Assembly (NCBI GenBank): GCA_001856825.1
Contig: ATMD01000002.1
Span: forward strand, 62,004-126,003
Direction of reading: 5' to 3'
Length of the DNA stretch: 64,000 nucleotides
DNA from: Thermoplasmatales archaeon I-plasma
Lineage (GTDB): Archaea > Thermoplasmatota > Thermoplasmata > Thermoplasmatales > GCA-001856825
Shown here: positions 1 to 64,000 of the stretch, in pieces
How the letters are laid out: each line of letters opens with the position of its first letter
Position numbering within the stretch: position 1 is the first letter of the stretch
Notes under the pieces: model-generated
The model's database searches: none
The model's input: only the letters and a program-made list of their open reading frames with translations
Told to the model about the DNA's origin: nothing
Program-made: the position numbers and the translations under genes

Positions 1-685
1 GGGGACGTCAAGCGCGCTCATAACTGGCCTTATACAGATTCTCCACCTGCTGAATGGCGAGGAAGTAAGCAAAGCGGACTTGGCAAATGAGACATATGAA
101 CTAGAGAAAAACTTCTTTAACGTCACCCTTGGGAAACAGGACCCGTTTGCTATATCATTTGGAGGACTGAAGTATTTTGAGTTCTTTAAGGACGACTACA
201 GGATGGAATTGCTAGACCATGAACTTCCGACAGTGAAGGAACTGGAAAGGTCTATACTGATGGTCTATACGGGTGCAACACACAACAGTTCTGACGAGCT
301 GCAGGACGAAGTAAGCAAACTGAAGGAAGGGTCTGAAGAATTGATAGGTAGACTCCTCGAGATCAAGAAAAATACGAAAGAGGCAAGAGATGCCATCATC
401 AAGAACGATTTTGATAGATTTGTAAATCTGGTGGACATTGGTTGGGAACTTAAGAAGAGCTTGTCGAAGAACATCTCGAACAATAAGGTGGATGATCTCA
501 TTAGGATCGCAAAAGAGAACGGTGCTGGTGCTGCCCGTCTGATGGGAGGCGGATCTGAGGGTTTTATTCTCTTACTGGCACATCACGATCGCATCTGGGA
601 ACTTCAAAGGAAGATGATGGAATATTCCGAATTTGTCACGCGTATTTCATTTGACCGCTACGGAGTGAGATCTGTCACCTCCTGA
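1..685 (+). CDS. Heptose-7-phosphate kinase-like GHMP kinase, 5' end cut off by the window
   Basis: C-terminal part of a GHMP-family sugar kinase resembling D-glycero-D-manno-heptose 7-phosphate kinase (HddA). The ORF track starts it at a TTG at 80, but the frame is open to the window edge and encodes GTSSALITG there, the GHMP ATP-binding glycine/serine loop, so the start lies outside. Further family signs are GKQDPFAISFGGL, the LMVYTGATHNSS strand, GWELKKSLS, and a C-terminal GGGSEGF loop where HddA proteins usually have a GAGGGGF-like sequence. It would phosphorylate a heptose phosphate for ADP/GDP-heptose synthesis, fitting the convergent glycosyltransferase next door and glycolipid coats of wall-less Thermoplasmatales. 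Family is sure; the exact sugar is inferred. Confidence 0.85.
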   Translation, partial: GTSSALITGLIQILHLLNGEEVSKADLANETYELEKNFFNVTLGKQDPFAISFGGLKYFEFFKDDYRMELLDHELPTVKELERSILMVYTGATHNSSDELQDEVSKLKEGSEELIGRLLEIKKNTKEARDAIIKNDFDRFVNLVDIGWELKKSLSKNISNNKVDDLIRIAKENGAGAARLMGGGSEGFILLLAHHDRIWELQRKMMEYSEFVTRISFDRYGVRSVTS

Positions 686-706
686 TATTGCAGCGATTCA
701 AAAAAG

Positions 707-720
707 AACAAAATTTTGTT
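707..720. terminator. Palindrome between convergent genes, possible bidirectional terminator
   Basis: AACAAAATTTTGTT is a perfect 14-nt palindrome in the 71-nt gap between the ends of the convergent kinase and glycosyltransferase genes. It is A/T rich with T tracts on both strands, as expected for archaeal termination signals. Function is inferred from position only. Confidence 0.35.
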
Positions 721-756
721 TATCACCTATATTATCTTCTTTCTTGCTTCGCACAC

Positions 757-1989
757 CTATCTGGTCATCCATTTTGACTGCTTCCAGCAGGTGAAGAAGC
801 CGTAAATGGATGTGAAGAATATTATCAATAGCGCAAGTCCGCCATATCCCAGGGTCCTGAGTCTTTCCCTCCTCACGTTCATAACGACCGCGGAACCAAA
901 TATCATCGGACCGGGTAAACTTATGAGCGTCAAGAATGGATGAAATAGTGTTCTATTAGTGAACAAAATTGCAGGATTCCTGATCATATCAAATATTGTA
1001 TCAAAGCTATTGCCTGCGAAAATCCCAATAGAGTGCATGCTAAGGTAGAGCCTGGAAAGCCCCAAACCTAGGGTAATGATTGGCAGTGCAAACGTGCTAA
1101 TCGCTTCGAATGCGTAAAACCCTCCAGCCTTTATTGCCGTCCCATCTGTCAGATTCTTTAGGAAGTAATAGTAGGAACTGCGTGCCCATCTAATGCTCTG
1201 CTTTGTAAACTGCTTGAAATCCTCTGGAGGCTCCGTTTCTACGACAACGTCGAAACACTTAGTTGCCTTGTACCCCATCTTTATTATGTGAGCTGTCAGC
1301 TGCTGATCATCCCCCATCATCACAACCTTTCCTGCAACTTTGTAGTTTCTGAAAGAATCTGACAAGAGGAGCGGCTTCACTATGTCCGTTCTGTACATAG
1401 CACATTTTCCATCAATAACCATCACGCTTCCGCCTCTTGCAGTCATCGCTTTTAATATTATCTCCCTCGTTCGTTCAAGAAATTCGGCACTATAAGAGGC
1501 CCCGCTACCTGTCTTCCTTATGGAAACGTTTGCTCCAACCCCCCCTACATTGTCGTCAAAGTGTTCGAGCAATTTGTTAACTGCATTGCCTAGCAGTGTT
1601 GTATCACTATCAACGAACAGAACAAATTTGGATTCTACGTACTTCATCCCTTCCGATATCGCTATTCTCTTCCCGTTTCTTGTCTTCAGGTGGACGAAAA
1701 TTCCACCGTTCTGCTCAACAATTGTTCTATAAGGCTCGTTACTGGAATCGCCCACGACAACATACTTCGTCCCCTGCTCCTTTACCTGCCTTATCACCTT
1801 TTCAAACACATCAACTTTTTCGTTGTATACAGGAATCAGGATTGTGACATCATCTGAGCTATACCTCTTCGTGTCAGATTCTTCCCTTTTGTGCTTCATC
1901 AGGTAATAAGCGTTGAGGGTGTAGTAAAGGAAATACATAACTGTGGTAACGATTGAGACCAGTACTATGTCCCTATAGATGGCTAACAC
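757..1989 (-). CDS. Membrane-bound family 2 glycosyltransferase (hyaluronan synthase-like)
   Basis: Processive-type GT2 enzyme of 410 residues. An N-terminal membrane segment (about residues 5-30) is followed by a GT-A domain with ILIPVYNE near residue 50, the metal-binding VDSDTT motif, the acceptor motif GDDQQL and QSIRWARS (the QxxRW signature of membrane synthases). Three or four hydrophobic helices close the protein. It probably transfers a nucleotide-activated sugar at the cytoplasmic face of the membrane. The start is GTG, preceded by AGGAGTG, a good ribosome binding site. It diverges from the helicase gene across 114 nt and converges on the sugar kinase gene. The product is not predictable from sequence. 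Confidence 0.85.
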   Translation of the reverse strand: MLAIYRDIVLVSIVTTVMYFLYYTLNAYYLMKHKREESDTKRYSSDDVTILIPVYNEKVDVFEKVIRQVKEQGTKYVVVGDSSNEPYRTIVEQNGGIFVHLKTRNGKRIAISEGMKYVESKFVLFVDSDTTLLGNAVNKLLEHFDDNVGGVGANVSIRKTGSGASYSAEFLERTREIILKAMTARGGSVMVIDGKCAMYRTDIVKPLLLSDSFRNYKVAGKVVMMGDDQQLTAHIIKMGYKATKCFDVVVETEPPEDFKQFTKQSIRWARSSYYYFLKNLTDGTAIKAGGFYAFEAISTFALPIITLGLGLSRLYLSMHSIGIFAGNSFDTIFDMIRNPAILFTNRTLFHPFLTLISLPGPMIFGSAVVMNVRRERLRTLGYGGLALLIIFFTSIYGFFTCWKQSKWMTR

Positions 1990-2103
1990 TTCACTCCTAT
2001 TGGATACACGTAAATAAAGCTTCTTTTTAAATTCTGGTATATTTATACAAATTCCTGCTTGAGCAGTTTCGCTAAAGTTATAGCCAATCAGTGATTATCT
2101 ATT

Positions 2104-3609
2104 GTGCCTAAATATTCTGAGCTGCTTAGGGAAGACCTAATAGAGTTCAGAAAGTACCAGGAGGATATCGCTCTGAAGGCAGTTGAGAATAATACCCTCG
2201 TCGTTATACCGACTGCGCTAGGCAAGACAATCATTGCAATAATTGCACTTTCCATTCTTATAAAGGATGGTGGCAAATGCATATTTTTGGCACCCACACG
2301 ACCCCTCGTTCATCAACACGCTACCAACATACGCAAGCTCCTGAATTTACCTGAAAGTGAGATAGCAGAGGTCACAGGTGAGATAAAGAAATCAGTAAGG
2401 AGGGATATTTACAATTCTGCAAGGGTTATAGTATCAACACCCCAAGTGATAGATAACGATTCGCCCCTCTTCCAAGATATGAAAGATGAAGTTAAAGTTG
2501 TGATATTTGATGAAGCCCACAGGGCTATCGGGAACTATTCATACGTGGAGGTCGCGAATTTTTTTTCAAATTCCAGAATAATCGCAACAACCGCCTCCCC
2601 CGGAGGAGACAGGGAAAAGATTGACCAGATCATAAAAAACCTGCGAATAGCTGATCTGGAGATTAGGGATGAAAACTCACCTGATGTTGTTGGTTACATT
2701 AAAGGGATTGAGATTGAACAGGTAAAAATACCAATACCTCCTGGAGTCGCGGAAATAATAGGCCTTCTCAAGGAAATGCTGGACGAGATGATAAAGAAAC
2801 TTGAATCGTTCTCCCTGAAGGTGCAGGGACACTCAAGGAAGGAGCTAATAGGTCTTGGCGACTACATATTCAGCCAGATAAAGAGCGGGAACAAATATTA
2901 CTATTCTGCAGCGAGGATTAGGACGTATGCAATTCTTATAGATTACCTTCTGGAATTTGCCGAGACACAGGGGGTATTACCGTTCTATGAGTATCTGGAG
3001 GAGATGAAGAAAGAAAACGGAAAGGCGAAGCATATTGTAAACGACAGCAGGATTCTATTGATAGAGAAGAAGGCTGAAAAGTTATCAGAGATGGAACTTA
3101 GTCTTCATACCCCAAAGATGTCAAAGATAATTGAAATACTCAAGGAGAGAGGGAATGAAAAGTCCATTGTTTTCTGTCATTATAGGATTACGGCTAACAT
3201 TCTTTCCGACATTTTGAAACAGGAAGGATTTTCCTGCGAGAAGTTCATTGGGCAGAGTTCCAGGAAAGATGCGAAGGGAATGAGCCAGAAAGAGCAGACA
3301 TCAACACTGCAACTGTTCAGGGAAGGAGCGATTAAAATACTTATAGCAACCCAGGTTGGAGAGGAAGGACTGGACGTACCGGCTGCAGATACGGTGATCT
3401 TCTATGAGCCGGTGGCGAGTGAGGTAAGGTCCATTCAGAGGAGGGGAAGGACGGGTAGATTTGGGAAGGGAAAGGTCTACGTCTTGACTATGGAGAACAC
3501 AAGGGATTTCTCTTACTATTATTCTGCGGGAAGGAAGGAGAATAAAATGAAGAACATCCTTAAGGACGGGAATAAAAAAGTCCAGACAACTTTTGATTCA
3601 TTCCAGTAA
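2104..3609 (+). CDS. Hef-type SF2 helicase without nuclease domain
   Basis: Superfamily 2 helicase of the archaeal Hef/FANCM/MPH1 group, acting on stalled forks and branched DNA. Motif I is PTALGKT (residues about 36-42), motif II FDEAH, motif III TTASPGG, and motif VI QRRGRTGR; the insert between the RecA domains (about 200-300) is the helical substrate-recognition region. At 501 residues it holds only the helicase half: there is no ERCC4/XPF nuclease or helix-hairpin-helix region, unlike euryarchaeal Hef of about 750 residues. The position before LGKT is Ala where Hef commonly has Gly. GTG start. It stands alone, divergent from the GT2 gene. Confidence 0.88.
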   Translation: MPKYSELLREDLIEFRKYQEDIALKAVENNTLVVIPTALGKTIIAIIALSILIKDGGKCIFLAPTRPLVHQHATNIRKLLNLPESEIAEVTGEIKKSVRRDIYNSARVIVSTPQVIDNDSPLFQDMKDEVKVVIFDEAHRAIGNYSYVEVANFFSNSRIIATTASPGGDREKIDQIIKNLRIADLEIRDENSPDVVGYIKGIEIEQVKIPIPPGVAEIIGLLKEMLDEMIKKLESFSLKVQGHSRKELIGLGDYIFSQIKSGNKYYYSAARIRTYAILIDYLLEFAETQGVLPFYEYLEEMKKENGKAKHIVNDSRILLIEKKAEKLSEMELSLHTPKMSKIIEILKERGNEKSIVFCHYRITANILSDILKQEGFSCEKFIGQSSRKDAKGMSQKEQTSTLQLFREGAIKILIATQVGEEGLDVPAADTVIFYEPVASEVRSIQRRGRTGRFGKGKVYVLTMENTRDFSYYYSAGRKENKMKNILKDGNKKVQTTFDSFQ

Positions 3610-3715
3610 TAGGAAAAATAAAGATTGTGTCTCACAAGATTGCTGAGAATGCCACTTAGAAAATTAAATTAGTAATCCACCAATTACCAATGAGAAGACA
3701 ACAAGGTCGCTTATA

Positions 3716-4465
3716 ATGTTTGAAGAAATAGAAAATTATATCAGAGCCGGGAATGGCATCACAAGAATGTTTCTGGATTATGACGGAACGTTGGTGGATT
3801 TGACCACCCAACCAGAACTGGCAATTCCGAGTCAGGAACTGCTGAACCTTGTCAACAGCCTGAAGAGGGAGGTACCGCTTTATCTTGTGACAGGAAGGGA
3901 TTTGGATAGCATCCTTTCACTGGTTGGAGGGGGGTTCAACATAATTGCAATGCATGGATCTGAATTTGTAGATGAGAGTGGCAGGAAACGCTACATAGAT
4001 AATTTCGAGTATTACAGACAGAGGACAAAGGAGCTATCAGAAAAGTACTCCTATCTTGAAAAGGAATTCCCAAACCTAAGAATAATTGACAAGAAGGGGG
4101 GGCTCCAGTTCCACTACTATAACGTTGACCCTAAATTCTTAAATAGTCTTGAAAAAGAGATATCTAACATACAGGAAGATGGTTTTGAGCTATATAGCGG
4201 AAAATATGTTTACGAACTTAGAGTGAAGGGTGTAAACAAGGGTAAGGCAATGCTTAAATTCATAGGTAAGGAAGATTTCATACTATTCGCAGGAGATGAC
4301 ACAACGGATGAGGAAGCCTTCAAGGCACTGAAGGGTCATGTGACGATAAAGATAGGGGAAGGGGAAACAGACGCTGCGTTCAGGATTGATTCTCCAACTG
4401 AATTTAAGATGTTTCTCTCCAGCCTGCTTGAACACAAGGGTGAGATGCTGAGGGATGAGAGATGA
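3716..4465 (+). CDS. otsB: Trehalose-6-phosphate phosphatase
   Basis: HAD-superfamily phosphatase of 249 residues, the usual OtsB size. The nucleophile motif is FLDYDGTLVD (residues about 19-28), motif II is VTGRD, the conserved MHGSE follows, and the Mg-binding motif is FAGDDTTDEEAF. It dephosphorylates trehalose 6-phosphate to trehalose in the cytoplasm. No trehalose-phosphate synthase (OtsA) lies in the window. The stop overlaps the next start (ATGA), so it is translationally coupled to the uracil-DNA glycosylase gene. Trehalose is a common compatible solute in Thermoplasmatales, and a GH15 enzyme that could hydrolyse it lies at 50 kb. Confidence 0.9.
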   Translation: MFEEIENYIRAGNGITRMFLDYDGTLVDLTTQPELAIPSQELLNLVNSLKREVPLYLVTGRDLDSILSLVGGGFNIIAMHGSEFVDESGRKRYIDNFEYYRQRTKELSEKYSYLEKEFPNLRIIDKKGGLQFHYYNVDPKFLNSLEKEISNIQEDGFELYSGKYVYELRVKGVNKGKAMLKFIGKEDFILFAGDDTTDEEAFKALKGHVTIKIGEGETDAAFRIDSPTEFKMFLSSLLEHKGEMLRDER

Positions 4466-5142
4466 AATTTGAATCAATTGATGAAATGAACTCCGAGCTG
4501 ATTCAATGCACAAGGTGTCCAAGGCTCGTGAAATTCAGGACTGAAGTGGCCAACAGGAGATCAAGATATTTGGGAGAAGAATTCTGGAGCAAGCCTGTAC
4601 CCGGATTTGGCAGCATAGGTTCAAGGCTTCTTATCCTTGGTCTGGCACCCGCTGCAACAGGCGGGAATAGAACTGGAAGAGTATTCACTGGAGACAAGAG
4701 TGCGTCATTCCTCTTCTCATGTCTTTATGAGGTAGGTTTCTCCAACAGACCTGATTCAATTTCGAGGGACGACGGGTTGGCCCTAAGGGATGTTTACATA
4801 ACTGCAGTCCTGAAGTGCGTCCCTCCTGGGGACAAGCCGGAAAATAGTGAGCTGGAAAATTGCAGAGAATATCGGGAGTATGAAATTGAGTCCATGAAAA
4901 ACCTGAAGGTTGTGCTAGCTCTAGGCAAGATAGCATTTGACACTTTCAGAAAGTACGAAAAGACGAAAGGATATGATGTTTCCGACGTAAAATTCAAGCA
5001 CGGTGCTTCGTACAGCATCGGAAATATCAGGTTTTACGGGTCATATCATCCTAGCCCGAGGAATGTCAACACTGGAAGACTCACTAGGAATGCATTTATT
5101 TCATTGCTTTCGGAGATAAGGGAAAGGTTACTATCCAGATAG
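4462..5142 (+). CDS. Uracil-DNA glycosylase, family 5 (UDGb), iron-sulfur type
   Basis: Removes uracil, and in this family other deaminated bases, from DNA in base excision repair. Family 5 signatures are GLAPAATGGNRTGRVFTGD (residues about 52-70) and HPSPRNVNTGRLT near the C-terminus. Four cysteines are placed as in 4Fe-4S UDGs: CTRC at 14-17, then KC and NC near 115-130. Length (226) is normal. The ATG overlaps the otsB stop by 4 nt. Its 3' end overlaps the convergent M61 protease gene by 12 nt. Heat and acid speed cytosine deamination, which explains the value of such an enzyme here. Confidence 0.92.
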   Translation: MKFESIDEMNSELIQCTRCPRLVKFRTEVANRRSRYLGEEFWSKPVPGFGSIGSRLLILGLAPAATGGNRTGRVFTGDKSASFLFSCLYEVGFSNRPDSISRDDGLALRDVYITAVLKCVPPGDKPENSELENCREYREYEIESMKNLKVVLALGKIAFDTFRKYEKTKGYDVSDVKFKHGASYSIGNIRFYGSYHPSPRNVNTGRLTRNAFISLLSEIRERLLSR

Positions 5143-6840
5143 CATCTTTGATTTAATCATTGAATTCTTCTGTTTGGCTAATACTGTCTCTTTTGGTTCC
5201 TCCCCCGCCCTCAACTTGAAGTTGAATAGATTGTTCTTCCTGAACACGAACAGGTCAACATCATCCCCTGGTTTCAAGTGCTTCAGGCTATCGACCTTCC
5301 TTGACCTGAGTTCCTTTCCGAGGGACCTTGTGAACGTATCCGTGAATTTTTGACCGTTGACTGCCACCAGCTCATCTCCCGGCAGCACTCCAGCCTTGTG
5401 GGCAGGATAACCTCTTACAACATTTTTCACTACGACCTTCCCCCCTTCCGTCGCGAGTAACGTGCCTAGAAATCCTCTGGGTCCAGTTTTTCTGTCTGCA
5501 AATTTGCGAGTTACCCTGTATCCCATTTCCTGGAGATATCTGTTGAAATTTATCTCATTCTCCGTTTCCGTGAGTTTACTCACTAGTTCACTTGCATCGT
5601 AACCGATAATCTTCGATATGTGTTCTATAAGCTCCTTCTTCTCAATTCCCTTTCCGTTTCTGTTGAAATCCGCAAATAGCCCTCTGAAGACGTCATCAAG
5701 GGACTTCTTTCCTTTGGTAGCCTTTATGATCTCACTGTTCAGGGCGAATGCTATTAGCTCCCCCTTCAGGTAGTAGGAAATGTAAGCGTTCACAATGTTC
5801 CCGTCAGGTTTGTAGAGTTTTGTCCAGGTGTTGAAGGATGATGAGTCTGCGGGCAGCGTGTGTCCTGGTTGGAAATGGTAATAATCGATCATGCTGGAGA
5901 GATGATGCATGTATTCGTCCTCCTTGACGAGACCGGCCCTCCAGAGGATCAGCCATTCATAATACGAGGTAAATCCTTCGCTCAGCCATAGAAGGTTTGT
6001 GTGTACCTCTTTGGTGTAGTCAAATGGACCAAGCTCCTTTGGGCGGATCCTTTTCACGTTCCACGTATGGAAGAATTCATGCGAAACGGTAGTGAGGAAA
6101 AGCTTGTACTCGAAATCATCAAGTAGCTTGTAATCTGGATAGAGAATTGCAGTACTGTTCTTGTGTTCCAGTCCTCCATAATATTCGTCTGGAACGGTCA
6201 TTATGAGGAAGAAGTATCTGTCGTATGGAAGCTTACCGAATATTCTTCCTTCCGCTTCAACAATCTTCCTGAAATCGTCAGTTATCTCCTTCTTTCCTCT
6301 GATCATTCTCCCTTGCCATGCTATCACATGCTTCTTGTTCATCACGTTGAATTCCATAAATTGAATGTCTCCGAGTAAAATTGGGCAGTCAACAAGATGG
6401 TCATAATCTTCGGCTGCAAACATTCCCTTTTTCTCTGGCAATCCGGTCGCTATCTTCCATTTACCCTGGTTCTTGAATCTTAAGTTGTACTCGCAATCCT
6501 TCTTCCCATCTGGGTAGAAGAATATGCTGGTACCATTGATCAGGGCAAAAGACTCGTCTGAGTAAGATGTGTCCACCGTTAGTTCATCGCAATAAACGTC
6601 GTAATCCACTTCCACTTCGCCACCCCTTGACTCTATAGACCATCTGTTCTTTGATAGTTGCTTTGCCGTACCGTTTGACTCAATATTAAATACATGTCTT
6701 GAGAAGTCCCTTACGAGATATGATCCCGGTGCCCATACCGGCATTACTATTTCTTCCCTGCCCGTGGACGGGAATTTCATATGGACCTTTAGTACCCCGG
6801 AATGAGCTTCAGACAAGTCTACAATAAATTGAACAGTCAT
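5131..6840 (-). CDS. M61-family glycyl aminopeptidase-like zinc protease with PDZ domain
   Basis: M61 metallopeptidase of 569 residues: an N-terminal beta-rich domain, a thermolysin-like catalytic domain with HEFFHTWNVKRIRP (HExxH zinc site) and LLWLSEGFTSYY supplying the third ligand Glu, then a PDZ domain (about 455-540, RGFLGTLL and VVRGYPAHKAGVLPGDELVAVNG). YYGGLEHKNS upstream of the zinc site is also typical of M61. There is no signal peptide, so it should be cytoplasmic and work on peptides released by other proteases or imported by transporters. ATG start; transcribed alone on the minus strand. Confidence 0.92.
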   Translation of the reverse strand: MTVQFIVDLSEAHSGVLKVHMKFPSTGREEIVMPVWAPGSYLVRDFSRHVFNIESNGTAKQLSKNRWSIESRGGEVEVDYDVYCDELTVDTSYSDESFALINGTSIFFYPDGKKDCEYNLRFKNQGKWKIATGLPEKKGMFAAEDYDHLVDCPILLGDIQFMEFNVMNKKHVIAWQGRMIRGKKEITDDFRKIVEAEGRIFGKLPYDRYFFLIMTVPDEYYGGLEHKNSTAILYPDYKLLDDFEYKLFLTTVSHEFFHTWNVKRIRPKELGPFDYTKEVHTNLLWLSEGFTSYYEWLILWRAGLVKEDEYMHHLSSMIDYYHFQPGHTLPADSSSFNTWTKLYKPDGNIVNAYISYYLKGELIAFALNSEIIKATKGKKSLDDVFRGLFADFNRNGKGIEKKELIEHISKIIGYDASELVSKLTETENEINFNRYLQEMGYRVTRKFADRKTGPRGFLGTLLATEGGKVVVKNVVRGYPAHKAGVLPGDELVAVNGQKFTDTFTRSLGKELRSRKVDSLKHLKPGDDVDLFVFRKNNLFNFKLRAGEEPKETVLAKQKNSMIKSKMLSG

Positions 6841-7068
6841 GACATGTCAATTTCACTTACAAAAAAAAGATTGCGGCTGATCTGCCATGTAAAAGCGATG
6901 GAATAACGCAAAAGACTTTCAGAAGTCTAAAAAAATGTTGAATTAGGTTCTTAATCACAGAATTAGTTGCACGCCAGAAATATCTTCGAAATTCAGCCTA
7001 AGGCTTGAGCTACTCAAATAATGCCACGCCCGGAAAAAATTATGAAATGTATACCAAAGTGAGAAGGA
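6841..7068. other. Intergenic region upstream of the M61 protease gene
   Basis: 228 nt between two minus-strand genes, presumed to hold the M61 promoter and the end of the SPFH operon. I see no RNA gene, long repeat or convincing coding frame; ORFs called here are shadows. Confidence 0.4.
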
Positions 7069-8001
7069 TCAGGCCTTGCTCTCTTCCATCACCCTGGCAT
7101 TATGCCCATCGATCAGCAGGAATATTGTCTCATCCTTGTGCTGAAACTCGAGTGTCCAGACTGGAATGTGCACAAGGTACATATCAGCGATATCAACATT
7201 TACGTTTGCTGACAGGAACCCTCTGACGCTCTTTTGCAGCCTCCTGATTTCCCACTGCTGTATCCTTATCTTTCCTTCCAACCTAGCTTTCTCTTCACCC
7301 ATGCTCCCGTTCATGAGTTTTATAGGCCCGCTCAAGTCATTCTGTTCAATCGGTCTCTTATTTGAAAGATTGAATACGTAGTCCGGAGGTTGATACTGGT
7401 TCATGTCCTCTATAGCAATGACGGGGTAATGGACCTCATTCACATCCGAGCCTGATTCAACAATTGTTTGTACGTTTATTGAGGGGCCCCCGAAGCCCCC
7501 TCTTCCACCCATCCCTACTGCAACGAATCCCCCCGGGTTTACCTGTTCCCTTTTGTATTGATACTGGGCAGAATAACCTGCATCCATTATCCAGTATGGA
7601 ATGTAATTCAGCTCCACCTTCTTCAGTTGACTCTTTTCGAAAAGGTGTCTATGGAATATGCTGTTATCAAGGAATTCCTTAGATATCTGCTCGGCCTGGT
7701 CCTTCATCTGTACCTTGATATCCAGTATGAAGTGCTTGTCCACCTTCGTCCATCCGAGAGATCCCAGGGATATGGATGTGCCGCAGTAAGTACATACGAC
7801 CATTGCCTCGCCTGATGCTGGATTCAACGGTGCTCCACAGTTGGGGCACTTCATCTCCTTAAGAACATCAGACTGTTCTTTCCCGTTCTTTCCACTTGCT
7901 TGGGAGGTGGTTGAACCGCTTTTCTGGGGGGCTCCGCACTTCGGACAGAAATCTGAATCGTCCGGTATCTCGGAACCACACTTTTTGCAGTACGTTTCAG
8001 A
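7069..8001 (-). CDS. Zinc-ribbon protein with conserved C-terminal domain; frame opens upstream of the called ATG
   Basis: The ORF track starts this at ATG 7854 (261 residues: MKCPNCGAPLNP..VVCTYCGT rubredoxin-like knuckles, then a beta-rich domain of unknown role). The same frame is open back to about 8001 and encodes SETYCKKCGSEIPDDSDFCPKCG, a complete CxxC-CxxC zinc ribbon, plus a Ser/Gly/Lys linker. That segment has no ATG, GTG or TTG, so the reading must come from elsewhere: a +1 shift out of the upstream zinc-ribbon frame near 8002, or a start lost to a one-base change (dropping one base gives GTG-TCT-GAA). It belongs to the minus-strand SPFH operon. Biochemical role unknown. Confidence 0.65.
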   Translation of the reverse strand, partial: SETYCKKCGSEIPDDSDFCPKCGAPQKSGSTTSQASGKNGKEQSDVLKEMKCPNCGAPLNPASGEAMVVCTYCGTSISLGSLGWTKVDKHFILDIKVQMKDQAEQISKEFLDNSIFHRHLFEKSQLKKVELNYIPYWIMDAGYSAQYQYKREQVNPGGFVAVGMGGRGGFGGPSINVQTIVESGSDVNEVHYPVIAIEDMNQYQPPDYVFNLSNKRPIEQNDLSGPIKLMNGSMGEEKARLEGKIRIQQWEIRRLQKSVRGFLSANVNVDIADMYLVHIPVWTLEFQHKDETIFLLIDGHNARVMEESKA

Positions 8002-8233
8002 TCACCTTCTCACCACAGTTCGGACAGAATTTTGATCCCGGAGGAATATCCGTACCGCATTTAGGGCATTTTGTCACTATCGCTTTACCACATTCTGGGC
8101 AGAATTTGGAATTCTTGGGTATATCTTTTCCGCAGTACGGGCATTTCATCGTTTCCTCGGCAACGAAACTGTAACCGCAGGAAGGACAGAACTTTGCATT
8201 TTCATCCACATCAGCCTGGCACTTTGGGCACTT
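7997..8233 (-). CDS. Zinc-ribbon array, apparently the frame-shifted C-terminus of the SPFH protein
   Basis: The called ORF (GTG 8209, 70 residues) holds zinc ribbons of the form KCPYCGKDIPKNSKFCPECG and KCPKCGTDIPPGSKFCPNCG. Read upstream of the GTG, the same frame gives KCPKCQADVDENAKFCPSCG, so the called start falls between the two cysteine knuckles of one ribbon. Those first knuckles overlap the last codons of the SPFH ORF in another frame. Skipping one base at about 8234 joins EKRVK to KCPKCQ, giving a normal SPFH protein with C-terminal zinc ribbons like the YdjI / 'virion core protein' family. Unlikely to be an independent gene. Confidence 0.7.
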   Translation of the reverse strand, partial: KCPKCQADVDENAKFCPSCGYSFVAEETMKCPYCGKDIPKNSKFCPECGKAIVTKCPKCGTDIPPGSKFCPNCGEKVI

Positions 8234-9161
8234 GCTTCACTCTCTTTTCCACCGGCGGCTGTTGCCTGGGTTCATCCCCTGTGTAATGCTTTGAGGCCAT
8301 TGGATACGCCATCCCTGCACCCGCCCCTAGGCCCATACCGAGCCCCACCCCTGCACCGGCAGTTCCGCTGCTGTTCTTTGCGGCATCTACCATTGCCTGT
8401 CCAGCCTGATACTGTAGGTAGTTGGCTCCAACCGCCTTCATACTGGATCTGGTATCTATCGCTTTCTGTACTTCGTCAGGGAGGGAAATGTTGAGGCCTG
8501 AGATCTTGTTCAGTTCGACTCCGTATTGGTCAAATGCCGCTTTTGCTGAAGCAAGTACTGCTTCCTCTATATTCATAAGGTTAGACGGAAGGTCAAGAAC
8601 AGAGACACCCTGGTCCTTCATCTTGCCAAGGACGTTGTATATCAGCAGTACCACCTGATCCCTTATCCTCCCCTCAACGTCTGCGCTCGTTTCTATGTTG
8701 AATGTGCCTACGAACTGGTTTATGAATATTGATGGGTCAGAGATCCTGTACCTCATGTCACCGAACAGTCTCAGCATTACTATATCGAAATCCTTGTCCC
8801 TGAATGCGTATGGTTCCTTGGAACCAAACTTCCCATCGATGATTCTTCTCTGTAGGTAATAAACGTAAGCCTGCTGCTGAACACCGCTCAGTGCCTTGAC
8901 CAAGCCACCGACCACCGGTGCATTAAGGTCAGTCAGAGCATATCTTCCGGGCTTGTCAATGTACCATATTGCCTTTCCATCCCTGAAGAATACGGCTGTT
9001 TCGTCCTCCCTAACCACAGCATTATCATTAAGCCTTATGAGTCTTGGGACCTTCCACATTATGTTTCCCTGCTTGAATTGGTCCTCCCATTCAAATGTGG
9101 TAGAGCCAAATAAGCTTCCTCCCTTTGATGGAATGTCTGAACTCTTCTTCCCGAATGGCAT
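8211..9161 (-). CDS. SPFH-domain protein (YdjI / 'virion core protein'-like)
   Basis: A 316-residue SPFH (stomatin/prohibitin/flotillin-like) protein. Residues about 1-100 carry the FGKKSSDIPSKGGSLFGSTTFEWED and VREDETAVFFRDGK segments typical of the family; about 100-230 is the SPFH fold with helices of the FDQYGVELNKISGLNISLPDEVQKAIDTRSS type; a Gly/Ala-rich stretch (GTAGAGVGLGMGLGAGAGM) then links to what should be zinc ribbons. The ORF ends in QVPKVPG, an out-of-frame reading of KCPKCQ. Relatives occur in small operons with zinc-ribbon and coiled-coil proteins and are thought to act in membrane stress or scaffolding. It starts 1 nt from the end of the upstream gene. Confidence 0.85.
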   Translation of the reverse strand: MPFGKKSSDIPSKGGSLFGSTTFEWEDQFKQGNIMWKVPRLIRLNDNAVVREDETAVFFRDGKAIWYIDKPGRYALTDLNAPVVGGLVKALSGVQQQAYVYYLQRRIIDGKFGSKEPYAFRDKDFDIVMLRLFGDMRYRISDPSIFINQFVGTFNIETSADVEGRIRDQVVLLIYNVLGKMKDQGVSVLDLPSNLMNIEEAVLASAKAAFDQYGVELNKISGLNISLPDEVQKAIDTRSSMKAVGANYLQYQAGQAMVDAAKNSSGTAGAGVGLGMGLGAGAGMAYPMASKHYTGDEPRQQPPVEKRVKQVPKVPG

Positions 9162-9683
9162 CTAAACACCCCCGTATAGCAGGGTCTCCCTGCTGTTGTT
9201 AAGACTTGTGATTGCGGATAAAGTCGCATTGATCCCCTGTAATTTGGATTGATCAATATTCCCGTTGGCGCAATTCTGGACGAATGCATTCATTAGATTC
9301 TGGAGGGATTGTATCTGCTCAAATATCTTCATGTCAAGGTCATAAAGCGAGGAAATTTTCTTTGCATCCACCCTGACGGGTGCGGAAATGCCTGAATAAC
9401 CCGTTCCATGATGTTTGATCGTCTCTGCTGCAGTTTGTATCCTTGATCTCAGGGCGCCTATTGATTCCAGCCCTGCAAATTTGCCAGAACTGACGAGGGA
9501 GCTTTCCCCCTCCTTCAGATTTGTAATAACATCCAGCATCTTCTTGTAAAGTTCGTCCTTTAGCATTACGTCTGCGTCCCGAAGATCCTCATTGACCCTA
9601 TACCCATGATAACCAGGGAACACCAGTTGGACCTTCTTTATGACACCTCTATCCTCGACGACTTGATCCCTTAAGTCGGTCAT
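9162..9683 (-). CDS. Conserved helical protein, first gene of the SPFH operon
   Basis: A 173-residue soluble, largely helical protein that I can place only by context. The N-terminal FPGYHGYRVNEDLRDADVMLKDELYKKM resembles the GY.GY..E..R.AD..LR motif seen in small proteins beside SPFH/zinc-ribbon genes in archaea and bacteria. The rest predicts as heptad-rich helices. It ends directly before the SPFH start and so is co-transcribed. Molecular function unknown. Confidence 0.75.
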   Translation of the reverse strand: MTDLRDQVVEDRGVIKKVQLVFPGYHGYRVNEDLRDADVMLKDELYKKMLDVITNLKEGESSLVSSGKFAGLESIGALRSRIQTAAETIKHHGTGYSGISAPVRVDAKKISSLYDLDMKIFEQIQSLQNLMNAFVQNCANGNIDQSKLQGINATLSAITSLNNSRETLLYGGV

Positions 9684-9870
9684 GTGGGTGTGAAGGGAAA
9701 ATCAGTCTAAATACTTTCCGCGGCCTCAGTTTGTTGTCGAGCCATGTTCTGGAAAACTAGCGGAGTTATCCCTTCAACTTGCTCTCCCCCTATAAATTTT
9801 AAATTCATCTAAAATCGTGTGTAGCGTGTATTCCTGACAACATTTAACATCTCGTTCTCGATACAGTTAT

Positions 9871-11205
9871 ATGAGAAATGAGGGGGAAAGCAGTGGCAAG
9901 AATTTTTCCGATCTTGCCATCAAGTACTCCAAGGAATATTTAGGGAAGATCCAGACAATGCTCAAGGTTCCGGTACACAACCTTAGTGACTTTTCTGTCT
10001 GGTACACCCCCGGTGTGGCAGCGGTATCTCTAGAGATAGCAAAGGACAAGGACCTCTCTTTCGACATGACCTGGAGGTGGAATGCAGTTGCGATAGTTAC
10101 GGATGGAACAAGAGTCCTTGGACTGGGAAATGTTGGACCCGAGGCCTCACTTCCTGTTATGGAAGGGAAGGGACTTATCTTCAAGTATCTGGGCGGCGTA
10201 GATGCAATTCCCATTCCTATAAATGTTCACGAAAGGGAACAGATGGTGAATGTTGTAAAAGCGATAGAACCGGCCTTCGGCGGAATAAATCTTGAGGACA
10301 TAGAATCACCAAAGTGTTTCTATCTGCTAGAAACGCTCAGAAAAGAAATGAACATACCTGTGTGGCACGACGACCAGCTTGGGACAGCTGGGGCAACACT
10401 CGCCGGGTTGCTCAACGCGCTAAAGATAACAGGAAGAAATGAAAGGGATACCAAGATAGTAGTTGTCGGATCGGGGGCGGCAAACATCGCTACGATAAAG
10501 CTATTCGAGGCTGCAGGTTTTGACATAGGCAATATTACGGCGGTAGATTCGCACGGAATTCTTCACCCTGAGAGGGAAGATATGGATGTCCTGATGAGGG
10601 ACAACCCATGGAAATATGACCTTGGCATCAGGACAAACAAGAGGAGAGTCACTGGCGATATTCCGGACGCAATGGAAGGAGCAGACGTACTCATTGCGGC
10701 GTCCAAACCGGGCCCTGGAGTAATAAAAGGGGAATGGATAAAGAAAATGGAGAAGAGGGCAATCGTGTTTGCACTCGCAAATCCTGTACCTGAGATTTGG
10801 CCTAGCGAGGCGAAGGAATATGGAGCTGAGATAGTGGGAACAGGAAGATCGGACTTCCCGAATCAGGTAAACAACAGCCTCGTTTTCCCAGGCGTATTCA
10901 GGGGAGCCCTGGACGCAAGGGTCAGAAGAATCAATGAACCGATGATAGTCAGGGCGTCAAAGGAGCTTGCTCTATTTGCAGAAGAAAAGGGGATCAATGA
11001 AAATTACATCATACCCACGATGCAGGAATGGGAGGTATTTCCCAGAATTGCTGCAGCAATAGCTGATGAGGGGGTAAAGGAGAATGTTGCAAGGGTTAAG
11101 ATGACGAAGGCAGAATTCTTTGACAGGGCAAAGGAGATCATATCCGGCAACAGGATGATGATAGAAAAAATGATGGACCAGGGACTTATAAAGAAGGTGA
11201 TATGA
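9871..11205 (+). CDS. NAD(P)-dependent malic enzyme
   Basis: Oxidative decarboxylation of malate to pyruvate, supplying NAD(P)H and linking the TCA cycle with gluconeogenesis. The short bacterial/archaeal form (444 residues) is seen: the WYTPGVAAVSLEIA malate-binding region (about 50), VTDGTRVLGLGNVGPEA, the metal-binding VWHDDQLGTA (about 167-176), and a Rossmann fold with VVVGSGAANIA (about 198-208). The ATG at 9871 fits the family N-terminus. Divergent from the SPFH operon. The GNAT gene overlaps its stop by 4 nt. Cofactor preference cannot be told from sequence. Confidence 0.95.
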   Translation: MRNEGESSGKNFSDLAIKYSKEYLGKIQTMLKVPVHNLSDFSVWYTPGVAAVSLEIAKDKDLSFDMTWRWNAVAIVTDGTRVLGLGNVGPEASLPVMEGKGLIFKYLGGVDAIPIPINVHEREQMVNVVKAIEPAFGGINLEDIESPKCFYLLETLRKEMNIPVWHDDQLGTAGATLAGLLNALKITGRNERDTKIVVVGSGAANIATIKLFEAAGFDIGNITAVDSHGILHPEREDMDVLMRDNPWKYDLGIRTNKRRVTGDIPDAMEGADVLIAASKPGPGVIKGEWIKKMEKRAIVFALANPVPEIWPSEAKEYGAEIVGTGRSDFPNQVNNSLVFPGVFRGALDARVRRINEPMIVRASKELALFAEEKGINENYIIPTMQEWEVFPRIAAAIADEGVKENVARVKMTKAEFFDRAKEIISGNRMMIEKMMDQGLIKKVI

Positions 11206-11684
11206 ACATGGAAGGAATAAAAATAAGAGACTTGAAGAAGGAAGATTTGAAGGAAGCAACAAATCTGGTGATGAGGCTCAAGAAGTTCAATTCAGAACAC
11301 GACCCGCTTTTCACAGTATCGGAAGACCTAGAGAAGAACGTCAGGGAGTATCTGGAAAGTGCAATAGAACTGGAAACAAGGGATGTCCTGGTTGCTGACA
11401 AGAACAAGAAGATTGTAGGTGTAATAATGGGTGAAATCCACAGCAGACCATTTTATCAACCCAGCAAGGAGCTCAGGGTGACAGAGATATACTTACTTCC
11501 TGAATTCAGAAAGGGGGGACTCGGGAAAAAGATGCTTGACGCGTTGATCGAGAAGGAAAGGGGGAAGAGCTGCAACATAATAACTGTAGAGTTTCCATCA
11601 GAAAATCTTCTGGCTCACAAATTCTACACAAGCCTAGGTATGAGAAGCATCCTCTCCATATACGGCAAGAAGTTCGAGAAGTAA
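11202..11684 (+). CDS. GNAT-family N-acetyltransferase
   Basis: A 160-residue GNAT enzyme. Motif A, EIYLLPEFRKGGLGKKMLDAL (about 92-112), is the acetyl-CoA pyrophosphate loop in R-x-G-G-L-G form, and motif B is NLLAHKFYTSLGMR (about 135-148). The start overlaps the malic enzyme stop in ATGA, so the two are translationally coupled. No residues identify the acceptor; it may be a protein N-terminus, amine or metabolite. Confidence 0.88.
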   Translation: MNMEGIKIRDLKKEDLKEATNLVMRLKKFNSEHDPLFTVSEDLEKNVREYLESAIELETRDVLVADKNKKIVGVIMGEIHSRPFYQPSKELRVTEIYLLPEFRKGGLGKKMLDALIEKERGKSCNIITVEFPSENLLAHKFYTSLGMRSILSIYGKKFEK

Positions 11685-11730
11685 GAGGAATCTACCGCTG
11701 CGAAAATACCTCCGCAGGATACTGCAGTTT

Positions 11731-11751
11731 CTTGACAGCTAAAGCGTCAAG
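11731..11751. terminator. Inverted repeat between convergent genes
   Basis: CTTGAC, nine bases, then GTCAAG: a 6-bp stem in the 118-nt gap between the ends of the GNAT gene and the convergent DUF1634 gene. It may mark transcript ends on both strands. No strong T tract follows, so confidence is low. Confidence 0.3.
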
Positions 11752-11802
11752 TAGCTTGACCAAGTACCGATTTGCAGACTACTTGCCATCGTTCTTTCCA
11801 GT

Positions 11803-12216
11803 CTATGCGATAAATTTCGAAAGGTAGAGCGATATGAGCAATATGACGAATACTACTGACGCAATTGCAACAAATGTTCTATCCCTCTCCTTCGCGTATA
11901 TGAGAATCTGCAGGAATATCCTTCCTATTGGAGACAGTATCAGAAGAAGTATTCCCAGCTCAATGATTGCAAATGCCCTGAATTTTATGACACCCACCGA
12001 GATTGTACCGAGAAAGTGTGGGAAGACATTCGTATTGATCCCACCAGATTTAAAGAGGACATCCAGAGGGACGGTAAAATAGCCTGATGAACCTGTCACT
12101 AGATAGTCCACCACTCCTATGATTATTACCACAAGCGAAATCAAAACGCTCCAGATCAGGTAGAGAGAGAGGATCCTTGAAGAGACGTCTTCCTCCTCTT
12201 CCTTCTCCCTTTCAAT
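11803..12216 (-). CDS. DUF1634 membrane protein with non-standard start
   Basis: Small three-helix membrane protein of the DUF1634 family, which regularly accompanies TauE/SafE permeases as a likely partner subunit. The ORF track starts it at TTG 12144, cutting into the first helix. The frame continues upstream as EIEREKEEEEDVSSRILSLYLIWSV, a charged N-terminus and full helix, but has no ATG, GTG or TTG back into the end of the permease gene. The best-placed codon is ATT at 12216, six bases after AAGGAG. I chose that as a provisional start; TTG 12144 or a lost start codon are alternatives. Confidence 0.7.
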   Translation of the reverse strand: MEREKEEEEDVSSRILSLYLIWSVLISLVVIIIGVVDYLVTGSSGYFTVPLDVLFKSGGINTNVFPHFLGTISVGVIKFRAFAIIELGILLLILSPIGRIFLQILIYAKERDRTFVAIASVVFVILLISLYLSKFIA

Positions 12217-12245
12217 TTCCGTCTCCTTCTTTCCCCTTTCCTGTT

Positions 12246-13100
12246 CTAAAGTCGTATTCCCACCCCGTTCAGCAACATTTCTACTGCAACAACGACTATG
12301 ATGATTGCAAATACGAGCCTTACAGTAGAGCCCTTTGTCTTGACCAGCAGTCTAGCCCCCACAACTGCACCTATTAGGACCCCTATTGCAACAGGAGCTG
12401 CAATATATGGGTTTACGTAGCCATTGAAGAAATAAATACCAGCGCTTGCGGCAGCTGTCATGCCTATCATGAAGTTTGATGTCGTGGTGGAGACCTTGAT
12501 CGGCAGCTTCATGAATGTATCCATGGCTATGACTTTGAAAACACCCGATCCTATCCCAAGCAATCCAGAAAGAATTCCTGCCACCAACATCATTGCAGAG
12601 CCGCTTTTGACGCCAGCAACATTGTAAGTTACCTCTTTCCCTAGTTCCATGTTGTGATAGTGTGAATTCAGTGAGAGCCTTTCTGCAATCGGGTCATTCT
12701 TTACCGAGCTTGGCTGGTTGACTTCCCCAAACTTCTTCAATAACGGCATAACTGAAATCAGGAGGACTATTCCAAACACCAGATATATTATTCGTGTAGG
12801 TGCGATATGCTCAAGAAAGGCTCCCAGTATTGCACCAGTTGTAGTGAACAGTACTAGAAATGTACCTACCCTTATATTTGATATCTTATCCTTCACGTAT
12901 GCTGATGCTGAGCCGCTGGAGGTTGCTATTACAGATATTATAGATGCACCAATGGCTAGAGAGATTGGAACATGAAAATAAAGCGTGAGGAACGGGACTA
13001 TCAGGACTCCTCCTCCCAGGCCTGCCATAGATCCTATAATCCCGGCAAAAAAAGCAGCTACTAATATTAATAGAATATAATAGAGAGTTAAGTCCAACAC
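12246..13100 (-). CDS. TauE/SafE-family anion permease
   Basis: A 284-residue membrane protein with about eight helices. The first repeat begins with FFAGIIGSMAGLGGGVLIVPFLTLYF and the second with GILSGLLGIGSGVFKVIAMDTFMKLP, the two G-rich half-repeats that define this family. Members export or import sulfite, sulfonates, sulfoacetate or other organic anions; with sulfide-oxidising genes elsewhere in the window a sulfur compound is possible but not shown. ATG at 13100. Forms an operon with the DUF1634 gene downstream. Confidence 0.9.
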   Translation of the reverse strand: MLDLTLYYILLILVAAFFAGIIGSMAGLGGGVLIVPFLTLYFHVPISLAIGASIISVIATSSGSASAYVKDKISNIRVGTFLVLFTTTGAILGAFLEHIAPTRIIYLVFGIVLLISVMPLLKKFGEVNQPSSVKNDPIAERLSLNSHYHNMELGKEVTYNVAGVKSGSAMMLVAGILSGLLGIGSGVFKVIAMDTFMKLPIKVSTTTSNFMIGMTAAASAGIYFFNGYVNPYIAAPVAIGVLIGAVVGARLLVKTKGSTVRLVFAIIIVVVAVEMLLNGVGIRL

Positions 13101-13140
13101 AGAGGGTTATCAGCACAATAGAGATTAATCTTACCCACCG

Positions 13141-13599
13141 TCAGTGGAAATTGATGTTATCCACGTACTTTGCCCTCTCTAGTACTTTGAACTTTGATAT
13201 TCCCCTTGGAATCTCAAGATTTTTCACATTGATTATGGATTCGACATAAGCTTCAAAATCCGCCTCCGTGATGTCCTTGAAAACAAGGTTCTGGATGTTC
13301 TTGAAAATTACCTTTTTGTTGTTCTTGGCCAGATCGGGCCCTGTGATGTCTATAGAACTAATGTCTTGGACAAAAGTAGACTTGCTGTCCATGACTGCCT
13401 GAATGAACTCTTCCCCCACCTTCTTTGTTTCTCCTGCTGCAGCCAGTAGAACCTTGAAAGCATCGTTTGTAATCTCACCAACTGTTTTACCTGTGTCGGT
13501 TGCGAGCCCCTTAACCCTTTCGTAAAGCCTCTTCTGAACGCCCTTTATTGAGATGTTCTCCGTATCTTTGTTGTCACTTCTTGTTTTGTCTTCTGCCAT
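13141..13599 (-). CDS. Conserved protein with ribbon-helix-helix-like N-terminus
   Basis: A 152-residue soluble protein. After a charged 17-residue lead, ISIKGVQKRLYERVKGLATDTGKTVGEITNDAFKVLL reads like a ribbon-helix-helix (strand, helix, turn, helix) DNA-binding motif. The C-terminal half (FVQDISSIDITGPDLAKNNKKVIFKNIQNLVFKDIT) is strand-rich and looks like a short stacked repeat. No known family recognised with certainty; I infer a lineage-specific regulator or nucleoid-associated protein. It lies between the hydrolase and TauE genes on the same strand. Confidence 0.65.
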   Translation of the reverse strand: MAEDKTRSDNKDTENISIKGVQKRLYERVKGLATDTGKTVGEITNDAFKVLLAAAGETKKVGEEFIQAVMDSKSTFVQDISSIDITGPDLAKNNKKVIFKNIQNLVFKDITEADFEAYVESIINVKNLEIPRGISKFKVLERAKYVDNINFH

Positions 13600-13646
13600 A
13601 TGGGCAAATTGTTTTCTGGAATATAAGATTTCTGGTTTTCCTAAAA

Positions 13647-14354
13647 TCAGGATTTCAGGAAACTATCAAACAGTTTCCCTACCAATTCTGGGAATTGTAC
13701 GTGGGGAACGTGACCTGCATTCTGAACTTCTTCGAACCTGCTTCCAGAAATGAGTTCCCCCAGCCTCCTTCCATTTTCCAATGGAATTACTCTATCTTTT
13801 GTTCCCCATATGATCAGGGTCTTCACTTGAAGTTTCTTAAGCTCTGACTCCTGTACCTTCCACCTGGAATCTGCATTATTCCTTACAATGCTCTCTATCA
13901 CTTCATCCGAATTCATTGAATTACTTTTTACCACCGCCCTAACGAAACTAGTTCTTTGTTCTTCCTGCATTTCACCCACCGTCCTGTTTATTCCCGCGCT
14001 GTCCTCCAGAATCAGTTTTTGTGGGCGTTTCCTGTCTATTGAGTAACGCATTGACACCCATCCTCCGTATGAATGACCTGCAAGTGAGAACTGCCCAAGG
14101 CCATTATATGAAATAAAGTCATCAATAATATCCTCCTGAACGGGGATGGTATATTCTATAGGAGGCTTATCTGATCTCCCATGCCCGAGAAGGTCCAGGA
14201 AATAAAGACCAAATGTTTCGTCGATATACTGGGCAATCTTCATCCAGGAATTTCCCGTCCCCCCAAGTCCGTGGAGGAATATAACCGGTTTCTGGCCTTC
14301 CCGCTCTATGTATGAAACTTTGCCGTGTGATGAATTGAAACTCTTCCTAAGCAC
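13647..14354 (-). CDS. Alpha/beta-fold hydrolase
   Basis: A 235-residue serine hydrolase. The oxyanion-hole motif is HGLGGTGNSW (about 28-37), the nucleophile elbow is GHSYGGW (Ser near 95), the acid is in IIWGTKDRVIPL, and the catalytic His in NAGHVPHVQFPE. A lid region of about 60 residues separates strands 6 and 7. Esterase, lactonase or C-C hydrolase activity is possible; the substrate cannot be read from sequence. ATG at 14354, about 80 nt from the divergent DUF998 gene. Confidence 0.88.
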   Translation of the reverse strand: MLRKSFNSSHGKVSYIEREGQKPVIFLHGLGGTGNSWMKIAQYIDETFGLYFLDLLGHGRSDKPPIEYTIPVQEDIIDDFISYNGLGQFSLAGHSYGGWVSMRYSIDRKRPQKLILEDSAGINRTVGEMQEEQRTSFVRAVVKSNSMNSDEVIESIVRNNADSRWKVQESELKKLQVKTLIIWGTKDRVIPLENGRRLGELISGSRFEEVQNAGHVPHVQFPELVGKLFDSFLKS

Positions 14355-14435
14355 GGGGAAAGAGGTTCACTCCTGATATATCTTTTCTCTAGGCACTTCC
14401 ACTAATTATATAAGGGAATAGAATCATACTCATAC

Positions 14436-15008
14436 ATGGAAAAGATAGCTTCAAGGAAGAGCCTGAATGTTGCAGGCGCCCTACTTTTCATTTTCTCTGT
14501 CCAGTTTGTAATAATGCTTTTTGTGACGGAGGCCCTTTACCACAACTACAGCATAGCTAATAATTACATAAGCGATCTAGGTGTAGGCCCTACAGGATGG
14601 CTTTTCGACACATCTATCGTACTTCTTGGGTTGGCAGTCATCTCCTCTTCTTATTTCATCTACAGGGGATTCGATGTCAAGGTCTTTCCGATACTGGTAG
14701 CCCTGACTGGCCTTGGTGCTCTCCTCGTCGGAATATTCAATGAGAATTTTGGCCACATACACGGGTACGTATCTGATTTCACCTTCATTCTGGGCCCGCT
14801 TACCGCAATCTATGCATTCAGGTATGAGAACTCTCCCTTCAAGTTCTTCTCTGTGGTCCTGGGAATAATATCATACTTCGGTATTTTCATGTTCATGTAC
14901 ACTAATTCCATCCTTGGTGTCGGCGGATGGGAAAGACTGATCGTTTACCCTTTCCTTCTCTGGGGGGTCGGATACGGGGCTTTCCTGATGGGGCTGTCAA
15001 GCAAATAG
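14436..15008 (+). CDS. DUF998 membrane protein
   Basis: A 190-residue protein with six hydrophobic helices. YSIANNYISDLGVGPTGWLFDTSI (about 37-60) and the NENFGHIHGYVSDFTFILGP segment carry the polar residues conserved in the DUF998 family (N..SDLG and H...), which lie within the membrane. Function unknown. A TATA-like TTATATAAGG lies about 30 nt before the ATG, so it is probably a leaderless single gene. Confidence 0.8.
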   Translation: MEKIASRKSLNVAGALLFIFSVQFVIMLFVTEALYHNYSIANNYISDLGVGPTGWLFDTSIVLLGLAVISSSYFIYRGFDVKVFPILVALTGLGALLVGIFNENFGHIHGYVSDFTFILGPLTAIYAFRYENSPFKFFSVVLGIISYFGIFMFMYTNSILGVGGWERLIVYPFLLWGVGYGAFLMGLSSK

Positions 15009-15046
15009 TGAGTTAGAACGGAATAATTACAAAAATGGTTGTTTAG

Positions 15047-16210
15047 TTAGACTAGCCGTTCATTACCGTCATCCGTGCCCTCGTCAGATAGGCCAAGGGT
15101 CTTCACGTTGGGAAGGCTATTCCCTATGATTCCCTGAAGGTCCCCGAACATCCCTGAAAAATTCACTATTGTTCTCTCTATCTCCCTTGTTCGTTTAGCC
15201 CACTGCCTTTCCATAGACCTTCTCTCTGCATCAATGTCATTCTTCATCCTCACTATTCCATCCGCCACCGCTTCCACCCTCTGCCTGAATTGCGTGCTTG
15301 TAAGGTATCTGTACAGAATTTCCTTGGTTTCGTTGCTTCCCTCTCCCAGCCTCTTTTGGCGTGCCAGCTCAATGAGGTTCATCCTTGCAATCATGGCAAG
15401 AGGAATGGCATCCTCAAATCTGGTGACGAGTATTCCGTCTCTAGTTCCAAATGTAGCTATTTCCCTCGGTAGCGTCTTTGTGACTATGATCCCAACTTCC
15501 GCGCCATGTTTCACCATGTCCTCCTTTAGTTTAACAATCCATTCCTCGCTCCAGTCCTTTGTCCTCTTTGCCTCCCATGCAATTCTGCCGGATTCCATTC
15601 CTGAAGAATTCCTGACAACCTGAATGATGTCCGGTCCCTTTATTCCCTGAGGGACAGGCTCCAATGAGTCGTAGGGGAAGGCTGCTCTTATCCTGTCCTC
15701 CAATGCACCTTCTAGCACTTCACCCTGAGTCTGCTGAGACTCCTGTTCCAGTTTCTGGTTAAGTTCCTGCACCTTCTTCATCAAACCATCAATTTTCTTC
15801 TGGTTTTCCCTCCTCTCAAGGTTGTATTCATCATCAAGCTCTTTCCTTACCCTTTCCCGAATCCTCTTGCGCTCCTCCTCCATCTGTCTTTCGGAGGACA
15901 GTTTCTGTTCGCGGACCAATTCCTCCATTTCCAGCCTTTTCTTTCTTTCCTCGCTTTCCATTCTTCTTGCCTCCTGAAGGTGTTTCTCCTTTACATTGAT
16001 CTTGTCTTCCATCTCGGCTATCTTCGAGCTCAGTTCCTCACCTATCTCCTCCTTCATCTTCCCCCTTTCCTCTGACAGCTTCCTTTCAAGGTCCAATCGA
16101 AGCTTCTTTTCGTAAAGCTCCCTGACTTTGGACTCAATTGATTCTCTCAGAGCAGCGCTGACAGGGATCTCCGCACCGCAATTGGGGCAGGTTAAAGTGT
16201 CTTCAGCCAT
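15047..16210 (-). CDS. DUF2130 protein: zinc knuckle, coiled coil and nuclease-like C-terminus
   Basis: A 387-residue protein. TCPNCGAEIPVSAALRESIESKVRELYEKK at the N-terminus is the DUF2130 signature, followed by a Glu/Lys/Arg-rich coiled coil (about 35-165). The C-terminal domain contains GPDIIQVVRNSSGMESGRIAWEAKRTKDWSEEWI, a D...ExK arrangement reminiscent of PD-(D/E)xK nucleases. DUF2130 proteins have no settled role; a DNA-handling function is inferred from the nuclease-like core and long coiled coil. Transcribed alone. Confidence 0.82.
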   Translation of the reverse strand: MAEDTLTCPNCGAEIPVSAALRESIESKVRELYEKKLRLDLERKLSEERGKMKEEIGEELSSKIAEMEDKINVKEKHLQEARRMESEERKKRLEMEELVREQKLSSERQMEEERKRIRERVRKELDDEYNLERRENQKKIDGLMKKVQELNQKLEQESQQTQGEVLEGALEDRIRAAFPYDSLEPVPQGIKGPDIIQVVRNSSGMESGRIAWEAKRTKDWSEEWIVKLKEDMVKHGAEVGIIVTKTLPREIATFGTRDGILVTRFEDAIPLAMIARMNLIELARQKRLGEGSNETKEILYRYLTSTQFRQRVEAVADGIVRMKNDIDAERRSMERQWAKRTREIERTIVNFSGMFGDLQGIIGNSLPNVKTLGLSDEGTDDGNERLV

Positions 16211-16365
16211 GAATTATCAAGCTTCCGTTACTATTAATCCTTTTTTAGGGGGGATGAAAGAAACTGATAAGTGGTGAATGTGATTCCAGTACTGGCATCC
16301 TGGACAAGAAATCAGCAATCTTTTAATAAATCATTTTTCTTCCCCCAAACGGTGGAGGTGCGCCA

Positions 16366-16883
16366 ATGTCGATCAAGAGAAGGCCGGATGACGATGAGGA
16401 CGACGAGGATGATGATGATTTCTGAACCCAGTCCTGAGAATGGGCTCAATCAAGGACATTGATGACATAGCCAAGGTAGAGAACAGGGCATTCGGAAGCC
16501 ACGCTTATGATTACTCAGCATTGAAGTACATGCTTGGTATTGCCAATTCTATTACCACAGTGGCAACAGTTGATGGAAGTATTGTTGGTTACGCGAGCAT
16601 TTTCTTCAGGAAAAACTCGAAGATATCTCATCTAGAAAGCATTGCAGTAGACCCGGAATTCCAGAATGCAGGCATTGGGAGGATGCTGATGGACGAGGTT
16701 GAAAGGATATCACTGGAAAAGAACTGCTCACTGATAGTTTTGGAGACATTCGAGAAGAATGTTTCTGCCCTGAAACTTTATGAAAGAAGCGGCTTTAAGG
16801 CGAAGGAAGTGGTCCAGGATTACTATCATATTCCCTTTGATGGATCCCGGAACGCCATAAGGTTTGAAAAGAAAATAAAGTGA
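16366..16883 (+). CDS. RimI-like N-acetyltransferase with acidic leader, apparent -1 frameshift
   Basis: The called ORF (ATG 16440, 147 residues) is a GNAT enzyme close to ribosomal-protein or N-terminal acetyltransferases: IKDIDDIAKVENRAFG, acetyl-CoA loop VDPEFQNAGIGRMLMDEV, and NVSALKLYERSGFKAKEVVQDYYH. The first beta strand (VLRMGSIKDIDD) extends upstream of that ATG. An ATG at 16366 with a strong GGAGGTG site opens MSIKRRPDDDEDDEDDDDF and stops at 16425. A -1 slip, or one missing T in GATTTCTG at 16419-16421, would fuse the acidic leader to LNPVLRMGSIK in frame. Either a 5' coding break or a tiny separate ORF with a downstream start. Confidence 0.7.
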
Positions 16884-16917
16884 AATCATTATTTAGGCAT
16901 TTTCAATAGAGTAAGGA

Positions 16918-17337
16918 ATGATCAGGGTCCTAGCGACAGGTGTTTTCGATATACTCCACCCGGGGCATGTGCATTTCCTAACTGAGGCAAAGAAGCTTGG
17001 AGATGAGCTGGTCGTTGTTGTGGCGAGAGATTCTGTAGCGCAGAGGATGAAGAGGCTTCCATTCATACCTGAAAACATCAGGGTCACGATGGTCGGTGCA
17101 CTCAAGCCTGTGGACAGGGCCATACTGGGAGTTGAGGGGAACATCTACGACATCCTTACTGTTGTGAGGCCAAACATCGTTGCACTAGGATATGACCAGG
17201 AATTCGACGCTAATGAAATCGTAGAAGAAGGAAAGAAGAGGGGAATAGAATTAAAGGTCGCAAGGATTTCCAAGTATTCTGACAGCGAATTCGATGGAAC
17301 CCGGAAGATCATAAAGATGCTCAAGGATAGGTCATAA
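16918..17337 (+). CDS. ribL: Archaeal FAD synthase (cytidylyltransferase-like)
   Basis: Transfers AMP from ATP to FMN to form FAD. The 139-residue protein has the nucleotidyltransferase motifs GVFDILHPGHVHFL (HxGH, about 8-21) and the C-terminal SDSEFDGTRKI, with LGYDQEFDANEI between, as in archaeal RibL. The start ATG follows a TATA-like TTATTTAGG about 25-30 nt upstream. Its end overlaps the convergent phosphopantothenate synthetase gene by 6 nt. Confidence 0.92.
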   Translation: MIRVLATGVFDILHPGHVHFLTEAKKLGDELVVVVARDSVAQRMKRLPFIPENIRVTMVGALKPVDRAILGVEGNIYDILTVVRPNIVALGYDQEFDANEIVEEGKKRGIELKVARISKYSDSEFDGTRKIIKMLKDRS

Positions 17338-18069
17338 ATCTGGCCAGTTCGTGATTGACGACACCCTCTCACCTATGAATCTGATAGCCATTTCCGTGTT
17401 CTTTCCGTTTTCATAGGAGTTCAGGGCACCTGCACATTCCATTTCGCTTAGATTGTTCAGATTCCTGAACGTCCTCTCGACGTCGTCCACTATTGTGATG
17501 TCACCGAATCTTGAAGTCCTTGACAGCGGATTAAGATCTATTGCTATGATGAATTTCCCCATTTTCTTGAGTGCTTCCGCCCTGTCTCCATCCTCAAGTG
17601 GTATGACAACTGTGTCAGCTGAAAATATTCCTTTGCTCTCGCACCGGCCCCTATTACTCTCGAGGCCTGGAATGTGAGCATCCTGGTTCAACCCCAATAT
17701 TTCCAGTCCCAGGTCCCTGAAGTATGATACAATTTTCTCTATCCTTTCCCTTGACCAGTAGAAAATGTTAGCCTCGACAGGTATTCCGTATCTCCTAGAA
17801 AACTTCACTATTTCCTCCCCTGCAAGTGCAGCGACATTTCCGTTGACGGAAATCACGGCTCTTTCTGACTTCAGTAATTTTTCCAATGCGGCCTTCTCCG
17901 CATTGAGGGAGAAAGCTTGGCTCCTCTCCCCTAAAAGGTAGTCGAAAGCTTCCCCCCTTCCGTGTGATATCAACCCTGATACCGTCACTATCCCCTTATC
18001 GTAAAAGTTGAGAAGGGCTTCCCTCTTCTTCAGGCTCTCATATCTTGGGTGACTCTTAGGTATTTCCAA
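17332..18069 (-). CDS. 4-phosphopantoate--beta-alanine ligase (archaeal phosphopantothenate synthetase)
   Basis: Condenses 4-phosphopantoate with beta-alanine, the archaeal-specific step of coenzyme A synthesis. The N-terminal IPKSHPRYESLKKREAL is diagnostic for this family (formerly DUF137), as are GLISHGRGEAFDYLLGE, the NGNVAAL loop and TVVIPLEDGDRAEAL. Length (245) is normal. The start lies within the 3' end of the RecJ-like gene (14-nt overlap), placing it last in a S15-RecJ-PPS operon. Confidence 0.93.
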   Translation of the reverse strand: MEIPKSHPRYESLKKREALLNFYDKGIVTVSGLISHGRGEAFDYLLGERSQAFSLNAEKAALEKLLKSERAVISVNGNVAALAGEEIVKFSRRYGIPVEANIFYWSRERIEKIVSYFRDLGLEILGLNQDAHIPGLESNRGRCESKGIFSADTVVIPLEDGDRAEALKKMGKFIIAIDLNPLSRTSRFGDITIVDDVERTFRNLNNLSEMECAGALNSYENGKNTEMAIRFIGERVSSITNWPDL

Positions 18070-19372
18070 GCTGCCCGCCTACCACTTCATCGAGTGCCTG
18101 GAGGAATTCCTCCTCCTTGCCATATGTTATCTCCCCTCCGGCAGCAATATTGTGCCCGCCCCCGTGTCCACCGACCCTTGAAGCCGCTTCACCTATTGCT
18201 TTTGAGAGATCCAGTCCCCTGGATACAAGCTCCCTTGTCGCTCTCGCAGATATCTTCGTACCCTTGTTTATGTACAGGGCAACAACTGGCTTGTCATTAT
18301 TCAGGAGATAGACCATCAGTGCACTTGCAGTAATGCCTGCCAGAAATGGATTTTCAACGTAAACGAAATTGATATTCCTCATCTCCCTCCTTGATTCATA
18401 TGACTTCTTCACCTGTTCCAGGGCTTCCTTCCTGAATCTGACGGATAGTTCATCCATCTCGTCCCTTGCATAATCATTACCCATGAACCATGAAGTCGGG
18501 AGGCCCATCCTACCGTTCCTTCCTGCTGCGTCAAAATAATCACTCAACTGGTTTCCTGTCATGCCTATATCCTTGAACATGAATACGTCAGATACTAGTG
18601 CCTCGTATCCTTCCCTTGCAACATTTTGCCTTATTAGCTGCAGTGTAAGGGCATCTACGATTTTCTCCTTTTCATCAGTCGCTAGATTCATTATAGGTGA
18701 GTCTGGATCTATGTTCAAGTTCTGCAAAAAGTACCTTGATTCCTCCATGTTTCCGCTCAGCTGGTAAAAGTAAGGCTCCAGTGAAAGTTGTATTGCCTCC
18801 GATATTGTCTTACCGGTGAGATTTATTTCCTTCGAAGAGGGGTATCTGGTCTTGAGGTCATCCACTATCTTCCCATTGATTCCGTAGAAGCCACCTATGT
18901 CCTGCTTGTCCCCTATTACACCGGCCATGAATACGGGGAATAGGTCGTAATTTGAGTTGTCTATTGCCATTGAAAGCAGGAATGCAACAGTGCTGGAACA
19001 CGCCTCCTTCGTGCCATCGTAGCCGAACATCCTGGGGTTAAGATTAATTCCTCTGCCATCTCCCGATTCAGTGATCATGTGGTGGTCAACGATTATGACC
19101 TCACTTGATTTCAGGTCAGCTGGTATATCTGACCCCAGATCGCTCAGGATTATTGGGTAATCCACAGATTCCCTGATTACGTCAGCGTCCATAGATCGGA
19201 GGAATGAAAGGTGGAATCGCTTGTTCAATCTCCTGAGAGTTTCAGCAAGAATGAGGGCAGATGATACCCCATCTGCATCATAGTGGCTGAATACCCTAAA
19301 AAAATATTTCTCTTCTATTAGTTTCTTGGTCTCTTCAAATTTTGATGTGTACGACTCACTAAGTGATATCAT
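18056..19372 (-). CDS. RecJ-like DHH/DHHA1 phosphoesterase
   Basis: Single-strand exonuclease-type DHH protein of 438 residues. Motif I is SHYDADGVSSAL (about 29-40), motif II DLGSD, motif III IIVDHH, motif IV GVIGDKQD; the C-terminal DHHA1 domain ends in GGHGGGHNIAAGGEI. In archaea such proteins work with GINS/MCM as Cdc45-like factors, in mismatched 3' end removal at aminoacylated or RNA ends, or in RNA decay. It overlaps the S15 gene by 4 nt upstream, a conserved archaeal neighbourhood. A second RecJ-like protein is cut by the right edge of the window. Confidence 0.92.
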   Translation of the reverse strand: MISLSESYTSKFEETKKLIEEKYFFRVFSHYDADGVSSALILAETLRRLNKRFHLSFLRSMDADVIRESVDYPIILSDLGSDIPADLKSSEVIIVDHHMITESGDGRGINLNPRMFGYDGTKEACSSTVAFLLSMAIDNSNYDLFPVFMAGVIGDKQDIGGFYGINGKIVDDLKTRYPSSKEINLTGKTISEAIQLSLEPYFYQLSGNMEESRYFLQNLNIDPDSPIMNLATDEKEKIVDALTLQLIRQNVAREGYEALVSDVFMFKDIGMTGNQLSDYFDAAGRNGRMGLPTSWFMGNDYARDEMDELSVRFRKEALEQVKKSYESRREMRNINFVYVENPFLAGITASALMVYLLNNDKPVVALYINKGTKISARATRELVSRGLDLSKAIGEAASRVGGHGGGHNIAAGGEITYGKEEEFLQALDEVVGGQLGNT

Positions 19373-19824
19373 TTGACATTTGACTTTGAAGCTGCCCTAG
19401 AATAATTCCAGCTTGCGGGAAGTTTGCTCTTTCTCTTGTAATAGTCACTTAGCCTCTTTATCTTTGCCTCTACGAGTTCTAACCCTCTCTTGTTTTTGAG
19501 GTCCTTTGGATTGACGCCGAGATGCTTGTTCAAGTTAGCTGCCCTGTTCATCAGTGCCGCAAGGTCTTCTGGCACCTGATCTTTCAAACCACCATTCTCC
19601 AGGATCTTAGATACCCTGGCGCCCCTTATTTCCTTCACCTTCGGGATGCCGTACTGGTCTCTGAGGATCATTCCAAGTTTTGATTTTGTGAGACCCTCCT
19701 TTTTCAGCTTAATTATGAGTTGGTCCAGTTCTTCGTTGCCCATAGTAACCCAGCTGGGCTTACCCTCTCGAACCGGTCTTTTTGATCCTGCTCTTCCTCT
19801 CTTCCTAGTATGCATCCTCGCCAT
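19369..19824 (-). CDS. rps15: 30S ribosomal protein S15
   Basis: Archaeal/eukaryotic-type S15 (uS15) that binds 16S rRNA in the central domain. MARMHTRKRGRAGSKRP at the N-terminus and LDQLIIKLKKEGLTKSKLGMILRDQYGIPKV are typical; the C-terminal NKHLGVNPKDLKNKRGLELVEAKIKRLSDYYKRK is the conserved four-helix core. The ORF track starts 7 codons earlier (19845), but the second ATG at 19824 has AAAGGTG six bases upstream and matches the family N-terminus, so I use it. First gene of the S15-RecJ-PPS operon. Confidence 0.95.
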   Translation of the reverse strand: MARMHTRKRGRAGSKRPVREGKPSWVTMGNEELDQLIIKLKKEGLTKSKLGMILRDQYGIPKVKEIRGARVSKILENGGLKDQVPEDLAALMNRAANLNKHLGVNPKDLKNKRGLELVEAKIKRLSDYYKRKSKLPASWNYSRAASKSNVK

Positions 19825-19845
19825 TATTGCACCTTTCCTGTCCAT

Positions 19846-19878
19846 TCAATTTTAATACTTAAGTTTTAATAGGTTCGG
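19846..19878. promoter_or_regulatory. Compact divergent promoter, S15 operon / geranylgeranyl reductase
   Basis: Only 33 nt separate the called S15 ORF and the reductase start. TTTTAATACTTAAGTTTTAATAGG holds two overlapping TATA-like TTTTAATA elements, the second about 10-20 nt before the reductase GTG, implying leaderless transcription there. The S15 operon would start in the opposite direction. Inferred from AT content and position. Confidence 0.5.
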
Positions 19879-20967
19879 GTGTACGATGCTCTCGTGATAG
19901 GCGCTGGACCTGCTGGAACCAACGTTTCCTATCAACTCTCCAAGAGGGGATTCAAGGTTAGGATGGTGGATATCAAGAAAAAGGTGGGAATCCCCAACCA
20001 CTGCTCTGGACTGGTTGACAAGAGGGTAGTTGATCTTGTGGGAGAGGATCTTGTTACAGATAGACCTTCCTCGGCTGAGATATCAACGCCCTTTGGTTCC
20101 TTAAGCCTAAGGTCCGATAGGATGCGAGTCATAGACAGGGTAGCTCTGGACCAGAAGCTTGCTATGATGGCACAATCTGAGGGAACAGAAATGTCACTGA
20201 CGACTATGCTTACCGGGTTACGTCAGGGGGATGAGGGCATCGTTGCGACCCTTAAGTCGAAGGAGGGATTTGAAACTGTAGAATCTAAATTCCTGATAGG
20301 AGCGGACGGACCGACAAGTTCCGTAAGGAGGAGCCTTGGCATTAAAGCCCCGAGGCTCCTCGCTTCTCTTCAGTATGACCTGCGGCGCTCTTCAGATAGG
20401 GTGAAAATCAATCTAAATCGTAAAATTACTCCAGATTTTTTCTCATGGGAGATTCCAAATGGAAGCGAGGTGGAAGTCGGTGCTTCAGGGAGGAATAGCG
20501 AGGAAGTCGTCAAGGCAATGACTGGAAATGATACCATAAAGCGTAGGAGAGGAGGACTGATACCCATAGGTTCCACAGAGCTTGGGAATGGAAGATGCTT
20601 CCTCATCGGGGATGCCGCTGGTCTCAGCAAGGCCACTACAGGCGGCGGCCTTTTTGCAGCTCTTGATTCCGGTAACGTGCTTGCAAATGCAATGGAAAGA
20701 GGAAAAGACGTTCTTCGGGATTACCAGAGGAGCTGGAAGAATTCGTTTGGTTCTGAAATTAAGAGAGATTACAAAATAAGGAAGCTTCTGGACAAATATG
20801 AGAAATATTACGGCTTGTGGGTTCCACTTGTAAGTTCGAGCATTTCCGGCATTAACAGGGTTGGAGACGTGGATTATCCTTCCAAGACTCTTCTCTATAT
20901 GCTTTATTCCATCCCCATGAGATTTCCGTTAGCAGTTGCAGAGTTCATCTCAAACCTGGTACCGTGA
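19879..20967 (+). CDS. Geranylgeranyl reductase-family flavoprotein
   Basis: FAD-dependent reductase of 362 residues that saturates isoprenoid chains of archaeal membrane lipids. The dinucleotide fold is YDALVIGAGPAGTNVSYQLSKRG (2-24), followed by NHCSGLVDKR (the C-S-G motif of this family), GADGPTSSVRRSLG (about 140) and the FAD-binding LIGDAAGLSKATTGGGL (about 240-256). GTG start, leaderless by promoter position. Assigned to the digeranylgeranylglycerophospholipid reductase group by motif; other isoprenoid substrates such as quinone tails are possible. Confidence 0.9.
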   Translation: MYDALVIGAGPAGTNVSYQLSKRGFKVRMVDIKKKVGIPNHCSGLVDKRVVDLVGEDLVTDRPSSAEISTPFGSLSLRSDRMRVIDRVALDQKLAMMAQSEGTEMSLTTMLTGLRQGDEGIVATLKSKEGFETVESKFLIGADGPTSSVRRSLGIKAPRLLASLQYDLRRSSDRVKINLNRKITPDFFSWEIPNGSEVEVGASGRNSEEVVKAMTGNDTIKRRRGGLIPIGSTELGNGRCFLIGDAAGLSKATTGGGLFAALDSGNVLANAMERGKDVLRDYQRSWKNSFGSEIKRDYKIRKLLDKYEKYYGLWVPLVSSSISGINRVGDVDYPSKTLLYMLYSIPMRFPLAVAEFISNLVP

Positions 20968-21004
20968 TGGACTTAAAGAAGCACACATATGGATGTTAAA
21001 GACC

Positions 21005-21448
21005 CTAATCTATGATCGTCTGGAAAACGATATGTGAAAAAGTGTTCTCTACTCCCGAAATCCCCCTAATCCTGTTCACAACCTTCTCACCAAGTTCCCT
21101 GAGGTTTTTTGCCCTGACTTTTGCTATGATATCAAATTCACCCGCAATAATGTGCACTTCCTCAACGCCCCCCAGTTTAGAAATGACCTGAGCCAGTTCC
21201 TCCTGAGTAGTGTTGCCTGTCTTCTTGAAGGAAATGAAAACAAAGGCTAGGACATCAAGTCCCAACGACTCGTAGTCTAGTTTTACTGTAAACCTTTTAA
21301 TGATGCCACTTTTCACTAGTCTCTCTAGCCTCTGGGCAACAGTCACCCTATTCAACCTTAGTCTGTCCGCTATATCTGTAACCCTGTCCCTGCCGTTGTC
21401 TTTTAAATATGTAACAATTTGATTATCAATTTCGTCAAATCCTTTCAT
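21005..21448 (-). CDS. Lrp/AsnC-family transcription regulator
   Basis: A 147-residue regulator: N-terminal winged HTH (DEIDNQIVTYLKDNGRDRVTDIADRLRLNRVTVAQRLERLVKSGIIKRFTVKLD, 4-57) and C-terminal RAM ligand-binding domain (VLAFVFISFKKTG, GGVEEVHIIAGEFDIIAKVRAKN). It diverges from an asparagine synthetase gene across 71 nt, so it probably senses an amino acid (asparagine or aspartate by analogy with AsnC) and controls that gene and itself. Confidence 0.93.
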   Translation of the reverse strand: MKGFDEIDNQIVTYLKDNGRDRVTDIADRLRLNRVTVAQRLERLVKSGIIKRFTVKLDYESLGLDVLAFVFISFKKTGNTTQEELAQVISKLGGVEEVHIIAGEFDIIAKVRAKNLRELGEKVVNRIRGISGVENTFSHIVFQTIID

Positions 21449-21519
21449 AATGTCATAATTATAAGTAAAATTTAACGTTTGTTATTCATTATGTCAATAT
21501 ATTTTGAACTAAAAGCAAT
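21449..21519. promoter_or_regulatory. Divergent promoter region between lrp-like and asparagine synthetase genes
   Basis: AATATATTTTG lies about 20-25 nt before the synthetase ATG, and CTTATAATTATG, read on the minus strand, precedes the regulator ATG; both look like TATA boxes of leaderless genes. ATGTCA occurs twice, at 21450 and 21491, followed by AT-rich sequence: candidate half-sites for the Lrp-like protein. Binding is inferred. Confidence 0.5.
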
Positions 21520-22470
21520 ATGATTTCATTGATTGAAGTATGCATGATTGAAGAACGCCTGATTGAAGAGTTCGTCGAAAAGGACAAGACCAAGCTTTTA
21601 ACTGGAACCAGAGTAAATACCATCGTTAGGGGAAGCATGAAGCATTTCCTGGACGAGAAAGGATTTCTTGAAATCAACCCAGTCATCATCTCCCCCATTT
21701 CCGATCCTTTGAACCATCCGGTTGACGACCCTGTTTTGAGTTACTATGGTTACAAGTACAGGCTGACAAAATCCATGATTTTCCATAAGCAACTCGCCCT
21801 CATTCACTTTGAAAAAATCTACTCCTTTTCCCCGAACATCAGGATTGAACCGGTTGAAAGGAAAAATACAGGAAGACATCTTGCTGAGTTTACACAGCTC
21901 GATCTCGAAGTGAGGGACAAAGGGCGGGATTTCGTGATGGGACTGGCTGAAGAAATGCTGAATCTTACAATTTCTAATGTAAGGAAAGTAATAGAGCCGA
22001 AACTTCTCAACCCGTTATTGAAAGAGTACTCAATGCCCTTCAGGAGGGTTAGGTATCTAGATGCAGTCAGCGCATACGGCAGGGATTTTGAGTCAATAAT
22101 GAGTTCTGAGGCAAAGGAACCATTCTGGATTATAGACATACCGCTCGAAGAAAGAGAGTTCTACGATAGGGAAAAGGAAGAGGAGAAGGGTGTTCTCATG
22201 GATATGGACCTCATTTACCCCAATGGATATGGAGAAGCAATTAGCGGGGGGGAAAGGGAGTTTTCATACGAAAGAATTCTTGAACGCATAGCAAAGAAGG
22301 GACAGAGAAAGGAGGACTACTCATTGCTCCTTGAAGCTTCAAGGAGAGGTTTGCACCCATCTGCCGGATTTGGAATAGGGATAGAAAGACTGGTTAGATT
22401 CATCGTAGGGTCCAAGGATATCAGCGATGTCGTCCTCTTTCCAAAGGAGATAGGCAAATATGTTCTGTAG
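21520..22470 (+). CDS. Archaeal asparagine synthetase related to AsnRS/AspRS
   Basis: A class II aminoacyl-tRNA synthetase catalytic core without an anticodon-binding domain (316 residues), as in the AsnRS-related archaeal asparagine synthetase that amidates aspartate with ammonia and ATP. Motif 1 lies around MKHFLDEKGFLEINPVI; the motif 2 region is IRIEPVERKNTGRHLAEFTQLDLEV; motif 3 is FGIGIERLVRFI at the C-terminus. The divergent Lrp/AsnC regulator supports a role in amino acid synthesis rather than tRNA charging. The ATG at 21520 fits the TATA spacing; a second ATG eight codons in (21544) is possible. Confidence 0.88.
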   Translation: MISLIEVCMIEERLIEEFVEKDKTKLLTGTRVNTIVRGSMKHFLDEKGFLEINPVIISPISDPLNHPVDDPVLSYYGYKYRLTKSMIFHKQLALIHFEKIYSFSPNIRIEPVERKNTGRHLAEFTQLDLEVRDKGRDFVMGLAEEMLNLTISNVRKVIEPKLLNPLLKEYSMPFRRVRYLDAVSAYGRDFESIMSSEAKEPFWIIDIPLEEREFYDREKEEEKGVLMDMDLIYPNGYGEAISGGEREFSYERILERIAKKGQRKEDYSLLLEASRRGLHPSAGFGIGIERLVRFIVGSKDISDVVLFPKEIGKYVL

Positions 22471-22558
22471 CCATTAATAGCTGGGAAAGCAATTCTCCAA
22501 ATATTTGCTAATTATGTTTATTAACCAGTTTTCCATTTTCGTGGGACGGTGAACTATA

Positions 22559-23653
22559 TTGAAGTTGTATATTTACGTGATCAGAAGACTGCTTCTTCTA
22601 ATCCCCGTCATACTGGGAGTTACTGTAGTAACATTTTTCCTTGCTCACGCCAATGAAGCGTTGCTCATTAATGGTTACCTTGGAAAAATAAGGACTCCAG
22701 CTCACATTGCCGCCGTCAAGGCAATGCTACACTTGAATGGACCAGTTTATACTCAATACTTTTACTATTTAGGTGCACTGTTTACAGGAAACTGGGGTAT
22801 TCTTTCTCCAACTGAACAGGCTGACGCCTATACTCCTGTGGTTACTGAATTCATGAGGAGGTTCCCACCTACAATTGAGCTTGCGGCAATTGCTATATTG
22901 CTCATAGTTGCCATGGGAATTCCACTTGGTGTATTCAGCGCGGTTAAGAAGGACAGACTAACAGACCAGGCTACCAGGGTAGTTGCGATGGTTGGAGTCT
23001 CAGTCCCACTTTTCTTCGTAGGACTACTAGTTCTAATGGTCATGGGACCGGCTTCTGTCCTTCCATCAGTTCTTAGGCTGCAGGGAGCAGGACAGATACC
23101 TATTTCTTACTATTACATACCGGGTACTAACAATCTTGAGCCGTGGATAAACCCTAATGTCAGCGGACTTACGAGGCCGACCGATTTCCTGCTTATAGAT
23201 ACATTAATATATGGAGACTGGCAGGCATTTCTGGCAGGACTTTGGACCGTCTTCTGGCCAGCTCTTGTTGTTGCATTTGGTACCTTCGGAGTAATTATTA
23301 GGTTCATGAGAGGCAGCATGCTGGAGGTCATGGGACAGGATTTCATAAGGACTGCAAAATCTAAGGGAGTTCCGGAATATTTCGTGATAAGGAAGCACGT
23401 AAGGAGGAATGCATTGGGAGCGACTACGACAGTGATGGGGCTGACATTCGCAGGATTGCTGGGAGGGGTTGTTCTCACTGAAACGGTATTTGGGTGGCCA
23501 GGTATGGGCAGGTGGGCATACTATGCTGCTGTTGGTGGTGACATGGCTTCAATAATTGCGATCACATTTGTATTCACGCTGATAATTGTTACAGCCAACC
23601 TGATAGTGGATATACTTTACTCCGTTCTGGATCCAAGGGTGAGGCTTGAATGA
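22559..23653 (+). CDS. dppB: Peptide ABC transporter permease, DppB type
   Basis: First membrane subunit of an oligo/dipeptide importer, 364 residues, six helices. YVIRRLLLLIPVILGVTVVTFFL is the characteristic DppB N-terminal helix; the coupling-helix EAA loop is DFIRTAKSKGVPEYFVIRKHVRRNALG (about 257-283), and the C-terminus is ILYSVLDPRVRL. TTG start. Leads the cluster permease-permease-ATPase-ATPase-small membrane protein-binding protein, the first three junctions being tight or overlapping. Confidence 0.93.
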   Translation: MKLYIYVIRRLLLLIPVILGVTVVTFFLAHANEALLINGYLGKIRTPAHIAAVKAMLHLNGPVYTQYFYYLGALFTGNWGILSPTEQADAYTPVVTEFMRRFPPTIELAAIAILLIVAMGIPLGVFSAVKKDRLTDQATRVVAMVGVSVPLFFVGLLVLMVMGPASVLPSVLRLQGAGQIPISYYYIPGTNNLEPWINPNVSGLTRPTDFLLIDTLIYGDWQAFLAGLWTVFWPALVVAFGTFGVIIRFMRGSMLEVMGQDFIRTAKSKGVPEYFVIRKHVRRNALGATTTVMGLTFAGLLGGVVLTETVFGWPGMGRWAYYAAVGGDMASIIAITFVFTLIIVTANLIVDILYSVLDPRVRLE

Positions 23654-24594
23654 CAGCAAATGCCAACTCTGCAAGCTCAAATTTGGCCAGGGCATTAAGA
23701 ACGAAGTTCCAATCGTTTGCCAAAACTTTCTACTTCTACACCAGAAGCCCAATCGCTACTATTGGGCTTATTATCGTGCTTTTTTATGTTCTGGTAGCAA
23801 TATTTGGGCCAATAGTCCTTGGAGGAAACCCATGGAGAATGACCCAGTATTTGTCTTACCACGGACAGTACATCTATAACATTCCTCAACCTCCATCAAG
23901 GTATTTCCCGTTTGGAACAACTTTCGAGGGGTATGATATCTTCAATGGGGTAGTGAAAGCTGCAAGAATAGATCTGATGGTAGCAGCAATAGTTGTTCTA
24001 AGCGGAGCGTTAATAGGAACTTTCTTGGGGAGCATAGCAGGGTACAAAGGTGGATTGACGGGAGAGGTGATTATGAGGGTCACGGACATATTCCTTTCGA
24101 TTCCATCTCTCGTTTTAGCTATCGCTTTCCTTGTGATATTCTCGAGAACGCTGAACGTAATGGTTCTTGCGCTCATAGTGATCTGGTGGCCCACTTATAC
24201 AAGAATCGTAAGAGGACAGGTACTTTCAGTAAGGGAACTGAAGTACGTTGAGGCTTCGGTCGCAGCTGGTTCTTCTTCAATCAGGACAGTACTAAAGCAC
24301 ATAATTCCAAATTCCATATACCCCATATTTGTTCAGGTATCACTTGATTTTGGTAACGTAATCCTCACAATGGCTGCGCTGTTCTTCCTGGGCGTGGGAT
24401 TCGCAGGTTACTGGACACCGGAATGGGGGAATATAATTTCTATAGCAACGACATTCAGCAGCGGTATACCTGCCATAACACATTACTGGTGGACCGTAGT
24501 CATACCAGCACTTGCAATTTTGATACTTGTAGTCAGCCTGAACCTGATGGGCGACGGCCTTAGGGATGTAACTGATCCGAGGCTAAGGAGGTAA
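23650..24594 (+). CDS. dppC: Peptide ABC transporter permease, DppC type
   Basis: Second permease, 314 residues. A cytoplasmic N-terminal stretch leads to the first helix (about 35-58); a periplasm-like loop carries PPSRYFPFGTTFEGYDIFNGVVKAARIDL (the G-T/D-...-G-D motif of DppC); the EAA loop is VRELKYVEASVAAGSSSIRTVLKHIIPNS, and the C-terminus MGDGLRDVTDPRLRR is diagnostic. The ATG overlaps the dppB stop by 4 nt. Pairs with DppB to form the channel. Confidence 0.93.
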   Translation: MTANANSASSNLARALRTKFQSFAKTFYFYTRSPIATIGLIIVLFYVLVAIFGPIVLGGNPWRMTQYLSYHGQYIYNIPQPPSRYFPFGTTFEGYDIFNGVVKAARIDLMVAAIVVLSGALIGTFLGSIAGYKGGLTGEVIMRVTDIFLSIPSLVLAIAFLVIFSRTLNVMVLALIVIWWPTYTRIVRGQVLSVRELKYVEASVAAGSSSIRTVLKHIIPNSIYPIFVQVSLDFGNVILTMAALFFLGVGFAGYWTPEWGNIISIATTFSSGIPAITHYWWTVVIPALAILILVVSLNLMGDGLRDVTDPRLRR

Positions 24595-24599
24595 ATATC

Positions 24600-26033
24600 A
24601 TGGAAGACGTACTGGTAGTTAAAAATCTTAAAACACAGTTCTTCATATATGAAGGAGTTGTAAAAGCGCTTGAAGACGTTTCGTTTTCAGTCGGGAAGGG
24701 AGAAGTTCTGGGCATTGTCGGGGAAACAGGCTGCGGCAAGTCTGTCACGGCATACAGCATTACAAGACTCATTCCCGACCCCCCAGGAAGGATTGTCGGT
24801 GGAGAAGTAAAGCTGGGGAATCTTGACTTAATGCGTAATATAAAGGATGAGGCAAGATTCATTCAGAAAAAAAGGATCAAGATAAAGCACAACTATAAAG
24901 TAATCAGGAACAACGAACTTTTCTTCAACACCATCAGGGGCAAATACATTTCAATGATTTTCCAGGAACCGATGGCTGCCCTGAATCCAGTTTACACAGT
25001 GGAAGATCAGATAGCAGAAACACTCCTACTCCACAACAGGACGAGACTGCTGAAGATAATGAAATCTGCAAGCAACCACCTATCCGAACTTGAAAGATGG
25101 AAGGACGGAGGGGATATTGATATTTTTGACGACGAACTCGGGGAAGAGATAGATAAGATAAAGAAGACTGCTAGAGGGGCAGAATCCATAAAATTCCATC
25201 AGGACCTTTTGATCGAGGGGGCGAGAGGATTCTCAAAGAAAATGCAGAAGTATGAAGAAATGCTCAAAAAGTCAATAGAACGTGATGAACTTGAAGATAG
25301 GTTGCTAACCGACCCGAATCCTGCAACGCAACAGGAAATTATTAAAAGGTTGGCAAAGGAATCCAAGAAGATCAACCTCATAAAGATGTCTAAGCAGATG
25401 AAGAGGAACAAGAAAGATCCACTGCTTATTGAGGCCAGGAGGGAGAGCTTCAGCCTGTTGGAATCTGTTGATATACCGAATCCTCGTGGCGTTCTGAAAA
25501 GCTATCCTCATGAGCTGTCCGGGGGAATGCTGCAGAGGGTAACTATATCCATAGCGCTGGCAAACAATCCAAAGGTGCTTATAGCTGACGAACCGACCAC
25601 TGCTCTGGACGTTACTGTACAGGCTCAGATACTGAAACTCCTCAGGGACCTTCAGGATGCAATCGGTACGTCGATCATACTGATTACCCATGATCTTGGA
25701 GTTATAGCAGAAACATGCAACAGGGTTGCAGTTATGTATGCTGGAAACATTGTAGAAATGGCAGAAGTCAAGGAACTATTCAGGAACCCGAAGCACCCTT
25801 ACACGATAGGCCTTCTTCAATCCATTCCGAGAGTAGACGACCCAAACAAGACACTGAAAACCATTCCAGGAAACGTCCCAAATCTTATTAACCCCCCGCA
25901 GGGATGCAGGTTCCATCCAAGGTGCCCGTTCGTGTTTGATCGCTGCAGGGTGGAGAAACCTGTTTCTATAGAAGTTTCCAAGGGACATACAGTAGAGTGC
26001 CACCTCTTCAGTGGAAAGGTGAATGCTGAATGA
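24600..26033 (+). CDS. dppD: Peptide ABC transporter ATPase, DppD type, with large coiled-coil insertion
   Basis: Importer ATPase of 477 residues, well above the usual 320-340. Walker A is GETGCGKSVT (41-50), Q-loop FQEPMAALNP (121-130), signature LSGGM (306-310), Walker B VLIADEP (326-332), and the C-terminal oligopeptide-binding motif CRFHPRCPFVFDRC holds three cysteines. Between Q-loop and signature there are about 180 residues instead of about 55; the extra part (about 145-280) is Glu/Lys-rich and predicted helical. A smaller addition (75-112) precedes the Q-loop. Catalytic motifs are intact, so the insertion is an accessory module. Confidence 0.92.
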   Translation: MEDVLVVKNLKTQFFIYEGVVKALEDVSFSVGKGEVLGIVGETGCGKSVTAYSITRLIPDPPGRIVGGEVKLGNLDLMRNIKDEARFIQKKRIKIKHNYKVIRNNELFFNTIRGKYISMIFQEPMAALNPVYTVEDQIAETLLLHNRTRLLKIMKSASNHLSELERWKDGGDIDIFDDELGEEIDKIKKTARGAESIKFHQDLLIEGARGFSKKMQKYEEMLKKSIERDELEDRLLTDPNPATQQEIIKRLAKESKKINLIKMSKQMKRNKKDPLLIEARRESFSLLESVDIPNPRGVLKSYPHELSGGMLQRVTISIALANNPKVLIADEPTTALDVTVQAQILKLLRDLQDAIGTSIILITHDLGVIAETCNRVAVMYAGNIVEMAEVKELFRNPKHPYTIGLLQSIPRVDDPNKTLKTIPGNVPNLINPPQGCRFHPRCPFVFDRCRVEKPVSIEVSKGHTVECHLFSGKVNAE

Positions 26034-27181
26034 GCAAGGTATTGATAGACGCAGTTGGTCTGAGGAAATATTTCCCAATAAAAGGGGGAGTTACAGGAAG
26101 GACGCTGGGATATGTTTATGCCGTCGATGATGTAAACATCAAAATATACAAGGGGGAAACCGTTGGTTTGGTTGGTGAATCAGGATGCGGAAAAACGACA
26201 CTAGGCAGGGTCTTGCTTGATCTCGCAGAACCCACAGCAGGAGTCCTCTTCTACAATCCCGAAGATTCCGTATCTAGTAAGGTTTCAGAACTTTACAAGA
26301 ATCTTAAGACGAACAAGCCTTCAGAATTAAAGAAGGAAGAGAAAAAGCTGGTTGAGGAGGCAAAGAAGGCAGATGTGTACAGGAACAAGAAGAGAAACAG
26401 GGAATTCAGGAAAAAGGTACAGATTGTATTCCAAGACCCTGTTTCATCCCTAGACCCTAGGATGCTCATCAAGGACATAATTGCGGAGCCTATATTAATC
26501 AATGGAATACCCACGGAAGACGGCAAAAGGAAGAAGATAAAGGGTGATGAACTGCTTAATTACATCAGGGAGATGATTGGAGAAATGGGCCTGAATGAAG
26601 ACCACCTGTTCAGGTTTCCTCACGAGTTCTCTGGGGGTCAGAGGCAGAGGATAGCAATTGCAAGGGCAATTTCTATAAGACCCGAATTTCTGGTACTTGA
26701 TGAACCTACGTCAGCACTAGACGTTTCAGTACAAGCACAGATTCTCAGTCTCCTTGAACATCTCCAGCAAAAATACGAGATGACCTACCTCTTCATAACT
26801 CACAACTTAGCCGTTATAAGAGCGGTAAGTGACAGGGTAATCGTAATGTACCTGGGCAAAGTTGTGGAAGTATCCAGGACAGACGACCTGTTCGAAAATC
26901 CTATACACCCATACACCCAGGCCCTCCTTTCCGCAATACCAGTTCCAGACCCAGAGAGAAAGAGAAACATAGTAGTACTGAGTGGTGACGTCCCGTCCCC
27001 AGCTAATCCACCTGCTGGATGCAGGTTCCACACAAGGTGCAGATTTGCAGAAGAAATATGCACGAAGGAGGAACCGAAGCTTGAGGAGATAAAGGAAGGG
27101 CATACAGCTGCCTGCCACTTCGCAAGGGAGATAATTTCGGGGCAAAAGAAACCAGCCCCAGCGCCCACATTCTCAACTTAA
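26030..27181 (+). CDS. dppF: Peptide ABC transporter ATPase, DppF type
   Basis: Second importer ATPase, 383 residues. Walker A GESGCGKTT (49-57), Q-loop VFQDPVSSLDPR (about 133-144), signature FSGGQRQR, Walker B FLVLDEPTSALD, H-loop ITHNL, and the C-terminal GCRFHTRCRFAEEIC peptide-transporter motif. An insertion of about 45 residues rich in Lys/Glu (about 78-125) lies between Walker A and the Q-loop. The ATG overlaps the dppD stop by 4 nt. Forms the ATPase heterodimer with DppD. Confidence 0.93.
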   Translation: MSKVLIDAVGLRKYFPIKGGVTGRTLGYVYAVDDVNIKIYKGETVGLVGESGCGKTTLGRVLLDLAEPTAGVLFYNPEDSVSSKVSELYKNLKTNKPSELKKEEKKLVEEAKKADVYRNKKRNREFRKKVQIVFQDPVSSLDPRMLIKDIIAEPILINGIPTEDGKRKKIKGDELLNYIREMIGEMGLNEDHLFRFPHEFSGGQRQRIAIARAISIRPEFLVLDEPTSALDVSVQAQILSLLEHLQQKYEMTYLFITHNLAVIRAVSDRVIVMYLGKVVEVSRTDDLFENPIHPYTQALLSAIPVPDPERKRNIVVLSGDVPSPANPPAGCRFHTRCRFAEEICTKEEPKLEEIKEGHTAACHFAREIISGQKKPAPAPTFST

Positions 27182-27468
27182 TGCCAATGCCTCTATTCAG
27201 CAGACTTGAAGGTGAAGAGAGAAAGAAGGCAATTGAAGAACCTGGAAAGAGCTGGAAGCGATGGGCCAAAGAGGATTTCGCAAGATACTGGTACAACCTT
27301 CTCTGTCTATTCATTGACGCACTCTTTGTCCTTCAATTCGTGGAGGGTTACTCAAGGTACGGGGGTAATGTAAACCTCATCTTCATGATCCTTTCAGTAC
27401 TTGCACTCATCCCAATGATCTACGTTGAGTTCCTAGTTTACAAGCGCCTATTTCCTGAGAGATTTTAA
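27181..27468 (+). CDS. Small two-helix membrane protein in the peptide transporter operon
   Basis: A 95-residue protein with a charged N-terminal half (ERKKAIEEPGKSWKRWAKEDFARYW) and two hydrophobic helices (about 40-57 and 64-86). The TAATG junction with dppF (stop and start share one A) indicates translational coupling. I do not recognise a family. Co-occurrence suggests an accessory subunit of the transporter, but this is inference from position. Confidence 0.72.
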   Translation: MPMPLFSRLEGEERKKAIEEPGKSWKRWAKEDFARYWYNLLCLFIDALFVLQFVEGYSRYGGNVNLIFMILSVLALIPMIYVEFLVYKRLFPERF

Positions 27469-27580
27469 GAACCTGAATTGAAAAGAATAAAGGTTACCAT
27501 AAGTCATTAATTTTGCTTTAGGAAGTGCCCCAGAATGAGGAAAACTTAAGTATAGAGGTTCATTCCAATAGGGAGGTCAT

Positions 27581-30361
27581 ATGACGCAACCACAAAGCTC
27601 AGAGCAGGCCCCTTCTCCACCAAAGAAGAGTTCTGCTTGGAAATGGATCGCTGTGGTCGTGGTTATAGTCGTTATAATAGCAGGAGTGGTTGTGCTTACA
27701 TACCACCCAACGACTACGCCGCCACCCACGAAACAAACACTATCGGTAACACCTATCACGTCTGGAGTTGCAACTGCAGCAGGAACGCCCACTACATTCA
27801 GCCCGAACATCCCATCCAACTTCACCTGGACAAAACTGGTTTGGAATTTTGGTGATGGGTCAACAGAAACATTCACCAACGGAACAGGTCAGGCTGTGCA
27901 CACATACGCAAACCCGGGATCATACCTGGTAGGCATGTATGCAGTAGGACCAAGTGGTGTTGCCTCGAGTAACTCCTCATTGCTAGCTATAACTGCAAAC
28001 GCACCTATAAGCCCGAATCCGGCTCAGATTTTCGGCCCTATTTATGTTCAGGGCACATCAGCGAACGGTAACTTGACGATCGGCACGGGAGGATGGGTAA
28101 ATCTGACATACGCTGGATTACTAGCTGGAATAACAGTAACAGTAGGTAGCCCTGTCTCAGGGGCACCAGGCTATACCGTCCAATCCTTCTCCTGGAATGT
28201 TGACAACGGAACGCAGGTAATTGCAGACAACAATACGGGAATGGCAGAAACGGTAAATCTTACGTTCAAAACGCCAGGCTTCCATAACGTTGCACTCACG
28301 ACCACAACCGTAGGAAATGGTGTGACAGTTACTGGAACTTATACAATGACAATTGCAGTAGGAAACTACTCTGTTGCCAAGCCGCCAACAGGAATCTCGA
28401 CAAACAAGCAGCAAATTGTAAATGCTGAATATGTACCGGGTGGCCCAAGAACACTCGACCCTGCAATCGCTTACGATACTGTGAGTTACGAGGTACTTTA
28501 TGAAATATACCAGCCACTGGTATACTATAACGGAACATCCCTTACACAGTTCCATCCAGTTGTTGCAACAAACGTCCCAAGTACCGCAAACGGTGAAATA
28601 ACTACTTGGAACTGGTTCGGAACTGGTAGCACTGCGGAAAACATTACGTTCTACGTAAATCAGTCTGTCACGTTCTCTAATGGAGATCACGCAACTGCTT
28701 ATGATGTATACGTATCCTTCTTGAGGACGCTTCTGTTTGCGAATGATCCGGGAACACCGGGATGGATTGACGCACAGGCTTTGATTCCAGGAGCATCAAT
28801 TTATGGTCCATTCAACAACAGCTTCTACTGGATACATCATGCAATAACTTGGAACAATACAACACAGTCAGTGACTTTCCATCTTCTTCCATCAACCCTG
28901 ACATGGCTGCCAAATTCAACTGCAACTTATGCAGGCAATAGTTACGGTATCCTTAACCAGTCTTATCAGGTATGGAACTACGGTTCCGGTGGAATATTCT
29001 TCGAGCTTCTTGCCGGTCCAACTGCGTCCGATATCATGGACTACAACTGGTTGGTAGCTCATAACAACTCTGCTCCAGAACCGACCCTTCCGCAAAATAA
29101 TAGTGCATCATATGCAAACTTTGAGCAGTATGGAACAGCCGCCAAATTCAATTCGTTCCTGATCTACAATACAATGGGAACTGGCCCATACAAGCTTTCA
29201 CTGTATGAAGCAGCCGCACTTGTTTCACTCACGCCAAACACATATTACGTGCAGTCTAGCAGTCAGCTTCCTGCGCCATCGGCGATTGTGCCAAAAGTGG
29301 AACTTGAGTACCTGACAAACCAGGGAACGGCACAGGAACAGCTGCAATCAGGGTATGCACAGTTCGCTGCTGGAGCCTATCCTCCTGCATCAACGCCGCA
29401 AGCAAAGGCGCTGCAAAGCCAGGGTATAGTTACGGCAGTTAGCGCCAGAGAAATGTCTAACTTCTTCTACACATTCAACCTGGCAATAAACGTTACAGGA
29501 ACGAAATCGTATCTATCCGCTACAAACATCTGGCCTGGATTCTTTGACAATCTGTCAATAAGGAAGGCTTTCTCATACGCATTCAACTATTCTTACATGA
29601 TCAATGTCACGGAATACAATGACGGTCAGTACTTTGCGGGACCGGAAGTTGGAATGCTGCCTCCAGGAATAGCTGATTACAATAGTAGCATCATGTCGTT
29701 GCCGGGTGCAAATGAATACAATCTGCAGATGGCAAGGTTCTACTTTAATCAATCAGGGTATAACAACGGAACCTGGACTTTCCCTGCTTTCAATTCACAG
29801 GGACAACCAGCCCAGGACGAAATGTTCACAGTTTGGGAAGCAGCACTAAGCCAGATAAGCGGTGGAAAAATACAGATGACAACTGTAGACGTACCGTTCG
29901 CATACACGGTAGCATTCAGCACAGTGTCTTCAGGCGCAAACATAATGCCACTCTGGTTCTTGGGATGGATAGATGACTACCCGGGACCATCGGATTTCAT
30001 GGCACCTGAACTGCAGCAATACGGCATATATACACTCCCTAACGGAATTATCGAAAATAACAGTGCCGCCTACGGGACCACACCATTCACTCAGGCAAAG
30101 TATCCGCACCAATGGGCAATGATAAAGGAGATGTGGAATGACATCCTCCTAGCAAATGAGGCGACTTCAAGCGCTAATGCTACATACTACTACTATCAGG
30201 CAAACAAGATAGCTGTTGAGCTTTACCTATACGTAGGAGTGTTCCAGCCGATCGGCGTGGTTTACATGAGTACATCGCTTAATCCTGCCGGACTGATTCC
30301 AAGCGAAAACACAGCCGTAGGATTGTCTTTCCTGATATACTACCCGATGACGTACAGCTAA
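27581..30361 (+). CDS. Membrane-anchored peptide-binding protein with PKD-like domains
   Basis: Extracytoplasmic solute-binding protein (SBP family 5) of 926 residues. One N-terminal helix (about 20-41) after a short Pro/Ser-rich cytoplasmic tail anchors it; a Thr/Pro linker follows. Residues about 75-135 form a PKD domain (LVWNFGDGSTETF...VHTYANPGSYLVGMYA) and about 190-265 a second PKD-like domain (FSWNVDNGTQV...FKTPGFHNVAL). The binding domain starts near 280 (VPGGPRTLDPAIAYDTVSYEVLYEIYQPLV). Very rich in Asn/Ser/Thr with many N-x-S/T sites, fitting a glycosylated surface protein. It has its own promoter gap of 112 nt after the small membrane protein. Confidence 0.93.
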   Translation: MTQPQSSEQAPSPPKKSSAWKWIAVVVVIVVIIAGVVVLTYHPTTTPPPTKQTLSVTPITSGVATAAGTPTTFSPNIPSNFTWTKLVWNFGDGSTETFTNGTGQAVHTYANPGSYLVGMYAVGPSGVASSNSSLLAITANAPISPNPAQIFGPIYVQGTSANGNLTIGTGGWVNLTYAGLLAGITVTVGSPVSGAPGYTVQSFSWNVDNGTQVIADNNTGMAETVNLTFKTPGFHNVALTTTTVGNGVTVTGTYTMTIAVGNYSVAKPPTGISTNKQQIVNAEYVPGGPRTLDPAIAYDTVSYEVLYEIYQPLVYYNGTSLTQFHPVVATNVPSTANGEITTWNWFGTGSTAENITFYVNQSVTFSNGDHATAYDVYVSFLRTLLFANDPGTPGWIDAQALIPGASIYGPFNNSFYWIHHAITWNNTTQSVTFHLLPSTLTWLPNSTATYAGNSYGILNQSYQVWNYGSGGIFFELLAGPTASDIMDYNWLVAHNNSAPEPTLPQNNSASYANFEQYGTAAKFNSFLIYNTMGTGPYKLSLYEAAALVSLTPNTYYVQSSSQLPAPSAIVPKVELEYLTNQGTAQEQLQSGYAQFAAGAYPPASTPQAKALQSQGIVTAVSAREMSNFFYTFNLAINVTGTKSYLSATNIWPGFFDNLSIRKAFSYAFNYSYMINVTEYNDGQYFAGPEVGMLPPGIADYNSSIMSLPGANEYNLQMARFYFNQSGYNNGTWTFPAFNSQGQPAQDEMFTVWEAALSQISGGKIQMTTVDVPFAYTVAFSTVSSGANIMPLWFLGWIDDYPGPSDFMAPELQQYGIYTLPNGIIENNSAAYGTTPFTQAKYPHQWAMIKEMWNDILLANEATSSANATYYYYQANKIAVELYLYVGVFQPIGVVYMSTSLNPAGLIPSENTAVGLSFLIYYPMTYS

Positions 30362-30368
30362 ACAGCAA

Positions 30369-30400
30369 TTTCATTTTTTTTATTTTTTTAATTTCTTCTA
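30369..30400 (+). terminator. Poly-T terminator after the binding-protein gene
   Basis: TTTCATTTTTTTTATTTTTTTAATTTC begins about 8 nt after the stop. Runs of eight and seven Ts on the coding strand without a hairpin are the standard archaeal intrinsic termination signal. The flavin reductase gene converges from the other side. Confidence 0.7.
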
Positions 30401-30442
30401 ATTTTTAAGAAGTTCAAATTTTCATCTACGATTACGATGAAA

Positions 30443-31174
30443 TTATTCTCCCCAGATGTCCCTCTTGATCTGTTCGTCCTTTATTCCTTCAGACTTTAAC
30501 TCCTCAACTATGTCCTTGACGAACTTTATGCCACCGCATAAATATACGGTGCTAGAAGCAAAGTCTTCTACGTGATTTTTAATCATTTGCATGTTGATCC
30601 TGCCCCTCTCGCCGTTCCAGTTATTATCCCCATGGTCCCTCGTGACAGTATATACAAGTTTCAGGCCAATATCTTCGTATGACTGCAGTTCAGAAGAGTT
30701 TACTATGTCTTCTTTGTGTTTAATACTGTAAAACAGGTAAATATTTCTCTTCAAATTTCTACTTCTCAGGAACCTAAGCATTGAGAAGAATGGAGCGATG
30801 CCAATTCCTGCTGCAAGGAACAGGTCACTGTGCTGACTGTCCGGCTGGTATGTGAATGCTCCTCTAGGTTCCGAGACATATATCTCGTCACCTACCTTCA
30901 GATTGGCGAGCAGACTTGTGAATTTGCCATTTATCATTTCTATCATGAATTCCATGTAGTCTTCATTTGGGGAAGATGCAATCGAGTACGATCGGAAGAG
31001 CTTGTCTTCTGGTTTAAGGAATAGGGATGAGAACATCCCCGGCACAAAGTCAAATCTCTGTCCGTCGACCGGCCTCATCTTGAAGCTCACGATCCTCGGG
31101 CTATCCGGTTCACCGTGAGTAAGCTCAGTAATTTCATAGATCGAAAAGGGCTTGAGGCCCATCTTTCCTAACAT
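30443..31174 (-). CDS. Ferredoxin/flavodoxin-NADP reductase-type flavoprotein
   Basis: FAD- and NAD(P)-binding oxidoreductase of about 244 residues. RSYSIASSPNEDYMEFMIEMI is the FAD-binding RxYS segment, GKFTSLLANLKVGDEIYVSEPRGAF follows, LFLAAGIGIAPFFSMLRFL is the NAD(P)-binding G-x-G-x-x-P loop, and VYLCGGIKFVKDIVEELKSEGI the C-terminal CGG motif. The ORF track starts at 31450, inside the opposite-strand helicase gene; the first 92 residues are implausible. ATG 31174 (MLGKMGLKPF) restores family length and leaves an 88-nt divergent promoter; 31162 is an alternative. Electron partner unknown. Confidence 0.85.
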   Translation of the reverse strand: MLGKMGLKPFSIYEITELTHGEPDSPRIVSFKMRPVDGQRFDFVPGMFSSLFLKPEDKLFRSYSIASSPNEDYMEFMIEMINGKFTSLLANLKVGDEIYVSEPRGAFTYQPDSQHSDLFLAAGIGIAPFFSMLRFLRSRNLKRNIYLFYSIKHKEDIVNSSELQSYEDIGLKLVYTVTRDHGDNNWNGERGRINMQMIKNHVEDFASSTVYLCGGIKFVKDIVEELKSEGIKDEQIKRDIWGE

Positions 31175-31262
31175 CAGGGCGCAAGTTGGACACCATTTAA
31201 ATAATTTTCTTGAAGAATTCCTTGTGCATTCCTTTTTAAGTATCTTGGCATCCAGTCCCTGA
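31175..31262. promoter_or_regulatory. Divergent promoters, flavin reductase / Lhr helicase
   Basis: CTTTTTAAGTATC lies about 25 nt before the helicase ATG, and ATTATTTAAATGG (minus strand) about 25 nt before the reductase ATG at 31174. Both are plausible TATA boxes of leaderless genes, and they support the shortened reductase start. Confidence 0.5.
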
Positions 31263-33968
31263 ATGCCAGATGGGTCGTACAGGGAAGTGGAACAAAAGTT
31301 GTTAGATGTCCTCAAGGAGAGAGGATTCAATGAATTCACGGAACCGCAGAGAATTGGTATACCGGAGATCCTGAAAGACCATAATGTTCTTCTTACCTCC
31401 CCCACGGGCAGCGGCAAAACAGAAGCCGCAGTCCTCCCTGTTTTCTTCAAGCTTAGTCAAATGAAGGAAAAGATCCAAGGATTCGGTGCCATATACATAA
31501 CCCCGCTCAGAGCACTCAACAGGGATGTACTCTCTAGGATAGAATTCTACGCGGAGTCATTCGGCCTCAAAGCTGGCGTGAGACATGGTGACAGCAGTGA
31601 GAGCGAAAGGAGGTATCAGCTTCTACACCCCCCTCAAGTCCTAATAACAACGCCTGAAACACTTCAGCTAATCGTGAGCGGGAGGAAGATAAGGAACCAC
31701 CTCAGGACAGTCAGGTACGTCATAATTGACGAGGTCCACGAGCTGCTCAATGATGAGCGCGGATGGCAATTGATGATAGGTCTGTCACGGATGAGGGAGA
31801 TTGCTCCGGATTTCAAAATAATAGCAATCTCCGCAACAATCGGTAATCCGGAAGAGGTATCCAGGAGTATCTTTTTTGCCAACGACTACACGATCCTGAA
31901 GGCAGGGATTGCTAAGAAATATGAAATTAAAGTCTCTATGCCGAACGGCGCCCTTCCCTCATTCAAGGACATCATAGGATCTGACGAGAATTACGCGCAA
32001 ATAGTTGATTACATAATGAAATTGTACAATTCAAATAAGCAGTTCATAGTTTTTTCCAACACGAGGGCAACTGCCGAAGACATAGTGATGAGGCTGAGGC
32101 TTGTTGATGAAAATATACTGGTTGAAGTGCATCACGGTTCCCTCGGCAAGGACGTAAGAACGAAGATTGAGGACGACTTCAAAAGGGGGAAACTGCGGGG
32201 CATAATATGCACATCGAGCATGGAACTGGGCATTGACATAGGCAGCGTTGATTTTGTCGCACAGGTAAATTCCCCCAGGCAGGTCATTAGGCTTGTTCAG
32301 AGGGTTGGACGGGGAAAACACAGGCTTGGTGATACATCGAAGGGAGAGATAGTCGCAATGAACGAGATTGAATCAGAGGAGGGAGGCGTCATCTCGAAGT
32401 TTGCGGAATCAGGCCTGATAGAGAAGGTGAAGGTCAGGGAAAAACCATTGATTGTGGTTGCGAACCAGATAATGGCAATGGTTCACTCAGAAAGACAGAT
32501 TACCCTCGAAAAAGCATACAACATATTCAATCGTGTCAACAATTTCAGAAACCTGACAAAAGATGACCTGGCATCACTCCTGACTTTTCTTTCGTCGATT
32601 TACGTGATAAGATACGACCCTGAGACCCAGGAAATTCGCAGGAGCGGAAGGACTCTGAAATATTTCATCGAGAATATTTCGATGATACCGGACGAGAAAA
32701 GATATGTTGTTAAGGAGTCAAGCTCAGCGAAGATCATTGGATTCCTTGACGAGGGGTACGTTGCAACTGAGATAGATATGGGCTCTACTTTCACGCTAAA
32801 GGGGAGCACGTGGAGGGTCCTTGGAATAAAGGACAGGTACATCTATGTGGATTTCATCCAGGGAATTTCTGTCCCTCCCAGCTGGTCTGGTGAGGAGATA
32901 CCAGTACCCTTTGAAATTGCAATGGAAGTGGGGAGGGAGAGAAGGGAGAACATCCTAGGCGACAGCCTAGATGAATTCACAAAGGACAAGGTAAGGAACT
33001 TCAGGCAAAGCGCCGCAAATGATCGGCTGATGAGGATAGAGAAGGAAGGGACGACTACGGTCATACAGCTTACGGCCGGAACGAAGGCAAATTATACCCT
33101 TGCACTCATCATCACCTTCAGGCTGTCTGAAAAGTATGGTGAATCCTTCCTCTTTGACAATTCGCCTTATCACATAGTCATAAGCGGGAACACAAGGTAC
33201 AGGGTTGAGGAGATAGTTGACATAATTGAGCATCTGGGGGATGAATTCGAGAACCTGGACAGGTTTGTGGAAAAGTCAAAAACTTTTCAGTACAGCACAA
33301 TCAATGTTGCAAAGAAATTCGGCGTGATATCCAAGGAGAGCGACTTCACGAGGATAAGGATGGACAGGATATTCTCCTCACACAGGAATACCCCATTCTT
33401 CAACGAGGCCCTTGACAAGTTCAAGTGGGATTACTTGGATATTGAGAACCTCACCACTATCCGTGACCTTATTTCAAGTGGAGAAATGGCAATTGAAGTC
33501 AAGGGCTCATTCTCGAACTCATCTAAACTCTACATGAGCAGCCTTAAGGAAAAGATGATGCCCATCAGGCCCTCGGCACCTATACTGTCTGCTGTGAAGA
33601 AAAGACTTCTATCTGAGGAGATGGCATTCTACTGTCTCAGCTGCCATAGGGTATTCAAAACGAGGGTGCAGGACCTCAAGGAGAGGAGGTGCATATTTTG
33701 CAGCAGCCCCAGGATTGCTCCAATCAAACCTTACGAGATCGAGAACGCCAAGAAGATGTCACCTGAGGCTATGAGAAAGATCAGGACATCGTACCATCTT
33801 CTGAGGATGTATGAGGATAGGGCACTCATAGTCCTTGCGGCCCATGGGATAGGTCCTGAGAGTGCATCTAGAATCCTTGAAGTTCCATCGAAGTCGGAGA
33901 ACGAGCTGCTTGAAAGGATACTGGTAAACGAGGTGGAATTTGCCAAGAACAGAAGATTCTGGTCTTAG
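31263..33968 (+). CDS. lhr: Lhr-type ATP-dependent helicase
   Basis: Large archaeal SF2 helicase (901 residues). Q motif FTEPQRIGIPEI (about 22-33), Walker A SPTGSGKTEAA (about 45-55), motif Ib TPLRALNRD, motif II IIDEVHELL, motif III ISATIG, motif V GIDIGSVDFV and VI QRVGRGKHRLG. Winged-helix and Lhr-core domains follow. Near the C-terminus CLSC...CIFC (about 793-822) forms a zinc knuckle absent from many bacterial Lhr proteins. It unwinds DNA or RNA-DNA hybrids in repair or transcription conflicts. Its 3' end overlaps the convergent mptA gene by 4 nt. Confidence 0.93.
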   Translation: MPDGSYREVEQKLLDVLKERGFNEFTEPQRIGIPEILKDHNVLLTSPTGSGKTEAAVLPVFFKLSQMKEKIQGFGAIYITPLRALNRDVLSRIEFYAESFGLKAGVRHGDSSESERRYQLLHPPQVLITTPETLQLIVSGRKIRNHLRTVRYVIIDEVHELLNDERGWQLMIGLSRMREIAPDFKIIAISATIGNPEEVSRSIFFANDYTILKAGIAKKYEIKVSMPNGALPSFKDIIGSDENYAQIVDYIMKLYNSNKQFIVFSNTRATAEDIVMRLRLVDENILVEVHHGSLGKDVRTKIEDDFKRGKLRGIICTSSMELGIDIGSVDFVAQVNSPRQVIRLVQRVGRGKHRLGDTSKGEIVAMNEIESEEGGVISKFAESGLIEKVKVREKPLIVVANQIMAMVHSERQITLEKAYNIFNRVNNFRNLTKDDLASLLTFLSSIYVIRYDPETQEIRRSGRTLKYFIENISMIPDEKRYVVKESSSAKIIGFLDEGYVATEIDMGSTFTLKGSTWRVLGIKDRYIYVDFIQGISVPPSWSGEEIPVPFEIAMEVGRERRENILGDSLDEFTKDKVRNFRQSAANDRLMRIEKEGTTTVIQLTAGTKANYTLALIITFRLSEKYGESFLFDNSPYHIVISGNTRYRVEEIVDIIEHLGDEFENLDRFVEKSKTFQYSTINVAKKFGVISKESDFTRIRMDRIFSSHRNTPFFNEALDKFKWDYLDIENLTTIRDLISSGEMAIEVKGSFSNSSKLYMSSLKEKMMPIRPSAPILSAVKKRLLSEEMAFYCLSCHRVFKTRVQDLKERRCIFCSSPRIAPIKPYEIENAKKMSPEAMRKIRTSYHLLRMYEDRALIVLAAHGIGPESASRILEVPSKSENELLERILVNEVEFAKNRRFWS

Positions 33969-34867
33969 CCCAGCTCATTCCTTAGTGCCCCGAGGGTCCC
34001 ATATTTTTCAGCATAAGCGTTATGCTTGTGAATTGTCTCGTGACTTTCGCTTGTTACCTTGACGGAAACTTCATCTGGCATCTTTGAGAATTTTTTTACT
34101 ATGAGCTTCATAGCGTCCCTCACAACATCTTCAACGAACTTCGGGTTCTTGTGTGCTTGGAGAACTAACATCCCTTCCTCCTCCCTCTTCAGGAGTTCGT
34201 AGGTTGGAGCGCTCATCGATTGCTCTGCTATGTCTATGAGCTCGTTCACTTCCACATCCCAGCCGTCAGGCACCTCCATTGTTATGGAGACGTCGTTCCT
34301 CTGGTTGTGCGATATGTAAGGTGGAGAATCTTCCTTCCTGTTCATTAGCGTGGATACCGTTTTCATTGCTGACGGGCAGACTGTTATGCCAGTTGCTGTT
34401 GCCCCCACATACCTCTTTGCCCGCTCCCCGTCCTTCTTTGTAGCCCTACCCTTTATCACATATCTTTCAGTCGTCTTCCGTCCTTTTGGATTCTCCCTCT
34501 CTAGGAAGTAATCGGCAGTCAGTTCTGCTTCCGCGGAAGATGCATAAGGATGTCGAGCTAGGAGCTTCTCAACTATCAGTTCTGCTACGTATTCTATACC
34601 CTTAGTTCTCCCTTCCACCTCCCCTTCTACTACATCCTCCACAGCCTCAATATCCCTTGACAGATCACTTCCTTTCCTGGATGGAGGGAGGTCAACAAAG
34701 ACCCTGAACGTGGGTATGAGAGTTATCGTCTTCTTCTTTCTCTGTACAGTGATGGGCCTGATAACATTTGTAAGACCCACCCTGTCTAGCCTGTAATTGC
34801 TTTCTGGTGGTTCTGACTGGACATCCTTGAATTTTTGCATGGCGGTGTAGTGCTCAAATATTATCAA
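33965..34867 (-). CDS. mptA: GTP cyclohydrolase IV (FolE2/MptA family)
   Basis: First step of archaeal methanopterin-type pterin synthesis, converting GTP to a 7,8-dihydroneopterin cyclic phosphate with an Fe2+-dependent enzyme. VGLTNVIRPITVQRKKK, the FVDLPPSRKGSDLSR segment (about 58-72), VCPSAMKTV (metal-binding Cys), and the C-terminal SHETIHKHNAYAEKYG match MptA. Length 300 is normal. The second Met (34840, MQKFKDVQSEPP) may be the true start since relatives begin there. Lies downstream of a DHH-like gene on the same strand, 25 nt apart. Confidence 0.93.
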   Translation of the reverse strand: MIIFEHYTAMQKFKDVQSEPPESNYRLDRVGLTNVIRPITVQRKKKTITLIPTFRVFVDLPPSRKGSDLSRDIEAVEDVVEGEVEGRTKGIEYVAELIVEKLLARHPYASSAEAELTADYFLERENPKGRKTTERYVIKGRATKKDGERAKRYVGATATGITVCPSAMKTVSTLMNRKEDSPPYISHNQRNDVSITMEVPDGWDVEVNELIDIAEQSMSAPTYELLKREEEGMLVLQAHKNPKFVEDVVRDAMKLIVKKFSKMPDEVSVKVTSESHETIHKHNAYAEKYGTLGALRNELG

Positions 34868-34892
34868 ACTTTTCTTTATTCTGCCAGCAAAA

Positions 34893-35708
34893 CTAATGTG
34901 GAGTGGCTTTCTTCTTCACGAATTCTAGGAGCTCCCTTGAGAAGAGTTCCGGGTTGACAGGAATTTCCTCTCCATTATCGGGATTTATCGAGTAACCGAT
35001 GTAGAATCCCTGAGGGTGGAAGAACCATCTGTCCGTCCCGCCCCTGCTGATTGACGCTATCACGTCCTTGAAATCAGAAAGATCCGGAGCCTGTAATTTT
35101 GCTGACCTGGTCACAGATATCCCCCATCTTGATACCTTCACGAGGAATTGCGGTCTAAACTCCTGGAAGATGACATCCTTCGGGAAGTCACCATTGACCG
35201 TGAGGACCTCATTTCCTTCACTCCTGAAAATCGTGTTTTCTTCTATCTGCATTACAACTTTCTCGTCCTCCTGAAATTTAACGATCATAGCATCAAAAAT
35301 TCTCTTGAATACGTCCTCGAATTGGTCCGGTCTGTACCCGGCGACCATCAGACTCTTCAGTGCAGTATCAAGGAGGTTGTCCATCCCATCCCTTCCAAGC
35401 GAGCGCCACCCTGCATTGTCCTGCCAGCAAACGGCCTCTGCAAGTCTCCTCTCAGCCTTCCCCATCTTGAAGTATTCTGCCACTTTCATTGCAGAACATG
35501 TCCAGTCCTTCGTATCGTGGTGGTCAAATCTCATGATCCGTGCTTTTCCGTGGGGCGAGTCAAGGATATAGTCAGCTTCCGATGCCTCTATGACGCTGTG
35601 ATCAATGTACCTTACTTCAATATTATCATTCAATGCCCTCTTGAGGAGGTATACGGACGCAACTGCGTCTAGATCAGGAGGACTGGCTAATGCAAGAAAC
35701 TTGCCCAT
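34893..35708 (-). CDS. DHH-like phosphoesterase, distant MYG1/RecJ relative
   Basis: A 271-residue protein I place by motifs only. FLALASPPDLDAVASVYLLKRAL (4-26) resembles DHH motif I with its two Asp; YILDSPHGKARIMRFDHHDTKDWTCSA (about 46-72) carries the DHH motif, close in form to the YDHHQ of MYG1 exonucleases; AVCWQDNAGW follows. No DHHA1 GGG(H) motif is present. A metal-dependent hydrolase of nucleotides or RNA is inferred. It ends 25 nt before mptA and abuts transaldolase, its start sharing position 35708 with the transaldolase stop. Confidence 0.6.
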   Translation of the reverse strand: MGKFLALASPPDLDAVASVYLLKRALNDNIEVRYIDHSVIEASEADYILDSPHGKARIMRFDHHDTKDWTCSAMKVAEYFKMGKAERRLAEAVCWQDNAGWRSLGRDGMDNLLDTALKSLMVAGYRPDQFEDVFKRIFDAMIVKFQEDEKVVMQIEENTIFRSEGNEVLTVNGDFPKDVIFQEFRPQFLVKVSRWGISVTRSAKLQAPDLSDFKDVIASISRGGTDRWFFHPQGFYIGYSINPDNGEEIPVNPELFSRELLEFVKKKATPH

Positions 35709-36376
35709 CAGAACATCAGTTTGCTCTTGTCAATTTTCTGCCAGTCATCCAGGAATCTCTTGAGCCCTTCGTCTGTCTTCGGATGGTTTATCAACTTCTT
35801 GAATACTTCAAAGGGCATGGTTGCAATATCTGCCCCGATTAGTGCTGCATCTCTGACATGAACAGGATGCCTAATTGATGCGACGATTATTTTTGTCTCA
35901 ATTCCGAAGTTGTCGTAGACTTCCCTGATATCCTCGATCAATGACATCCCATCCTCGCTGACGTCATCCAGCCTGCCTACAAAAGGAGAAGAATATGTCG
36001 CTCCGGCCTTTGCGACCATGAGGGCCTGATTTACAGAAAAGACTAGCGTAGCATTTGTCTCTATTTTCAGGGATTTCAGCACCTTCAGGGCCTTCAACCC
36101 CTCTACAGTTGTTGGTATCTTCACTACCACATTGTCTCCAAGCTTCTTCAGCTTCTTTCCTTCTTCTATCATCCCTTCGGCCTTGACAGAAGTTACCTCG
36201 AGTGACACTGGACCGTCTACCAGATCAAGAATCTTCTTCACAAGCGTTTTGAAATCTGTCTTTCCTACCAGTTCCCTCGAAATCAGTGTGGGGTTCGTCG
36301 TGATACCATCCACACATCCCCAGGAAACGCCTTCCTCTATTTCTGCAATGTTTGCAGTGTCCAAAAAGAATTTCAT
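35708..36376 (-). CDS. tal: Transaldolase (TalC/fructose-6-phosphate aldolase subfamily)
   Basis: Small 222-residue transaldolase-fold enzyme. MKFFLDTANIAEIEEGVSWGCVDGITTNPTLISRE is the family N-terminus; NVVVKIPTTVEGLKALK includes the Schiff-base Lys (about 86); NATLVFSVNQALMVAKAGATYSSPFVGRLDD and IVASIRHPVHVRDAALIGADIATMPFEV follow. Interconverts sedoheptulose-7-P and glyceraldehyde-3-P with erythrose-4-P and fructose-6-P. Its start overlaps the transketolase C-subunit stop by 4 nt, giving one non-oxidative pentose phosphate operon. Confidence 0.93.
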   Translation of the reverse strand: MKFFLDTANIAEIEEGVSWGCVDGITTNPTLISRELVGKTDFKTLVKKILDLVDGPVSLEVTSVKAEGMIEEGKKLKKLGDNVVVKIPTTVEGLKALKVLKSLKIETNATLVFSVNQALMVAKAGATYSSPFVGRLDDVSEDGMSLIEDIREVYDNFGIETKIIVASIRHPVHVRDAALIGADIATMPFEVFKKLINHPKTDEGLKRFLDDWQKIDKSKLMF

Positions 36377-37353
36377 CTTTTCACCTTCATCATCTCTTCC
36401 ACATTATTCACGATTCCCATCGGATTCAGTCCATACTTGTCCATTAGCTCCCAGGATTTCCCGGACTCACCGAACATGTCGTTCACTCCAAGCCTCTTGA
36501 CGAGCACGGGATAACTTTCAGAAACAACCTCGCTGACCCTGCTGCCGAGCCCGTTGTAAATGCTATGTTCTTCTGCTGTCAAAATCCTGCCCGTTTCCCT
36601 TGCAGCTTTCAGAACAGCATCACGGTCAATGGGCTTTATCGTTGACATATTAAGCACCCTTGCAGAAATCCCCTTCTGCTTCAGGTAAGATGCGGCAATC
36701 TTTGCCGCTACGACTAGAATACCCGTTGCAATGATTGTCAAATCGTCCCCGTCCAGTATAGTTTCCGCTCTGCCAAACTTGAAGGTTTCAGAATCGTGAA
36801 CAACAGGAACCTTTTCCCTGGAAAGCCTGACGTAAAATGGGCCCCTGTTTTCGTACACATACCTGACTATCTGCTCAGTCTCAAGGGCATCTGATGGAAC
36901 CAGAACACGCATCCTTGGAAGGCCTGTCATAAGGCCAATATCCTCCAGCATTTGATGCGTTGCCCCGTCTTCCCCGACGGTGAGACCTGCATGAGTGGCG
37001 ACTATCCTTACATCGCTATCCGCGTAACATACGCTCTGCCTTACAAAGTCGTACGCCCTTCCGGTTGCAAATATTGCAAATGATGAAACGAAGACTTTTT
37101 TCCCTGTCCATGAGAGACCAGATGCTACGCCCATCATGTTGTTCTCTGAAATACCGACGTTGAAGAACCTGTCAGGGTATTTCTTCTGGAACATGGATGT
37201 ATGGGTGGAAGTTGATAGATCCGCATCCAGAACTACGACACGCTTATCGGAACCAACGGAAACGAGGGTCTTCCCATACGCTTCCCTCACGCTCTGTTTC
37301 TCGAGCTTATTTACCAGGTCAGGGAGCCAGAGGAGCTCATTTGACATCATCAT
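36373..37353 (-). CDS. Transketolase, C-terminal subunit
   Basis: Pyrimidine-binding and C-terminal domains of split archaeal transketolase (326 residues). VVVLDADLSTSTHTSMFQKKYPDRFFNVGISENNMMGVASGLSWTGKKVF contains the catalytic Glu of thiamine diphosphate enzymes (GISENNM), and THAGLTVGEDGATHQMLEDI is the family loop. Needs the N-terminal subunit encoded immediately upstream (3-nt gap). Overlaps transaldolase by 4 nt. Confidence 0.94.
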   Translation of the reverse strand: MMMSNELLWLPDLVNKLEKQSVREAYGKTLVSVGSDKRVVVLDADLSTSTHTSMFQKKYPDRFFNVGISENNMMGVASGLSWTGKKVFVSSFAIFATGRAYDFVRQSVCYADSDVRIVATHAGLTVGEDGATHQMLEDIGLMTGLPRMRVLVPSDALETEQIVRYVYENRGPFYVRLSREKVPVVHDSETFKFGRAETILDGDDLTIIATGILVVAAKIAASYLKQKGISARVLNMSTIKPIDRDAVLKAARETGRILTAEEHSIYNGLGSRVSEVVSESYPVLVKRLGVNDMFGESGKSWELMDKYGLNPMGIVNNVEEMMKVKR

Positions 37354-37356
37354 CTA

Positions 37357-38181
37357 CTATGCACCCTCTATATCCCTTAGGGCCTCGTTCAATTTCTCCT
37401 CATTCGGTGCTGGTTTACCGTGATATTCCGGGTTATTCTCCATGAATTTGACACCCTTTCCCTTGACTGTCTTGGCTATGATCATCTTGGGGCCCTCCTG
37501 ACCTTTTGCCCATTCCAGTGCCTTTCTTATCTCCGTAAAGGAATGGCCGTCTATGGTGATAGCCGCCCACCCGAACGACCTGAATTTGCCTTCAAGGTCG
37601 CCCAAGGTCAGTATTTCCTCTGTGAACCCATCCAGCTGAATCATATTCCTGTCAAGGAAAACTATAAGGTTTGAAAGCTTCAGATGAGCTGCTGATAAAG
37701 CAGCTTCCCAAATGCTACCCTCATCTGATTCCCCATCCCCGATCATAGCAAATACCCTGTAACTCTTCCTGTCGATTCTAGCGGCGAGGGCCAAACCTAC
37801 CGCGTTACTGAGCCCCTGTCCAAGTGAACCTGCGGTTATGTCCACACCAGGAACATGGTTTACTACGTGACCTTGAAGAAGTGAATTTATCTTCCTGAAT
37901 CCGTGGAGCAAGTTCTGATCGAAGAAACCCCTCATGGAAAGAACTGAATAAAGAGCAGGAGTCGCATGCCCCTTTGAAAGTACAAATCTGTCCCTGTCGG
38001 GCCAGTTAGGGTTTGCTGGATCAATATTGAGCTCCTTAAAATATAGGTAAGTGAGAATTTCGGTGGCGCTTAGGGACCCCCCTGGATGGCCACTCTTTGC
38101 CTCAAATGTCATTTTGACAATCGATTTCCTGACTTCTTTTGCTATTTCTACTAGATTCTCCGATTCCACGGAATCTTGCAC
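37357..38181 (-). CDS. Transketolase, N-terminal subunit
   Basis: Pyrophosphate-binding domain of split transketolase, 274 residues. SGHPGGSLSATEIL, DRFVLSKGHATPALYSVL, PGVDITAGSLGQGLSNAVGLALA and the ThDP motif MIGDGESDEGSIWEAALSAAHLKLSNLIVFLDRNMIQLDG are all present. GTG start preceded by GGGAAG. First gene of the operon tktN-tktC-tal, with the DHH-like and mptA genes following, so pentose phosphate and pterin genes share direction and perhaps a transcript. Confidence 0.94.
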   Translation of the reverse strand: MQDSVESENLVEIAKEVRKSIVKMTFEAKSGHPGGSLSATEILTYLYFKELNIDPANPNWPDRDRFVLSKGHATPALYSVLSMRGFFDQNLLHGFRKINSLLQGHVVNHVPGVDITAGSLGQGLSNAVGLALAARIDRKSYRVFAMIGDGESDEGSIWEAALSAAHLKLSNLIVFLDRNMIQLDGFTEEILTLGDLEGKFRSFGWAAITIDGHSFTEIRKALEWAKGQEGPKMIIAKTVKGKGVKFMENNPEYHGKPAPNEEKLNEALRDIEGA

Positions 38182-38423
38182 CTTCCCAAATCACCATCGT
38201 TCTTATTCAATTTTTTGTTAACTAATCTTTATATTTTCAGGGCCAATAGAAAGTTCAGTCAGCATACCACTTTTATATATAAGATTAATTTATTTTCCCC
38301 CACCACCTTAAAGCCGCTGCCTCCTATCCAAGATTGTCAATCCGATGTGATATTTCAGGCCATTTCTATCCATGGTTCAAGAAGGTTGAAAGTGTGTTTT
38401 GTTTATCTATTTAATTTTTCGTG
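38182..38423. other. Intergenic region between transketolase and DtxR-like genes
   Basis: About 240 nt of AT-rich sequence between divergent genes. AATATAAAGATTAG on the minus strand, about 50 nt before the transketolase GTG, is a possible TATA element. The 82-residue plus-strand ORF called at 38176-38424 has no homology I recognise and a composition typical of noncoding AT-rich DNA. Confidence 0.4.
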
Positions 38424-38457
38424 AAAAAGGGTAATAATTCCTAAACAATTTAGGTAA
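38424..38457 (+). promoter_or_regulatory. Candidate DtxR-type operator and promoter at the regulator start
   Basis: AAAAAGGGTAATAATTCCTAAACAATTTAGG: a TATA-like TAATAATT about 20-26 nt before the GTG, followed by the perfect inverted repeat CCTAAA-CAA-TTTAGG (38440-38454), which ends 3 nt before the start codon. The arms resemble half-sites of DtxR/MntR operators (TTAGG/CCTAA). Position over the expected transcription start of a leaderless gene suggests autorepression. Confidence 0.6.
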
Positions 38458-38850
38458 GTGAAAACGAACGAGGATAGGGAAAAATATCTCGAATCCATCG
38501 ATCATTTCATAAAGGAACAAGGATACGCTCGACCTCTTGAGATTGCTGAGTTCTTGAAAGTGACACCTGCTTCCGTATCGCAGATGCTAAGCAAACTTTC
38601 TAATGATGGGTTGATAAACTATCAGAAATACAGGGGAATGACGCTTACTGAAAAGGGGAAAAAGCTTCTGGAGAACTTGAACAAGAAGGAAAGTTCCATT
38701 TATGAGCTGCTGAAATTGATGGGTTGCGATGAGGAAACTGCCAAGGAGAGAGCCTGCTTCTTCGAACACTTCATCGACGAAGACCTAGCCGAAAAAATGA
38801 GGACATTTACTAACAAGATAAAGGAGAGTAAGCTGAAGCTCCCGGCATAG
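38458..38850 (+). CDS. DtxR/MntR-family metal-dependent regulator
   Basis: A 130-residue iron- or manganese-responsive repressor. The N-terminal winged helix is YLESIDHFIKEQGYARPLEIAEFLKVTPASVSQMLSKLSNDGLINYQKYRGMTLTEKGKKL (9-69); the dimerisation and metal-binding helices include MGCDEETAKERACFFEHFIDEDLAEKM, with Cys, Glu and His at typical metal-ligand positions. No SH3-like third domain, as in MntR. GTG start, apparently leaderless, with a palindrome immediately upstream. The targets are not shown by sequence. Confidence 0.88.
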   Translation: MKTNEDREKYLESIDHFIKEQGYARPLEIAEFLKVTPASVSQMLSKLSNDGLINYQKYRGMTLTEKGKKLLENLNKKESSIYELLKLMGCDEETAKERACFFEHFIDEDLAEKMRTFTNKIKESKLKLPA

Positions 38851-39003
38851 TTCCAGATCAGCCATTATGGTGCGATTCAACTGCTGTAGTGCTGAACATT
38901 AGGGGGCACTCTATGCCACATTCCTTCCTTTGGTTACGTTATTGAAATTCCACAAATAATCCGCCGTTTCCCGATGAATGTGATTGAGCTTGGATTCACA
39001 GTT

Positions 39004-39024
39004 AAAAAGGGTAAGTTTACCTAA
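39004..39024. promoter_or_regulatory. Candidate regulator site upstream of citrate synthase
   Basis: AAAAAGGGTAAGTTTACCTAA contains the inverted repeat GGTAA-GT-TTACC (39010-39021) and begins with AAAAAGGGTAA, the same 11 bases that open the DtxR-gene promoter at 38424. It lies about 25 nt upstream of the citrate synthase TATA-like TTTTATAATC. A shared regulator is inferred. Confidence 0.4.
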
Positions 39025-39075
39025 TTTTTGGACAGTGTTTTATAATCGTTTATGCTATTTATTCTTGTGATCTAA

Positions 39076-40230
39076 ATGATGAGTTCAAAACCTACTATCA
39101 ACTATGGATTGGAGGGGATTTATGTAGATGAAAGCTCCATATCCAAGGTAGACGGACAGAACGGAAAGTTGTGGTACAGGGGATACTCTATAGAAGATCT
39201 TGCAGAGCGTTCGAACTTTGAAGAGGTTTCGTACCTGCTGATATACGGAAAACTGCCAACTCAGAAGGAATATGACGAATTTGTGAAGAAACTTAAGGAA
39301 AGAAGGGAAATTGAGCCGGAAATAAGGAATATAATAAAGAAGATGGCACCTGTAGCCCATCCAATGGACGTGATAAGAACTGCAACGTCTATGCTCGTTA
39401 TGTACGATAACGATCCAAACAACAGGGCAACGGAAGCAACGATAGACAAGGTAATAACCCTGATAGCAAAAGTATCAACTATTGCTGCCGCAACTGGAAG
39501 ATTCAGGGCGAAGAAGAGTTACATTCATCCTGACAATTCTCTGGGACATTCGGAGAACTTCCTCTACATGCTCACAGGAAAGAAGCCTACTAAGTTCGAG
39601 AGCAAGCTGATTGACCTCATGTTCATACTGCATGCAGAGCACAGCACGAATGCATCCACTTTCTCCGTCCTTGTGACTGCATCCACCCTTGCAGACGTGT
39701 ATGCTGCTACAACGTCAGGCATAGGAACACTGAAGGGACCACTGCATGGCGGTGCAGATGAGGCTGCACTGAGCATGATGAATGCAATAGGCAACCCTGA
39801 CAACACGGAGAAGTACATAGAGGAGGCACTTGAGGGGAAGCAGAGGATAATGGGGTTCGGGCACAGGGTGTACAAGACGTACGATCCTAGGGCAAAGCTT
39901 GTGAGGAGCTACCTTGAGGAGAGCCTGACAAAGGAGCCTTCTGACGAGGTGAGGAGGCTGCTGCAGATTGCACTCAGGGCAGAGAAGCTCATGATAGACA
40001 AGCTGGGGAGTACGAAGGGCATATGGCCAAACATAGATTTCTTTGCAGGCCCGCTGTACAGGGTGATGGGAATAGAGGGACAGATGTTCACCCCCATATT
40101 CGTCGCTTCAAGGATGGCAGGATGGGGATCGCACATAGTTGAGTACTGGCACAACAACAAGCTGGTGAGACCTCTTGAATACTATTCCGGATCTGTGGAC
40201 CTAAAATACACACCAATAGAGGCAAGATAA
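39076..40230 (+). CDS. Citrate synthase
   Basis: Condenses acetyl-CoA and oxaloacetate to citrate. Compact archaeal/Gram-positive form of 384 residues. GLEGIYVDESSISKVDGQNGKLWYRGYSIEDLAERSNFEEVSYLLIYG is the N-terminus; catalytic residues sit in LHAEHSTNAST (His, about 190), GFGHRVYKTYDPRAK (His, about 263) and WPNIDFFAG (Asp, about 317). Start ATG at 39076 (a second ATG follows directly). TTTTATAATC about 35 nt upstream is the likely TATA box. Confidence 0.96.
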   Translation: MMSSKPTINYGLEGIYVDESSISKVDGQNGKLWYRGYSIEDLAERSNFEEVSYLLIYGKLPTQKEYDEFVKKLKERREIEPEIRNIIKKMAPVAHPMDVIRTATSMLVMYDNDPNNRATEATIDKVITLIAKVSTIAAATGRFRAKKSYIHPDNSLGHSENFLYMLTGKKPTKFESKLIDLMFILHAEHSTNASTFSVLVTASTLADVYAATTSGIGTLKGPLHGGADEAALSMMNAIGNPDNTEKYIEEALEGKQRIMGFGHRVYKTYDPRAKLVRSYLEESLTKEPSDEVRRLLQIALRAEKLMIDKLGSTKGIWPNIDFFAGPLYRVMGIEGQMFTPIFVASRMAGWGSHIVEYWHNNKLVRPLEYYSGSVDLKYTPIEAR

Positions 40231-40280
40231 GTAAGACCGCAACCAAGAGTAGAGAAGAACGACACTCTATAGCTAAAATC

Positions 40281-40350
40281 AGAAGGGTAGTTGGGGAAAG
40301 TTTCAACCGATTACGTGTTTCTTCCCCTATTAGCTACCCTTCTTTCTTTT
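40281..40350 (+). other. Long stem-loop downstream of citrate synthase
   Basis: AGAAGGGTAG (40281-40290) pairs perfectly with CTACCCTTCT (40334-40343), and inside it GGGGAA pairs with TTCCCC; about 24 nt remain in the loop. A T/C-rich tail TTCTTTTC follows. This could be a terminator-like 3' structure of the citrate synthase transcript, a processed small RNA, or a relic of a mobile repeat. No copy was noticed elsewhere in the window. Confidence 0.5.
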
Positions 40351-40466
40351 CATATTACTGGAAAATGACAATACAGTCTTCAGGTAGCACATTATGAGGA
40401 TCGGTTAATTACTTCCGCATTCACTGAATAAAGAAAGTTTATAAGGTCTGTAGAAATTGTTAAAAT

Positions 40467-41396
40467 ATGATCTCTATAATAGGCTCAGGAAGAGTAGGAG
40501 CTACCACTGCGGCCCTATTCATGGTAAGCGAGTTAGATAGCAACATAAATCTTGTAGATATCGTTGAGGGTCTTCCACAGGGAGAGGCACTTGACCTAAA
40601 TCACACAGCGGCAATTCTTGGAAAAGACGTGAAAATAAGAGGTTCTAACAACTATGAAGATATCAAAGGAAGCGATATTGTTGTCATTACAGCTGGCCTT
40701 CCCAGAAAGCCTGGGATGACAAGGGAAGAACTTGCGGTGAAGAATGCTGACATAGTCTCACAAACGGCTGAAAAGGTGAAGACGTATGCGCCCAATGCTA
40801 TTGTGATAATAACAACGAACCCTCTTGATGTGATGGTAACCGTACTTTACAACAAACTGAAGTTCCCCAGGAACAGGGTTATCGGTTTCAGCGGTGTCCT
40901 AGACTCGAGAAGAATGGCATATTATGCGTCGCAGTACATTGGCGTTTCGCCAGCAGCAATAACTCCACTTGTTCTTGGTCAGCACGGTGAGAACATGTAT
41001 CCCGTTCCAGAATTGTCATTTGTCTATGGGAAGAGCCTAAAGACCTACCTTACCGAAGAGCAGTATACGAAAGTAGTCAAAGACACGATAAGTGCGGGAG
41101 CGGACATAACCAATTTAAGGAAGTTCAGCAGCAACTGGGGCCCTGCCAGCGGACTCTCAGTAATGGTAAATGCAATAGTGAATGATAGGAAGACTGCGCT
41201 TGAAGCAAGTGTTCTTCTTGAGGGGGAGTATGGTGTCAACGGGGTGTTCGCAGAAGTACCTGTGATTCTTGGTAAGAATGGCGTCGAAAAAGTAGTAGAG
41301 GTAAACCTTTCTCCAGACCAAAGGGAGAAGTTCATGAAAAGCATTGATGCAATCAAAAATAACCTCAAACAGGTACCAGACTCTTATCTAAAATAA
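40467..41396 (+). CDS. mdh: Malate dehydrogenase (LDH-like family)
   Basis: NAD(P)-dependent oxidation of malate to oxaloacetate, 309 residues. Nucleotide fold SIIGSGRVGATTA (3-15); the substrate-specificity loop AGLPRKPGMTREELAVKN has Arg where LDHs have Gln, marking it as malate dehydrogenase; the catalytic His is in LGQHGENMYPV. Preceded 20-30 nt upstream by GTTTATAAGG, a TATA box. Together with citrate synthase and malic enzyme it covers the oxaloacetate/malate node. Confidence 0.95.
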   Translation: MISIIGSGRVGATTAALFMVSELDSNINLVDIVEGLPQGEALDLNHTAAILGKDVKIRGSNNYEDIKGSDIVVITAGLPRKPGMTREELAVKNADIVSQTAEKVKTYAPNAIVIITTNPLDVMVTVLYNKLKFPRNRVIGFSGVLDSRRMAYYASQYIGVSPAAITPLVLGQHGENMYPVPELSFVYGKSLKTYLTEEQYTKVVKDTISAGADITNLRKFSSNWGPASGLSVMVNAIVNDRKTALEASVLLEGEYGVNGVFAEVPVILGKNGVEKVVEVNLSPDQREKFMKSIDAIKNNLKQVPDSYLK

Positions 41397-41398
41397 TC

Positions 41399-41418
41399 AT
41401 TTTTAACCTTCTTTTTTA
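41399..41418 (+). terminator. Poly-T terminator after malate dehydrogenase
   Basis: CATTTTTAACCTTCTTTTTTA, starting 3 nt after the stop, provides two T tracts (five and six) on the coding strand, the archaeal intrinsic termination pattern. Confidence 0.6.
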
Positions 41419-41600
41419 TATTCCAATTTTGTGATTTCCTAACCTAAATCTCTCTGTATAATTCTGTCTTTTTCTTGCGACGATGAGCGCCATTTAAATT
41501 ATTATATTTGAACCTCTTTCATCTTCTTGGGGCTTTGTTGTTTGCGTAGATCGTAAAATACTCGCAAACGTTAAAACGTGTTAAGCATTTCCAGTTGAAT

Positions 41601-41675
41601 GGGCGCATGGCCTAGTTTGGATAGGGCAATGGCCTCCTAAGCCATAGGTCAGGGGTTCAAATCCCCTTGCGCCCG
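41601..41675 (+). tRNA. tRNA-Arg (anticodon CCT)
   Basis: A full cloverleaf of 75 nt without intron: acceptor GGGCGCA/TGCGCCC with G discriminator, D-stem GCCT/GGGC, anticodon stem ATGGC/GCCAT enclosing CTCCTAA (anticodon CCT), and T-arm AGGGGTTCAAATCCCCT. It decodes AGG, the preferred arginine codon of this genome. CCA is not encoded. AT-rich TATT/TTAA sequence upstream fits an archaeal promoter. Confidence 0.96.
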
Positions 41676-41799
41676 TAGGGATCGTAGCTCCACCCGCATG
41701 TTTTTGAACCCTCCTTCATTTCACCCTCCTCGTCAGAAATCATCGGAATAGGCAAATGTTAATTAAGCTCAGATCTGTATAATAAACCTAGAGTTAAAA

Positions 41800-41919
41800 A
41801 TGAAGGCAAAAAGAAGGACAAAAACACCAACCAGAAACAGAGCTGAACACTCAAACCGTAGTAATTCTAAGACACTGGAAGCTAGGTACCCTAAAAAAGA
41901 ACAAAAAAAGAAGAAATAG
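41800..41919 (+). CDS. Small very basic ORF, not in the ORF track
   Basis: Open frame from ATG to TAG encoding 39 residues: MKAKRRTKTPTRNRAEHSNR then SNSKTLEARYPKKEQKKKK. About 15 Lys/Arg and 2-3 acidic residues. TGTATAATAAAC about 22 nt upstream of the ATG is a good TATA box, so a leaderless transcript is plausible. It lies in the 377-nt gap between tRNA-Arg and the proton ATPase gene. Could be a nucleic-acid-binding or ribosome-associated micropeptide; A-rich composition can also yield Lys by chance. No family recognised. Confidence 0.4.
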   Translation: MKAKRRTKTPTRNRAEHSNRSNSKTLEARYPKKEQKKKK

Positions 41920-42052
41920 GAAGTTAGAGAAAGAGGATAGACACATTTCCGTTACTCTTTCCTGCACAAATTATCATTTAAAGAGGGCCTATTTTCTTAC
42001 GTATTCAGACACTTACTGGTAACATATATTAGATAAAATACGCTGAAGATAT

Positions 42053-44428
42053 TTGGACTTGACAGAAAACAACAAATATGACAAAGTGAGCATTGAGGAG
42101 ACTTTCAAATCACTTTCTACAACTTCTGAAGGTCTTACAGAAGATGAAGCAGAGGAAAGACTGAAGAAGTTTGGACCAAATACAGTTCGGGACGAAAAAG
42201 AAAATCCCTTATTGAAGTTCTTGAAAAAATTCTGGGCTCCCGTACCGTGGATGCTGGAAATCACTGCAGTCATTACATTTCTTATAGGCAAAGCTATCGA
42301 TACCTACATCATAGTAACTCTCCTATTGTTCAACAGTTTTATAGGCTTCTTTCAGGAATCAAAGGCAGATAATGCGGTAGAATTATTGAGTCAAAAGCTG
42401 AACGTAAATTCAAGGGTTCTGAGGAACGGGAAATGGAAACAGTCACCAGCAGCTCAACTAGTTCCTGGAGACATAGTATACGTTAGGATGGGAGACGTCG
42501 TTCCTGCTGATCTCAAGATTGTAACAGGAGAAGTGTCGGTCGACCAATCACAGCTAACAGGGGAATCGATCCCAGTTAGGAGGATTGCAAATGAAGTTAT
42601 CTATTCGGGTTCTACATTAGAAAGGGGGGAGGCAAATTGCGTTGTTCTTTCAACTGGGGCCAATACTCTTTATGGGCAAACAGCAGAATTGGTGAAGAAG
42701 GCAAAATCAGAATCGCATCTGGAGAAACTCGTTCTAGGGATCGTGAAATACCTCGCAATTGTTGACGTAGCCCTTGTCATCTCACTCGTCGGTTTTTCCA
42801 TCGTCTTCAAAGTTTCATTGACCGAGGTGATCCCGTTTTCACTAGTAGTTCTAATTGCGTCTATTCCGGTTGCCCTACCGGCAACTTTCACTGTTGCCAC
42901 CACATATGGGGCAATAGACCTTTCAAAAAAGGGTGCTCTTGTGACAAAACTTAGCGCAGTGGAAGATGCAGCAACAATGGATTCAATTTGTTTTGACAAA
43001 ACTGGAACATTGACCCAGAACAAACTGACTGTATCAAACCCCATACCTTTCGGGATTTCTGTTCAAGAGCTCATTTCCTATGCAATGGTAGCTAGCAATG
43101 AATCAAGCTTGGATTCAATAGATTTGGCCATTATAGACTACGGGAAGAAGATAGGCGCTAGCACTGACAAATTCACTGTAAAAAAGTTTGTCCCGTTTGA
43201 TCCTTCGACCAAGAGAACAGAGTGCTTGATCGAGGTTGATGGGATGGAGATGCTGGTTGTTAAGGGAGCCCCGCAGGTCATAGTAGAAATGCTTGAGCCA
43301 GGGAGGGCGAAAGAAGTCTCTGAGCAAATAACTTCGCTTGCGGTGAGGGGGTATAGGTCAATCCTTGTTGGCATTTCTAGCGAAGGAAAGAAGCAGATAT
43401 CTGGCATAATACCGCTTCGTGATCCTCCTCTGCCTGATTCAGCTGACCTGATAAAGAAACTACAGTCCCTTGGTCTGAAACCAAGGATGATAACAGGCGA
43501 TTCAGAACCCATTGCAAGGGAGATTTCGAAGGAAGTAGGCATAGGAGACAAGATCTGCAGAATTTCGAAAATAAGGAATGATGGAATGGACATAGATGAG
43601 TGCGATGCATTCGCAGAGGTCCTTCCTGAGGACAAATTCTTCATTGTGAAATCACTACAGAAAAAACATCACATTACTGGAATGACGGGGGATGGTGTTA
43701 ACGATGCCCCTGCCTTGAAGCAGGCCGAGGTTGGTATCGCCGTCTCATCTGCTACCGACGTTGCAAAGGCATCTGCTAGCATAGTCCTTACACATAAGGG
43801 GCTGCTAGACATCGTATATACTGTTGAGGACGGCAGGAAGATATTTCAGAGGATGCTAACTTATACCCTGAACAAGATAATCAAGACAATTCAGGTTGTG
43901 ATTTTCCTTACCGTATCATTCTTCATCTTCAGGTTCTTTGTGACAACGCCTTTTGACATCATCCTGCTGATATTTGCAAACGACTTCGTGACAATGTCCA
44001 TAGCAACAGATAATGTTAGACCGTCCTCAAGACCCGAAAGGTGGAATGTTAAGTCCCTTCTGGGATCATCAGTCATGCTAGGTATTCTCATAGTTGTAGA
44101 ATCGTTCGCCGCCCTACTAGTCGCACTCAGGCTAGGATTGACTCACAATCAAATTGACACATTCATATTCGATCTACTGGTGTTTTCAGGCCTCTTTACA
44201 GTATACATGGTAAGGGAAAGGGGGAGATTCTGGAATTCCACGCCTGGAAAGTGGCTTATGATTACCACCGTTGCAGATATAGCGATTGTGTCATTGATAT
44301 CGTGGCTTGGAATCCTGGTAACCCCTATAGGAATTGCGTACGTTGCCGTGTCACTTGGGATAGCTTTCGTTTCCATGGCTGCAATAGATGAAATTAAAGG
44401 TATCATCTTCAGGCATTACAGAATATGA
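42053..44428 (+). CDS. Plasma-membrane proton-exporting P-type ATPase (P3A)
   Basis: Proton pump of 791 residues. N-terminal cation-ATPase domain GLTEDEAEERLKKFGPNTV, A-domain LTGES (168-172), M4 motif IASIPVALPATFTVA (269-282), phosphorylation site CFDKTGTLTQN (Asp315), hinge MTGDGVNDAPALKQAEVGIAVSSATDVAKASASIVLT, and paired C-terminal helices. IPVALPA without extra metal ligands and the short C-terminus mark the P3A H+-ATPase group known from Thermoplasmatales. It exports protons to keep the cytoplasm near neutral. TTG start at 42053; TTG 42059 is possible. A second transporter block follows. Confidence 0.93.
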   Translation: MDLTENNKYDKVSIEETFKSLSTTSEGLTEDEAEERLKKFGPNTVRDEKENPLLKFLKKFWAPVPWMLEITAVITFLIGKAIDTYIIVTLLLFNSFIGFFQESKADNAVELLSQKLNVNSRVLRNGKWKQSPAAQLVPGDIVYVRMGDVVPADLKIVTGEVSVDQSQLTGESIPVRRIANEVIYSGSTLERGEANCVVLSTGANTLYGQTAELVKKAKSESHLEKLVLGIVKYLAIVDVALVISLVGFSIVFKVSLTEVIPFSLVVLIASIPVALPATFTVATTYGAIDLSKKGALVTKLSAVEDAATMDSICFDKTGTLTQNKLTVSNPIPFGISVQELISYAMVASNESSLDSIDLAIIDYGKKIGASTDKFTVKKFVPFDPSTKRTECLIEVDGMEMLVVKGAPQVIVEMLEPGRAKEVSEQITSLAVRGYRSILVGISSEGKKQISGIIPLRDPPLPDSADLIKKLQSLGLKPRMITGDSEPIAREISKEVGIGDKICRISKIRNDGMDIDECDAFAEVLPEDKFFIVKSLQKKHHITGMTGDGVNDAPALKQAEVGIAVSSATDVAKASASIVLTHKGLLDIVYTVEDGRKIFQRMLTYTLNKIIKTIQVVIFLTVSFFIFRFFVTTPFDIILLIFANDFVTMSIATDNVRPSSRPERWNVKSLLGSSVMLGILIVVESFAALLVALRLGLTHNQIDTFIFDLLVFSGLFTVYMVRERGRFWNSTPGKWLMITTVADIAIVSLISWLGILVTPIGIAYVAVSLGIAFVSMAAIDEIKGIIFRHYRI

Positions 44429-44559
44429 ATCTGGTAATTTTGTGTAAAAATTGAGAATGGGAGAAGGCGCAAATCAATATTATATATGGATTTCATCTCC
44501 AGTTAGCAAGTATTCTGATACAGCGCAAGAATAATAACTGACTTGGGATTAATGCTTGC

Positions 44560-45786
44560 TTGATTACAATAGACGAGCTGCTATTACTATTGGCAGTTAT
44601 TATGCTGCTAGGTTTCGTTGGGGAAATAGCGTTCAGGAAGAAGAGGATACCTGACATGCTGCTTCTGTTACTCATAGGGATAGTTATTCACTACACTGGG
44701 ATCATACCAGTGGTATACCTATCAATAATGAAAGACCTGCTTGGATTTGTAGGCACCGTCGCCCTGATATTCATTGTTTTTGGGGGGGTATTGAAGCTTG
44801 ATCTAGAGAAGTTTGGAAAATCCGTTCCAAAAGGAATTGCAATGGCATCTGCAGACCTCATCTTTGTGATCGGCATTCTCACTCCCCTGCTATATTTCTT
44901 CTTCAAGATTCCTTTCATAGACTCTCTCCTGCTTGCTACTGTCCTGAGCGAGACTTCTGTCACTTTCATAGTCCCTCTTATTGCTAGGGTGAACCTTAAT
45001 GAAAACATAAAACACACAGTGGAAGTTGAAACAATAATGAATTCAATTATGAACATCATAGTTGTCCTTCTCATTCTCAGTGTAATGAATCAGCAGTTCA
45101 CGATAGCCGGCACGGCAGGTTATCTCTTCGGGAGCATATCGGAATCCCTTGTACTTGGAGGGGTTGTTGGAATCGTTTGGCTCGTAGTCCTCAGGCAGGC
45201 TCTTACTCCTCACTATTATATAGCCACCATAGCAATACTTCTTGCCCTATGGGGTGTCTCTGATTACCTCGGTGCTTCAGCAATACTTACTGTTTTCCTG
45301 TTCTCGGTTATAATCACCAATTCCGTCCCAGTTTCTAAAATAATCAAGATCTCTGGCAGCATCAACAACGAGTCCCTGTCATACTTTAACCAGGAAATCA
45401 CATTCTTCGTACTTACGCTCTTCTACGTCTATATCGGTATATTGGTAAATATTTTCGATTTCGGCGGGATAATAATAGCTGCAATTCTCGTCGCCATACT
45501 TGTTCCTATAAGATTCCTGGAAGTATATTCTGTACAGGGAATGACAAAATGGTTCGGGAAGGATACTGCAATTGTGTCTTCCTTTGTACAGAGAGGTTCT
45601 ACGGTTATCGTTATCGCAGGCGTTTTGCTTTCAACCGACCCGAAGGTATTCAACCTTTATGGCAACATACTCTTCTACACTGTAATATTCTCCATACTTG
45701 CGGGATCCATTATATTTTCAGCTCTATCTAGAAAGTACGTCCCCGCGGCAACATCCGCTCCAAAAGAGGTTCCTGAAAATCACTGA
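44560..45786 (+). CDS. CPA1 (NhaP-like) cation/proton antiporter with altered ion-site motif
   Basis: A 408-residue membrane protein with about 12-13 helices. MLLGFVGEIAFRKKRIPDMLLLLLIGIVI is the family N-terminus. The core reads LLATVLSETSVTFIVPLIARVNLNENIKHTVEVETIMNSIMNIIVV; in NhaP relatives the corresponding E-S-x-x-N-D ends in an ion-binding Asp, here Ser162 (codon TCA). The fold is clear but ion selectivity may be changed. TTG start; TATTATATATGG about 70 nt upstream is a likely TATA box. It lies between the proton ATPase and a second antiporter, an ion-homeostasis island. Confidence 0.85.
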   Translation: MITIDELLLLLAVIMLLGFVGEIAFRKKRIPDMLLLLLIGIVIHYTGIIPVVYLSIMKDLLGFVGTVALIFIVFGGVLKLDLEKFGKSVPKGIAMASADLIFVIGILTPLLYFFFKIPFIDSLLLATVLSETSVTFIVPLIARVNLNENIKHTVEVETIMNSIMNIIVVLLILSVMNQQFTIAGTAGYLFGSISESLVLGGVVGIVWLVVLRQALTPHYYIATIAILLALWGVSDYLGASAILTVFLFSVIITNSVPVSKIIKISGSINNESLSYFNQEITFFVLTLFYVYIGILVNIFDFGGIIIAAILVAILVPIRFLEVYSVQGMTKWFGKDTAIVSSFVQRGSTVIVIAGVLLSTDPKVFNLYGNILFYTVIFSILAGSIIFSALSRKYVPAATSAPKEVPENH

Positions 45787-45855
45787 GGTGGATGATGTTA
45801 AGAATGACAGGATGAAATAAGAATAGTTTATATTCAATGTAGTTTAGGTATTCTG

Positions 45856-47021
45856 ATGCTTGACCTGATAACATCAATCCTGCTATTACTGATAGTTGCA
45901 ATAGGATTAGGTCAGCTTTTCAACTTTTTCTCTCCCTTCCCGAGATCGTGGGAGCCATTCTGGCCGGGATACTGCTGGGACCCGCGGTGTCGGGCATAAT
46001 AATCCCTTCCTCCAACCTATCCACAATAAGCACTCTGGCTCTCTTCTTCATTATCCTCCAGATAGGTGTTGAAGCCTCCTCAGACATTTTCTCAAAGAAC
46101 ATACGATATGTTACCGGATTTGCAGTAACGTCGTTCATCGTTCCGTTCTTGGTCATGTCCATTGTATCTATCTTCGCTTTTAAGCTCCCATATCTGGAAG
46201 CTGTAAGCACTTCGCTTGCGGTGAGCATTCCATCCATCTCTATAACATCAGTGTTACTTGTCCAGTCTGGTCTTATCAGGACGGAAGACGGCTTCAGGCT
46301 CCTTGGGGGCGTCGCGATGAGCGATGCAGTTGCGTTCATCATCCTTGTCTCATTTCACCGTGCAGCATCAACCGTAGCCATCGATTCTGCTTTGCTAGCG
46401 GCCTTCGTGATAGCGTTGTACTTCCTAGACATGTACCTGAAGACAAAGTCAGACTTCCTGATTCGCAGATTTGACATGTTCAGCAGGAGGGGAAGGGAGG
46501 GGATAATCTTTGCAGGCGTTATACTGATGGGACTCGCTGCATCCGTGCTCTTTGAATATATAGGCATAACCTTCGTCCTCGGCGCATTCTTCTCGGGGTT
46601 GATAATCCATCAAAACACCTTCGGCGAACATACTTACGGAATTCTAAAGAGAACTTTCCAGCGTATTAACAGCAGTTTCTTCGTTCCCCTCTTCTTCAGC
46701 ATCTCAGGTCTCGAAGTGTCAATAATTCCATTTTACACCGTTCCCTACCTGCTGGTGCTTTTACTGATTACAACGATCATAGGCGGTTTTGCAGCATATA
46801 AATTCTCTAAGAGGTATATGAAAAGCATAAAGCCTACCGTGTCCCTCGGCATTTTCGGCGTAAGGGGTGCAGTTGGGATCATAATAGCTTCCATCGCTCT
46901 TTCTAAAGGTTTCATAAACAACACTTATTATTCAGTGGCTGTAATTGCAACAGTGATAATGGCAATTGTATTCACCTTCGTCTTTCAGCGATCCATTGAA
47001 GATAAAATGAGATTTTCATGA
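45856..47021 (+). CDS. Kef/CPA2-type cation/proton antiporter, apparent one-base frame break near the start
   Basis: The called ORF begins at GTG 45948, mid-motif. ATG 45856, with GTTTATATTC about 25 nt upstream, opens MLDLITSILLLLIVAIGLGQLFNFF, a typical first helix, and then runs out of frame. Adding one T to the TTTTT run at 45925-45929 gives ...GQLFNFFLSLPEIVGAILAGILLGP, the normal antiporter N-terminus (LPxxVGxILAGxLLGP). The rest is intact: SIPSISITSVLLVQSGL, then GGVAMSDAVAFIIL with the ion-binding Asp, and FGVRGAVGIIIASIALSKG. No C-terminal TrkA domain. If the break is real the protein lacks helix 1. Confidence 0.78.
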
Positions 47022-47344
47022 AGGCAGCTTTTCAATTCTAGATTTGTACCGTGAGTGCTACTTATCATCTATGGACGTCTGAAATTCAATTATACTTTTT
47101 GATGTAGGAAACCGCGATAGTAAGTCGAATTTTAGCACACAACTAACCATATTCCTGATAATGGAGTGCTGTTAGTATCGTCTATCACGTTTAGGTCTTT
47201 TTCATTAGGTACCCTAGGATTTACACGTTTGGCAAGAAAAGTCAGTCTTTCAAGCCACATTAAGGAACGTCAGAGGTTGGACAAGATATCATACTTCGCA
47301 CCACATAACAATTCATAACCTGTCATCGCAGAATCAAAGAATAA
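47022..47344. other. Intergenic region, nothing recognised
   Basis: About 320 nt between the antiporter gene and the minus-strand ABC-2 exporter operon. I find no convincing ORF, RNA gene or repeat. Stops are frequent in all frames I read. Confidence 0.5.
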
Positions 47345-47374
47345 AATAATTAGAAAAAGGGGAGGTAATCTCCC
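47345..47374 (-). terminator. Hairpin plus T tract terminating the ABC-2 exporter operon
   Basis: On the minus strand, 19 nt after the permease stop, GGGAG-ATTAC-CTCCC forms a 5-bp G/C stem, followed directly by CCTTTTTCTAATTATTTT. Looks like a stem-loop terminator with a T-rich tail. Confidence 0.65.
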
Positions 47375-47392
47375 AGACTACCTCGACTGCCC

Positions 47393-48211
47393 TCAATCCC
47401 TGATTTCCTTCTCGACAAGATAGTATGTCAACAGTAGAAGACCTGCTGCTAGGGCTGCAAGTGCCCCGAGCCACCTTCCTTCCTGAACCCACTGGGAGGA
47501 TGTCAAGCTTCCATTGATGATTACTGTCCTAATCGCTTCCGCTGACCAAGAAACTGGATTGTACTGGGCAATGTTTCCTAGCCAGTCTGCCATCATCGCC
47601 TTTGAGAACATTGCATAGCTTACAAACATAAGAGGCAGATTGACAAGGTTGACGATTCCGAATATTGATTGCATGTTTGTCATTCTGGTGGCTATGACGC
47701 TGAAAATTGACGAGAATATGAATGCTATAAGGATTATTGCAGTTGCCATTACCAGGACGTCCACTATGGTAAAACCATGCACGAATTTCAGCCCGTTTGG
47801 AATGAGGTAAGCCGCAACCACTAGGATCACTACCTGTGGCAGTATTCTGATCACCGACGATATGATCTTGGAGAAAACTATGGAACTTCTCCTTATAGGG
47901 GAAGAAAGGAATCGACCCATAGGACCAAGTCTCCTGTCGAATATGATCTGTGTTCCGGCAAACATGGCAGTGAATAGACCCATCGTGGTCAAGACACCAC
48001 CGACTATGTAAGTGATATAGTTCGGTGCACCATCAAGCAAAAAGCTAGCTGCGGCGCTTCCAGAGGGGCCCGACAGGAATTTCGTGATATCAAAGGCACT
48101 TCCAAAGAGAGCAATCCAGAATATCGGTTGTATGAGTCCCGTGAAGAAGAACGTTGGGTTTCTTACCCACTTCTTCAGTTCCCTGACTGTCAATGGCCAA
48201 AGACCGCTCAT
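47393..48211 (-). CDS. ABC-2 type exporter permease
   Basis: A 272-residue DrrB-like permease with six helices. WPLTVRELKKWVRNPTFFFTGLIQPIFWIALFG is the ABC-2 N-terminus; FDRRLGPMGRFLSSPIRRSSIVFSKIIS is the cytoplasmic loop conserved in this family, and NLPLMFVSYAMFSKAMMADWLGNIAQYNPVSWSAEAIR precedes the last helix. Overlaps the ATPase gene by 4 nt. Exports a hydrophobic compound such as a drug or lipid; substrate unknown. Confidence 0.92.
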   Translation of the reverse strand: MSGLWPLTVRELKKWVRNPTFFFTGLIQPIFWIALFGSAFDITKFLSGPSGSAAASFLLDGAPNYITYIVGGVLTTMGLFTAMFAGTQIIFDRRLGPMGRFLSSPIRRSSIVFSKIISSVIRILPQVVILVVAAYLIPNGLKFVHGFTIVDVLVMATAIILIAFIFSSIFSVIATRMTNMQSIFGIVNLVNLPLMFVSYAMFSKAMMADWLGNIAQYNPVSWSAEAIRTVIINGSLTSSQWVQEGRWLGALAALAAGLLLLTYYLVEKEIRD

Positions 48212-49209
48212 TGTCTCGCCCTCCTTAAGTTCATAGCAGTTTTCATTCTATCCATCCCACCTTCTTCATCCCTTATTGATCTTCCTGTGTATTCCAGGAA
48301 GACCTCGTCAAGAGATGGTTTCTGGACTGTGAGCTTTATTGTGGAAAGCTCGTGCTGCGATATGAAATTTATAACCCTTGGAAGTGCTTCATCCGCATTA
48401 TCGACTTTTATCTTTACTGTATTGGGCCCTGCATCCACGACTTCAATCACTCCCGGAACTGTCTTCATGAGGTCTGCAGATTTCTGGTCCGTTAATGTCA
48501 TCGTTATTATGTCTCCCTTAAGAGACGCCTTGAGTTCGGACGGACTTCCTGTTATCAGCACCTTTCCGTGGTCTATTATAGACACCTTTCCAGCGAGTGC
48601 ATCTATCTCTTCCAAATAATGGGAGGTGAGTATTATGGTCACGTTCAGTTTCTGCTGGATTTCTCTAACATAGTTCCACATTTGTGTCCTTGTCTGAATG
48701 TCCAGTCCTAATGTCGGTTCGTCAAGGAACAGTATCCTTGGCTCGTGGACCAGCCCTATTATCAATTCTAGTCTTTTCCTCATTCCACCAGAATAAGTCC
48801 TTACCAACCTGTCCGCGGCATCCTCAAGCTCTACCAGCTTCAGCAGCCTGCCTATGTTCTCTTTGGCCTTCGCCTTGGGCACATCGTAGAACTGCGAGAC
48901 CATCATTATGTTCTCCCTTCCTGTCAGGTCCTCGTCAGCAGTGAAGTCCTGAGGAACCACTCCGATCAGCCTCCTTACGGCAAGTGAGTCTCTTACTATA
49001 TCAAAACCACCCACTGTTGCTGATCCACCTGTAGGTGCAATCCTAGTTATCAGCATGTTGATAGTTGTTGTCTTTCCGGCTCCGTTAGGCCCAGCCAATC
49101 CATAAATTTCCCCCTCTCTAATGGATATGTTTAGGTCTGATACCGCCTTTATGTTTCCATTGTAGACTTTTGTCAAGTTTTTGGTTTCTATTATTGTTCC
49201 ATCCATCAT
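48208..49209 (-). CDS. ABC exporter ATPase, DrrA-like
   Basis: A 333-residue daunorubicin-resistance type ATPase. Walker A GPNGAGKTTT (about 36-45), Q-loop VVPQD, signature YSGGMRKRLEL, Walker B ILFLDEPTLGLD, H-loop LTSHYLEEID, then a C-terminal extension (about 220-333) with VQKPSLDEVFLEYTGRSIRDEEG, the conserved DrrA tail. Sits between the PadR-like regulator and the permease with 4-nt overlaps on both sides, so the three genes form one operon. Confidence 0.94.
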   Translation of the reverse strand: MMDGTIIETKNLTKVYNGNIKAVSDLNISIREGEIYGLAGPNGAGKTTTINMLITRIAPTGGSATVGGFDIVRDSLAVRRLIGVVPQDFTADEDLTGRENIMMVSQFYDVPKAKAKENIGRLLKLVELEDAADRLVRTYSGGMRKRLELIIGLVHEPRILFLDEPTLGLDIQTRTQMWNYVREIQQKLNVTIILTSHYLEEIDALAGKVSIIDHGKVLITGSPSELKASLKGDIITMTLTDQKSADLMKTVPGVIEVVDAGPNTVKIKVDNADEALPRVINFISQHELSTIKLTVQKPSLDEVFLEYTGRSIRDEEGGMDRMKTAMNLRRARQ

Positions 49210-49742
49210 TTCACCTCTTGCGCTTGAACGAGTTTTTCTCTTTCTTCCCTGAGGATCTTGATTGTTTTTTCGAGCTCTAGTTCATAGTTCAACAAAAACG
49301 CCTCATACTTCTTCTGACTTTCAGTCCCCTCCCTTATGCTCTTCAGGTTCTCTACGAGGGAATCTGCAGTGTGCTGGGCAGAGGCGAGAATAAATCTTGA
49401 CCTTTCCTCCGGGCTCATTGAATCCATCCACAACTTTCCCATGAACCGCGATATTGGAGATCGTTCAAAGTGCCTCTCCTTAATCTTTGAGACGAAGTTC
49501 CTGCCCTTGTCTGTTATCTCATACATTACTTTGCCGTCCTTTTCGTGCCTTGTTATCAGTCCCTTTCTTCTCATCCCGTGTAGAATTGGATAGATGGAAC
49601 CTGCACTTGGCTTCCAAGCTCCCTCTGTTCTTTCGTATATCTTATTTGCAACCTGGTTTCCGTAGATGGGTGCTTCATTTACCATTGAAAGTACTATGAA
49701 GAAGATGATACCTCTATTCCATCTACCCTCTTCGGGTGCCAT
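49206..49742 (-). CDS. PadR-family transcription regulator
   Basis: A 178-residue PadR regulator. The winged helix is IFFIVLSMVNEAPIYGNQVANKIYERTEGAWKPSAGSIYPILHGMRRKGLITRHEKDGKVMYEITDKGRNFV; a C-terminal helical dimerisation region follows. The ORF track starts at 49790, but that leader (MIIEIDIVICNDALTS) is the operator DNA itself; ATG 49742 (MAPEEGRWNRG) gives the family start and has a TATA-like TTATATG about 20 nt upstream. Likely represses its own exporter operon and is released by the exported compound. Confidence 0.88.
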   Translation of the reverse strand: MAPEEGRWNRGIIFFIVLSMVNEAPIYGNQVANKIYERTEGAWKPSAGSIYPILHGMRRKGLITRHEKDGKVMYEITDKGRNFVSKIKERHFERSPISRFMGKLWMDSMSPEERSRFILASAQHTADSLVENLKSIREGTESQKKYEAFLLNYELELEKTIKILREEREKLVQAQEVK

Positions 49743-49754
49743 ACTCGTAAGTGC

Positions 49755-49785
49755 ATCGTTACATATAACGATATCGATTTCGATA
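49755..49785. promoter_or_regulatory. PadR operator/promoter: two abutting palindromes
   Basis: On the minus strand TATCGAAATCGATA is followed at once by TCGTTATATGTAACGA. The second, with its flanking A/T pair, is an 18-nt near-perfect palindrome (49755-49772) whose centre TTATAT is the predicted TATA box of the padR gene; the first (49772-49785) has 6-bp arms TATCGA/TCGATA. Binding here would block TBP, a direct autorepression design. Confidence 0.7.
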
Positions 49786-49823
49786 ATCATCCCGAGAATG
49801 CCTATCTTTCTAGTTTCAAAGGT

Positions 49824-49903
49824 AATGTGTTGGGTCTAATTAAACACATTCCAGAACAGAAATTAATTCTATGGTGGCGTGATTTTTGTCCTTTCTGGAA
49901 TGT
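49824..49903. repeat. Nested inverted repeats between padR and GH15 genes
   Basis: AATGTGTT (49824-49831) and AACACATT (49843-49850) form 8-bp arms, resembling the ATGT-N-ACAT form of PadR sites. Overlapping the second arm, ACATTCCAGAA (49846-49856) is repeated inverted as TTCTGGAATGT (49893-49903), 11-bp perfect arms around 36 nt. The arrangement suggests looping regulation or alternative RNA structures. Function is inferred. Confidence 0.5.
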
Positions 49904-50056
49904 TGAACAATCCACCAATGTGTGGGAGGGATAGGAAAATGGGCAAGACTTTTTAACTGGTTCCAAGGAGCCTACATTCCCCGTTCAGCCTCAGGAAAAA
50001 TTGTACTATGGTGAACCCTTCGGGAAATATTTAAAGGAAGATTTGGTTAATGTAAG

Positions 50057-51871
50057 GTGCCGAACGACCAGGAATACCCGAGAATAGAAGACCATGGAGT
50101 ACTTCTGAACAACAGGACCGCAGCACTTGTCTCAAAGCAGGGTGAAGTAGATTTTGCCTGTTTCCCTAATTTTGATTCTGAAATGGTATTCTCATCCTTG
50201 CTTGACAGAAAGAAGGGGGGATATTTCAGTATCCGCCCTGTTAACAGGAATTTTGAGTCAAGGCAATATTATGAACCTGATACGAACATCCTTTTCACTC
50301 TATTCTCCGATAAGAAGAACAGGGTGCTTTCGATTATGGACTTCCTTCCTATGAGTTTTGAACACGCTGTGTATTTTTCTGAGATTCACAGGCGGATAGA
50401 GACCTACGCAGACGTCAACATTGAGATAGACTTTAACCCGTTCACTTCCGGAAGCAGAAAATCCGTGGAAAAAGTTGACTCTAAGGGGTACATGGTCTAT
50501 TCTGACAAATCAAGCCAGTTCCTGTCGACAGACTTGGACCTAAAGGTTGATGACAACTGCGTGACAGGGATAGTCACCCTTCCGGCGACCGAGGTGAGGT
50601 GGCTTGTGACGACGCATAACCTGAGGAAGGCGTATCCTCCAGAGCTCTTTGCAAGTGAAGATAGATTGTGGCAGACAAGGAGATTCTGGAAGGAATGGCT
50701 TATGAAATCCAAATACCAGGGGATCTTTTACGATCTAGTGAACAGGTCACTTCTTACTCTAAAGGGACTGTTCTTTGACCCTAACAATTTCATGGTTGCA
50801 TCACCGACAACGTCTCTCCCTGAGGCTATTGGGGGGGAGAGGAACTGGGACTACAGGTTCATGTGGGTGAGGGATACCGCTTATGTGATAGAAGGTCTGG
50901 TACAGCTCGGGTACATAGAAGAAGCAACAAAATTCTACCTTTCCATTATAGACAGATTCGAGAAGGATGGGAAACTGACTTCTATCTATAAGGTGAGCGA
51001 GGATTCTGTCATTGAAGAAACGACGCTGGATTTAGCCGGGTACATGAATTCTGCCCCTGTTAGGATAGGAAATGGGGCGAGCAGCCAACTGCAGATAGAC
51101 CAGTATGCCTCCCTGATCATTTCCCTGCGCATGCTTTTGGAGAATTCTGGATTTTTAAGCATCCATACGTTGGAGAAGGTATTCCTTATAGGGAATTCTC
51201 TCCTCAGCATTTGGAGGGAACCGGATTCTTCTATATGGGAGATACGTGGTGAAAAAAGGAATTATGTTTATTCAAAGGCCCTAGCGTGGAAAGCACTTAC
51301 AGATCTTTCCTGGCTTTATTCAAAGATGGGAGACGAGGGAAATGCATTCTCAGTCATGAACGAGGCCAGGGCGCTCCGTGAGGAGATCTATGGCAAAGGT
51401 GTTTCATCAAAGGGATATTTCAGGCAGAGTTATGAAACGGATGATGTCGATTCAGCACTTTTGAGACTACCTCTTTTCGGTTTCTGCACCATAGCCGACA
51501 ACGTGTACAGGAACACTCTTAAGGAGATAGAAGAACGTTTGATGCCTGAGAAATTCCTCTTCAAGAGGTACACCCTCCAGGATGGGTTGAAGGGGGAGGA
51601 CAACGCATTCCTGATGGTCTCATTCTGGTACATCAGGAATCTGATACAGAACGGCCAGCTTCAGGAAGCTCACGATGGAATTATGATGATCACCGACCTA
51701 CTTAACGATGTGAGCCTTCTGCCAGAGGAGATAGAGTTCAAAACACACAGGTATCTCGGCAATTACCCTCAGGCATTCAGCCATCTTTCCCTCATCACCA
51801 CCATCATGGAATACAACAGGAGCATAAAGAGGAAGGAATCCTCCCATTTCCATGTTGGTAACTTCTTATGA
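50057..51871 (+). CDS. GH15 glucoamylase/trehalase
   Basis: A 604-residue glycoside hydrolase 15: N-terminal beta-sandwich (IEDHGVLLNNRTAALVSKQGEVDFACFPNFDS) and (alpha/alpha)6 barrel. GGERNWDYRFMWVRDTAYVIEGL, APVRIGNGASSQLQIDQYA, IWEIRGEKRNYVYSKALAWKAL (likely acid Glu) and GLKGEDNAFLMVSFWY (likely base Glu) are the barrel signatures. No signal peptide, so cytoplasmic. Thermoplasma GH15 enzymes of this type have been found to act as trehalases, so trehalose as well as oligosaccharides is a candidate substrate. GTG start with ATATTTAAAGG about 25 nt upstream. Confidence 0.9.
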   Translation: MPNDQEYPRIEDHGVLLNNRTAALVSKQGEVDFACFPNFDSEMVFSSLLDRKKGGYFSIRPVNRNFESRQYYEPDTNILFTLFSDKKNRVLSIMDFLPMSFEHAVYFSEIHRRIETYADVNIEIDFNPFTSGSRKSVEKVDSKGYMVYSDKSSQFLSTDLDLKVDDNCVTGIVTLPATEVRWLVTTHNLRKAYPPELFASEDRLWQTRRFWKEWLMKSKYQGIFYDLVNRSLLTLKGLFFDPNNFMVASPTTSLPEAIGGERNWDYRFMWVRDTAYVIEGLVQLGYIEEATKFYLSIIDRFEKDGKLTSIYKVSEDSVIEETTLDLAGYMNSAPVRIGNGASSQLQIDQYASLIISLRMLLENSGFLSIHTLEKVFLIGNSLLSIWREPDSSIWEIRGEKRNYVYSKALAWKALTDLSWLYSKMGDEGNAFSVMNEARALREEIYGKGVSSKGYFRQSYETDDVDSALLRLPLFGFCTIADNVYRNTLKEIEERLMPEKFLFKRYTLQDGLKGEDNAFLMVSFWYIRNLIQNGQLQEAHDGIMMITDLLNDVSLLPEEIEFKTHRYLGNYPQAFSHLSLITTIMEYNRSIKRKESSHFHVGNFL

Positions 51872-52005
51872 AGGATTACCCTGTTAATGGTGCTTGTTTT
51901 ATTCTTAGCAGATTGGATTACAACGCCCTTGCCCCCACTTTTTAAGCTGATCCATTAATCATCAGCAAGGTTTAATAATGTGAAATTAATTACTACCCAA
52001 CAAGA

Positions 52006-52016
52006 GGTTGTTAACC
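52006..52016. promoter_or_regulatory. Possible operator in the hsp20 leader
   Basis: GGTT-GTT-AACC lies 14 nt before the hsp20 ATG, about 30 nt after the TATA-like TTTAATAA (51971-51978), so near or just after the expected transcription start. The downstream ArsR-like regulator is a candidate binder. The palindrome is short and could be chance. Confidence 0.3.
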
Positions 52017-52029
52017 GAAGGTGGTAAAC

Positions 52030-52572
52030 ATGGTAGGAAGAAAGATAAGGAAGAGGGATGATGATTTCTGGGAAGACATACACGACTTCCTGCAGAACAG
52101 TGACAGGGAATACAGAAGGTTCCTGGAGAGATGGTTTGATGCATTTGATGAAATAGAGAGCATAAAGGAACAGGATCAACCCGGCACTTACGTATACGGA
52201 TTCACCTACAGACTTGGACCTGACGGGAAACCTGAGTTCAAGGAGTTTGGTAACATACCCAGGGAATACTCTGACGTTCCAAGCCTAGAATACCGTGAAC
52301 CCATAACGGACATCCAGAAGAGAGAAGGGGAGACGGATATCACAATCGAGATACCGGGAGTAACTAAGGACGAAATATCAATCGAGACCAGCGATAACAT
52401 ACTGATCATAAAGGTGGACAAGGAAGGCAGGAAATACTACAAGGAAGTGGAGCTCGATGATGAGGTCATTCCTGAAAACATCAAGGCATCCTATTCAAAC
52501 GGAGTACTGGATATAGTGGTCAAGAAACCGCCGACCAAGAAAAAGGAAGGCAAGAAGATTCCAATAGAGTGA
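52030..52572 (+). CDS. Small heat shock protein Hsp20
   Basis: ATP-independent holdase chaperone of 180 residues. An unusually acidic/basic N-terminal region (KRDDDFWEDIHDFLQNSDREYRRFLERWFDAFDEIES) precedes the alpha-crystallin domain (about 95-175: PITDIQKREGETDITIEIPGVTKDEISIETSDNILIIKVDKEGRKYYKEVEL...SYSNGVLDIVVKKP); the C-terminal KKIPIE supplies the I-x-I tail for oligomer contacts. The ORF track starts at GTG 52021; ATG 52030 has AAGGTGG five bases upstream and is preferred. Co-transcribed with a regulator gene 2 nt downstream. Confidence 0.92.
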   Translation: MVGRKIRKRDDDFWEDIHDFLQNSDREYRRFLERWFDAFDEIESIKEQDQPGTYVYGFTYRLGPDGKPEFKEFGNIPREYSDVPSLEYREPITDIQKREGETDITIEIPGVTKDEISIETSDNILIIKVDKEGRKYYKEVELDDEVIPENIKASYSNGVLDIVVKKPPTKKKEGKKIPIE

Positions 52573-52574
52573 CC

Positions 52575-53111
52575 ATGTCGACAGACTTGCTGGACCTAAT
52601 AGACAACGACATCAGAAGGAGCATCCTCAGCATACTTTCCATCAGGCCCTCGTACACATTCGAGCTCGCCAGGTCTCTGGGAAGTTCACAGCAGCTGATC
52701 GCAAAGCATATCAAGCTGCTTGAGGACAGTGGCTTGGTCTACAAGGTCGGCAAAATCGAATCTGACGAGGGCCCCCCGAGGATACTGTACAAGGCAAATT
52801 ATCCGCTTCTTTCGCTACTGCAGTTCATAGAGAGCATCTCCGTCTTCGATAAGGATGAGGAGGAGAAGGATGCTATTGAAGGAACACTGCAGGAACTCAT
52901 TAACCAGCTGAAGGAGATTGACAACAGGATAAGGGTACTAGAGGGGGAGCTAAAGGAGTTGATCTCATCGAAGCAGCGTGTGCTTCTTGCCATAAACGAT
53001 CTTCTTCCGAACACAGATACGTCGTTGTTCTACAGGATGATCAGGGAAGCCTTTGAGAGCGGCAATTTTGATTTATTCTTCGATGCATTAAACAAACATA
53101 CAGTAGAATGA
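52575..53111 (+). CDS. ArsR-like winged-helix regulator with C-terminal coiled coil
   Basis: A 178-residue protein. LLDLIDNDIRRSILSILSIRPSYTFELARSLGSSQQLIAKHIKLLEDSGLVYKVGK is an ArsR-type HTH with wing; residues about 95-145 form a coiled coil (EEEKDAIEGTLQELINQLKEIDNRIRVLEGELKELIS). Start ATG 52575 is preferred over the overlapping GTG 52569. It follows hsp20 immediately, like heat-shock repressors such as Phr that share operons or regulons with hsp20 in archaea. Role in heat-shock control is inferred from context. Confidence 0.82.
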   Translation: MSTDLLDLIDNDIRRSILSILSIRPSYTFELARSLGSSQQLIAKHIKLLEDSGLVYKVGKIESDEGPPRILYKANYPLLSLLQFIESISVFDKDEEEKDAIEGTLQELINQLKEIDNRIRVLEGELKELISSKQRVLLAINDLLPNTDTSLFYRMIREAFESGNFDLFFDALNKHTVE

Positions 53112-53304
53112 GAAAGTAAAGGAGCAGATCAGATCGCCTGTCACTCATCATGATCAGTTAAGGCTAAATTCATCACACTGCCCCTTCAATCTTGTATCAT
53201 AATGACTTACGTTTGAATAGCTCTTTTCATATTTTACCAATGACAATCACCGGGTAACTCATTTTATTTGAAAACATATTTATGCAAATTTATTTTGGAG
53301 CAGG

Positions 53305-53937
53305 GTGACGGCTAGGCCCATATCAAACGAGGAGAAGAGGGGATTGTCAAAGAGGGGCAAGGTTATAGTTGTAGTTGCAATTCTTGCAACAGTTACAGCA
53401 CTTGGGACGTTTGAGGCTCATAATATTGCATTGGAAAATTCGCTTTCCCCTGGAAGCGTAATCCTTTCGCCATCAGAAGTAGCTCCCCTGATGCCCAACG
53501 CCAACAGCTGGAACATCCCATATCTGCCTAGTGGGAGCAACGTGGCAAGTGTCGACTATACAAACTCCAGCCCGCTACCTGCACTCGGCGGGAATGTCAC
53601 GTCCCCGAATATCGTGTTGATCATAATTAAGAACTCTACAAGTAAGTCAGCATCCTTTGGTTACTTATACCTGAGGTCGCATATCCAGGAGGTTATTGGG
53701 AACAGTATCGATCAGGGAAGCTTATACAATGTTACTGTGGCCGGTTACCGCGGAGAGTACTTTGGTTTTTACAATTTGTCCGCGAACGCCGGTGCAATTG
53801 TAACAGCCGTCTACAATTACATCGTGTTGGTTATAGTATACAATCTTCATCTCACAACCCTAACTCAGGTATTCTCGATGCAGATAAACAAGATATATAC
53901 GACCCTTGAATTTGACCATAACCACTATATTCTTTAG
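53305..53937 (+). CDS. Membrane-anchored extracytoplasmic protein of unknown function
   Basis: A 210-residue protein with a Lys/Arg-rich cytoplasmic start, one signal-anchor helix (about 22-40, KVIVVVAILATVTALGTF) and an outside domain rich in Asn/Ser/Gly with several N-x-S/T sites. A hydrophobic C-terminal segment (AIVTAVYNYIVLVIVYNLHL) may be a buried strand pair. GTG start, with CATATTTATGC about 25 nt upstream. No family recognised. Confidence 0.7.
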   Translation: MTARPISNEEKRGLSKRGKVIVVVAILATVTALGTFEAHNIALENSLSPGSVILSPSEVAPLMPNANSWNIPYLPSGSNVASVDYTNSSPLPALGGNVTSPNIVLIIIKNSTSKSASFGYLYLRSHIQEVIGNSIDQGSLYNVTVAGYRGEYFGFYNLSANAGAIVTAVYNYIVLVIVYNLHLTTLTQVFSMQINKIYTTLEFDHNHYIL

Positions 53938-54070
53938 GCTCGTTTATTCCATTACTTTACAAAAGCGACAAGGAACAAATTCCGGAATAATGGATAGCCA
54001 ATTACTTTGAGAGATCAATTCTGCGATAGCGGTTACTAAAATGACATATACGGGATTACAATTGTTAGTG

Positions 54071-54616
54071 GTGTATTCTAGACGTGGCGATTCTGGAGAA
54101 ACCGATACTGCCTCCGGGAAGAGACTCAAAAAAGATGATCCAATCATGGAATGGGAAGGAACTCTGGACGAATTGATAGCCAATCTGGGGTATTCAAAGG
54201 TCCAGATGCCTTGGAACGACATCAGGGATGACATCTCCCAGGTTCAGATGGACCTATTCCACCTAGGTGAGGAGATACTGACATCCGGAAAGGGTCGGAA
54301 ACTCCGCGACGATGGAGTAACGTGGATGGAAGCCAGGATAGCTGTGTATTTGAAGGAGATAGGGGAGATTAAACTATTTGTAGTCCCAGGTGGCTCCCAG
54401 GAAGCAGCGAGCCTTCAACTGTCCAGGACGGTAACGCGGAGAGCAGAGAGGAGATTGGTTGAGTTGAATGAAGTGGAAAAGGTCAATCCTCTGTCCCTGC
54501 AGTACCTCAACAGGCTCTCTTCCCTCATTTTTATGATGTCACTTGCGGCAAATAAGAGAAGAAAGATCGAGGAAGTGATTTTCCCCTGGCCTAATCCAAA
54601 AAAGAATGAACAGTGA
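54071..54616 (+). CDS. PduO-type cob(I)alamin adenosyltransferase
   Basis: Transfers the adenosyl group of ATP to cob(I)alamin to make coenzyme B12. VYSRRGDSGETDTASGKRLKKDDPIMEWEGTLDELIANLG is the N-terminal ATP-binding region (usually YTRTGDxGTT), LFVVPGGSQEAASLQLSRTVTRRAERRLVEL the RRAER helix, and YLNRLSSLIFMMSLAANKR the C-terminal helix. Divergences: SRRG for TRTG and NRLSS for NRLSD. The ORF track start at 54041 adds ten residues; GTG 54071 matches the family start. No B12-dependent enzyme is adjacent. Confidence 0.82.
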   Translation: MYSRRGDSGETDTASGKRLKKDDPIMEWEGTLDELIANLGYSKVQMPWNDIRDDISQVQMDLFHLGEEILTSGKGRKLRDDGVTWMEARIAVYLKEIGEIKLFVVPGGSQEAASLQLSRTVTRRAERRLVELNEVEKVNPLSLQYLNRLSSLIFMMSLAANKRRKIEEVIFPWPNPKKNEQ

Positions 54617-54648
54617 CCACATTAAATAGAGTATTGCGATAAGGAAGC

Positions 54649-55002
54649 ATGAGCAAACCTGTCGTAAAGAAAGCTGCTGAAGTTGAAGAACTGGACTTGG
54701 AGGGTGGGGGGAAGATAAGATGGCTAATCACACACAGAGATGGAGCCCCAAATTTCTCCATGAGATTGATAACTGTTCCTAAAGGCAAATCAACTCCTAA
54801 TCACAGCCATGACTACGAGCATGAAATCTTCTTAATCGAAGGAAAGGGAGAAGCCGTTCTGGATGGCAGAAAATTTCCGGTTGACAGCAACCACTTCTTA
54901 TTTATCCCCGGGGGAGTAAAGCACACCATTTCTGCTTTAGAGGATATGAAAATGATTTGCATTGTACCTGTAAGCGCAGCAATCGAGATACTTGGACCTT
55001 GA
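54649..55002 (+). CDS. Small cupin-domain protein
   Basis: A 117-residue single-domain cupin. Motif 1 is STPNHSHDYEHEIFLIEGKG (G-x5-HxH-x4-E-x6-G, with His and Glu metal ligands) and motif 2 is FLFIPGGVKHTI. Metal-binding beta barrel; such proteins act as dioxygenases, isomerases or sugar/small-molecule sensors. The function of this one is not evident. The start is 32 nt after the adenosyltransferase stop, so possibly the same transcript. Confidence 0.85.
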   Translation: MSKPVVKKAAEVEELDLEGGGKIRWLITHRDGAPNFSMRLITVPKGKSTPNHSHDYEHEIFLIEGKGEAVLDGRKFPVDSNHFLFIPGGVKHTISALEDMKMICIVPVSAAIEILGP

Positions 55003-55081
55003 CTCCAGAAGCATTGAATCTCCTACAGCTGACATTAAAGAAAAAGAATTGGTATTAGAGAAATAAAAAATAAAGAGAAGA

Positions 55082-56266
55082 TTAGTCTGTCACTGCGTAC
55101 TTCTTGTTGAGTTTTTCCGGCCTAGTGAATTTGAAGAACTGGTCGAAGATTGGATCTGCGGTACCCATTAGCGTCATCCAGTAGATCCTTGCCATAGTCA
55201 TCTTCATCATATGTTTGAGTCTCGTGGGCGGGTAAGGCGCAACAGGGTTGTTGTAATCCGCTATCACGAACGTTGCCTTGCCATAAGCCGTGTCGAATGG
55301 GCAGTTTATCCTTCCGTTAAACTCAGAATACTTGCCCTGAATTATGTCTGCTACAGCCATGGCCTCAAGATGGGCGGTGACCCCTGTTTTAGAGGTTGGG
55401 AGGGTGTTGCAGTCCCCGACAGCAAATGCATCGTCATATCCGCTGATCTTCATGAGCTTCTTGTCAGCCTTGATGAATCTGTCTTCATCCTGAACAGTTT
55501 CAGGAATTATCTTGATTTTCGTTCCCTTGCAGGGTGGGACTATTATTGGAAGGTCATACTTTAGCGAGTCCCCCTCAAGGGAGGTGATGGTCTTCGTCTG
55601 TGGATCTATTGCGTCGACGTCAAAGAATGGCATTACCTCAATTCCACGCTCTTTCACCAATGGCTCAACAACCCTGTTCATCGGCTCTGCAGGATAAGCC
55701 CTGGGGAACGGGGTGAAGAATACTATTCTTGTCTTATCCCTCAAACCGACTTTCTTCAGATGTTCCTCCAGCAGGAAGGCGCCTTCAAGCAATGATGGAG
55801 GACATTTGCATGTTGGGGATGCTTGACCTATTGCTACAGTCCCGCCCTTGAATTTGCTTACATTTGACCACAGTTTTTGCGAACTCCAGACACTTGTATG
55901 GTAGTCGCCATATTCATCGTAAGTCTGCCTCAATCCGGGGATTGAGTCTGGGTCTGGATTAGTACCAGTGGCTATGACAAGGTAATCGTAGTTGTATATC
56001 CCCTTCCTGGACCCGTAGACCTTTCTTTCGTCGAGGTTTATTGTAGATATCTCGTCTTTCACGAAGTTTGCGCCTGGTTTCAACAGTTCCCCAATTGGTC
56101 TTGATATCTTCCTCTTTGAACCCTTGAAGGCGATATAGAGAAACCATGGTTGATAGAAATGAAGATCACTCCTGTCTACGACAGTCACGTCATACTCATT
56201 AGTATCTAGATGGTTTGCTAATATTAGCCCCCCTCCACCTCCACCTATTATCAGTACCTTCTTCAT
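55082..56266 (-). CDS. sqr: Sulfide:quinone oxidoreductase-type flavoprotein
   Basis: FAD protein of 394 residues, oxidising sulfide and passing electrons to the membrane quinone pool. VLIIGGGGGGLILANHLD is the FAD-binding fold; FYQPWFLYIAFKG, DYLVIATGTNPDPDSIPG and the central CKCPPSLLEGAFLLEEHL region (two nearby Cys) fit archaeal SQRs; PPCKGTKI adds the third Cys, and AVGDCNTLPTSKTGVTAHLEAMAVADII is the second FAD motif. The C-terminal amphipathic HMMKMTMARIYWMTLMG may contact the membrane. Last gene of the DsrE-TusA-SQR operon, 13 nt after tusA. Confidence 0.92.
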   Translation of the reverse strand: MKKVLIIGGGGGGLILANHLDTNEYDVTVVDRSDLHFYQPWFLYIAFKGSKRKISRPIGELLKPGANFVKDEISTINLDERKVYGSRKGIYNYDYLVIATGTNPDPDSIPGLRQTYDEYGDYHTSVWSSQKLWSNVSKFKGGTVAIGQASPTCKCPPSLLEGAFLLEEHLKKVGLRDKTRIVFFTPFPRAYPAEPMNRVVEPLVKERGIEVMPFFDVDAIDPQTKTITSLEGDSLKYDLPIIVPPCKGTKIKIIPETVQDEDRFIKADKKLMKISGYDDAFAVGDCNTLPTSKTGVTAHLEAMAVADIIQGKYSEFNGRINCPFDTAYGKATFVIADYNNPVAPYPPTRLKHMMKMTMARIYWMTLMGTADPIFDQFFKFTRPEKLNKKYAVTD

Positions 56267-56279
56267 TGCAATCGTCCGC

Positions 56280-56520
56280 TTATCTCTTGTTTATCTTGAT
56301 CTTTATTGATATCTTTTCAGGATCTTCCTTCACTTCTAGTACTTCGTTGCCGGTTTTGGTTGCCCATGCCTGTGTGTCTGCCTTGACTCCCTTGTCTGTG
56401 GCCCAGAGCTCAAGTATGTCCCCTACCTTGGAGTTCCTGTACGCCTTTGCAAGATCTGTTATCGGGCCCAGGGCATGCCGATCCCCTTGAATCGATTATT
56501 TTAACTGCATCCATTGTCAT
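56280..56520 (-). CDS. tusA: TusA-family sulfur carrier, frame broken by one extra base
   Basis: The ORF track shows only a 61-residue frame ending wrongly. Read from ATG 56520 it gives MTMDAVKIIDSRGSACPGP, the TusA/SirA sulfur-carrier motif with the persulfide Cys. Skipping one base near 56463 continues as ITDLAKAYRNSKVGDILELWATDKGVKADTQAWATKTGNEVLEVKEDPEKISIKIKINKR and stops 13 nt before sqr: a complete, normal-size TusA (about 79 residues). No other stop interrupts it. It accepts sulfane sulfur from SQR or DsrE-like partners. An error in base calling in GGGCCCGATAAC is the simplest explanation; a true mutation would leave a truncated protein. Confidence 0.85.
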
Positions 56521-56524
56521 CACC

Positions 56525-56926
56525 TTAGATGAAGAGCATCTGACCTCCTTCAGCTTCCTGAAGGAATGTTGCAGCACCAACCATGTCGTCAACAATTGGG
56601 TCCAGGTCTTCTCTCTTTATGTTCATCACGCCGCACGCCATGGAGCAGGCATAGACCTTGGCCCCAAATTCCTTTGCTTCCTTCACCATGTCGTACCACG
56701 AGCTCACCTTTTCTCTTTTCATTCCTTCCATGAGAGCAGGTCCCATGTTTTCAAATTCTTTTGGAAGAATCATTTTCTTTTCTCCCTTTGTGAACCCCAA
56801 CAGGCCCCAGAACGTCACGAAAAGCCTGACCTCTGTGCCCATTGCAGCAGCTGCCTGGGATAGAACTCCGACAGAAAGCAGTTTGTCTGTGGTTCCGCTA
56901 AAAACGACAATAGATAGTTTACTCAT
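56525..56926 (-). CDS. DsrE-family sulfur transfer protein (DsrE2-like)
   Basis: A 133-residue DsrE/F-fold protein. SIVVFSGTTDKLLSVGVLSQAAAAMGTEVRLFVTFWGLLGF is the N-terminal strand-helix unit with the W-G-L motif of DsrE2; the reactive Cys pair lies in GAKVYACSMACGVMNIKREDLDP. Such proteins pass persulfide or thiosulfate sulfur with TusA and rhodanese in archaeal and bacterial sulfur oxidation. Starts ahead of tusA by 4 nt, preceded by GGGAGAC. Confidence 0.92.
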   Translation of the reverse strand: MSKLSIVVFSGTTDKLLSVGVLSQAAAAMGTEVRLFVTFWGLLGFTKGEKKMILPKEFENMGPALMEGMKREKVSSWYDMVKEAKEFGAKVYACSMACGVMNIKREDLDPIVDDMVGAATFLQEAEGGQMLFI

Positions 56927-57114
56927 AGGTCTCCCTGTTAGGTATCATTTTTTTGAATTTAATTTCATGCTCAAGTATTCTTAATGGGCTTAATCATCTT
57001 AATTTCGATTAACTCTGGATTTCATCACCGTAACGTTGGAAACCTAAGAAAAAATTGAGTCAGAACTACATCGTAAAGTACGCCCGTAGGAGGTTCAGAA
57101 TGAACTCCAATCTC

Positions 57115-60081
57115 TCATGCATCGAGTGCCTTTACAGTTTCCGCAAATGCCGCCGCCTGTGTTTTTGTGCTAATGTATAGAACCCTCTTTTCATAGCAGT
57201 TCCTTCTCATCATTTTCCCGTCGCTTTCGGATTTGTAATTGTCTGAAAGTATGTTTATGACCGCGGAGATGTTGCCTGTTCTTAGAATGTCTATTGTGTT
57301 CGGGTTCCCCTCGTAAATTTTCTTTATCTTGACTGTGTTTATGCCATACTTCTTCAGTCTCTCGTGAGTCCCCTCCGTGCTATATATGACCCTCCCCGAA
57401 TCATATATCATCTTTGCAATTCCGAGGAATTCATTCATTTTCCCTGATGGTACGGAAAATATTACGCCTTCCTTGCTGACGTCGTATCCTGCGGCCTTGT
57501 AACCCATCTTCATGGCTTCCTTCAGGTCCTTTCCTATGCCAATAACTTCTCCAGTGCTCTTCATTTCCGGTCCAAGAACAACGTCCGAACCCTTAAGCTT
57601 GTCAAACGGGAATATCGGCAGTTTCACCCCAACTACTCCGCTTCTTGTCCTTATGTCTTCGATCTTATCACCAAGAAGTACCCTGGTTGCAATATCTGAC
57701 ATGTTTATTCCTGAAACCTTGGAGACGAAAGGGAATGTCCTTGAAGACCTCGGGTTAATCTCTATTATGTGAACAACGTCGTTCTTTACCGCAAATTGTA
57801 TGTTTACCGGCCCAATTATCCCCAGTTTTCTGCATATCATCTTTGAGTATTCTTTCATTGTGGCTTGCACGTGATTTGGAATATTGACCGAGGGGAATAT
57901 GCTTGTCGAGTCTCCTGAGTGAATTCCTGCTTCCTCTATGTGCTCTATTATTCCAGGGATCAGGACATTCTCCCCGTCAGAAACAGCATCAATCTCAGCC
58001 TCCACGGAGCTCCCCAGATATCTCTCAACTAGGAATTCCCCCACAAATCTCCCATGATATCTTATGTATTCTTCGGCCTCTTTGTCGGAGCTCAATATTG
58101 CCATGTGAGCCCCTGATATCGTGTAAGATGGTCTCACTATCACGGGGAATGAAATTTTCTTCACGTCCTCAAGGAAAGTATCAATGCCGGTGAAAAGAAA
58201 TTCTGGATACGGTATCCCCAACTCCTTCATGAGACCTGCGAATTTCTCCCTGTTCTCCAGCATGTCTACCGTTTCCACGCTTGTTCCAAGTATCTTTAAT
58301 CTTTCTCCGAAGTGTTCCTTTATCTTCCCGAGGATGTTTATGGGCCTCTGTCCGCCGAACCATGGTATGAGAGCAGTTACTGTGGAATTCTCAACTACGT
58401 TCTTCACGGTATCGAAGTCCACGGGGTCAAAGACCAGGAAGCTGCTTTCGTCGAAGTCCGTAGAGACAGTTTCCGGGTTGTCGTTGACCATGATTACCCC
58501 CAACCCCCTTTTCCTAAGTAAGCGGGAAACATGGACGCAACTGTAGTCGAACTCTATTCCCTGTCCTATAGTGATAGGTCCCCCTCCTAGCACCATTATC
58601 TCCCCCCCAATCTTTCCACCTGGATTAGAGGAGTAAAAGTATGGGGTCTTGACGTCGAATTCTCCTGCACAGGTATCTACTACAGAGAATCCATTGAATG
58701 AGTGCTCCTGCTCGAAAGCTTTCACAAGTTCCGAAATGAACAGCATCTGCCATCCAGTCATTTCAGATATCTTCTCTATTTTATACCCTCTCTTGAATGC
58801 CTCAAAGATCTGCTGGGGCCTTTCGGGGTTGGGTGATGTGAGAAGCGCTTCGTTGAATGTTACCTTTCTCCTCATCATTCCTGAAGATCTTATCACTTTC
58901 CTGAAGGCTTCTGAAACGTTCTTCCCAATGGCCATGACTTCCCCTGTGCTCTTCATCTGGGTTCCCAGTTCAAAATTTTCTTCTGGGAATTTTTCCGTAG
59001 GCCAAACGGGACATTTAACGACGACATAGTCTATAGCTGGTTCCCTTGCCGAATTCCTTTCACCCGTCACAACGTTCTCAATCTCTTTCAAATTCTTCCC
59101 CAGCGCAATGAAGGCTGCTACCCTGGCTATAGGATAACCCGTGGCCTTTGATGCCAGAGCAGATGATCTTGAGAGCCTGGGATTGACCTCTATTACGAAA
59201 TACTCTTCTGTCCTGTTATTGAATGCGAATTGGACGTTGCATGCCCCCACTATATTCAATGCCTCTGCTATTTTTAAAGCTGAGTTCCTTATCTTCTGGT
59301 AGTTCTTGTCATTGAGCGTTAGAAAGGGAACGACAACGATGCTGTCGCCGGTGTGAACACCCATAGGGTCGACATTTTCCATCGTGCAGACTGCTATCTT
59401 GTTTCCTCTTGAATCCCTTACCACCTCAACCTCGAGCTCGTTCCAGCCTATCACGGACCGCTCCAGCAGAATCGACCCGACCCTCGAGAGATAAAGTCCC
59501 TGTTCTACTATGGCCCTCAATTCCTCTACATCCCTTGCTATTCCGCCTCCGGTACCTCCAAGGGTAAATGACGGTCTCACAATTATAGGGAAGCCTATCT
59601 GCTTCGCAAATCTCACTGCCTCCTGAACGGATGAACAGTAGTAGGATTCAAGGACTGGTTCACCGATCTCAAGCATCTTGTCCTTGAATTTCATCCTGTC
59701 CTCTGCTATCTCAACAGCTTCGGGACTTGTTCCGAGGACCTTGACGTTTTTTGATTTGAGGTAACCCGATTTCCATAGGGCAACCAAGATGTTTAGCCCC
59801 GTCTGTCCACCGAACGTGCCAAGAATGGAATCCGGTTTCTCCTTCTCTATGACGCCCCTCAAGCTTTCCTCGTCAAGTGGCACCATGATGGGCTTGACGT
59901 TTTCCCGCACATCTGTCTGAATCGTGGCTGGATTAGAATTTACCACTATAACCTCTATCCCTTCCCCTGCAAGCGCCTTTAGGGCCTGGTTGCCGGAATA
60001 GTCGAATTCTGCTGACTGACCGATCACTATAGGACCTGAACCTATAAGGAGGACTTTTCTTGGTCGATGGTCAGCGTTCAT
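57115..60081 (-). CDS. carB: Carbamoyl-phosphate synthase, large subunit
   Basis: Makes carbamoyl phosphate from bicarbonate, ammonia and two ATP for pyrimidine and arginine synthesis. Two ATP-grasp halves: KVLLIGSGPIVIGQSAEFDYSGNQA (8-32) with RPSFTLGGTGGGI and EVNPRLSRSSALASKATGYPIA, then the second half ILGGGPITIGQGIEFDYSCVH with RPSYTISGAHMAIL and EINPRSSRTFPFVSKVSGI; an MGS-like allosteric domain closes it. At 988 residues it is shorter than the usual 1050-1070, mainly in the linker and the C-terminal domain. Overlaps carA by 11 nt. Confidence 0.95.
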   Translation of the reverse strand: MNADHRPRKVLLIGSGPIVIGQSAEFDYSGNQALKALAGEGIEVIVVNSNPATIQTDVRENVKPIMVPLDEESLRGVIEKEKPDSILGTFGGQTGLNILVALWKSGYLKSKNVKVLGTSPEAVEIAEDRMKFKDKMLEIGEPVLESYYCSSVQEAVRFAKQIGFPIIVRPSFTLGGTGGGIARDVEELRAIVEQGLYLSRVGSILLERSVIGWNELEVEVVRDSRGNKIAVCTMENVDPMGVHTGDSIVVVPFLTLNDKNYQKIRNSALKIAEALNIVGACNVQFAFNNRTEEYFVIEVNPRLSRSSALASKATGYPIARVAAFIALGKNLKEIENVVTGERNSAREPAIDYVVVKCPVWPTEKFPEENFELGTQMKSTGEVMAIGKNVSEAFRKVIRSSGMMRRKVTFNEALLTSPNPERPQQIFEAFKRGYKIEKISEMTGWQMLFISELVKAFEQEHSFNGFSVVDTCAGEFDVKTPYFYSSNPGGKIGGEIMVLGGGPITIGQGIEFDYSCVHVSRLLRKRGLGVIMVNDNPETVSTDFDESSFLVFDPVDFDTVKNVVENSTVTALIPWFGGQRPINILGKIKEHFGERLKILGTSVETVDMLENREKFAGLMKELGIPYPEFLFTGIDTFLEDVKKISFPVIVRPSYTISGAHMAILSSDKEAEEYIRYHGRFVGEFLVERYLGSSVEAEIDAVSDGENVLIPGIIEHIEEAGIHSGDSTSIFPSVNIPNHVQATMKEYSKMICRKLGIIGPVNIQFAVKNDVVHIIEINPRSSRTFPFVSKVSGINMSDIATRVLLGDKIEDIRTRSGVVGVKLPIFPFDKLKGSDVVLGPEMKSTGEVIGIGKDLKEAMKMGYKAAGYDVSKEGVIFSVPSGKMNEFLGIAKMIYDSGRVIYSTEGTHERLKKYGINTVKIKKIYEGNPNTIDILRTGNISAVINILSDNYKSESDGKMMRRNCYEKRVLYISTKTQAAAFAETVKALDA

Positions 60082-61066
60082 TCATCATCCTCCTGAATTC
60101 CTTGAAGATGTTCAGTTCGTCCACAGGTCCTGGCCCCCCTTCCGGATGAAACTGCGTCGTCAGGAAGTTCTTCCCCTCTATGCCTTCATTTGTCCCGTCA
60201 TTCATTGACCTGTATCTCTCTACCGCCCCTGCCGCGGGATCAAACACGACTGTGAATCCATGATTATGGGTGGTTATGCCCACTTTCCCGGTAGAAATAT
60301 CTTCAACAGGGTGGTTGATGCTCCTGTGACCAAATTTCATTTTTTCAGTTCTCATTCCTAGTGAAAGAGACAGAAGCTGGTGCCCGAGGCATATACCGAG
60401 TGTCGGTTTCTTCTTTATCACAATCTTTAACTTATTTACGAATTCTAGTAGGTCCTTATGCGTCGGATCGCCCGGGCCATTGGATATCAGGACACCGTCC
60501 ACCCTTTCCAGCATACCCAGGTTGAACTTGTTGTAGGGAACCACCGATACCTCAAACCCTTCGAGATGGTCAAGGATATTCCTCTTGTAACCAAGGTCTA
60601 TCACAAGCACATTCCCTTCCTCTTTCCCCCTGTTCTCAAGATTCTCATCTATGAGATTTGATAGGTACGGGTCGACGAACTTGTCAGTACCAAAGGCTCC
60701 CAGTTTATTTCCATTTGTCCTGATATAGTCAACTATCCTCCTTGTTTCCTTTGTAATCAATCCAGGTATTCCCCATTTCTCGAGATAGCCTGACAATTCC
60801 GGCTTTAGCAGCTCTGGAACATGGTTCAGCACAACACCCCTGACTCTAGGACGTGCACTTTCGCCTCTTTCTTCAATTCCGTAGGAACCGATGAAAGGGA
60901 ATGAGAACACAAGTATCTGTCCCGAGTAGCTTGGGTCCGTCATGGATTTTATGTAGCCTGACGGCGAAGTTGTAAAAACAAGCTCCCCCTGAGAAATAAC
61001 ATCCTTCCCGATGGATTCCCCCTCAAATACGCCCAACCCATCCACGAATAAATGCCCTGACTTCAC
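60071..61066 (-). CDS. carA: Carbamoyl-phosphate synthase, small subunit
   Basis: Glutaminase subunit, 331 residues. GELVFTTSPSGYIKSMTDPSYSGQILVFSFPFIGSYGI is the N-terminal domain motif; class I amidotransferase motifs are SNGPGDP, LGICLGHQLLSLSLG (nucleophile Cys), and NHGFTV / TTQFHPEGGPGP (His-Glu). Hydrolyses glutamine and channels ammonia to CarB. It leads a carAB operon; no other pyrimidine gene is adjacent. Inverted repeats bracket its promoter. Confidence 0.95.
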   Translation of the reverse strand: MKSGHLFVDGLGVFEGESIGKDVISQGELVFTTSPSGYIKSMTDPSYSGQILVFSFPFIGSYGIEERGESARPRVRGVVLNHVPELLKPELSGYLEKWGIPGLITKETRRIVDYIRTNGNKLGAFGTDKFVDPYLSNLIDENLENRGKEEGNVLVIDLGYKRNILDHLEGFEVSVVPYNKFNLGMLERVDGVLISNGPGDPTHKDLLEFVNKLKIVIKKKPTLGICLGHQLLSLSLGMRTEKMKFGHRSINHPVEDISTGKVGITTHNHGFTVVFDPAAGAVERYRSMNDGTNEGIEGKNFLTTQFHPEGGPGPVDELNIFKEFRRMMNER

Positions 61067-61068
61067 TC

Positions 61069-61112
61069 TGACCTTTAGCGTATACTGACTCTGAATAAAA
61101 GCTTAAAGGTCA
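61069..61112 (-). promoter_or_regulatory. carAB promoter bracketed by 9-bp inverted repeats
   Basis: TGACCTTTA (61069-61077) and TAAAGGTCA (61104-61112) are perfect inverted copies 26 nt apart. On the minus strand the TATA-like CTTTTATTC lies between them, and the second copy ends 3 nt before the carA ATG. A dimeric regulator could bind both halves and cover the core promoter. No protein is identified. Confidence 0.5.
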
Positions 61113-61163
61113 CCTAAAGAGAAAATCGTGCCTGCCAATCTTTCATTCTTTAACGTCGCAGAC

Positions 61164-61193
61164 ACTTGAAGGGAATAATTTTTGACTTCAAGT
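61164..61193. repeat. Inverted repeat in the carA / aldehyde dehydrogenase gap
   Basis: ACTTGAAG (61164-61171) and CTTCAAGT (61186-61193) are perfect 8-bp arms 14 nt apart, about 100 nt upstream of both divergent genes. Possible regulator site; no further support. Confidence 0.35.
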
Positions 61194-61296
61194 TTTGCAC
61201 TTTCGTCCTGTTTAGCCCAATTGCTTGCGGCTGATTTCGAGATTTAATAAATTCTAACCAGCAAGAAAATTAATACTTCTCCAAGCATTTAGGATT

Positions 61297-62844
61297 ATGC
61301 CATTTGACAACGAAAACACCTATATCAAAATGGTTGAAAGGAATGAAGAGGATTTATTTCATAAAAAGTTCGATGAAAGCGTTTTGAGCGTGACAAAACT
61401 TTTCGACAAGGAATACCCAAATCTAGTGAACGGGGAGGTATTCGAAGAGGAGAAATTGGTTCATCTCTCTCCACTAGATGCAAAAACACAGATTGGGAAG
61501 TTCCAGATGTCCACAAAGGAGACCTCAGAACGGGCAGTAAAGATAGCAAGAGAAAATTACAGGAGCTGGTATTCGAAGGGCTACCTTGCCAGGGCACAAA
61601 TTTTCCTGAAAGCTGCAGACCTGCTATCACAGGAGAAGTTTGAATTCTCAGCACTTCTTAGCTATGAGAATGGAAAGAACAGGTACGAGGCTTTTGGGGA
61701 TGTTGATGAGGCAATAGATTTCCTGCGTTACTATGCACTGAACCTGATCGAGAACCAGGGATTTGAAAGGTTCACCGGGACTGCATACTACGGGGAAGAT
61801 TCCAAGAGCGTAATGAAACCATATGGGGTTTTCCTTGTCATAGCCCCATTCAACTTCTTCTCCATTACAGTTGGGATGGTCAGCGGTCCCCTTATTACTG
61901 GAAACAGCGTCATACTGAAACCGTCATCCGACATCCCTCTTTCGTCATTCAAGTTCGTCGAACTTATGCACAAGGCTGGAGTTCCAAGGGCGAACCTTAT
62001 TTACCTTTCAGGTTCAGGAGGAAGGGTGGGAAGGACGCTCTACACAGACGACGGCGTAGATGGCATTGTTTTCACAGGGAGCAGGAACATAGGGACGAAG
62101 ATATACAAGGAGTCTCAGGAAAAGAGACCAAAGGTTGCAATAACTGAAATGGGTGGGAAGGACACGATCATTGTCACCCAGAAGTGCGATATCGATAAGG
62201 CTGTTGAAGGAGTTGCCAGATCAGCATTCGGTTACAACGGACAGAAGTGTTCCGCTTGCAGCCTTGCACTCATTGACAGGAAGATATATGACACATTCAA
62301 GAAGAAGCTGGTAGAGTTCAGCTCCAAGTTTACCATAGATGACCCGAGAAAGAAGGGAACATTCGCCGGTCCTGTGATAAACAGGGAGGCTTATGACAAA
62401 TTCCAGAAAATAATGGATACTGTTCCCAAGGAAAAGATACTGCTAGGCGGGAAGAGGATTTCGAGGGATGGATTCTACGTGGAGAACACGATCCTTGACA
62501 ATGTTGGGGATCCAAACATAGAAAGGGTCGAGCTGTTCCTCCCAATTCTTGCCCTTAAGCCCGTTGACTCGCTCAGTGAAGCTGTAGAGTTCGTGAACAG
62601 CATGGAATACGGCCTCACGGGAGGGATATTTTCGGAAGACAAGAAGGAGATAGACTATTACTTCAACAATGCAGACGTCGGAGTGATTTATGCCAACAGG
62701 AGAAGGGGAGGCTCTACAGGTGCCATGGTTGGATCCCAGCCGTTCGTTGGCTGGAAGATGAGTGGAACATCTGGCAAGGGAACCGGGTCATTCTATTACC
62801 TGCAACAGTTCCTGAGGGAACAGGCGCAGACAATAGTCAGGTAG
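61297..62844 (+). CDS. Aldehyde dehydrogenase, P5C-dehydrogenase-like
   Basis: NAD(P)-dependent aldehyde dehydrogenase of 515 residues. FLVIAPFNFFSITVGMVSGPLITGNSVILKPSSDIP is the nucleotide/substrate region, ITEMGGKDTIIV holds the general base Glu, and FGYNGQKCSACSLALID the catalytic Cys. FNGQKCSA-type motifs and the N-terminal layout match 1-pyrroline-5-carboxylate dehydrogenases (RocA/PutA group), suggesting proline or ornithine breakdown to glutamate, which suits a peptide user. Glyceraldehyde or other aldehydes remain possible. AATTAATACT about 30 nt before the ATG is the probable TATA box. Confidence 0.9.
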   Translation: MPFDNENTYIKMVERNEEDLFHKKFDESVLSVTKLFDKEYPNLVNGEVFEEEKLVHLSPLDAKTQIGKFQMSTKETSERAVKIARENYRSWYSKGYLARAQIFLKAADLLSQEKFEFSALLSYENGKNRYEAFGDVDEAIDFLRYYALNLIENQGFERFTGTAYYGEDSKSVMKPYGVFLVIAPFNFFSITVGMVSGPLITGNSVILKPSSDIPLSSFKFVELMHKAGVPRANLIYLSGSGGRVGRTLYTDDGVDGIVFTGSRNIGTKIYKESQEKRPKVAITEMGGKDTIIVTQKCDIDKAVEGVARSAFGYNGQKCSACSLALIDRKIYDTFKKKLVEFSSKFTIDDPRKKGTFAGPVINREAYDKFQKIMDTVPKEKILLGGKRISRDGFYVENTILDNVGDPNIERVELFLPILALKPVDSLSEAVEFVNSMEYGLTGGIFSEDKKEIDYYFNNADVGVIYANRRRGGSTGAMVGSQPFVGWKMSGTSGKGTGSFYYLQQFLREQAQTIVR

Positions 62845-62845
62845 A

Positions 62846-64000
62846 TCATCTATTGCTCAAGAGTTCGTTGACCCTTTCAACGAACTCCACTTCCTTACCC
62901 AGAGGCACGATGGCGCCAGCGGCATTTCTATGCCCTCCCCCTGAACCGCCAAGCCCACCTGCGACCTGCCTGAAGAGGAGGGAGAGATCTATCTTCTCAG
63001 ATAGCTCAAGCGATATTCTAGCAGAAATCTTTTTCATGGGGCCGAGATTTGCCATGACCATGACCACAGATGTCTGTGGTACCTTCTTGTGAGTGATGAT
63101 CCTGGTTGCGATAGTCCCAGTTATATTATTCTCCAGGCTACCCCCAAAATCATAGTAAAGCACATTTCCAACTGTTTTCCCTTCTGCATCATCAAGGGTC
63201 TTAGAAGCTCTCCTGAGCGATTCAAGGTGGTCGTTGTAAAGTTGCATTGCTTCAGTCATTGTGGCCCCCCTTTCGAATAGGCAGAGCCTGATGCCAACGT
63301 CAGGTTTCCCCTTCCTTGATGTTGCATTTATTAAGGATGAGAAGTCACGTATGTCCCTCACCATGGAAGATCTCGGTTCAGTACTAAGTTCATACACCTC
63401 GCCCACAATGCGGCTTGGATCGTGCCCCTCGTCCTCCACCATTCCCTTGAGGTCAGATATCAGTTCTTCCTTCTTTCCATCATCAAGGTCAATCCATCTC
63501 ACTGTCTTGATGCTCCTCCTGTCTAGGCCGTGGCTGACAAGGAAGTCAGCGACCGCATCTGGATTATCGTAAAGTGCGCCTATCTTCGGCTCGTTCCCGA
63601 ACCTGAGCATGTAGGAAACGGACTTAGAACTTCTGCCAAAATACCTGATATCTTCCTTCACCTCTACGATCTTCATACTCTTTGCAAGGAGCATTACCTC
63701 CCTGTCTGTGTCAACAAGTTTTCCAAACTTCTTGTCATGAAGATCCCCAACGGACCCCACTATGGGAAGATGGGAAACAGCAGATACCTCAGGCAGTATG
63801 TTGGATGAAAAAAGGAAAGTAGTTGTGGAACCAGATTGGGATATGCTCCCGTCTAGCCCCTCTAGGTGGGGGTTGAACTGGTAAATATTGTTCCCGTTCT
63901 CAGTGTAGTGCGTATCAGGGAATACTGGGTTGTGATGATCGGTTATGATGCCTTTCACATTCTTCATGTCCTTCAACCTTGCCGAGCCCATGTCGTTGAA
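62846..64000 (-). CDS. RecJ-like DHH/DHHA1 phosphoesterase, 5' end cut off by the window
   Basis: C-terminal part of a second RecJ-like protein. The ORF track starts at ATG 63991, but the frame is open to the edge and reads FNDMGSAR there, resembling DHH motif II, so the start lies outside. Motif III is GIITDHHNP, motif IV IVGSVGDLHDKK, and the DHHA1 end is GGLGGSGGGHRNAAGAIVPLGKE. Compared with the protein at 18-19 kb it has a different middle region, so the two are paralogues. Nuclease or Cdc45-like replication role is inferred. Ends 1 nt from the convergent aldehyde dehydrogenase stop. Confidence 0.88.
   Translation of the reverse strand, partial: FNDMGSARLKDMKNVKGIITDHHNPVFPDTHYTENGNNIYQFNPHLEGLDGSISQSGSTTTFLFSSNILPEVSAVSHLPIVGSVGDLHDKKFGKLVDTDREVMLLAKSMKIVEVKEDIRYFGRSSKSVSYMLRFGNEPKIGALYDNPDAVADFLVSHGLDRRSIKTVRWIDLDDGKKEELISDLKGMVEDEGHDPSRIVGEVYELSTEPRSSMVRDIRDFSSLINATSRKGKPDVGIRLCLFERGATMTEAMQLYNDHLESLRRASKTLDDAEGKTVGNVLYYDFGGSLENNITGTIATRIITHKKVPQTSVVMVMANLGPMKKISARISLELSEKIDLSLLFRQVAGGLGGSGGGHRNAAGAIVPLGKEVEFVERVNELLSNR

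Follow-up and report, generated by a model that had tools for sequence, protein, structure and literature searches.

The window analysed here, a 64,000-nucleotide stretch from the genome of Thermoplasmatales archaeon I-plasma, carries on its reverse strand a conserved, ordinary operon that is widespread in archaea and consists of a gene for a 173-residue protein, a gene for an SPFH protein with four zinc ribbons and a gene for a second zinc-ribbon protein (Table 1). The SPFH protein matches the Band 7 family PF13421 with 116.7 bits (1.5e-33) against a Pfam gathering cut-off of 24, and the zinc ribbons of the intact SPFH ORF of the nearest relative (L002, the same record as genome G006) match Zn_Ribbon_1/DZR. 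The original prediction, made from the letters of the DNA, had identified an SPFH/zinc-ribbon operon correctly. A profile search for a second PF13421 gene in this genome found none, and the SPFH gene is thus present as a single copy. The 173-residue protein shows a weak match to NF047596, with a score far under the cut-off of that model, and the position of its gene ahead of the SPFH gene is kept in relatives ranging from Thermoplasmata to Nitrosotalea. The 308-residue product of the downstream gene combines an N-terminal zinc ribbon, a second ribbon (MKCPNCG...) and a long beta-rich domain, which appears as a long-stranded beta domain in its AlphaFold model (mean pLDDT 79). A comparison of this model with the PDB gave no match at E ≤ 0.001, and a PDB sequence search with the SPFH protein and with the 261-residue protein originally read from the downstream frame gave no hits. 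We infer that the operon likely encodes an SPFH scaffold associated with the membrane, together with partners that bear ribbons.

Table 1. Features of the SPFH/zinc-ribbon operon, with positions counted from the first letter of the window.
Feature	Position	Strand	Remarks
Upstream operon gene, 173 aa	9162..9683	-	ORF; matches no Pfam family; next to the SPFH gene in relatives as well
SPFH (Band 7, PF13421) ORF as sequenced, 316 aa	8211..9161	-	
Cluster of four one-base insertions seen only in this assembly	8234..8289 (aligned at 8289, 8268, 8266, 8234)	-	Nucleotide alignments
Four-zinc-ribbon C-terminal part of the SPFH gene, shifted frame	7997..8236	-	Natural stop TGA 7999-7997
Shine-Dalgarno (SD) sequence AGGTGATC	8000..8007	-	Complementary to the 16S 3' end over 8 bases; separated from ACG by 4 bases
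Downstream gene, 308 aa	7069..7995	-	Probable start ACG (7995-7993); relatives have ATG/GTG/TTG there

As sequenced, the SPFH and ribbon portions of the operon are read in three frames. The SPFH ORF terminates with QVPKVPG-TGA, the ribbon frame that follows it reads SKCPKCQADVDENAKFCPSCG...GEKVI-TGA, and a third frame reads SETYCKKCGSEIPDDSDFCPKCG... and stays open down to 7069, with its first ATG, GTG or TTG at 7854. The original prediction regarded both joins as breaks within cysteine knuckles, each requiring one skipped nucleotide in the same (+1) direction, and proposed either base-calling error or a recoding that would yield SPFH proteins differing in how many zinc ribbons they carry. The frames and the +1 arithmetic are present at both joins as it described them; the two sites are nonetheless different in kind.

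The join at 7999 (site 2) is, by comparison of the 66 loci that reach it (the window included), an ordinary boundary between two genes. In all relatives reaching this point, the SPFH/ribbon gene stops and a separate gene starts 0 to 74 bases further on, at a fixed position of its protein directly before the motif (Tyr/Phe)-Cys-x-Lys-Cys-Gly. Sixty loci have ATG, GTG or TTG directly before Tyr/Phe-Cys and four have ATG one codon earlier, which gives a canonical start codon in 64 of the 66 loci, the two others being the window and its nearest relative, both of which have ACG. Since the offset between stop and start is scattered over the three possible frame relations (offsets 0, 1 and 2 at 27, 23 and 15 loci, respectively), nothing shifts at this site. 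Members of the genus end the upstream gene with TGA, TAA or TAG, preceded by ATC, AAT, AAC, AGC or AAA, and neither a conserved shift site nor a fusion of the SPFH gene with the 308-residue gene was found among the relatives compared at site 2, so the +1 common to both sites is a coincidence. The stop that had been placed within a cysteine knuckle of a broken gene is, in relatives, the natural end of that gene. As for the 261-residue ORF that had been described as lacking any start, it does indeed lack ATG, GTG and TTG until 7854, but it belongs to a separate gene with a conserved start position, and this frame seemed startless because the codon at that position is ACG.

The ACG is common to the window and to its nearest relative, which are two separate assemblies, and is therefore unlikely to be an error. 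All 38 aligned proteins, that of the window included, have the four cysteines of the first ribbon (C3, C6, C17, and C20) without exception. The SD sequence ahead of the ACG pairs with the 3' end of the 16S rRNA of this genome (GGATCACCTCCT) over 8 bases, whereas none of 68 other starts sampled in the contig exceeds 7, a difference that concerns a single case and was noticed after the fact; six other members of the genus have a 6-base SD (AGGTGA) at the same junction. The downstream gene appears to start at ACG, a codon that is probably used. Ribosomes that finish the SPFH-ribbon gene at its TGA, or bind the SD embedded in its end, would most likely start the next protein at the ACG, the lengthened SD, possibly together with coupling to the upstream stop, compensating for the weak codon. 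We give about even chances to the full proposal that ACG serves two sister species as the start of a conserved zinc-ribbon protein, a longer SD and coupling to the upstream stop offsetting the weakness of the codon.

A possible, if somewhat doubtful, alternative is that in both species with ACG the start of the gene has moved to ATG 7854 and its first ribbon has been lost, what lies ahead of this ATG being a remnant of that ribbon. ACG is indeed a poor start codon in E. coli, in which reporter initiation at ACG amounted to 0.1–1.5% of that at ATG (PMC6925171). Moreover, no canonical start occurs for 47 codons after the ACG until ATG 7854 is reached, and the ribbon changes accumulated since the two species split are not clearly constrained, as the window and its nearest relative differ in 23 first-ribbon codons by 1 synonymous and 2 nonsynonymous changes, a divergence too small to prove translation. 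Against this alternative, neither species has lost any ribbon cysteine or the IPDDSDFCPKCG core, no stop interrupts the frame up to the conserved start position, and the strongest SD match of the sample sits at the ACG, whereas the GGAG at ATG 7854 directly abuts the ATG and is badly spaced for an SD. A scan for other non-canonical starts at conserved positions, in which the candidates were judged by eye, otherwise returned what looked like query starts extended too far, spurious ORFs or genes that have another possible start nearby; the probable initiation at the ACG is the one leftover of mild interest, a mildly unusual feature of the operon.

The join at 8234 (site 1) does break a gene, although by four private insertions rather than one. 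Nucleotide alignments of the SPFH gene with the nearest relative, which is 92.4% identical to the window over 29 kb, and with nine further relatives place four single-base insertions within 56 bases, and none of the ten aligned relatives carries any of them. The insertions at 8289, 8268, and 8266 sum to +3, altering about 8 linker residues and restoring the frame, and the fourth (8234) breaks the frame just ahead of the first ribbon; it is because of these private insertions that the ribbons of the window lie out of the SPFH frame, whereas those of relatives such as L002 lie in the same ORF as the SPFH domain. Indeed, the counterpart of the SPFH ORF in relatives continues without a shift through all four zinc ribbons to about 386 aa, the SPFH domain and ribbons form one stop-free ORF of about 377–417 aa in the ten remaining genomes of the genus and four of the family, and the order-level relatives readable at site 1 likewise have the SPFH domain and four zinc ribbons in one open frame. 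Past the break, the ribbon codons differ from those of L002 by 14 synonymous and 2 nonsynonymous changes, a codon pattern that bears the mark of translated sequence under strong constraint. Since the ribbons are so constrained, any break at site 1 is either very recent or not real.

The contig provides further cases against which site 1 can be read. In a 204-kb sample of it, the window included, which was compared with about 145 ORFs of another genome, G003 (110 kb covered), and with 127 ORFs of the nearest relative, G006 (79 kb), nucleotide alignments revealed five frameshifted genes, the SPFH gene among them, each shifted by extra bases in this assembly; two of the five were compared with G003 only, and the gene names given here come from reading the sequences, without a family search. 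Outside the window, an agmatinase/arginase-like gene (contig position 31335) is shifted by a 4-base GCTA duplication and is intact in both G003 and G006, a ribH (lumazine synthase)-like gene (57181) has 2 extra bases relative to both genomes, and an ABC-transporter ATPase-like gene (136250) has 1 and, further on, 2 extra bases relative to G003, which put a conserved stretch out of frame. Within the window, at about 45933 (contig position 107936), a cation/proton antiporter-like gene contains, close to its start, 2 bases that G003 lacks; the G006 sequence compared has no stretch homologous to this gene. Frame breaks that hit such genes, that are all insertions and that are partly clustered indicate assembly error. 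Most of the other coding sequence compared in the window shows no frameshift, so an error at site 1 would be a local one.

On these alignments, the four insertions at site 1 are most likely a sequencing or assembly error rather than mutations, and the organism probably produces an uninterrupted SPFH protein with all four ribbons. It could be held against this reading that the insertions at 8289, 8268 and 8266 together amount to +3 and leave the frame unchanged, an outcome that selection, too, could bring about. Such compensation would also speak for a genuine recent frameshift, the strain truly having the insertions, with an SPFH protein ending in QVPKVPG and ribbons either lost or re-initiated at GTG 8209, which lies 1 base past the SPFH TGA and could in principle yield them as a 70-aa protein. 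We consider this unlikely: four private insertions in 56 bases accompany a normal density of substitutions, every frameshift in the contig sample is an insertion, the ribbons are strongly conserved, and the single-copy SPFH gene has no second family member to cover its loss.

A conserved operon with one local sequence defect (site 1) and one normal gene boundary (site 2) is thus, with high probability, what the window contains. Programmed +1 frameshifting, be it at a single site or at both, producing SPFH proteins with differing numbers of zinc ribbons, is highly improbable, since, even if both joins in the window are +1, no relative shows the break at site 1, site 2 has neither a conserved shift site nor a conserved frame relation, the gene that follows it has a canonical start codon of its own at 64 of 66 loci, and, by inspection, a tRNA-Ile on ATC would re-pair poorly at +1 on TCT. 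Alignment with the orthologous operons of relatives, which the original prediction had named as a way to decide the matter, thus fails to support recoding at two same-direction sites: at site 1 all relatives read are simply in frame, an outcome that the prediction itself had named as a refutation and that refutes recoding there, and at site 2, where no gene is broken, they have separate genes with a variable stop, preceding codon, spacing and frame relation. The prediction had itself allowed for base-calling error, and for site 1 this suspicion agrees with the private cluster of insertions and the other insertion frameshifts of the assembly. The case calls for caution, as what looked like a pair of same-direction frameshifts in one operon did not survive alignment with relatives. 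If initiation at ACG is true, the downstream gene would be a clean natural archaeal example of a gene whose product persists although no ATG/GTG/TTG remains at its conserved start position, and its start would belong to a class that gene finders miss.

Two known phenomena resemble parts of this locus at the level of translation. As in programmed +1 frameshifting (prfB, antizyme), two frames offset by +1 adjoin in the window; unlike in prfB and antizyme, relatives share neither a shift site nor a frame relation and show no fused product, and it is the separate start codon that is conserved. With respect to non-AUG (ACG) initiation, the window and its nearest relative have ACG as the putative start of a gene that is otherwise conserved; a literature search of limited coverage, hence weak as evidence, found no report of ACG initiation in archaea. 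At the level of protein families, the SPFH protein resembles YdjI, the SPFH protein of the pspA operon of Bacillus subtilis, through PF13421, a family that also has a match in B. subtilis. YdjI works with PspA and links it to the membrane (PMC8581546), whereas the partners here are the 173-residue gene and the 308-residue ribbon protein; identity with the YdjI-PspA system was rejected, as PspA_IM30 (PF04012) has no match in this genome in a search that was positive in 9 of 14 control genomes. Methanogen ESCRT/adaptin loci encode an SPFH protein with a coiled coil and a zinc ribbon (PMC10936438); that protein and the one described here are both archaeal SPFH proteins bearing zinc ribbon sequence, the neighbours in the present case being the two other genes of the operon.

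Follow-up and report, generated by a model that had tools for sequence, protein, structure and literature searches.

A tusA gene split by one extra base in an archaeal dsrE-tusA-sqr cluster, probably an insertion error of the assembly

The analysis of the window, i.e., the whole 64-kb stretch of DNA under study (C2:62004-126003 of genome assembly G000), revealed a tusA gene whose reading frame is broken by a single extra base at the CPGP motif. Comparisons at the sequence level indicate that the break is most probably, with a probability of about 0.85, a spurious one-base insertion in the assembly, resulting from a sequencing or assembly slip. We infer an error rather than a mutation because the gene is intact in all aligned relatives and the same kind of insertion was found in several unrelated genes of this assembly. 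The gene itself is an ordinary tusA of a Thermoplasmata archaeon, located in an already known kind of cluster.

The split tusA gene and its neighbours

Frame 0 of tusA starts normally (MDAVKIIDSRGSACPGP) and leads into the CPxP motif with the sulfur-carrying cysteine, present here as CPGP and located at the break. Behind this motif, frame 0 continues into an unrelated tail followed by a stop (DNRSCKGVQELQGRGHT), and the product as assembled is a 34-aa peptide. The frame switch occurs at TGCCCTGGGCCCGAT and the remainder of the protein (ITDLAKAYRN...KIKINKR, 60 codons) is encoded in the +1 frame, which translates as ITDLAKAYRNSKVGDILELWATDKGVKADTQAWATKTGNEVLEVKEDPEKISIKIKINKR and ends with TAA. 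The span from the start codon to the end of the TAA comprises 235 bases, that is, 78 codons and one base, and a TusA peptide reconstructed across the break would read SACPGPITDLAK. The simplest assumption is that the extra base is among the three Gs at positions 56467-56469.

In the frame of the downstream piece, no ATG, GTG or TTG start follows the last stop. The gene is covered by none of the open reading frames listed for the window (no listed ORF covers 56514-56280), as noticed in the preliminary description, which had proposed that a complete TusA was missed since CPGP and the rest lay in different frames around one extra base within 56440-56480; both the frame change and the suggested place proved correct. 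The downstream piece alone scored 42-43 bits against the Pfam TusA family (PF01206), above the cut-off of 28.6. The openness of this frame is by itself weak evidence, as it stayed open in 3.5% of base shuffles, whereas the homology is far beyond chance.

Table 1. Features of the locus and positions of the other broken genes
Feature	Position	Strand	Details	Basis
tusA, split	56280..56514	-	frame 0 from ATG 56514 to CPGP, then +1 frame to TAA at 56280
Extra-base site, CCTGGGCCC	56464..56472	-	relatives one base shorter here
dsrE-like gene	56525..56926	-	133 aa; candidate active Cys94 (and Cys98)	Pfam DrsE_2, alignment with 2qs7
Sulfide:quinone oxidoreductase-like flavoprotein gene (sqr)	55082..56266	-	394 aa	Pyr_redox_2, alignment with mitochondrial SQR
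Other broken genes of G000	C1 ~31777, ~145218; C2 ~31336, ~57179, ~136275, ~208023, ~319902		short insertions
Products of the other broken genes			transketolase-type subunit, PGI/SIS sugar isomerase, arginase-family enzyme, NAD epimerase, lumazine synthase, amino-acid-permease-like membrane protein, ABC ATPase	family assignments for the first five; reading of the sequence for the last two

The corrected tusA fits exactly into the gap between the stop of the dsrE-like gene at 56525 and the start of sqr at 56266, in the place that the preliminary description had assigned to it. The SQR-like flavoprotein has the FAD-binding fold, as judged by its match to Pyr_redox_2 (62 bits), and its Cys155 and Cys322 align with two cysteines of mitochondrial SQR, located in the KC and SCP motifs, that form the catalytic pair of that enzyme. 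Its best match to the NCBIfam family SQR_III_seleno reached 241 bits against a cut-off of 525, and the protein is, judged by its sequence, homologous to this family but of another subtype. The DsrE-like protein exceeded the cut-offs of two Pfam families (DrsE_2, PF13686, 84.6 bits; PF02635, 25.5 bits). The solved structure closest to it is 2qs7, with Cys94 aligning with the ACS cysteine.

Intact relatives and selection on the shifted frame

A search of 60 related genomes gave Pfam TusA matches in 32, the genome of the window itself not counted, and no match contained an internal stop. A DNA alignment with 13 relatives showed tusA intact and the extra base absent in every one of them, the window alone carrying the insertion, at CCCTGGGCCCGAT. 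Across the site, G002 has TGCCCTGGCCCGATAACAGAT and the window TGCCCTGGGCCCGATAACAGAT; the sole difference is one G, with G002 reading CCCTGGCCCGATAACAGATCTTGC and otherwise the same letters. CPGP was invariant among the aligned genes, and a single uninterrupted frame of about 75-80 codons, which the window's tusA lacks, was found in every one of them. None ended after CPGP with a different C-terminus, the case named in the preliminary description as speaking against its proposal. For comparison with the 42-43 bits of the downstream piece, an intact TusA orthologue scored 63 bits against PF01206.

The order dsrE-tusA-sqr was present in all genus relatives read at the locus (G001-G008 and G010), where the preliminary description had suggested looking for intact operons, and also in family members G012 and G014 and in several genomes from the other families of the order. 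This confirms that the three genes form a stable unit within this order of archaea. The same order was also observed on two contigs labelled Acidobacteria (L061 and L062), whose proteins are 42-59% identical to the archaeal ones; this could reflect either transfer or mis-binning.

In the tusA region the window and G006 share about 92% DNA identity. Behind the break, 11.5 synonymous and 3.5 nonsynonymous changes were counted in the shifted frame relative to G006, giving a dN/dS of 0.068, and the values for the neighbours were 0.047 (dsrE) and 0.035 (sqr). The shifted frame is under strong purifying selection, similar to that on dsrE and sqr, which implies either that the gene is still intact or that it was maintained as a TusA gene until a very recent time.

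Insertions elsewhere in the assembly and the origin of the break

The scan for frame breaks covered contig C2 of G000 together with 300 kb of its contig C1 and 100 kb of its contig C3, each compared with 758 kb of G010. Among 424 orthologous genes (374 kb), eight breaks were detected in G000, all of them insertions and none a deletion. Six of the eight read as one extra base; in the arginase-family and lumazine synthase genes, a short run of a few bases may instead have been duplicated in tandem. With equal odds of insertion and deletion assumed, the two-sided probability of eight insertions in eight events is 0.008, an excess that is significant, yet based on few events. At this frequency, about one break per 47 kb of the coding sequence compared, a stretch of 64 kb should contain about one, and missing or short genes in this assembly should therefore not be taken as gene loss. 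In a comparison of 94 genes with contig C23 of G006, tusA and the ABC ATPase gene were again broken in G000, with a third small gene possibly affected as well, and no breaks apart from that third gene were noticed in G006. The PGI gene, which lies in an 18-kb block 98.4% identical to contig C10 of G006, showed the change of GG to GGG, the same as in tusA.

The reverse scan for breaks in G010 gave two calls, neither of them convincing. For one (G000 C2:92446-93453 against G010 C6:66898-67903), the query ORF seems to extend upstream beyond the real gene, its N-terminal part resembling a wrong-strand reading, and for the other, at C1:17085, the C-terminal match was weak (59%). An apparent break at C2:153930, in a small membrane-protein gene with an extra G in a GGGG run relative to G006, was left out of the eight as it is visible against G006 only, and a short partial match at C2 ~102250, at the end of a G006 contig, was not counted. 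Outside the 98.4% identical block (G000 C2 304021-322031, G006 C10 1-18000), the two genomes are about 92-94% identical, which suggests a recent exchange or uneven divergence.

The insertion-only pattern across the genome, suggestive of systematic errors of this kind in the assembly, favours an error over a mutation in tusA. The spurious base would have lengthened the G run from GG to GGG and broken the frame in the assembled sequence only, and the organism most likely has an intact tusA encoding a TusA of 77 aa that carries the CPGP cysteine. A real, very recent one-base insertion, by which this strain or population would have lost a functional tusA, appears unlikely. Such a mutation would leave the same substitution pattern, which is a point against the error reading, and it agrees with the given sequence being broken and its downstream part having no usual start codon of its own. 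However, the relatives are all intact, tusA carries no further lesions, selection on the shifted frame is undiminished and other, unrelated conserved genes are likewise broken by insertions alone. The presence of a second TusA-like paralogue in the genome could also speak for a loss, but this paralogue has no CPxP motif and coexists with an intact tusA in G006, and so does not look like a replacement.

A real extra base that the ribosome bypasses by +1 slippage from CCC-G to CCG, right where the catalytic CPGP is encoded, so that a full-length TusA with CPGPITDL is made, is very improbable and, in what we consider the most likely ranking, comes a distant third after an assembly insertion error and a recent real mutation. 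Proline sites of the CCC-N type are known to be slippery, the required shift is +1 and a slip at CCC-G yields exactly the conserved protein; against this, the site occurs in no relative and is hence unconserved, it has no stop codon to pause the ribosome, and the seven other broken genes of the assembly have no slip motif in common. The least credible reading assumes two separate short proteins, one an N-terminal peptide of 34 aa that includes CPGP, which frame 0 does encode, and the other an independent C-terminal protein. The peptide matched no Pfam family, a usual start codon is missing from the C-terminal part and no relative shows such an arrangement.

Comparison with known sulfur-transfer systems

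A DsrE-TusA-SQR sulfur relay, as proposed in the preliminary description, is plausible here from the gene context and the match to a known cluster type. By analogy with known systems, SQR would oxidise sulfide and the sulfane sulfur would then be carried on cysteines of DsrE and TusA. In the acidophilic archaeon Metallosphaera cuprina, the genes for TusA, SQR and DsrE4 (Mcup_1722-1724) are likewise located side by side, although the order here is DsrE-TusA-SQR, and the transfer chemistry was demonstrated for DsrE3A and TusA (PMC4175335). Members of the DsrE4 group are encoded next to, and downstream of, sulfide:quinone oxidoreductase (Liu et al. 2014; PMC4175335); in the window, dsrE and sqr share a cluster, with dsrE upstream and tusA in between. 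Loci of the genus and order, including those of the MAGs YP5.bin4 (JAKAXD010000003.1) and YP3.bin60 (JAKAUZ010000003.1), share the gene order, the close spacing and orthologous proteins with the window and, unlike it, have an intact tusA.

The Thermoplasma acidophilum TusA (Ta1170/Ta1414; PDB 1pav) is of the same family and size with the same CPGP region, and among solved structures it matched the intact orthologue from G006 best (E = 6e-17), whereas the window copy is split by one extra base. Two tusA copies of equal score, reminiscent of the Ta1170/Ta1414 pair, were observed in each of G033 and G035 (contig C1 in both). The second TusA-like gene of G000 (C2 313120-313350, L002) is identical at the DNA level to its counterpart in G006 (C10 8668-8898, L050); in its product ACASI replaces ACPGPI, the first cysteine being kept.
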